Positions 1 to 25,413 of a DNA stretch of 25,413 nucleotides are shown piece after piece. The DNA is from a virus. The stretch covers positions 1 to 25,413 of IMG/VR virus record IMGVR_UViG_3300017963_000713. The stretch is one strand, 5' to 3'. Each line of letters opens with the position of its first letter. Position 1 is the stretch's first letter. The position numbers were made by a program, and so were the translations under genes. A model generated the notes under the pieces. That model was not told where the DNA came from, did no database searches, and saw only the letters and a list, made by a program, of their open reading frames with translations.

Positions 1-28
1 GCCCGCAACTTTCATATGGAGGTTAGAC

Positions 29-424
29 ATGAGTTTTTACACTAGTATCATTCCAAGATGGGACTTCTCGAACTTAGTAGATGATTTCTTCTTCAGCTTT
101 CCCGCTGATCCCAAGCCGCCCGTAAGTTGGGCCGTAGTCGGTGAAGAGGATCAATCGGTAGTGATCCAGCTGGCCGTGGCAGGGTTCAAAGAAGAAGACA
201 TTAAGGTCTGGCACGAGAATAAGACTCTCAGGATAGTTGGAGACAACACCAAGAGAGAAGGCCTATCTACTAAGTTCTCTTGTAAATTTGACAGGGCCTG
301 GCGGCTATCGGATAAGCTGGATGTATCAAAAACCGAAGTAAAACTTGAGGACGGTATACTGGCTATTACGATTCCTATTATTAAACCTGAAGTTAAGAGG
401 ACTTATTTCTTTGGCGAAGAGTAA
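29..424 (+). CDS. Small heat-shock protein (Hsp20/alpha-crystallin family)
   Basis: Encodes 131 residues. An alpha-crystallin-like beta domain spans about residues 33-125: the strand VVIQLAVAGFKEEDIKV at 44-60 and the family-typical LEDGILAITIP at 106-116, close to the conserved G-[VI]-L-x-[IV] signature near the end of the domain. The N-terminal arm is short and rich in Phe and Trp (WDFSNLVDDFFFSF), as expected for the substrate-binding arm of sHSPs. Members of this family are ATP-independent holdases that keep unfolding proteins soluble; phage versions, known in T4-like cyanophages, are thought to help virion protein folding. GGAGG at 18-22 lies 6 bases before the ATG, which fixes the start. 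The C-terminal I-x-I tail motif is present only loosely (IPIIKP). It leads the gene block and overlaps the next gene by 14 bases. Confidence 0.85.
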   Translation: MSFYTSIIPRWDFSNLVDDFFFSFPADPKPPVSWAVVGEEDQSVVIQLAVAGFKEEDIKVWHENKTLRIVGDNTKREGLSTKFSCKFDRAWRLSDKLDVSKTEVKLEDGILAITIPIIKPEVKRTYFFGEE

Positions 425-716
425 TTGGGAGGACTATCTGGCGAACCTGCCGGAAAAGTGGGATTCGGTCAGAAAACTGTGGTTTGAGCTGAAAAAGAAG
501 GTGAAGGACCTTAAGATACCGGCTGGAGGTCCTGCCGGAGATGAATTTGAGCTTGCCTGGAACACCCCTAAGTACTATCTCGATATAGATGTATCGGATA
601 CATTCAGCTGGTTCTTCTGGGATAAGGAAACAGGCGAAGAGCTTGAAGAAGAAGGCTTGGCCGAACCGTCGGACGAATTGATACGATTGCTTGAGCTGGT
701 AAGTAGTTTAAAATAG
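411..716 (+). CDS. Hypothetical small acidic protein (TTG start)
   Basis: Encodes 101 residues if translation begins at the TTG at 411. I prefer this start because AAGAGG at 395-400 sits 10 bases upstream, whereas the in-frame ATG at 345 would bury 66 more bases inside the Hsp20 gene with no ribosome site and would add an unlikely Leu-rich leader. The first 35 residues look helical and charged (WEDYLANLPEKWDSVRKLW). The middle, about 50-75, has alternating aromatic and hydrophobic residues (YYLDIDVSDTFSWFFWDKE), which suggests a beta hairpin, followed by a Glu-rich tail ending in a hydrophobic helix. I do not recognise the family. It is coupled to the Hsp20 gene by overlap, so it is probably made with it. 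Confidence 0.65.
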   Translation: MAKSNWEDYLANLPEKWDSVRKLWFELKKKVKDLKIPAGGPAGDEFELAWNTPKYYLDIDVSDTFSWFFWDKETGEELEEEGLAEPSDELIRLLELVSSLK

Positions 717-742
717 GACTAAAGAGAGAAAGGAGAGTCGAG

Positions 743-1234
743 ATGCTAGATGCCATATTTAACCAAAGCAAGTCTAAGGAGAATATTATGGTTTGTTCTC
801 CTAGGAGACAGGGAAAGACTACTTTATTGGTTAAGATAGCCAATGATAAGGTCGAAAAAGGGGAAAGACTTGGAATTATAGCGCCGAATATGGGGTATCT
901 CATAAAAGAGCTAGTGGATACGAAGAAGGTGGTCTTTGGCAATAGTATGTCTAGATTGGCCCTTGAGCAATCTCGTCCATTCGACTGTATCTTGGTTGAG
1001 GAAGCAGCTCTTCTTAAAGATGAGATCCTGAAGGAGGTAATTAAGTATCCAGCGCAAAAGATTATTGTTTTTACTCCGGTGTTTTGCGATCCCTCGAAGC
1101 CGCCTCTGATTAAAAAACTATGGGATAATCTACCTGGAATTAAATACAAGCTGCCTCCTGCCAATAATGTTAAAGAAGAGTTCTTTTCTGATTTGGACTT
1201 GCAGACTGAAGTTAAAGGAGACTGGGTCTATTGA
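743..1234 (+). CDS. Stand-alone terminase-like P-loop ATPase (no nuclease domain)
   Basis: Encodes 163 residues. A P-loop appears at residues 19-27 (SPRRQGKTT), the truncated Walker A style of large terminases and related ASCE ATPases. A beta strand ending IIAPN at about 45-49 matches the second strand of that fold. Walker B is ILVEE at 83-87, with Glu rather than Asp at the first acidic position. A following strand, IIVFTPVFCDP, resembles terminase motif III (the coupling strand). The protein then ends at residue 163; the RNase H-like nuclease half of a terminase is absent. It is therefore about the size of a bare motor domain. The same genome piece has a full terminase at 7453, so this is a second, separate ATPase. 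GGAG at 730-733 supports the ATG. Its role (packaging, DNA transfer, host interference) is unknown. Confidence 0.7.
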   Translation: MLDAIFNQSKSKENIMVCSPRRQGKTTLLVKIANDKVEKGERLGIIAPNMGYLIKELVDTKKVVFGNSMSRLALEQSRPFDCILVEEAALLKDEILKEVIKYPAQKIIVFTPVFCDPSKPPLIKKLWDNLPGIKYKLPPANNVKEEFFSDLDLQTEVKGDWVY

Positions 1235-1401
1235 TTAATGCGGCGCTCAGGTCTTTGTGGGGCTTCCTGGCCATGGTGGTCTTCTGCTGGTTCTGGGGCA
1301 TAGAGGGAATTACTATCTTTGCCCTGGCCAGCACCGTGTACTTCGTCTTTGTCCATTGGCTGTTTGACAAAATTGTCCATGTTGACAAATGGTTCAACTA
1401 G
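1231..1401 (+). CDS. Two-helix membrane micro-protein (TTG start)
   Basis: A 56-residue open frame begins with TTG at 1231, overlapping the TGA stop of the ATPase gene by three bases. AAAGGAG at 1214-1220 is 10 bases upstream, which supports the TTG. The product has two hydrophobic stretches: residues about 11-33 (Trp and Phe rich, WGFLAMVVFCWFWG) and about 28-45 (ITIFALASTVYFVFVHW), separated by a short GIEG turn, with a charged tail DKIVHVDKWFN. This is a hairpin membrane protein. Size and topology fit small phage holins or other membrane micro-proteins, but there is no diagnostic motif, so holin is only a possibility. It is the last gene before the non-coding gap. Confidence 0.55.
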   Translation: MINAALRSLWGFLAMVVFCWFWGIEGITIFALASTVYFVFVHWLFDKIVHVDKWFN

Positions 1402-1410
1402 CCCTATTTA
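1382..1410 (+). promoter_or_regulatory. Candidate sigma70-type promoter
   Basis: TTGACA at 1382-1387 is a perfect -35 box, followed after 17 bases by TATTTA at 1405-1410, which matches only three of six -10 positions. It overlaps the end of the micro-protein gene and points into the gap. Transcription from about 1417 would pass through the palindrome at 1436 and the hairpin at 1492. Weak support because the -10 is poor. Confidence 0.3.
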
Positions 1411-1430
1411 GTCAACAGGGTTACTAGGGG
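1402..1430 (+). repeat. Imperfect hairpin in the non-coding gap
   Basis: TAGT at 1409-1412 can pair with ACTA at 1423-1426, AAC with GTT inside it, and CCC at 1402-1404 with GGG at 1427-1429 across a small internal loop. No T-run follows, so it is not a simple terminator. It could be an RNA leader structure or processing site. Confidence 0.35.
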
Positions 1431-1435
1431 TTGTG

Positions 1436-1451
1436 ACAGGAAGGTTCCTGT
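1436..1451. repeat. Perfect 7-bp inverted repeat, possible operator
   Basis: The 16 bases ACAGGAAGGTTCCTGT form a palindrome with 7-base arms and a 2-base centre. As RNA it would form only a 5-bp stem, so a dimeric protein-binding site on DNA is a better guess. It lies between the candidate promoter at 1382 and the hairpin at 1492. No matching second copy was noticed elsewhere in the window. Confidence 0.35.
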
Positions 1452-1491
1452 GCTAATCTTGAATTGCATCAATCTTCCTCTCTTCTCTCTT

Positions 1492-1525
1492 AAAAGCCCT
1501 TATTAGTTTTCTAGTGAGGGCTTTT
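1492..1525 (+). terminator. Rho-independent-like terminator
   Basis: AAAAGCCCT at 1492-1500 pairs perfectly with AGGGCTTTT at 1517-1525, giving a 9-bp stem with a 16-base AT-rich loop. The 3' arm ends in four T. It follows the micro-protein gene and precedes the next gene by 29 bases. The A and T ends make it potentially bidirectional, and it would serve either as end of the first transcript or as an attenuator for the next. Confidence 0.6.
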
Positions 1526-1529
1526 CCTA

Positions 1530-1535
1530 TATAAT
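1530..1535 (+). promoter_or_regulatory. Candidate -10 box just after the terminator
   Basis: TATAAT at 1530-1535 is a consensus -10, placed 7 bases before the ribosome site of the next gene. No good -35 lies 16-18 bases upstream (TTTTCT at 1507). It could act like a -35-independent late phage promoter, or be chance in AT-rich DNA. Confidence 0.25.
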
Positions 1536-1554
1536 GGGGCTAAAGGAGACGATA

Positions 1555-1893
1555 ATGGCTTCAAAACCCCGGTTTAATCTAATTGGTCTTATAGTATTAA
1601 TTATTGGCCTAATAAGCATGGCGTGTGGGGCTGCTATCTGGGCTTCTTCGGAACATGCGGACATTAGAGATTTTGCGGCAACTAAGGATTCTGCTGTTAA
1701 AACTGAGTTGAAACAAGATGTAAAAGACAACTTTGTACACAAACAGAATCATTCTGAGCTAAAGGCTTATGTGGAAGGACAGAGAGAAGATATAAAAGAA
1801 ATAAAAACTCAGGTTAATGCCATTCATAATATAATGATTAAGCAGGAGCCACGAGTAATTCGTTTCAGAAAGAGGAGAGATGAAAGACCATGA
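1555..1893 (+). CDS. Membrane-anchored coiled-coil protein
   Basis: Encodes 112 residues from the ATG at 1555, chosen because AAAGGAG at 1542-1548 is six bases upstream; the in-frame ATG at 1534 has no ribosome site. Residues 9-31 form one strong transmembrane helix (LIGLIVLIIGLISMACGAAI) after a short basic N-terminus, suggesting the C-terminal part is outside the membrane. Residues about 40-100 are charged and heptad-like (VEGQREDIKEIKTQVNAIHN), a likely coiled coil, and the end is very basic (RFRKRRDERP). The layout is like a small phage membrane accessory of lysis or entry, for example an inner-membrane spanin-like or holin-associated protein, but no family motif proves this. The first gene after the gap. 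Confidence 0.6.
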   Translation: MASKPRFNLIGLIVLIIGLISMACGAAIWASSEHADIRDFAATKDSAVKTELKQDVKDNFVHKQNHSELKAYVEGQREDIKEIKTQVNAIHNIMIKQEPRVIRFRKRRDERP

Positions 1894-2164
1894 TGCGCTA
1901 GTAGAACTCGATAGGTTAAGGGTTGCCCTTAACAGATTTATGAAACCTGAAGTACTGGGCAAGTTTGCTGATCTGGTAGAGCAGATTGCGCTGGACAATT
2001 GCGCAGTAGAAAAATATAACGGCTTCTGCCGGATAAGCGAATTGGGACCTGATTGCGAATATGCAAAAATGGCAAAGGAAGAATTCCTAAAAGAAAATAA
2101 GGATAGTACCGTTCGGCTTATTACATGGCTATACGAAAACTGGGCTAAGGAGGAAGCATGTTAA
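1880..2164 (+). CDS. Hypothetical protein
   Basis: Encodes 94 residues, acidic and mostly helical by composition. It starts inside the previous gene with AGAGGAG at 1872-1878 directly before the ATG at 1880, so the two are translationally coupled. Three cysteines (DNCAVEKYNGFC and PDCEYAK) lie between residues about 41 and 60, with a fourth at the C-terminus; the spacing does not match a metal site I know. No recognised family. Confidence 0.6.
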   Translation: MKDHDALVELDRLRVALNRFMKPEVLGKFADLVEQIALDNCAVEKYNGFCRISELGPDCEYAKMAKEEFLKENKDSTVRLITWLYENWAKEEAC

Positions 2165-2577
2165 AAGTATTAAAAGCAGTTGATTATCCTATGATCCCAG
2201 GCCAGGAACGCTGGTTCTATGTAGATCCCAATAATTCCTATTGTGAGTTTTCTGTTCCTCAGAATGCAGCGGCTGTTTGTGTTCAGCCACTGCTACAGAA
2301 GTTTGAAGTGAACAAAGCCTATCAGATCAGCGATTATGACAGGGAGAATGGTTGGGTAAGTGTATGGGCCGGATCGGAGACCGGGGATGATGTCTATAGG
2401 ATGCCTTTATATGTTTTTGCCAGGTATTTCGATGCCGAAGCCTTTGTTAGGAGGGCAGACCCGTCGACGGAGATAAAGTATCCAGGTTTTCGTACTTTGT
2501 CTGAAGAAGAAGTAAATAGTGCTTTATTTGAGGGGGACGATAGTATTGCCGATTGGGTAATACTGTCACCACAGTAA
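2158..2577 (+). CDS. Hypothetical protein
   Basis: Encodes 139 residues. AAGGAGGAA at 2148-2156 precedes the ATG at 2158, and the gene overlaps its neighbour by 7 bases, so the start is secure. It is acidic, soluble, rich in aromatic residues (RWFYVDPNNSYCEF; YRMPLYVFARYF) and probably a compact mixed alpha/beta protein. The ending ADWVILSPQ runs into the start of the next gene through a TAATG overlap. I do not recognise it; its place before the small-terminase-like gene says only that it belongs to the same transcript. Confidence 0.6.
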   Translation: MLKVLKAVDYPMIPGQERWFYVDPNNSYCEFSVPQNAAAVCVQPLLQKFEVNKAYQISDYDRENGWVSVWAGSETGDDVYRMPLYVFARYFDAEAFVRRADPSTEIKYPGFRTLSEEEVNSALFEGDDSIADWVILSPQ

Positions 2578-3362
2578 TGGGCGGCAAGGGCTCAGGGGGA
2601 ATCGATGCTGCTTTGGTGACTTTGGGCGGCAAGAAGATAGATAAAGACGGTAACGAATCAAAGTCTGGGTTCTTTGAGTTTCTAAATCTGCCTTTTGGCG
2701 ATTATTCTGATATTACTCTTACTCCGGAAGAAGCCGTAAAGCTTAGAAACTATGCAGTTAGACTGAAGTACGGTACTTCGGCTGCATTGCCTTTGACCTG
2801 TGTGGGAAAGAACTGTCCTTATAAAGACTGTATCTTTCACGAAGAGGGAAACTGGCCGGTCGGCAGACCGTGTCCCCTAGAATCAAAAATGATACAGGCT
2901 AAGATGAAGAGCTATGTAGAGGATCTCGATGTAGATCCCGAGAGTGTAACTGAAATGTGCCTGGTCAATGAATTGGTAGAATTAGAGATCATAGACATGC
3001 GGGCCAATGCCGGTCTAAGTGCTGATGGGGATGCTCAGGATCTATTACAAAGAATAGAAAAGACGAACGGCGAGTTTGCCAGTTTCGAATTAGCAGTTCA
3101 CCCTTTGTTAGACGTAAAGGCCAGAAACCGTAAAGAAAGATTACAGATCTTAGAATCTTTAGCTGCTACTCGCCGTGAGAAGTACAAGAAAGCTGCTGCC
3201 CTCCGTCAAGGAGAGACCCAAGATGCAGCTCGCTTCTATAGCAAGCTTAAAGAACTACAGGGTAAGATTTCCAAGCATGGACTCAGTGACCTCAGCAAGA
3301 TCATCAAGGAAGCCGAGGGAGTCGATGAATCTCAAGAAACAGACTGGGAATCTATTGAGTAA
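2577..3362 (+). CDS. Four-cysteine protein, candidate small terminase
   Basis: Encodes 261 residues from the ATG at 2577, which overlaps the upstream stop as TAATG. A TTG at 2553 in the same frame is an alternative. The N-terminus MGGKGSGGIDAA is a Gly/Lys-rich arm like those of many phage DNA-packaging proteins. Residues 75-102 carry C75-x4-C80-x4-C85-x13-C99 with Pro-rich surroundings (NCPYKDC, PVGRPCPLE), a likely Zn or Fe-S site. The rest is helical: an acidic stretch, then RNRKERLQILESLAATRREK and a basic, coiled-coil-like C-terminus. I infer a DNA-recognition subunit because of the arm, the helical core and its position upstream of the large terminase, but 4 kb separate the two and no clear helix-turn-helix was seen. 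It could also be a separate metal-binding regulator. Confidence 0.45.
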   Translation: MGGKGSGGIDAALVTLGGKKIDKDGNESKSGFFEFLNLPFGDYSDITLTPEEAVKLRNYAVRLKYGTSAALPLTCVGKNCPYKDCIFHEEGNWPVGRPCPLESKMIQAKMKSYVEDLDVDPESVTEMCLVNELVELEIIDMRANAGLSADGDAQDLLQRIEKTNGEFASFELAVHPLLDVKARNRKERLQILESLAATRREKYKKAAALRQGETQDAARFYSKLKELQGKISKHGLSDLSKIIKEAEGVDESQETDWESIE

Positions 3363-3416
3363 ATGGCTGGCCGTCCTTTGTTCTCTGCAGAGGAATGTTT
3401 AGAGCATAACCTATGA
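3363..3416 (+). CDS. 17-residue ORF between two genes (possible coupling leader)
   Basis: An ATG at 3363 directly follows the TAA of the upstream gene and opens 17 codons (MAGRPLFSAEECLEHNL) that stop at TGA 3414-3416, overlapping the next ATG as ATGA. It exactly fills the space between the two genes. The next gene has no good ribosome site of its own, so translation through this ORF could deliver ribosomes to it. It may also be chance; no ribosome site precedes it. Confidence 0.3.
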   Translation: MAGRPLFSAEECLEHNL

Positions 3417-6139
3417 GTAATTTTTTAGTTGATGAACTCCTTAAATTTGGTGTTATTAAGGAGAGGCCACAGAGGCCACAGAGGCCAGCTATAGGTCTAG
3501 CCTTGTCTTCTGGCGTGGAGGCGGAATTTGACCGTATTCGGGCAGAGCTTGCTGACATGCTACGCATTAATAAAGAGGCAAAGCTAAAAGTAGCGGGACT
3601 AGCAAGACAGGCTGGACTCCCAGAGGTAGCTGCTGCAGCTGATTTTTGGAGTCCTGTTGAAAAACCAAGAACCTCAACTGCGCTACCCCCGCTTCAACAG
3701 ACGACTATTTCACCTGCAAGACAGAAGCAGCTATATGCCCGTCGGGTGTATATAACAGAGCTATTCGAGCGACAGCGGGCTCGTCGCCGGGCGTTAGATC
3801 TAAGTTTGCCATCAGCCCAGAAACCTGCTATCAAGATTGTCCCAAAGCAGACTCTTTTAACAAAAGCTGAGCCAGAAGTTGCTAAAGTAGGTAGGCAGTT
3901 GACGAAAAAGGGATTTGGCTTAAGGCATTTGGCCACAGCTGGCCGAGTAGCCTTTAGTACAATAGGCATTGCTGCTATATTGCCTGGCTCCGGTGTGGAG
4001 AACCTGGTCTCTGGTGCTGCATTTGAAGCTGGATATAGATGGTTCGGCCGTGGACTTCCTATGCCTCGTAAGATTTTATATGGGGTGGCAGGTACGGCCG
4101 CAGCTAGATTGGGGATGTGGACTGTTGGTGCTATCTCCGGCAAGGACGATGCCTATAACACTATAGAAGGCTTGCATCCGGGTTCTGAGGGGTTCGGCGC
4201 TCAAAGTATAAGAGCACACAGTGACTTTGGTTCTGGCTATCGAGGCCCTAATCCTTGGCTGCAAGCAGAGTGGCACAAGCGCGAAGAGGTACCCAAGTAC
4301 ACTCGTATAGCTCCTAGTAAGCTTGGTGCCAGCGAGCGTGAAATATACAAATACCTAACAGAAGATTCTTATGAATCAGAGTACCTAGCAGCTGCTGCTA
4401 TGGCTGGTGTGGCCGGGCATAAGTACTTTGAAGCAGCTCAGTATGCTTCCGGAAAAGCAGAAGAAGTAGAGAGGCTGGTATACGATCCTGAAGCCCAAAT
4501 GGCTGGATTTATAGATGTTGTCTATCCGGGCGGCGCACCTGGAGACATCAAGACTGTTACGGCCAAAAGACTGGAAGAAGTACGCGAAAAGGGTGCCTAC
4601 CAGAAGCATATCTCTCAGTTAAACTTCTATATGCGTGCTCTCGACCAGCCTCGTGGCTATTTGGAGTATATAAGTCGTGAAGATCCCACCGAAAGGGAAT
4701 TGGTAGAGGTTCCTTATGAAGAAGAGAGATATGAGAAGGACATCGCCAAGATAGGGCGTGTCAGGAGCCGAATACTACAGGAACTGGCTAGCGGCAAGTT
4801 AAGTCCTGAAGATATACAATATGGTCCTTCTGTCCAGACTATGATAGCGGAATCGGCTAGGGAACAGGCTATGTTTCCGGCGGATGCCAGCAACCTGCCT
4901 CGTCTGTGGCAGACATACCAGGAAGAACTGGCTTATCTTAAAGGATTGAAGTTTCCTGGTATGCCCGATAGAGGTTTTGCTCCTGGTACTAGAGAGAGTC
5001 TTACAGAATTTAAAGCAAAATTTGCTTCTCGCTGGGATCCGGTAAGGAGAATAGCAGTAGAAGTATTCAAGGGGATGGAGAAGGAGCAGGCGTTTAAGAA
5101 ACTAGTGTCTTCTGAAGGGTTCAGGTCGGCCCTTGCGCGGGGAATGAAGAGGGGCGGCAAGTATTTGGGCGGAGGAGAAATGTCGCAGGTGCGTGGTTAT
5201 GCGGCTACGTATATGGCTCCGATAGAGCGTGGAGGGAAAACGTATAAATTCGAGTTCGCGGCAAAGACCGATATTCCGGGTAGGTTAAAGCCAAAGCTTC
5301 AGAAGGAAGTATATAAAGCAGAAAAGGTGGCACTAGAGCAACTTGGCCACTTACGAGCACCATCTTTGTATGGCACAGGCAAAGATCTTGGTTTAGAAGG
5401 TAATGTCATACTTATGGAGAAGTTTAAGAATTTCCAATCATTAGAAGGAATCGCCTTTAAGGAAGATGTGGAAGTTCTTAAGGGTTTTTTGTCGGAGGCT
5501 CACAAGAAGGGAATTGCGCATACGGACTTGTTTTCAGGAAACATTGGTACAGTATGGACCGAGGCAGGGGACATAGAGCTTGCGATTCTTGATTGGGGAA
5601 TGGCAAACAGATTTGTAAAATCTGCTGGTATAGGAGGACACCAACCTATAGTTCCAGAACTGCTTGAGTCGCTGAGTAAGGTTTCTCGTGAGAAGCTCGG
5701 CAGAGAAATAGGCCTTCATGAGTATTCCCAGATGGCGGATATAGCTCGGCTGGAAGGATATGCTACCCCTAACAACTGGTCGAAATATGGCATAAATGCG
5801 TTATACGAAACTGCTGTGGCCCCTACTCCTGAAGCATTAGAAAAAGTAGAAAGACTTATGGGGATGATAATTAGTTCTCCTCGGGCGGATGTCTTTGAGC
5901 CAGTGTTTACTAGTAAAGTAACGACTGCTGTTTCAAACAAGGCTCGTGCAAAATTCAGGGAGAAAAGCCAGGCTGCTGTGGGGGTTGGCTTAAGACAGGC
6001 TCATAACGGAGGAAGAAGACATGGGAAATTCGCATCTGCTACACCTTTTGAACTGGCAGATACCGTAGTCGCTGATTTTAACTCTGCTACTCCTTTTGAG
6101 TTGGCGAATACCGTAGTTGCCGATTTTAAACGGATTTAG
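3413..6139 (+). CDS. PD-(D/E)XK nuclease - protein kinase-like fusion
   Basis: Encodes 908 residues. N-terminal 1-160 is basic and unknown. Residues about 165-240 are Gly/Ala-rich and hydrophobic, followed by a DAYNTIEGLHPGSEG / SDFGSGYRG segment (246-280). A RecB/Cas4-like nuclease core follows: G335-H336...E340, D368 in GFIDVVYP, D378-I-K380 in GDIKT, and Q402...Y406 in SQLNFY. Residues about 580-735 are kinase-like: Gly-rich turn GGGEMSQVRG (586-595), K618 in FAAKTD, catalytic loop HTDLFSGNI (703-711; D705, N710) and metal-binding D727 in LDWG. All residues needed for phosphotransfer are present; the loop resembles RIO/AarF/LPS-kinase-type enzymes more than classical eukaryotic kinases. 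The C-terminus has two 16-residue repeats. Substrates are unknown. It overlaps a 17-codon ORF and precedes glycine-zipper genes. Both domain calls rest on motifs only. Confidence 0.75.
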   Translation: MSNFLVDELLKFGVIKERPQRPQRPAIGLALSSGVEAEFDRIRAELADMLRINKEAKLKVAGLARQAGLPEVAAAADFWSPVEKPRTSTALPPLQQTTISPARQKQLYARRVYITELFERQRARRRALDLSLPSAQKPAIKIVPKQTLLTKAEPEVAKVGRQLTKKGFGLRHLATAGRVAFSTIGIAAILPGSGVENLVSGAAFEAGYRWFGRGLPMPRKILYGVAGTAAARLGMWTVGAISGKDDAYNTIEGLHPGSEGFGAQSIRAHSDFGSGYRGPNPWLQAEWHKREEVPKYTRIAPSKLGASEREIYKYLTEDSYESEYLAAAAMAGVAGHKYFEAAQYASGKAEEVERLVYDPEAQMAGFIDVVYPGGAPGDIKTVTAKRLEEVREKGAYQKHISQLNFYMRALDQPRGYLEYISREDPTERELVEVPYEEERYEKDIAKIGRVRSRILQELASGKLSPEDIQYGPSVQTMIAESAREQAMFPADASNLPRLWQTYQEELAYLKGLKFPGMPDRGFAPGTRESLTEFKAKFASRWDPVRRIAVEVFKGMEKEQAFKKLVSSEGFRSALARGMKRGGKYLGGGEMSQVRGYAATYMAPIERGGKTYKFEFAAKTDIPGRLKPKLQKEVYKAEKVALEQLGHLRAPSLYGTGKDLGLEGNVILMEKFKNFQSLEGIAFKEDVEVLKGFLSEAHKKGIAHTDLFSGNIGTVWTEAGDIELAILDWGMANRFVKSAGIGGHQPIVPELLESLSKVSREKLGREIGLHEYSQMADIARLEGYATPNNWSKYGINALYETAVAPTPEALEKVERLMGMIISSPRADVFEPVFTSKVTTAVSNKARAKFREKSQAAVGVGLRQAHNGGRRHGKFASATPFELADTVVADFNSATPFELANTVVADFKRI
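3462..3487. repeat. 9-bp tandem repeat encoding (RPQ)n
   Basis: AGAGGCCAC occurs twice in full (3462-3470, 3471-3479) and once partly (3480-3487), encoding the proline-rich RPQRPQRP near the N-terminus of the fusion protein. Likely a length-variable linker. Confidence 0.6.
6035..6130 (+). repeat. Two 48-bp tandem repeats at the end of the fusion gene
   Basis: Units 6035-6082 and 6083-6130 encode SATPFELADTVVADFN and SATPFELANTVVADFK, residues 875-906 of the nuclease-kinase protein. The DNA units differ at 8 of 48 bases, and six of the eight differences are silent, so the protein repeat appears conserved while the DNA has drifted. Possibly a docking or packaging tag. Confidence 0.85.
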
Positions 6140-6146
6140 TTATAAT
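6117..6146 (+). promoter_or_regulatory. Candidate promoter before the glycine-zipper genes
   Basis: TTGCCG at 6117-6122 (4 of 6 matches to -35), 18-base spacer, then consensus TATAAT at 6141-6146. Transcription would begin around 6153, right at the ribosome site AGGAGG at 6154-6159, leaving an extremely short leader. It sits partly in the end of the upstream gene. Confidence 0.3.
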
Positions 6147-6167
6147 ATTGATTAGGAGGTCAGAACA

Positions 6168-6665
6168 ATGACTGTTTTTGCTGCGTTGGGTAGTGCGTTA
6201 GGTGGAGGGACCAGACGAGCGCTTATTGGTGCTGGTGTAGGCGGTGGTCTAGGCTGGCTCGGTGCAGATCGTAATCCAGGTAGTGCTTTTCTGGCTGGGG
6301 CCGCTGGTGGTGCTGCTGCTGGTGGGTTGGGCGTTCCGGCTGTGAGGGCACTTGCGGGGAACAGAAGTATTGCTGGGGCTGCTGGTTGGGCTCTGGGCAG
6401 TGCTCAAATGCGTGGTGCTGGCAGGGGTATTATTGGTGGACTTGGTTGGGCTACTCGTCAGGCAGGAGCTTGGGGTGGCCCGCTCGGTGCTGGTGCTCTT
6501 AGATATGGCGGGGCCGCAATGAGAGGGTTAGAGACTGGGGCGAAATGGATTGGGAACAATGCTACTCTTGTCAACAAATGGGGAGGAAGAGCCCTGACAG
6601 GATTGGGAATGGCTGCTGGTGCTCATATCGGTAGTTCTATGGTTTCTTCTAATCGCGGTTTCTAA
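6168..6665 (+). CDS. Gly/Ala-rich glycine-zipper protein
   Basis: Encodes 165 residues, dominated by Gly and Ala. Several segments follow the GxxxG/AxxxG glycine-zipper pattern (ALGSALGGGTRRALIGAGVG, FLAGAAGGAAAGGLGVPAV, AGRGIIGGLGWATRQAG), a design that packs helices within membranes. Basic residues are scattered between them and no signal peptide is evident. AGGAGG at 6154-6159 supports the ATG. Family unknown. Phage proteins of this composition are often internal virion or membrane-penetrating proteins that act during DNA entry; that role is inferred here from composition and from the next gene being similar. Confidence 0.65.
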   Translation: MTVFAALGSALGGGTRRALIGAGVGGGLGWLGADRNPGSAFLAGAAGGAAAGGLGVPAVRALAGNRSIAGAAGWALGSAQMRGAGRGIIGGLGWATRQAGAWGGPLGAGALRYGGAAMRGLETGAKWIGNNATLVNKWGGRALTGLGMAAGAHIGSSMVSSNRGF

Positions 6666-6670
6666 ACTAA

Positions 6671-7468
6671 ATGTCTGCTAAAAGAGATCTCTGGTTCGCC
6701 AGAACGATGAATCCTTCTCCTGGTACCTTTAGGGGTGCCATGGAATGGGGCGCTCATCAGTTCGGCAGAGAGCTATTTGCAGCCAATTTTACTCAGGGCG
6801 GATTTTCTTCCATAGCTTTTGCCTCTAGTCGAAAAGAAGCCCTTCGTAACATGCTTCGACCAAAAGTTAGGTTTGGAGGAAAAGAGCATATCCGGCGTCT
6901 AGAGTCCCTCTATGAAGCTTCTGGGAAAGACCCTATGGTGCTTAGGGGGCTAAAGAAGGCCCAGAAGGCTAAGGTATCGAAATTAGGTAAGTTTGGTGGG
7001 TTTGCAAAGATAGGAGGGCCGCTTGCTGGCGCGGCAATCTTTGCCGTTCCGGCAATGATGGAAGAAGGATCTGGAGTAGAGAAGACAGAGAGGGGACTAG
7101 CTGCAATTGTCTCTGGAACCGTAGGGTGGCATGCCGGGGCTTCTGCTGGTGCTGTTGCCGGAGCCGCTCTTGGAGGAACGATTCTTCCTGGTATTGGTCA
7201 TGCTCTTGGAGCTGTGGTAGGATATCTTGGTGGCGGTATGTTGGGTTTTGAAGCGACTGATGCCGGCGCACGGGAAGCATTTAGTGTTCCTCGTAGACTA
7301 GTAGAGAGAGAAAGAAAGCGAAGAAAGATGGATTGGGGTACGCCAAACCCAGCCTTTTATACTCGTCAGGCCGCGACTATGCGCCAGGTCTCTCTCCAAG
7401 CAATGAATCGGGGTATGATGACTTCCCGTTCAGCCTTGGGCCAGGAGGGACTATGGCTGCACCAGTAG
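6671..7468 (+). CDS. Glycine-zipper virion-like protein
   Basis: Encodes 265 residues. The N-terminal 100 are basic with no obvious membrane segment. Residues about 112-130 (KIGGPLAGAAIFAVPAMM) and 145-192 are hydrophobic and Gly/Ala-rich (GAVAGAALGGTILPGIGHAL then GAVVGYLGGGMLGF), forming two or three glycine-zipper helices. After a very basic stretch (RRLVERERKRRK) the C-terminus has a Met/Arg/Gln-rich segment (RQAATMRQVSLQAMNRGMM). It begins five bases after the previous stop and lacks a strong ribosome site, so coupling is likely. It overlaps the terminase start by 16 bases. I infer a membrane-active or internal virion protein. Confidence 0.65.
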   Translation: MSAKRDLWFARTMNPSPGTFRGAMEWGAHQFGRELFAANFTQGGFSSIAFASSRKEALRNMLRPKVRFGGKEHIRRLESLYEASGKDPMVLRGLKKAQKAKVSKLGKFGGFAKIGGPLAGAAIFAVPAMMEEGSGVEKTERGLAAIVSGTVGWHAGASAGAVAGAALGGTILPGIGHALGAVVGYLGGGMLGFEATDAGAREAFSVPRRLVERERKRRKMDWGTPNPAFYTRQAATMRQVSLQAMNRGMMTSRSALGQEGLWLHQ

Positions 7469-10400
7469 ATCCTCTTGCAGATCTACGGAAGCTCGATCTT
7501 CCATTTGATATTGACAACGTAAGAGAACAATGTCACAAATGCGTTCGTAGACAACTAAAGAAATACGAAAACTTTGTAGAAGGAGATGTTTCCTGCAAGG
7601 GCAAGTTCACAGTTCCATGCAAGGGCGTCCCGAAAGAACCCGATCTCGCCTTAAAGAGAATTCTGGGAGATCAATGGGAGGATTATCTGTCTGTGGCCGA
7701 TCCTGTCGTATGGGCCGCGAAAAATATAAAGCACTCTACCGGTCCTTTAATGGGCAAACCATGGGTAGCAAGATGGTATCAAGAAGAAGTCCTTAGGTGC
7801 ACCTCTATTAGAAGAATGCTGAGGATAGCCCGGCGTTCGGGCAAAACAGACATGATAGCGATTTATATCCTTTATAGGTTATTTACCCAGGAGGGTATTA
7901 AAGCTGTCATTGCTGCGCCCAACAAGTCGCACGTTGAAGAGATTATGCAACGTGTTAGTGATTTCGCCAAAAGCAATCCTGATCTTCGTAGTTGTATACT
8001 AAGAGAGAGATCTGCTCCTTACTATGAGTTTACGATCTCCAATAAGTCCAGACTTCGTGGTTTTGCTGTTGGGGCCCAGGGGGGGAGCGAAGGTGTTGGT
8101 ATTCGGGGCCAGGACGCAGACGAAATTCTTTGTTTGCCGAGGGGAACCTTAGTAAGCACGTCAAAATTTGCCGTCAAGCCAATTGAAAGACTTACGCTAC
8201 AAGATACAGTGCTTGGGGGCGATCAATATGGAGTCAGAGTTGGGGAGATACAACAGCTAGGTGTAAGAAGAGCTACTGTTATGACGATCCCAACGGCACT
8301 AGGAGTGGTCAAGTGTACGCCCGAGCACCCTCTCTTTGACGGAGAGAAGGACGTTGAGGCCAGATGTGCCGATCACGTAATTACTTCTCTCTATTACCAA
8401 AAGCTAACTTTCTCTCCCAGGGTAATAATAGCTAGGTTACTAGGGTATGTTTATGGAGATGGGTGGGTTTCGGAAGATAAGGTAGGTTTCTCCGGACAAG
8501 AGGCGGATTTAGAACAAATACAAGCCGATCTTTCTCTCCTTGGGGACAAAAAACATATCATAAATACAAGAGTTTGCGAAAACGAGCGACGAGGAACCAA
8601 AGGAGAAGGCTCTCAGTTTGGTTCTGGTTATGCATACCATTTTATTAAAGGTCTTTGTCCGACAGGCAGGAAGGTTTTTCAGCCTCTTAGGGTACCCGAT
8701 AGGATCATGAATGGTATTCCTTATGTAAAAATGGCTTTTCTTTCTGGGTTATTCAGTGCAGAAGGAACCGGTATCAAGTACCAGACTAATAAAAAAACTC
8801 CTAGGACAGTTGATTTTGCCATGAGGAGTACCAAGGAGCAGTGGATCCGAGACTGGATAGGAGATTTGTGTCTCTTGTTAGATTCCTTGAAAATAAAGTA
8901 TTCTACTAGCTTTGAGTATTTCAAGGACGAAGACATTGTAGATCCAGAAGACGATGGAGATAGATATATTGGGCAGATTAATATAGCCAATTCGCAGAGA
9001 AACCTTCAGAAGTTTATAGACAAGATTGGATATTGTTACAACGCAGAGAAGACTGCTACTGCTAATGCCTATAGGCTGTTTAGGCACTATAAAAGAATTT
9101 GGAAAGCGGATCGATGGAAAAAGAATCGCATGGTGCGGATGCAGTCTGGGACTGCCAGTAAAGTAGCCGAAAAGCTACAGATTCCGAAGTCTACCGTTAA
9201 GTATCACAGGAATTTGTACGACGAGCTATATTCCGAGCCTTTGCTTTTGCCACATGAATATCTTGCGAAGATAACATGGCGTCCTGGCTATGTGCGGTTG
9301 CCTATTAGAAAAGAAAACATAAGGTATGATCCCGAAATAGTTGATGTCTACAACCTCACTTCTGGTGCGGACAACAGGTTCTTTGCTGGTGGGATGTTAA
9401 CTCATAACTGTGAGGAAATGGACTATATCGACACAAAGGCGCTTATGCAGGCAGTGTTGCCTATTTTACAAACTAGGCCTACCACTGCGTTTACGGGGTT
9501 TTCCACTCCTTCTGGTTTAAAGACTACCTTTTATACTCTTTGTGAGGAAAGTCCTGATTATATTGAGTTTCATCATAGTTATAAGGTACTTCCTCCTGAG
9601 CACCGAGCCTCTATAGAACGAGATAAACCCAAGTACACGGAAGATGAGTTCGGACACGAGTTTTTGGCGGAGTGGGGAAATCCAGAAGAAGGCGTCTATA
9701 AGGCAAGTTATATTGACAGAGCTTTACGAAACTACACCTATGAGGATCAAGTTTATAATATTCGGTGGCAGTATGTTATGGGAACAGACTGGAACGAACA
9801 ACACGGCACAGAAATTGTTGTGTTAGGACGTAATCCGGCAAATGGTCAATACCAGCCTGTAGATGCGATCTGTATTGAGAAGTCTGAGTTTACCCAGCTT
9901 GCTGGAATTGATGCTGTGATAAAGATGAACCAGAAGTGGAAACCTTCCTTTATATACATAGATGCAGGTGGTGGTGGAAGCTCAAACTGGGAGGTTCTTA
10001 TAAAGACTAGTAAGGGACACAGAGTTCCTGGTGGAGATCCTGATACTGCTCGAATAGTAGATATACTGAAGAAATACGATGCCGGAGCATCTATAGAGAC
10101 TAAACATCTTATTACCGGAGAGCCTGTTCGACGTCCCGCCAAACAGTTTATGGTAAATGCTTCTGTAAGGATGTTCGAACAAGGAATGATGCGCATCTCG
10201 GCGGCGGACAAGACCTTAGAGAAACAGTTGAGAAACTATATAATTAAAAGAATTTCTCCTCAGGGCGTGCCGGTGTACGATGCCAAAGACCCTAAGGTTA
10301 AAGACCATAGGTTAGATGCTTTTAATATGGCTTGTGCTGCTTTTGTATTAGAGTTCGGAGACTTGCATAAAGTCGATATAATTACTAGTGCTATTGCGGC

Positions 10401-10668
10401 TCCTAGTCCTCTATCTAAACAGTTGTCTTTTCGAGCTTCTAGGGGAGATCAGGAACATGGTCCTGAGGACCGGAGGATTGATAAACCGGAATCTCTTTTG
10501 GGAAGAGCTGTTCTTCCTGGTAGAATAGATATTGAGAAGAGACAAGTCTATCGACATGGGTTTAGTACTGACGAAGAGGATAAATATCGTCAAATGTATG
10601 CTAGAAGACGTCGAAATAGGCTTATCCGTCAGCAAAGATACGAAAGGCCCCAGCGGAGCAATTTCTAG
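7453..10668 (+). CDS. Terminase large subunit, intein-containing precursor
   Basis: The precursor has 1071 residues; removal of the intein (227-652) leaves 645, a normal size for a large terminase. It is the motor that cuts concatemeric phage DNA and pumps it through the portal. Walker A is ARRSGKT at 126-132. Walker B is split: exteins join as ...ADEIL-CEEMDYID, with the acidic pair E654-E655. Motif III is FTGFSTPSG. The C-terminal RNase H-like nuclease shows D779 (GTDWN), D837 (YIDAGGGG) and D955 (DHRLDAFN), its usual metal-binding acids. The N-terminus adds four cysteines (C27, C30, C48, C56), possibly a zinc site. AGGAGGG at 7443-7449 places the start at ATG 7453; the frame is open back to 7333 but only inside the upstream gene. 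First acidic Walker B residue is Glu instead of the usual Asp. Confidence 0.93.
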   Translation: MAAPVDPLADLRKLDLPFDIDNVREQCHKCVRRQLKKYENFVEGDVSCKGKFTVPCKGVPKEPDLALKRILGDQWEDYLSVADPVVWAAKNIKHSTGPLMGKPWVARWYQEEVLRCTSIRRMLRIARRSGKTDMIAIYILYRLFTQEGIKAVIAAPNKSHVEEIMQRVSDFAKSNPDLRSCILRERSAPYYEFTISNKSRLRGFAVGAQGGSEGVGIRGQDADEILCLPRGTLVSTSKFAVKPIERLTLQDTVLGGDQYGVRVGEIQQLGVRRATVMTIPTALGVVKCTPEHPLFDGEKDVEARCADHVITSLYYQKLTFSPRVIIARLLGYVYGDGWVSEDKVGFSGQEADLEQIQADLSLLGDKKHIINTRVCENERRGTKGEGSQFGSGYAYHFIKGLCPTGRKVFQPLRVPDRIMNGIPYVKMAFLSGLFSAEGTGIKYQTNKKTPRTVDFAMRSTKEQWIRDWIGDLCLLLDSLKIKYSTSFEYFKDEDIVDPEDDGDRYIGQINIANSQRNLQKFIDKIGYCYNAEKTATANAYRLFRHYKRIWKADRWKKNRMVRMQSGTASKVAEKLQIPKSTVKYHRNLYDELYSEPLLLPHEYLAKITWRPGYVRLPIRKENIRYDPEIVDVYNLTSGADNRFFAGGMLTHNCEEMDYIDTKALMQAVLPILQTRPTTAFTGFSTPSGLKTTFYTLCEESPDYIEFHHSYKVLPPEHRASIERDKPKYTEDEFGHEFLAEWGNPEEGVYKASYIDRALRNYTYEDQVYNIRWQYVMGTDWNEQHGTEIVVLGRNPANGQYQPVDAICIEKSEFTQLAGIDAVIKMNQKWKPSFIYIDAGGGGSSNWEVLIKTSKGHRVPGGDPDTARIVDILKKYDAGASIETKHLITGEPVRRPAKQFMVNASVRMFEQGMMRISAADKTLEKQLRNYIIKRISPQGVPVYDAKDPKVKDHRLDAFNMACAAFVLEFGDLHKVDIITSAIAAPSPLSKQLSFRASRGDQEHGPEDRRIDKPESLLGRAVLPGRIDIEKRQVYRHGFSTDEEDKYRQMYARRRRNRLIRQQRYERPQRSNF
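8131..9408 (+). mobile_element. Intein with LAGLIDADG homing endonuclease, in terminase Walker B
   Basis: A 426-residue protein intron. It begins with Cys in CLPRGTLVST (block A), has TPEH at intein residues 63-66 (block B), ends with FFAGGMLTHN (blocks F and G) and is followed by Cys as the first downstream extein residue, so all splicing residues (Cys1, block B Thr/His, His-Asn, +1 Cys) are present. Two LAGLIDADG motifs, LLGYVYGDGW (acid D110) and FLSGLFSAEG (acid E211), make a monomeric homing endonuclease that appears intact. A helix-turn-helix-like segment, KVAEKLQIPKSTVKYH (about 344-359), follows the endonuclease and may add DNA contacts. The insertion point lies one residue ahead of the Walker B acidic pair, a highly conserved site that favours homing and penalises loss. 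Confidence 0.93.
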
Positions 10669-10676
10669 GAGTAGTC

Positions 10677-11138
10677 ATGGCACTGGTTATGTATTACAAA
10701 AACGGTGATGAGTTTGTGGAAATCACCAGAAACACTGATCTTACTGGTCCGATTGCAACCGTCCATGACGGAAGAGAAGGAGGGCCCGTTACTACCCAAC
10801 TCTATATCAGGAATGACGAGGCGACAAGGTGGTATTCTTCTGTGACTATTCAGCCTGTTGATCTAGTAGAAGCATATCCCTATGGAGATGTAGCATATAA
10901 TGAAACAGGCTGGGGGGTAAAACTAAGTGCGGATACAGAAGAACCAACTCTTGCTGAATGGGATGATATTGAATGGGGTAATACTATTTCCATGCCCAAC
11001 GTAGGATCGGCTTCTTCGCCAGATACTAATACTTATTTTCCTTTTTGGTATTACATTACCTGTCCTCCTAACATAGATGCCATTACTAAAACGGATATCG
11101 TTTTAAGAACTGGCTACACCGCGAATGCCGTATCATGA
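10677..11138 (+). CDS. Probable virion protein, beta-rich
   Basis: Encodes 153 residues. It is acidic, with little helix-forming sequence and many short hydrophobic strands, for example QLYIRNDEATRWYSSVTIQP and FPFWYYITCPPNIDAITKTD, so a beta-sandwich is likely. TAGGAG at 10666-10671 overlaps the terminase stop and serves the ATG at 10677. Position between terminase and portal genes suggests a head or neck component, but no family is recognised. Confidence 0.6.
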   Translation: MALVMYYKNGDEFVEITRNTDLTGPIATVHDGREGGPVTTQLYIRNDEATRWYSSVTIQPVDLVEAYPYGDVAYNETGWGVKLSADTEEPTLAEWDDIEWGNTISMPNVGSASSPDTNTYFPFWYYITCPPNIDAITKTDIVLRTGYTANAVS

Positions 11139-11536
11139 CCAGAGAACAAGGACGATTTTCTCCCTATGATCGGATTCTACTTCAGAGACAAGCTGGGGTT
11201 AGTTGGATACCGAAAGAACCTATAGAACTTCTTCTTCCCTACATGGAGAAAGATCCTCTTGTAGAGAAGTCTGATGTAGAAAGAAGAAGAGAAATTGCAC
11301 AGGGGGTTATGGAAGACTATGCGAATATTATACGGCGCTGTGAGCGGCTAGAAGAAGAAATTGCAGTTCGATCAAAGAATGTTACTATTCCACTAGATCC
11401 AGAAAAACATCATAGGGTAAAGATAGCCTGTGCAAGAATTTTTGGTAAAACCCCAGAAGAAGTTACAGAGATAACCTTTGATATGTATAAAGTTGCTGTT
11501 CATGAGCTGGCAAAGCTTTCTGAAACGGAAGGATAA
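11135..11536 (+). CDS. Hypothetical helical protein
   Basis: Encodes 133 residues. It starts in an ATGA overlap with the preceding gene (11135-11138), so it is translationally coupled. The sequence is charged and predicted helical: an N-terminal segment with IPKEPIELLLPYMEKDP, a coiled-coil-like middle (ERRREIAQGVMEDYANIIRR) and a C-terminal HHRVKIACARIFGKTPEEV. No motif is recognised. It may be a small head-assembly or adaptor protein. Confidence 0.6.
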   Translation: MTREQGRFSPYDRILLQRQAGVSWIPKEPIELLLPYMEKDPLVEKSDVERRREIAQGVMEDYANIIRRCERLEEEIAVRSKNVTIPLDPEKHHRVKIACARIFGKTPEEVTEITFDMYKVAVHELAKLSETEG

Positions 11537-11539
11537 GAT

Positions 11540-11842
11540 ATGGCACCACTTATTAGTCCCTTAAACGAGAAGCTCTACGATGAGCTTGCTACTAAAATTA
11601 CCTATTATAAACTCTTTCCTTTAATACTAGAGGATTTTCTTGCACGATCCGATGCCAAAATTGCTTTAACTGCTCCTAATCTTGTTCTGGCAGGTACTGC
11701 CGGCAAGAACGCAATCACAGGGACGGCAAATGGTGTTTATAGAGGAGACAGAGCCCTGCCGGAAGCGCTGGCACTGAAAGCAAAATACAAGATTGCCAAG
11801 ACCACAGGGAAGGTTCCTGAGAAAGTGGTTTCTGCAGTCTAA
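11540..11842 (+). CDS. Hypothetical protein
   Basis: Encodes 100 residues. GGAAGGAT at 11527-11534 precedes the ATG at 11540. The N-terminal half is hydrophobic and helical (ITYYKLFPLILEDFLARSD); the C-terminal half is basic with Ala, Gly and Lys. Its TAA overlaps the next gene's ATG as TAATG. No family recognised. Confidence 0.6.
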   Translation: MAPLISPLNEKLYDELATKITYYKLFPLILEDFLARSDAKIALTAPNLVLAGTAGKNAITGTANGVYRGDRALPEALALKAKYKIAKTTGKVPEKVVSAV

Positions 11843-13827
11843 TGGGATTTGTCGACGACAAAACGGTTTATGTAAAACAGGAGGATGGTACTCCTTTTGA
11901 CGAAGACCTAAAGGGGTTTTCAGAACAGATAAACCGAGAAAATCCTTTTGCCCAAGAAGACTATGGTCTAGTGGTTAAAACCTTTGAGGTTGAATGTTCA
12001 AGATGGGCAGAAGAAGACTATGCCACTGCTTACCACTATAAAGACGTCTATGGTTTAAGACAGTTTTCTTATCGTGTTCGTCAACAAATGCAGCATTATC
12101 CAGGAATGCACCAGACGGCTGCACCGCCTGTTCAGGATCCTGCTTATACCACTGCTAAGAAGATGGAAGAAGATAGGCTGACCTATTGGAACCGGGCGCT
12201 CGATGGTACGGATTCCTTCATGTCAGGTCTCGAAAGCAGACAAAGAGATATTGACTATAACAAAATATTTGGTGATGTATCGGGTAAGACTAGAGCGGAA
12301 AATGTAGGCAAGATGCTTACAGAGTGTATTCCTTGTTTCGACAGGCTGTTGGACGGTGCGGATCTCTTGCCGGACGGCGACTTGCTTGAAATGCACCTTT
12401 TAAATATAAAACTACGCACTGATATTCTTGATAGACTCAAGACCCTATTAGAAGATCCAGGATATTACCTAGACATTTGCGAGCTTTTGAAACTTTTGTC
12501 TCACCTCTGCCCTCAAGACCTTCTAGCTTTATCTATTTTATTTAGTCAGTATCTGGCAAAGCTCAATCTAGATATAAAGTTTAACCTGGATATTATTGTG
12601 GAACTTCTTGGGCCTATTCTAAGTCCTTTTCTCGATGGAATAGCATCTTGGCTGGACAAATGGATTCAAATGATCCTAGCACCCATCTTGTGTGTAGTGG
12701 ACCATATCAACGAGACAATATTGCTTGCTCAACAGGCGAAAATACCTATGTCTCAAGCTACTGTTACTGCAGACTATGATGTAGGAACAGCTCTGCCCTT
12801 ACACGAGAACGCTGAAACACAAGCAGGAGCTGGCCTTGACACTAAACACAAAACGGCTTGGGCCGACGCCCAGACAGAGGAGTTTCAGACTCCTGATGCA
12901 GAAAAGTACAATCCTTCTAGGCCCGAGTTGCCGGATGAAGAAGCTGAACTGTCCGGAGAAGAGATTGGAGACGAATGGGGCAAATTTGCTGAGGCCTATG
13001 GTGTTGATAATGATTTGGTATCTACCCAGGAAGAGAGAGCAGAGAGAGAGAAGCGCTGGCAGGATTTAAGAGAAGAAGAGAGAAGAAGGAGGATGAGGAT
13101 ACCTCCTCCTGTGCAACGTGTTGATGCCAAAGGGCGTCGTTGGATGAAGGAGGATACACCACGGATAATGCAGAGAAAAGCTGTAGGAGAAAGACCTACA
13201 CCAGAGGAACAGCAGTTTCCTAAGCCCGCGTCTGAATATTATTTTGATCCTTCTCCTATTGTCAATTCCTTGGTCCAAATAAGAAATGTAACCCAGGCTT
13301 CAGTCGCATATATACAGGATTGGTTTGAGTATGTTACTCAAATGATTCATGATTTAATAGGTACTGATTTTGGATGGATGAGCAAGAAGACCGATACAAC
13401 GATGCTAAAATCACGGCTTGTCCAATTGATTTATATAATCAAGGCTTTAATTGAAGCTATCTCACGGAACGGTCTGGAATGTGGAGTAAATAGTAATTTT
13501 GACCAGAGTCAAATGAAATTTATATTAGAAGAAGTTCTTAATTCCTCTAGTCCTACTTATCAGTTCGAAGTGGCCGAAGATGGTTCTATAACATTAAACC
13601 CACCGGATGGTCCTTTGAAAGCAGAAGCCATTGACCGAGGGCAGGGATATAGATCCAAAGAGGACAAGGCAGAAGCCGCTACTAGACCAACAGATGAGAA
13701 AAACAAGCAAAAATCTATTTCTTCAGGTATTATTATAAAGAATTGTTTGAAAAACGTTTCAGAGGATGAGCTTATCAAAACTAGACAGTGGATAGCGGAT
13801 TTCGAGAAGCGAAGTACACATGCCTAA
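11842..13827 (+). CDS. Large unknown protein, probable virion component
   Basis: Encodes 661 residues. Residues about 1-180 are polar and aromatic. Residues 180-295 are a long Leu/Ile-rich region with repeated amphipathic helices (LLEMHLLNIKLRTDILDRLK, FLDGIASWLDKWIQMILAPI), more like a helical bundle than membrane spans. Residues about 330-470 are acidic then strongly charged (EKRWQDLREEERRRRMRIPP), probably a flexible linker. The C-terminus returns to aliphatic helices. No catalytic motif was seen. It starts in a TAATG overlap without a strong ribosome site and ends overlapping the portal gene by 8 bases. Its place directly ahead of the portal and its size suggest a structural or neck protein; this is inference. 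Confidence 0.6.
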   Translation: MGFVDDKTVYVKQEDGTPFDEDLKGFSEQINRENPFAQEDYGLVVKTFEVECSRWAEEDYATAYHYKDVYGLRQFSYRVRQQMQHYPGMHQTAAPPVQDPAYTTAKKMEEDRLTYWNRALDGTDSFMSGLESRQRDIDYNKIFGDVSGKTRAENVGKMLTECIPCFDRLLDGADLLPDGDLLEMHLLNIKLRTDILDRLKTLLEDPGYYLDICELLKLLSHLCPQDLLALSILFSQYLAKLNLDIKFNLDIIVELLGPILSPFLDGIASWLDKWIQMILAPILCVVDHINETILLAQQAKIPMSQATVTADYDVGTALPLHENAETQAGAGLDTKHKTAWADAQTEEFQTPDAEKYNPSRPELPDEEAELSGEEIGDEWGKFAEAYGVDNDLVSTQEERAEREKRWQDLREEERRRRMRIPPPVQRVDAKGRRWMKEDTPRIMQRKAVGERPTPEEQQFPKPASEYYFDPSPIVNSLVQIRNVTQASVAYIQDWFEYVTQMIHDLIGTDFGWMSKKTDTTMLKSRLVQLIYIIKALIEAISRNGLECGVNSNFDQSQMKFILEEVLNSSSPTYQFEVAEDGSITLNPPDGPLKAEAIDRGQGYRSKEDKAEAATRPTDEKNKQKSISSGIIIKNCLKNVSEDELIKTRQWIADFEKRSTHA

Positions 13828-15967
13828 AAAGAAACCTCAAAAGAAACCTCACATAATACCCAGGGTTGTCCCCTCTCCAGGAATTATTGCCGGGCCTCGT
13901 ACTGGCTATGGTCGCACCCGCAGCGCAATGTGGGAGTATGCAGAATGGGACTTGGCAGAGGCTGGTCGCATTCTCGACACTGAATCAATTGTTCGTCAGG
14001 TTTTTGAAAAGAAGAGAAGTCTATTCCTAAAAGAAGGCTATGATTTTGTCAGTAAGAACCCTGAGCGATCTAAATATATTAGAAGTCGCTTTGAACAGAT
14101 GGAATTTGCTACTGGCGTTCCTTTTCCTACTTTGTTCTCTCAGACTATATGGTCTCTTATTCGGCAGAACAATGCTTTTTGGGTAAAGGCTCGCAAGGCT
14201 TCTGCTTCTGGCGGTAGAATTCGACGGAATCAAAACGGTAGAGAAATACAGCCTATTGCCGGATACTTCCTCTTGCCAGCTGAAACAATTCGGTTCAAAC
14301 GGGATAAGTCTGGAAAAATACTTAAATATAAACAAGATGTTCCTGGGAAGGAGGCTAAGGAGTTTTCTCCCGAGAATATAGTTCACTTTTATTGGGACAA
14401 GAGGGAAGGTTTTGCAGTTGGTACTCCTTCGCTTGTTCCCGTGAAAGATGATATTCGAGCACTACGACGCATTGAAGAAAATGTCGAGATGCTTGTTTAT
14501 CAGCATTTGTTTCCTCTCTTCCATTACAAAGTAGGAACTGAAAAACTACCAGCACAAACCTATCCTGATGGAGGCAATGAATTAGACGAGGTTGTTGCTG
14601 AGGTAGCAGCTATGCCTACAGATGGGTGTTGGGTAACTCCTGAACGACATAGTATCGAAGTTCTTGGGGCCAGTGGCAAGGCCCTTGCCGTAGAGAAAAT
14701 TATAGCTCACTTTAAACAAAGGATATATACAGGACTAGGTGTTAGTTCGGTTGACATGGGTGAGGCCGATACTTCAAATAAGAGTACGGCCGATACAATG
14801 TCCCGTAATCTTATTGATGCCACGAAAGCCTATCAAAAGGAATTCGGTTCTCTATTCTATGCTTATGTAATTAAAGAGCTTCTTTTAGAGAGCGGTTTTG
14901 ATCCGTTTACTTTATTCGACGAAGAGAACAAGGTTGTTCTGAAGTTTGCGGAAATTGACTTCGAATCTCGCATGAAGCGGGAGAACCATTATACTGATAT
15001 TTATCTCAAGAATGCCATAACCCATAGTGAAATGAGAAACAAGATGGGTGAAGAGGCCTTTTCTGAAGAAGACTGGAAAGACACCAACTGGGCTCGGATC
15101 GAGCGTGAGAAGATTGTTTTACAGGCTTTAGATGAACCTGGTACTCCTGAGTCTAAGTCGGTGGCCAAAGCAGCTGCAAACAAGTCGACAAAGCAAGCAC
15201 CTCAATCCTTAAATACTAGAAAATCTGCTGCGGCGGGCGGCAATTCTGTTGCTAACAAGAATAAACCACGCAACCAACACGGTGAACGCAGATCTGCAAA
15301 GATTAAGAAGGACTCTATGTCTGTAGAGAGACGGGCACTGCTGCCTCTATCTCTAGGATCGATCTTTCGTCAACACTTGCCTTTGCAGAGATACTATTCA
15401 ATTCTAAGACAAGATCTTGTAGATTATATTAGGAAGAACGGTTGGAACGAGGAAGCAGTAGAGTCAAATATTAATCTTGCTTTTGAAATGGGAAAGAAGA
15501 GATTGGTCTCTCTCTCTCAGCGTGCTTATAGGAACGGTCTTGCCGATGTAGGAGTGGATCCATGGTCCAGACCTTCGGCTAAAGCAGATCGCACGATAGA
15601 AAATCATATTAAAAGGTTTTCCGAAAAACTTCGTAATGAACTTTTGGGAAACCTTAAAAGAAATGCCATAGGAGACATAGAACTAAAGGCAGAAGATGCT
15701 GTATTTGTTTCTTTGGCAATGGATGCAATGTATCATCGTACCGAGATGATAGATGAAAGTGAAATTATGCGGGCCTACAACTATGGCAGAGCCCATGGAC
15801 TTCGCCTGCAAGATGTTGAAATCATTGAATCAAGTCGTATTGGTTCTGACCCTTGTGAGATCTGTGACGGACCGCCTTTGCGTTACTATAGGTCGGATGC
15901 TATAATTTACGAAGGGTTAGCTCCTCGACACCCACACTGTATTTGTCTAATGGTAGCAAATCAGTAA
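13820..15967 (+). CDS. Portal protein fused to a MuF/SPP1-gp7-like domain
   Basis: Encodes 715 residues. Residues about 30-430 are portal-like: SMW/AEWD N-terminal helix, WSLIRQNNAFWVKARK, FLLPAETIRF, a strand-turn with FSPENIVHFYWDKREGFAVG, then the long helix region KIIAHFKQRIYTGLGVSSVD and KSTADTMSRNLIDATKAYQK. The portal is the dodecameric ring through which DNA enters and leaves. Residues about 445-500 are a Lys/Asn/Ala/Ser-rich linker. Residues 500-715 resemble the head-morphogenesis domain of Mu gpF and SPP1 gp7: EIMRAYNYGRAHGLRL, then C679-x2-C682 and the C-terminal APRHPHCIC with C707 and C709, the typical metal-like ending. In Mu and SPP1 that domain is a separate protein; here one chain carries both. 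The gene overlaps the previous one by 8 bases. Confidence 0.85.
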   Translation: MPKKKPQKKPHIIPRVVPSPGIIAGPRTGYGRTRSAMWEYAEWDLAEAGRILDTESIVRQVFEKKRSLFLKEGYDFVSKNPERSKYIRSRFEQMEFATGVPFPTLFSQTIWSLIRQNNAFWVKARKASASGGRIRRNQNGREIQPIAGYFLLPAETIRFKRDKSGKILKYKQDVPGKEAKEFSPENIVHFYWDKREGFAVGTPSLVPVKDDIRALRRIEENVEMLVYQHLFPLFHYKVGTEKLPAQTYPDGGNELDEVVAEVAAMPTDGCWVTPERHSIEVLGASGKALAVEKIIAHFKQRIYTGLGVSSVDMGEADTSNKSTADTMSRNLIDATKAYQKEFGSLFYAYVIKELLLESGFDPFTLFDEENKVVLKFAEIDFESRMKRENHYTDIYLKNAITHSEMRNKMGEEAFSEEDWKDTNWARIEREKIVLQALDEPGTPESKSVAKAAANKSTKQAPQSLNTRKSAAAGGNSVANKNKPRNQHGERRSAKIKKDSMSVERRALLPLSLGSIFRQHLPLQRYYSILRQDLVDYIRKNGWNEEAVESNINLAFEMGKKRLVSLSQRAYRNGLADVGVDPWSRPSAKADRTIENHIKRFSEKLRNELLGNLKRNAIGDIELKAEDAVFVSLAMDAMYHRTEMIDESEIMRAYNYGRAHGLRLQDVEIIESSRIGSDPCEICDGPPLRYYRSDAIIYEGLAPRHPHCICLMVANQ

Positions 15968-15982
15968 CGGAGGCTAAGCAAC

Positions 15983-18076
15983 ATGAAAGATTATATCTTT
16001 TCTGATTATTTTAAGGTTAACAAACCAGCAGAGAAGGATATCGCCGACTGGGAGGCTTCACGTAAGGAGTTTTCCGATAGTTCTGTAAAGAAGGGTCTTC
16101 GGGTAACACTAGAAGCAACCCACTCTGGAATGATCAACAAGAACAATCGGCTTTATGTCCCTATTCTTATGAAAGAAGGGGTTAAAACTTGGACTACCAA
16201 GCGAAATAAACCTGCCAAGATCTTGAAGCATCACGATGCTTTATCTGATCCTATCGGGGTTGTCCGGGATGCAAAGTATATAGATACTGTACCCCCAGAG
16301 ACAAAAGATGATCCTGATGTTCAGATTCTGCTCGACAAGAGTGCTGAACTAGAAGATCAGGTAGAGGCGATTAATCGGCTGGTTAAAAGCGGCAAGGTAA
16401 ACAAACCTGATTGGCGCGGACTTGGTTACACTCAGCTACAGGCAGATATATATGACGAAGACGCTATAGAAAAGATTCTGGATGGTCGTCTAGACTCGGT
16501 TTCTACTAGCTTTCGTCCTAAGAGAGCGATCTGCACTGTTTGCAAACAGGATGTAATGCAGACTTTCTTTGGCTGTGGCCATACCCCTGGACAGCTGTAC
16601 GATCCGCCAGATGCAGATGAGGAAGACCGCAAGAAGAATAATAAAATCTTTTGCATGTGGATTCCCGATGAGCACAATAACCAAGAATGTAGCTTTGTAA
16701 CTTTTGATGCAGATCCTATTACTTCTGTTACGGTGGAAGAGGATGGTGTCCCGGTAGAGCTTCCTGATGGTCTTTGCGATTGCGAAGCTGATGATACCTG
16801 TTGTTCTTACAAGATGACATTCTCTGACTCTGCAAAGCCCAAGAAACCTGTAGAACCGAAACCTGAGACGATTACTCTGTCAGAAGACGAACAGAAGGTA
16901 TTTGACATTGTTAAAGAATATCGTCCCGAGGCTAAGGAAGAAGATCTGAAGGCGCTCGCCAAGAAGATCTTTGCTCTCCGTAAAGACGGAAAGTATCCCG
17001 ATCAGGAAAAGGCCGAGCTGGACGATAAGACTGCTATTTTGTATGCACTAGAAGATATAGAGACAGAAGGACAAGAGGTAGACGGTGAAGCTGTTGCCGA
17101 GGACATGAAGACCGAACTGAAGAAGATGCTTGAGGAGAAGCTGATTACTCAGGAAGAGTATGACGAAGCGGATGCCAAGCTTTCTACCAAGGCACGGAAA
17201 AAGCTTTCTGGTTCTACCTTCTGCGGACCTAATAGGTCTTTTCCTGTTCCAGACTGTGCCCATGTTGTGGCTGCTAGACGGCTTATTGGTCGCTATAAGG
17301 GACCGGGCAATAAATCTAGTATTCTTGCTTGTGTTGCCCGCAAGGCAAAGGCTCTTGGTTGTCCTAGCGGCAAGCCCAAGAAGAAGGACAAGGAGGACTA
17401 TGTGCTCCCATCATGTGCTGACCTTGATTTGATAGAGAACCAAGACCTCAAGGCTTTTTATGGTCTCGTAGAGACTAAAATGAAAGAGCGTGAGCTATTG
17501 GATAGTTCTTGCGAATCTTGTGCCGAGCTAACAGACAAGCTCGATAAAGAAGAAGCTAACCATGCAAAAACACAGACAGTTATCGATGTTTTGCGTGATG
17601 AGCTTCGCTTTCATCAGAAGGACTACGAGCAACAAGTAGATGAATACATCAAGCTTGGTTCCGACTTAGAGGCCATGAAGATTACATATCTTGGTACTCT
17701 TGCTGTCCTATCTGGCAAGTACAAGAATCTGGACGAGGCAGAAGAGGCTATTAGGGGCGACAACCTGGATGAACAATGGACGGTCATAACTAGTGACTTT
17801 GACATTGAAAAGGCTCGTGGTAGACTTAATGATGGAATGGCAAGAAACCCGAACGACACAGTAGACAATCCTGGTGTTGGCACCGATGGTGACAATACAC
17901 AGAAACCTCAGTTGAGCGTACAGGGGTATGTCGCTGCTCAAAGGATTGTAGGGCTTCTCAAGAAGAAGAAAGAGCCTGAGGCTCATCAGTTGTTCGATAA
18001 GATGAAATCATTGAAGGTCTTTAGTGAAGAGACCACTTTTGAAGATGTTTCAGCAGTAAAGCCTGCTGGGATTTAA
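15983..18076 (+). CDS. Prohead protease - scaffold fusion with Cys-rich inserts
   Basis: Encodes 697 residues. The first 180 are protease-like: EATHSGMINKNNRLYVPI (H47), PAKILKHHD (H83/H84) and LDSVSTSFRP (S172/S174) are positioned like the catalytic His and Ser of herpes-fold prohead proteases (T4 gp21 and S78 families). A first cysteine cluster follows (C184-x2-C187, C198-G-H200, C224, C236, C265, C267, C273, C274). Residues about 290-400 are Glu/Lys-rich. A second conserved-looking block has FCGPNRSFPVPDCAHVVAAR with C414, C425, C450 and C460. Residues about 500-600 look coiled-coil, as in scaffolds. The protein would template the procapsid and then cleave itself away. CGGAGG at 15969-15974 supports the ATG at 15983. 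Which His and Ser act is not certain. Confidence 0.7.
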   Translation: MKDYIFSDYFKVNKPAEKDIADWEASRKEFSDSSVKKGLRVTLEATHSGMINKNNRLYVPILMKEGVKTWTTKRNKPAKILKHHDALSDPIGVVRDAKYIDTVPPETKDDPDVQILLDKSAELEDQVEAINRLVKSGKVNKPDWRGLGYTQLQADIYDEDAIEKILDGRLDSVSTSFRPKRAICTVCKQDVMQTFFGCGHTPGQLYDPPDADEEDRKKNNKIFCMWIPDEHNNQECSFVTFDADPITSVTVEEDGVPVELPDGLCDCEADDTCCSYKMTFSDSAKPKKPVEPKPETITLSEDEQKVFDIVKEYRPEAKEEDLKALAKKIFALRKDGKYPDQEKAELDDKTAILYALEDIETEGQEVDGEAVAEDMKTELKKMLEEKLITQEEYDEADAKLSTKARKKLSGSTFCGPNRSFPVPDCAHVVAARRLIGRYKGPGNKSSILACVARKAKALGCPSGKPKKKDKEDYVLPSCADLDLIENQDLKAFYGLVETKMKERELLDSSCESCAELTDKLDKEEANHAKTQTVIDVLRDELRFHQKDYEQQVDEYIKLGSDLEAMKITYLGTLAVLSGKYKNLDEAEEAIRGDNLDEQWTVITSDFDIEKARGRLNDGMARNPNDTVDNPGVGTDGDNTQKPQLSVQGYVAAQRIVGLLKKKKEPEAHQLFDKMKSLKVFSEETTFEDVSAVKPAGI

Positions 18077-18097
18077 TCGGTTTAGGAGGGTTAAAAG

Positions 18098-19516
18098 ATG
18101 GCAATTAATCGCGGTTACACTCCGAGCCATAAGTTTTGGGACCATATAGGTCGGATTACTCCCAATTTTGAGAAATCTGAAGGTATTCGACCGTGGATTG
18201 AGGCGACTCCAGCTGCATGGCTACCTGTTAGTGCCACTGCTGCTCGTGAGGAAACCGAAATCGAAGCCTATCTTGTCGTAAGCGCGGGTAAGGTAATCGC
18301 TGAAGACGGAGAAGGTCGGCTCGTCCCTGCAGGGCTCAGGAAGGCTTTTAACAAAGCTGCTGGTACTACGGTCCTCACTTATACGGCACTTGATGTGACG
18401 GAAGGTGTTACGGATCTAACAACGGGTGAAGCAGTTGCGGCTGCTGCAACCTACACACAGACGCAGGTCACTAATGCTCTTAGGGAGCGTGGGCTGATTC
18501 GTGCGGATGAGTATGCCATGGACTTCATTTCGAAGCCTGTTGGTGTAGCTCCGTACAACTACTACCAGCCTGCTGGTTCGGATCACTATAATCCGGCTAA
18601 CCTGAGGAAGCATAATTACCGCCCGCAGGCAACTACGTCAATTCTCTGTGACTATGCAGTTGAGTATCCTCTGGTTCCAGCCCTGGAGACTACCGAGACT
18701 ATGAATGGTGCTTTTGCCAATCTGGCAGGCAGTATTGACTGGTCGGGTACTCCTGGGACTCGTACTGGTGGATGGTTTGGCTCAACGGCTATTCATGGGC
18801 TTGTTAAGTATGCAGATTCGGTGGCAGCTGGTGACGATGTAGTTTGTTACGTCTTCGAGAAATGGCCATTGGCCGTTCCTACCGAGGACACCCCGATCAC
18901 TCCTGTTGCAAACTGCACGGGCGCTGGTCTATCAAACGAGGTTGACGCTGTAACTTCTATTTCTGCTGATGGCGACTATTTCGTAGATACCGATCTCGGT
19001 ATTCTGTTTCTGTATGAAGCTGGTGGGAACACCTATCCTGATGGATGGGGCGTGACGACCACTGTTACTTATTACACCTACGAGGACGTGGTTGAAGCTG
19101 GACGCACAACTTCATATGCTTGTGCTACTGGCAACCTCAACTATGGCGATTTCCTTACCTACGACGAGAACAGCAACTTGGTTCGCGCTGTACTGGATAT
19201 CGGCACTGCTGAGGGATATGACGCTACTGGTACGGTGTATACTGTCGACCCCGAATACGATACTGAGGCTGTAAACGCTACGGTTTCCAGGCAGCTGGAG
19301 ATGGCGATTTCCAACCACTTCTATGGTATCGTTGGTCAGGTAATCGGTACGGAGATTTATCCTAAAGACTACTTGGATCGGGTAAGGACGGCCTATGTTG
19401 GGCAGACAAATGCAAACATGAGGACGCCTGGGACAGCAACTTATGGCCGAACAGATCAGCTCACTTATGCCAATGCGGCTGAGCGGATGGTTTTGGTCAA
19501 CCTGATTTGGCGTTAA
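18098..19516 (+). CDS. Probable capsid decoration or head structural protein
   Basis: Encodes 472 residues. TAGGAGGG at 18083-18090 precedes the ATG. The sequence is Thr/Ala/Tyr/Gly-rich, short of Lys, with many predicted strands and few Cys, like an abundant virion protein (VEYPLVPALETTETMN; GVTTTVTYYTYEDVVEAGRT). It sits between the protease-scaffold gene and the major capsid gene, the usual place for a decoration or head-stabilising protein, though at 472 residues it is much larger than common examples. It may therefore be a multi-domain surface protein. Its stop is followed 17 bases later by the capsid start. No family motif recognised. Confidence 0.6.
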   Translation: MAINRGYTPSHKFWDHIGRITPNFEKSEGIRPWIEATPAAWLPVSATAAREETEIEAYLVVSAGKVIAEDGEGRLVPAGLRKAFNKAAGTTVLTYTALDVTEGVTDLTTGEAVAAAATYTQTQVTNALRERGLIRADEYAMDFISKPVGVAPYNYYQPAGSDHYNPANLRKHNYRPQATTSILCDYAVEYPLVPALETTETMNGAFANLAGSIDWSGTPGTRTGGWFGSTAIHGLVKYADSVAAGDDVVCYVFEKWPLAVPTEDTPITPVANCTGAGLSNEVDAVTSISADGDYFVDTDLGILFLYEAGGNTYPDGWGVTTTVTYYTYEDVVEAGRTTSYACATGNLNYGDFLTYDENSNLVRAVLDIGTAEGYDATGTVYTVDPEYDTEAVNATVSRQLEMAISNHFYGIVGQVIGTEIYPKDYLDRVRTAYVGQTNANMRTPGTATYGRTDQLTYANAAERMVLVNLIWR

Positions 19517-19533
19517 TAGGAGGAGTTGTAACA

Positions 19534-20805
19534 ATGTCTAGTATTACTCATAGTATCCCAGTAAGTGAAGCCTTTGAAGGCGACAATGGGGAACAGCTCT
19601 TCGTCGATACTTGGCTTAACAATGGTGTCTATCTTCCTACTGGGCAGAAAATTTCGATGCAGGATGCTCTTGCGACTCCGAATGCTCGATATTGGATGCC
19701 CAAGGTTGTAGAGGAAATTGTACGAGAGCCTGTAGAGCCTATTACGATGATTCCTTCTCTCTTGGATCGAATCGAAGGAATGGGTACTGCAAGGATTACT
19801 CTTCCGGCTATTGGTGCTCTGAAGGCCGCAGATATTGCGGAAGGCGAGGAGTACCCAGAAGAGACCCTGCAGATCGCTCCCGGAACGATTACCGTTACGA
19901 TTGGTAAGTCCGGTGTTGCCGTTAAGATTACGGACGAGATGCGGCGTTTTAGTAGGTTTGACGTTTTCGCTCTTCATCTTCGTGCAGCCCGTCGAGCACT
20001 TGATAGGCACAAAGAGAAGAAGGGGTTCGATTACATCACTGCAATGGGAACCCATCTCTTTGACAACGTGAGCCCAACAACTTCGGTATTTGGGACCTGC
20101 ACAGGCCGTACCCTATTGGGTGCTGGCAATGGCTCTTGCCGAATGGAGGATTTGCTCAAAGCTTATTCTTTCATAATGATGCAGGGTTATACACCGAATA
20201 CGATCATGTTGCACCCACTAACTTGGTCAATGTGGATGGCAGATCCGCTGCTTCGGACTATCGTAAAGAACACTGGCAATGGAGCATGGTTCCAGCCGGC
20301 TACAATGGCACAGTCCACCAGACCATGGGCTAAAGCAGCTCAGGCTGGAGTAGGTATGGCCTCGGGGTCGTCCTACACGCCGCCAAACAATGCCGCTGGT
20401 ACTGCCGCGACAAAGGTCGAAGCACTAGATCCTCAGCTCAAGGGTAAGCCTTCTATTCCGGATTACTTCCCCTATCCGCTACAGGTTCTGGTCTCCCCGT
20501 TTGTTCCGTTTAATACCGTGAACAATACCGCTGACATTCTAATCTTTGACTCTCAGAACCTTGGTGCTCTGGTAGTGGAAGAGGATGTCACGAGCGAAGA
20601 GTGGGACGACCCGGCACGCGATATTACCAAGGTGAAGCTGCGTGAGATGTATGTTCCTGTAATTTATGAGCAGGGTCTTGCAATTGGCGTATTGAAGAAT
20701 ATACCGGTTAAGGCAAACGAGATTGCGTTCCCGCCGCAGCCGATTATATCTGCTGAGAATACGTTTGGTGAGCTTACTACTACGTCTCCAATAGAGAACC
20801 TCTAG
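19534..20805 (+). CDS. Major capsid protein (HK97-fold-like)
   Basis: Encodes 423 residues from ATG 19534, preceded by AGGAGGAG; the frame is open to 19507 but that start has no ribosome site. Features of HK97-fold capsids: an N-terminal arm, the VEEIVREPVEPITMIPSLLD strand leading to the E-loop (GALKAADIAEGEEYPEETLQ), the spine helix region ITDEMRRFSRFDVFALHLRA with RRALDRHKEKKGF, and the A-domain/P-domain segments PNTIMLHPLTWSMWMADPLL and FPYPLQVLVSPFVPFN, ending with an arm returning to the P-domain. It self-assembles into the shell on the upstream scaffold. It is followed by a strong terminator, fitting a highly expressed product. Assignment rests on pattern and context, not on a search. 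Confidence 0.85.
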   Translation: MSSITHSIPVSEAFEGDNGEQLFVDTWLNNGVYLPTGQKISMQDALATPNARYWMPKVVEEIVREPVEPITMIPSLLDRIEGMGTARITLPAIGALKAADIAEGEEYPEETLQIAPGTITVTIGKSGVAVKITDEMRRFSRFDVFALHLRAARRALDRHKEKKGFDYITAMGTHLFDNVSPTTSVFGTCTGRTLLGAGNGSCRMEDLLKAYSFIMMQGYTPNTIMLHPLTWSMWMADPLLRTIVKNTGNGAWFQPATMAQSTRPWAKAAQAGVGMASGSSYTPPNNAAGTAATKVEALDPQLKGKPSIPDYFPYPLQVLVSPFVPFNTVNNTADILIFDSQNLGALVVEEDVTSEEWDDPARDITKVKLREMYVPVIYEQGLAIGVLKNIPVKANEIAFPPQPIISAENTFGELTTTSPIENL

Positions 20806-20843
20806 GTTCTTAGGTGACATTTGGTCTTGGCTTGATTCCTTAT

Positions 20844-20875
20844 AGGGAGGGTGATTTCCGTCATCCTCCCTTTTT
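20844..20875 (+). terminator. Strong rho-independent terminator after capsid gene
   Basis: An 11-bp stem (AGGGAGGGTGA at 20844-20854 with TCATCCTCCCT at 20861-20871, one G-T pair) closes a six-base loop and runs into TTTTT. It ends the head operon. Confidence 0.9.
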
Positions 20876-20880
20876 GCTGT

Positions 20881-20909
20881 TTGACAGCTTTATCGCTACA
20901 CAGTAGCAG
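20881..20909 (+). promoter_or_regulatory. Candidate promoter after the capsid terminator
   Basis: TTGACA at 20881-20886 is a perfect -35 placed right after the terminator; with a 17-base spacer the -10 would be TAGCAG at 20904-20909, only 3 of 6 matches. A restart of transcription here is expected because downstream connector and tail genes have no other obvious promoter before the edge. Confidence 0.3.
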
Positions 20910-20923
20910 AGAGAGAGGTAAAG

Positions 20924-21415
20924 ATGCTAATTAAGTTGAAGCTAGGCCCTAATAATCCATTCTTCTTCTTGGGTCCTATTATGCTTACACCCGAGAGTCC
21001 CGTCAGCGATCCTATTGATATGGATAACATCCCTGAGCAGATGAAGAAGACCATTGAGGGAGCCTTGAGACTAAGGGACGTTAAGACGATTGAGGAAGAT
21101 GTGGATCTTCCTATTGAGGTTCGTGGCGAAGACAAGGTTAGTCTTGAGGACGAAGATCAGATTTCTTCGGCAACAGTGAATGAGCCGGAGCCTGAGCCGA
21201 AACCCGATTATGATGAAGAGGACGTTAAGAGCGCTAAGGTCTTTCTTGGTAAGAATGGAAATGTTGTCAGGGCTGCAATTAAGAAGATTTCGGTAAGTCC
21301 TGATTCAATCCCATTGGTTCTAGCTTGTATTCATGTTGAGACTATGAATAAGAAGAGAGAGGGTGTTTTGTCGGGACTTCAAAATGTCTTGGAGAAGATA
21401 AATGCCCTTGGATAA
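20924..21415 (+). CDS. Hypothetical acidic protein
   Basis: Encodes 163 residues. AGAGAGG at 20912-20918 precedes the ATG. An N-terminal hydrophobic patch (LGPNNPFFFLGPIML) is followed by a Glu/Asp-rich linker with PEPEPKPDYDEED around residue 90, and a C-terminal helical domain (VRAAIKKISVSPDSIPLVLA). No known family. It lies first in the connector block and overlaps the next gene by 14 bases. Confidence 0.6.
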   Translation: MLIKLKLGPNNPFFFLGPIMLTPESPVSDPIDMDNIPEQMKKTIEGALRLRDVKTIEEDVDLPIEVRGEDKVSLEDEDQISSATVNEPEPEPKPDYDEEDVKSAKVFLGKNGNVVRAAIKKISVSPDSIPLVLACIHVETMNKKREGVLSGLQNVLEKINALG

Positions 21416-21638
21416 ACCAGAGCTTGAGTTTAGTTACGAAGAACAGAAGGCTTTGATAACGCCTAGTGTTCTTGGTAAAATAAGGAAAGAAGCTAAGAAG
21501 CAAAGGCTAAAGCGAGAAGCCAAGGAGAAGCAGAAGATTATAGAGATCCAGTCCAAGATCGTAGATCCTAATCTATCTCCTGAGGAAGATGAGGAGATGT
21601 TAACTATTATGGAAGGATTCGAGATCGAGGAGGACTAG
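21402..21638 (+). CDS. Small charged helical protein
   Basis: Encodes 78 residues. GGAGAAG at 21391-21397 precedes the ATG. It is almost wholly charged helix (KIRKEAKKQRLKREAKEKQK) with an acidic C-terminus (PEEDEEMLTIMEGFEIEED). It could be a short assembly or adaptor protein; nothing in the sequence fixes its role. Confidence 0.55.
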   Translation: MPLDKPELEFSYEEQKALITPSVLGKIRKEAKKQRLKREAKEKQKIIEIQSKIVDPNLSPEEDEEMLTIMEGFEIEED

Positions 21639-23393
21639 ATGGCTGCTCCCACTATTGTTGATGTTTATCCAGCGAATGAAGCTACGGGAGTGGTTATTGG
21701 CGATACCATTCAGGTCACGTTTGACCAAGAGATGGACGAAACCGCCATTAACGAAGGTACTTTTGTTGTCTCTGGTCCTGATGAAGACTTAATCTTTGGT
21801 CCAGATCCTTGGCACGGCCCACAAGATGAACCTGGTGTGGATGACGAAGATATTCTTTCGTCTCCTTATATCAGTGGTTTTGTTAAGGGCACAATCTCTT
21901 TTCAAAGGGTAGACGAAGATGGCGACGTAGTAGATGTTGATGATACTACAGGTGATGGTACTCTATATCGAACCCGTGCTATCTTTACTCCTGCTACGCC
22001 TTTTCAGCCTAATAAGACTTATACCGTACTAGTTGCTGGTGACGAAAGCAGTTTAGATACTGTAGATGTAGGCGCATGTGCCCGGACTGTCTTTGATACG
22101 ATAAATACGGTTGCCGGTAATACTGGTCGAGTTACTTTTCTAGGTAACTATAGTGGCAATATTGCTCGAAATTATATAGTAAAGATTACTGCTGCTGGCG
22201 AGACTGGCGATGCAGAATACGAATGGTACAGAGAAGGATTTCCAGGAGAAGCAGTTAGAGGTATTACTACCTATGGGTACAGGGAGCTTGAGTATGGTGT
22301 CAAGATTACCTGTAACCTTGATGGTGAGTTTGATGTAGGTGATGAGTTTAAAGTTGTTTGTATTCCTGCTGTTAGGATGGCAAACAACTACCAGTGGGAG
22401 TTCACCACTGGAAGCGGAGCAATTGAGACTCCAACTTCTAGCTATTCAACTACTGGTTTAGAAGAAGTAGAAGTAGGGGTAGATGCAGAATATCTTCAGG
22501 TGGCTTCAGCTGAACCACCCTTTAGGTCTACTAATCTATCAGTTGCAGTTGCATCTTCCATAGTAATCACTTTTAATAAGACTCTAGACGATAGCACTGT
22601 TACAGATGATACTGTGACAGTGTGGACCGAGCCTGTTAATGGTAATCCTGATATCCCTGCAGAAGGAACACTGACTAAGGTTCTATCTGTTTCTGGGACA
22701 GATCTGACTATTACTTTGGACGAAGATGATCTGGCACAGAACAATATAGTCTTCGTTCAGTTGGACAGTACTATTGCTGGTACAGACGCCGCCACTCTAG
22801 AAGAAGATTATTTCTATTATATAACAACGACTTACGACCCTCTCTATTCCGCTATTAGGCGGATTAGGCTAGATCTAGGAAGGCTTATACTAGAGGTCCC
22901 CGACGATACGATAAATCTCGCTTTGTTTGAGGCTAGTCTTTCGGCTGATGCCAATAGCTTTCAAGATACCCTAACAGATGGTGCTGCTTATTATGCTTAT
23001 GCCAAGAGAGAATATACTACTTGTTTGGCTGAGTTAATACTTGTTAGGGCTTTATTGGGTGACTTCAGCTTTGCCGGCAAAATGTCTAAGACTTTAGGGG
23101 ATTTGCAAGTTTCTAGAGCAGGTCCTGACCTTAAGTTGAGGGAAAGCCAATTAGAAGAGTGTGTGGCAAGATGGCAGATTCCATTACAGACAGGCGGAGA
23201 CATTAGTCCTGATACTAGCTTAAAGCCCCAATATACTGTAAAAGGGGCATTGGCTTCCGATGCTATAGGGTTTGGCCGAGAATGGGAGCCTACTAGCTAC
23301 GAAGGAGAAGGCTACCAAAGGTCCATGGCAAATACAGACGAGCAGGCTACTGCCAGGAGATGGGTTAGGACTTTTAGGAAACGATCTAGATAA
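21639..23393 (+). CDS. Connector-like protein with bacterial Ig-like (Big_5) domains
   Basis: Encodes 584 residues. GAGGAGG at 21627-21633 serves the ATG. Residues 4-50 match the SbsA/Big_5 Ig pattern (VDVYPANEATGVVIGDTIQV, then TFDQEMDETAI); the domain appears interrupted by a longer insert to about 260. A second Ig-like domain spans about 285-395 (NLSVAVASSIVITFNKTLDD). From about 400 the protein changes to helix (IRRIRLDLGRLILEVPDDTI, AYYAYAKREYTTCLAELILV), like small head-tail adaptors, ending with a basic tail (ARRWVRTFRKRSR). It probably joins the head and tail and displays Ig domains, as inferred from the neighbours. Ig domains on phage virions often bind surfaces weakly. Confidence 0.65.
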   Translation: MAAPTIVDVYPANEATGVVIGDTIQVTFDQEMDETAINEGTFVVSGPDEDLIFGPDPWHGPQDEPGVDDEDILSSPYISGFVKGTISFQRVDEDGDVVDVDDTTGDGTLYRTRAIFTPATPFQPNKTYTVLVAGDESSLDTVDVGACARTVFDTINTVAGNTGRVTFLGNYSGNIARNYIVKITAAGETGDAEYEWYREGFPGEAVRGITTYGYRELEYGVKITCNLDGEFDVGDEFKVVCIPAVRMANNYQWEFTTGSGAIETPTSSYSTTGLEEVEVGVDAEYLQVASAEPPFRSTNLSVAVASSIVITFNKTLDDSTVTDDTVTVWTEPVNGNPDIPAEGTLTKVLSVSGTDLTITLDEDDLAQNNIVFVQLDSTIAGTDAATLEEDYFYYITTTYDPLYSAIRRIRLDLGRLILEVPDDTINLALFEASLSADANSFQDTLTDGAAYYAYAKREYTTCLAELILVRALLGDFSFAGKMSKTLGDLQVSRAGPDLKLRESQLEECVARWQIPLQTGGDISPDTSLKPQYTVKGALASDAIGFGREWEPTSYEGEGYQRSMANTDEQATARRWVRTFRKRSR

Positions 23394-23969
23394 ATGTCTC
23401 GATATGATTTATATGGCACAGTAGTAGGAAGTAGGTATTTGCCCTACACTTCGTCTCATCGTAAAGAACTAGATCTTAGAAACGAACTAAACCGTACTTT
23501 CTTTGGGGCTTCTGATGAAATAAGTAAGGGACGAATTGGGTTAATTCGTCGTATTCGTCGGGATAGCGATGGTCTTGCTATTAGGTGTGAGTGTAGAGAC
23601 CAAATAACAGATGAGCCATCTAGAGACTTTGTCTGCTCAGATTGTTTTGGCATGGGCTACCTATTCGACGAGCGCAAAATAGTGTATTATAAGAATGATG
23701 ATGCCTTTCGTAGATGGGGCTATGATCTCTTCTACGTGGAATATTCCGTCGAGCCAACGGATAAGGATTACATCATCGAGATAGAGAGGGACGTTGAAGG
23801 GCAGCCTGTTACTCCGATTGTTCGGAGTCGGGTGTACAAGATTGACGAGGCTGAAGACTTCCGTGCTGATAACGGAAGGGTTGAATACTGGAGAATAAGA
23901 GCTTCGTGGCAGAAGAAATGGAGTGTTTGGTATGACGTCCCGGTCCGAGAACCTGGCGCTGCCTCCTGA
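23394..23969 (+). CDS. Zinc-knuckle head-tail stopper-like protein
   Basis: Encodes 191 residues, beginning one base after the stop of the connector gene. Residues 65-89 carry C65-E-C67 and C81-SD-C84-FGMGY, a C-x-C/C-x2-C-x-G-x-G-[YF] pattern like DnaJ-type zinc knuckles seen in several phage neck proteins. The rest is strand-rich with basic patches (GRIGLIRRIRRD) and ends WYDVPVREPGAAS. Its position after the adaptor-like gene and before the tail-completion-like gene suggests a head-closure or stopper role. Not proven. Confidence 0.6.
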   Translation: MSRYDLYGTVVGSRYLPYTSSHRKELDLRNELNRTFFGASDEISKGRIGLIRRIRRDSDGLAIRCECRDQITDEPSRDFVCSDCFGMGYLFDERKIVYYKNDDAFRRWGYDLFYVEYSVEPTDKDYIIEIERDVEGQPVTPIVRSRVYKIDEAEDFRADNGRVEYWRIRASWQKKWSVWYDVPVREPGAAS

Positions 23970-24624
23970 AATCAAGTATCAAGAACTTGGTACAGTAGAG
24001 GCGCAACAGCTTATCGATAGTTTCATAGAAAGGATCGAGCGCAGGGACGCGCCTGAGGCCGGCACTCTGAATGACTTTTTTCCTCTTGTTAAGGATGCCC
24101 TAGAGTCTAAGCAGAACGCAGAGAATGTTCCAGCTGATAAAAGACTTCTGTTTGTTGAAGAAGATCCTCCGGAAGCACTAGATACTGAGGCTATTACTTT
24201 CTTCTTGGATGGTAGGGTCAACGGTAGCTATAGTAGAGGTAGACCTGGAGAAGGTAGAGTTAGAGAACTAACCCCTCATCTTAGAGGTCAGGTAGAACAC
24301 CCAGATCATCCTGGTGAGCAATTGCTTATCCTAGGAAAGTTTTGGGATAATACAATAAAGTTTAATATTTATGCAATGAACAACAAGCAGGCGCGGGAGC
24401 GTCTATTGTGGTTTGAGAATGTAATGCTTTCCTATAGATGGTATTTTGCTCATTTTGGCTATAGGGTGTTTGAAACAGGTGTTGGCAGTCGTGAAAGAGT
24501 AGAAGTTAATGACCGAAAACTAACTAAGTATCCGGTTGTTTTCGAACTGCGAACAGAAGACATCGTTTATCTAGATGCCCAAGAGCTAAAGAGAATTTCA
24601 TATTCTGGGGAAGCTAAGTTTTAA
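23932..24624 (+). CDS. Tail-completion/terminator-like protein
   Basis: Encodes 230 residues from ATG 23932, which has GGAG at 23920-23923; a GTG at 23923 is an alternative. It overlaps the previous gene by 38 bases in another frame. N-terminal half is acidic and helical; the C-terminal half has beta strands with PGEQLLILGKFWDNTIKFNI and a YRVFETGVGSRERVEV turn. Location between the neck gene and the sheath is the usual place of the tail terminator protein that caps tail assembly. The family itself is not recognised, so the call is from context. Confidence 0.5.
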   Translation: MTSRSENLALPPEIKYQELGTVEAQQLIDSFIERIERRDAPEAGTLNDFFPLVKDALESKQNAENVPADKRLLFVEEDPPEALDTEAITFFLDGRVNGSYSRGRPGEGRVRELTPHLRGQVEHPDHPGEQLLILGKFWDNTIKFNIYAMNNKQARERLLWFENVMLSYRWYFAHFGYRVFETGVGSRERVEVNDRKLTKYPVVFELRTEDIVYLDAQELKRISYSGEAKF

Positions 24625-24636
24625 GGAGGAATGCAA

Positions 24637-25413
24637 ATGGCACAGAATACATATCTTCCCGGAATTTATCATAATAAGATTGATGGGAACTTAATTCCGG
24701 AGAAGTCTCCTGCGTCTCCGCGTATGCTGATTATAGGAACTGCGGCACAGGGTCCCTCTACTATTTACCTAGTAAGGAATACGGCCACTGCCAAGAATCT
24801 ATTCGGCACAACCGGAACGCTTGTTCGCGGCATGTTTGAGGCTAAGTCTCAGGGTGCCGACGAAATGTTGCTCTATCGCATTGGCTGTACAGCAGCAACT
24901 TTGGAGCATATTGGTGATTCCTTGGGCGTAGGTGGATATACCATTACGACCTATCGTAAAGATGACGATGCGGGGTCGACTTATTCGGTATGGTACGACG
25001 ATAGCGAAGATCGACTTGTTGTGATGAACGAGGACACCGAGCTGATAGTTTATGATAATGACGCTGATGCTCCAATCGACGAAGACGAAGTAGTAGTAAG
25101 CGGTTATCGTGCTGCAGCAGGTGGTCCTGATATTGGTAATGCCAGTAATATGGTCCTGATGGAAGATGTTACGGCTGCCGGAACAGTCTTTACGGCCGGA
25201 ACTGATGGTGTAGACCTTTCCAGAATGGAAACGTATGAGGAGCTTTTTAAAGCCTACAAAGAACTTATCGAATATGAGTTTGACGTAGTTGCTCCTATGG
25301 ATGTCTATTTGGACGATCTTAATATCGTAGACCAGGGACACGCTCTTGGCGCTGTCCTTCCTAAGGTTCCTTCGGGGTCAACATATCCTACACCTGGAGC
25401 CTATACTCCAGTA
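24637..25413 (+). CDS. Contractile tail sheath protein (5' part, runs off edge)
   Basis: At least 259 codons are present, open to the window edge without a stop. AAGGAGG at 24623-24629 supports ATG 24637. The N-terminus is typical of sheath proteins: MAQNTYLPGIYHNKIDGNLI, a hydrophobic strand with RMLIIGTAAQGPS, then NTATAKNLFGTTGTLVRGMF and GADEMLLYRIG. The middle forms an acidic beta domain, followed by a helix YEELFKAYKELIEYEFDVVA with PMDVYLDD. Sheath subunits contract around the tail tube to drive it through the cell envelope, so the phage has a myovirus tail. Confidence 0.85.
   Translation, partial: MAQNTYLPGIYHNKIDGNLIPEKSPASPRMLIIGTAAQGPSTIYLVRNTATAKNLFGTTGTLVRGMFEAKSQGADEMLLYRIGCTAATLEHIGDSLGVGGYTITTYRKDDDAGSTYSVWYDDSEDRLVVMNEDTELIVYDNDADAPIDEDEVVVSGYRAAAGGPDIGNASNMVLMEDVTAAGTVFTAGTDGVDLSRMETYEELFKAYKELIEYEFDVVAPMDVYLDDLNIVDQGHALGAVLPKVPSGSTYPTPGAYTPV

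Follow-up and report, generated by a model that had tools for sequence, protein, structure and literature searches.

A viral contig of 25.4 kb (IMG/VR record IMGVR_UViG_3300017963_000713, positions 1 to 25,413; this whole stretch of 25,413 nucleotides is here called the window), carrying genes for TerL, portal, major head protein and tail sheath, was found to encode a predicted nuclease and a predicted protein kinase in one chain, and the pair represents one of the states of a modular, fast-changing protein. The earlier note on this DNA, made from the letters alone, had described both catalytic cores and the single uninterrupted chain of 908 residues, which is indeed one open reading frame with an ATG start, and had overlooked the leader motif at residues 241-278. 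The features of the locus are as follows.

2553..3362, plus strand: orf269, upstream neighbour and locus marker (four invariant cysteines in an alignment; synteny)
3413..6139, plus strand: modular nuclease-kinase protein, 908 aa
3920..4132, plus strand: hydrophobic, glycine-rich segment before the first leader (about residues 170-240; 33% identity to relative L007)
4133..4246, plus strand: leader motif (residues 241-278, ISGKDDAYNTIEGLHPGSEGFGAQSIRAHSDFGSGYRG; motif HMM 56.7 bits)
4247..4846, plus strand: PD-(D/E)XK nuclease module (residues 279-478; H336, E353, D368, D378, K380, Q402, Y406)
4949..5041, plus strand: degenerate second leader (residues 513-543, KFPGMPDRGFAPGTRESLTEFKAKFASRWDP; motif HMM 5.3 bits)
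5045..5872, plus strand: protein-kinase module (core residues 545-743, helical extension to about 820; G588, K618, E637, D705, N710, D727)
5945..6037, plus strand: conserved basic C-terminal tail (residues 845-875, RAKFREKSQAAVGVGLRQAHNGGRRHGKFAS; split-half HMM test)
6168..6665, plus strand: gz1, glycine-rich protein, downstream neighbour (order conserved in L001, L006, L007 and L083)
6671..7468, plus strand: gz2, glycine-zipper protein, downstream neighbour (weak homologues ME3 gp012 and KLEB27-3 gp009)
7333..10668, plus strand: TerL with a LAGLIDADG intein (profile matches)

The nuclease and kinase modules

Profiles, invariant catalytic residues and predicted folds speak for both enzymatic identities proposed earlier, and none of the outcomes named as refuting them, a missing profile match or a model lacking the ATP pocket or the PD-(D/E)XK fold, occurred. 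In the nuclease, residues 295-451 matched PHROG 1706 in a profile search (E=1.1e-10), with weaker PHROG matches of the RecE/Cas4/exonuclease kind and a PADLOC match to Cas4 at 0.003, and the residues listed above were all invariant in an 8-member alignment, so that the core as first drawn stood with the exception of E340, which is E or Q in most members. The AlphaFold2 model of the module (pLDDT 85, pTM 0.80) had a PD-(D/E)XK fold, and its best Foldseek matches were lambda exonuclease (1.6e-6), LHK-Exo, RecE and Cas4 SSO0001; the sequence profile against the PDB was by itself weak (Cas4 SSO0001, 0.017). By sequence and model, the module is thus a PD-(D/E)XK nuclease of the lambda-exonuclease/Cas4 type, with predicted activity. 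It has the fold and the H...E...GhiD...DIKT...QxxxY signature of lambda exonuclease, Cas4 and RecB-type nucleases; unlike them it belongs to a larger chain, away from any free-standing Red or CRISPR context, and unlike Cas4 it lacks the cysteines that would hold a Cas4-type Fe-S cluster. In relative L037 the catalytic residues of the nuclease have been lost.

Searches with the kinase as a single sequence were weak (ABC1 at E=0.1; PDB at 0.1), and an 18-member profile found protein kinases in the PDB at 5.8e-14. G588, K618, E637, D705, N710, D727 and G729 were invariant in the alignment, K618, D705, N710 and D727 being the residues that had been picked out at first reading. The model of this module (pLDDT 80, pTM 0.78) had 423 PDB matches at E<=0.001, and among the matches listed the best were all kinases. 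These results point to a protein-kinase fold with intact catalytic residues, for which phosphotransfer is predicted. The module has the Gly loop, Lys, Glu, HxD..N and DFG/DWG of bacterial protein kinases (ABC1/RIO/Pkinase and the defence kinase PD-T4-6). It differs from them in the C-lobe, which is short or missing in most relatives, where the profile stops about 20 residues past DFG; the kinase of the window has extra helices and retains about 90 helical residues after DWG. Membership in the kinase clade of the polyvalent proteins, which Iyer et al. (PMC5512222) characterise by an insert between the catalytic His and Asp and by loss of the C-terminal subdomain, was considered and rejected, for that insert is absent: the window has HTD and the aligned members HxD or an equivalent.

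Leaders, hydrophobic segment and tail

The leader has a consensus of about 36 residues, (F/I)SGKDDxYNTIEGL...TDFGSG(W/Y), and occurs in 1-6 copies per relative, in proteins of up to 2419 aa. The string DDxxNTIEGL...DFGSG was found in both the window and L007, and a DNA pattern for DDxxNTIEG occurred in 85 viral stretches, about half of which had the whole signature of about 36 residues. Across 28 viral records of 17-199 kb, all leader copies lay within one ORF per record. Positions D5, D6, N9-L14 and F30-G33 were invariant in a 14-row sample, and wider sampling brought exceptions (NTIRG, NSIEG, NTIMG). A kinase module starts 1-6 residues behind a leader in 19 of 22 cases, that of the window standing behind the degenerate second leader, and strings like this second leader also precede the kinases of L001 and L233. 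Nuclease copies lie directly behind a leader in 5 of 9 cases, SNase and DEDD exonuclease domains sit between or ahead of leaders, and many inter-leader stretches have no known domain. Homology blocks end at leaders in 49% of cases against 19% expected, an excess that is in part to be expected since the leader itself aligns; in L214 and L215, for example, a block with its ends at leaders is 79% identical. A sister clade (L255 and L256) has a different repeated leader, KGHDxxxWGR...DFxPGSS, in four and three copies, respectively; as both types end alike (DFGSG or DFxPGS), comparison of the motifs suggests that they diverged from one signature. The 1056-aa protein of L255 (3324-6491), which bears the four alternative leaders, has segments that by eye resemble ADP-ribosyltransferase and GNAT domains, with no Pfam match.

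Neither the leader consensus nor the window protein had a tblastn match in 50,697 phage records, and searches of the literature with leader strings found no relevant paper. The leader pattern had at least 119 matches in cellular genome contigs, and among the matches listed none had the full leader; its absence from cells is only suggested.

A hydrophobic helix precedes the first leader in 20 of 33 proteins, compared with 5 of 40 later leaders and 2% of random stretches, a count made over the 35 residues upstream and pooled, so that it does not single out the first leader of the window. Across 90 residues upstream of leaders hydrophobicity gave no signal, and hhalign found no relation between the N-terminal segment and gz1 or gz2. 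At the other end, most relatives have a basic "GG+xH" tail: the C-terminal 45 residues have a mean net charge of +6.5 versus +0.9, and split-half tail HMMs recovered 9-15 of 17 held-out family tails and, of 985 controls, matched only L001, itself a family member, and so no true control. The C-terminal tail of gz2 is also strongly conserved (MRQQSLQAMNRGQMSxRSxLGxExxxxH), in a layout like that of the modular protein's tail, a likeness that was not significant in a profile test. At the end of the window protein (6035-6130), 16 residues are imperfectly repeated in tandem (SATPFELADTVVADFN / SATPFELANTVVADFK); the repeat extends beyond the conserved tail and is absent from the listed relatives.

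The locus and the repertoire of its relatives

The modular gene does lie between orf269 and the glycine-zipper genes, as first described; the accompanying reading of 2553-3362 as a small-terminase candidate found no support, orf269 having no Pfam or PHROG match. Its homologue in Acinetobacter phage ME3 (gp009), which bears the annotation of an RNA methyltransferase, has an intein. Downstream of the modular gene follows the conserved run of gz1, gz2 and TerL. The TerL intein lies at window positions 8130-9410, beside the conserved GQDAD...CEEMDY site (Pfam LAGLIDADG_3, 7.6e-6); inteins occupy the same site in L006 and L007, two are present in L008 and none in L001, and those of L287 and L302 are apparently at other TerL sites. 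An intein was also found within a family protein itself, at about residues 1288-1738 of the L075 ORF at 1801 on the minus strand (Pfam Intein_splicing, 8e-6, and LAGLIDADG_3). Upstream of the late genes, positions 29-424 encode an Hsp20-like small heat-shock protein (PHROG 432, 1.8e-14), and L007 has a similar gene at 2734-3126. Promoter and terminator scans gave no excess over chance, and Rfam and tRNA searches gave no match. The portal and TerL of the window are distantly related to those of Moorella phage MTATph1, Bacillus phage KLEB27-3 and ME3, the last annotated as having genes in common with Bacillus phage 0305phi8-36, and on this sequence kinship the window is placed in a broad group of large myophages.

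A scan with TerL, independent of the leader, gave a sample of 78 loci. Of these, 45 have orf269 upstream of TerL, and a leader protein is present at 39 of the 45, that of L299 lying just ahead of orf269; three of the six loci without a standard leader carry a known module. The modules of the relatives are kinase, PD-(D/E)XK, SNase and DEDD exonuclease. Among 30 complete proteins the kinase was present in 18, a nuclease in 19 and both in 11. A minimal version in L287 and L292 has a hydrophobic start, a PD-(D/E)XK nuclease and a GGRRH tail, and no leader; L007, at the same locus, resembles the window only in the N-terminal region, in one kinase and in the tail. The nuclease-kinase pair is not unique to the window: it recurs in L083/L260, L242 and L256 (the last with alternative leaders), and a nuclease and kinase of some kind are present in 14 of 46 TerL-selected genomes, the window included.

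Turnover

A quick TerL tree of 46 rows requires at least 23 changes of module state, with minimum changes of 8 for the kinase, 5 for PD-(D/E)XK, 13 for SNase and 7 for DEDD, counts that are inflated by missed domains, since modules were called by profile threshold. The contrast with the neighbouring genes is seen in the nearest relatives L007 and L260, in which TerL is 77-85% identical (85% in its C-terminal part), the major head protein 90% and other late genes 48-90%, whereas the modular proteins, of 457 and 944 aa, are 34% identical. Across some 30 pairs whose TerL identity exceeds 60%, the most diverged of the genes compared was nearly always the modular one, which is the fastest-changing gene of its neighbourhood. 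As judged from these sequence comparisons, the gene behaves, with such turnover, like one in an arms race and not like one for packaging.

Known systems

The leader-bearing modular protein was found in no paper or annotation searched. Among isolated phages, no homologue could be established in 50,697 phage records, and consequently there is no annotated structural counterpart; whole-protein queries with L035 and L057 against the same records found only a DnaJ-like piece (6 Aeromonas phage records) and a RecB-like piece (Thermus phage phiFa). The isolate ME3 has at the same locus gp011, which has a hydrophobic helix before a short tail and a probable DEDD exonuclease start (Pfam 0.03, below the cut-off). 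It has neither leader nor kinase and is at most a candidate homologue of the family.

Polymorphic toxins have a conserved pre-toxin motif ahead of exchangeable enzyme domains, and the modular protein is like them in that a conserved signature precedes swappable enzymes; it is unlike them in having several modules per chain, not only at the C-terminus, and in its location in a phage head locus. Such toxins are accompanied by a cognate immunity gene downstream; the genes downstream of the modular protein are the conserved gz1, gz2 and TerL. The nearest concept is that of the polyvalent proteins of phages and conjugative elements, which Iyer et al. 2017 (PMC5512222) describe as large multidomain proteins, predicted to be injected and encoded near late genes, that have unrelated enzymatic activities in one chain and in some cases reduced kinases. 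The modular protein likewise combines several unrelated enzymatic domains (nuclease and kinase in the window, SNase and DEDD in relatives), and its gene is linked to late and packaging genes. It differs in its repeated leader, GG+xH tail and fixed site beside TerL, none of which is mentioned in the accessible text of that article (PMC5512222).

Proposed function

On balance we think it probable, with considerable reservation, that the modular protein is an effector of the polyvalent kind, with several enzymes in one chain, expressed late and carried in the virion. It would be made late, together with the head proteins, and the tail and leaders would serve as sorting, docking or processing signals, so that different enzymes could share one route into the virion. 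The particle would carry the protein and release it with the genome into the host at infection, where the nuclease may act on the host's nucleic acid and the compact kinase on its proteins.

One alternative bears on the leader and is compatible with this effector: that the leader is a prohead-protease site, at which the chain is split into separate enzymes during head maturation. Leaders sit between modules, disorder was predicted at the start of both modelled modules, and NTIE|GL looks like the small-x-Glu sites of such proteases, SPN3US gp245 cutting after AXE (PMC10052503). Cleavage at NTIE|G on the model of gp245 is possible; as a general function of the leader, Glu-specific cleavage there is weakened, because the glutamate is lost in L242 (RIQG, PING and PIDG) and elsewhere (NTIRG, NTIMG and NFIQG), and the sister clade L255/L256 has its other motif instead. 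We consider a protease site doubtful overall.

It is also rather unlikely that the protein is a late cytoplasmic enzyme, absent from the virion, whose task would be to degrade the DNA of the host, modify its proteins or keep out competing phages. A nuclease with a kinase would fit host takeover, and the L260 kinase module matches the PD-T4-6 defence kinases (5e-7), yet the gene lies inside a run of head genes and the protein has a hydrophobic segment and a common basic tail, the latter kept even in the single-module L287 and L292. Segment and tail could act in membrane or DNA binding within the producing cell.

The roles first suggested for the protein were an ejected takeover enzyme, a packaging or DNA-end-processing factor and a host-defence counter-weapon. 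Of these, an effector is more in keeping than a packaging factor with modules that are exchanged and extremely diverged while the neighbours stay stable. The gene is always beside TerL and the nuclease has the fold of lambda exonuclease/Cas4, as might befit a packaging, end-processing or recombination factor working with the adjoining terminase and regulated by the kinase. Against such a factor, the nuclease swaps freely (PD-(D/E)XK, SNase, DEDD) or goes undetected while TerL is conserved, and kinases come and go; packaging would be expected to require one fixed chemistry, and we hold this role to be improbable. That an unusual pair on a metagenomic contig is a chimera or frame artefact fusing two genes deserves virtually no credence, since an independent contig, L242, repeats the nuclease-leader-kinase order, its block being 48% identical to that of the window over 506 aa, and both modules also occur in L260 and L256, making the pair a real and recurrent combination.

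Returning to the virion-carried effector, we would tentatively go further, while putting this at somewhat less than an even chance, and see in the locus an undescribed effector-cassette system, in which a hypervariable gene beside TerL, by means of its exchangeable leader and common C-terminal tail, would let the lineage fill its virions with varied nucleases, kinases and other enzymes, a shuffled arsenal. The results point to one gene, easy to recognise, as the fast-evolving arsenal of large phages in a wide and nearly uncultured lineage. Should virion delivery prove true, the leader and tail would be a candidate route signal, new nucleases and minimal kinases could be drawn from the family, and further effectors could be found by reading the sequence behind the leader.
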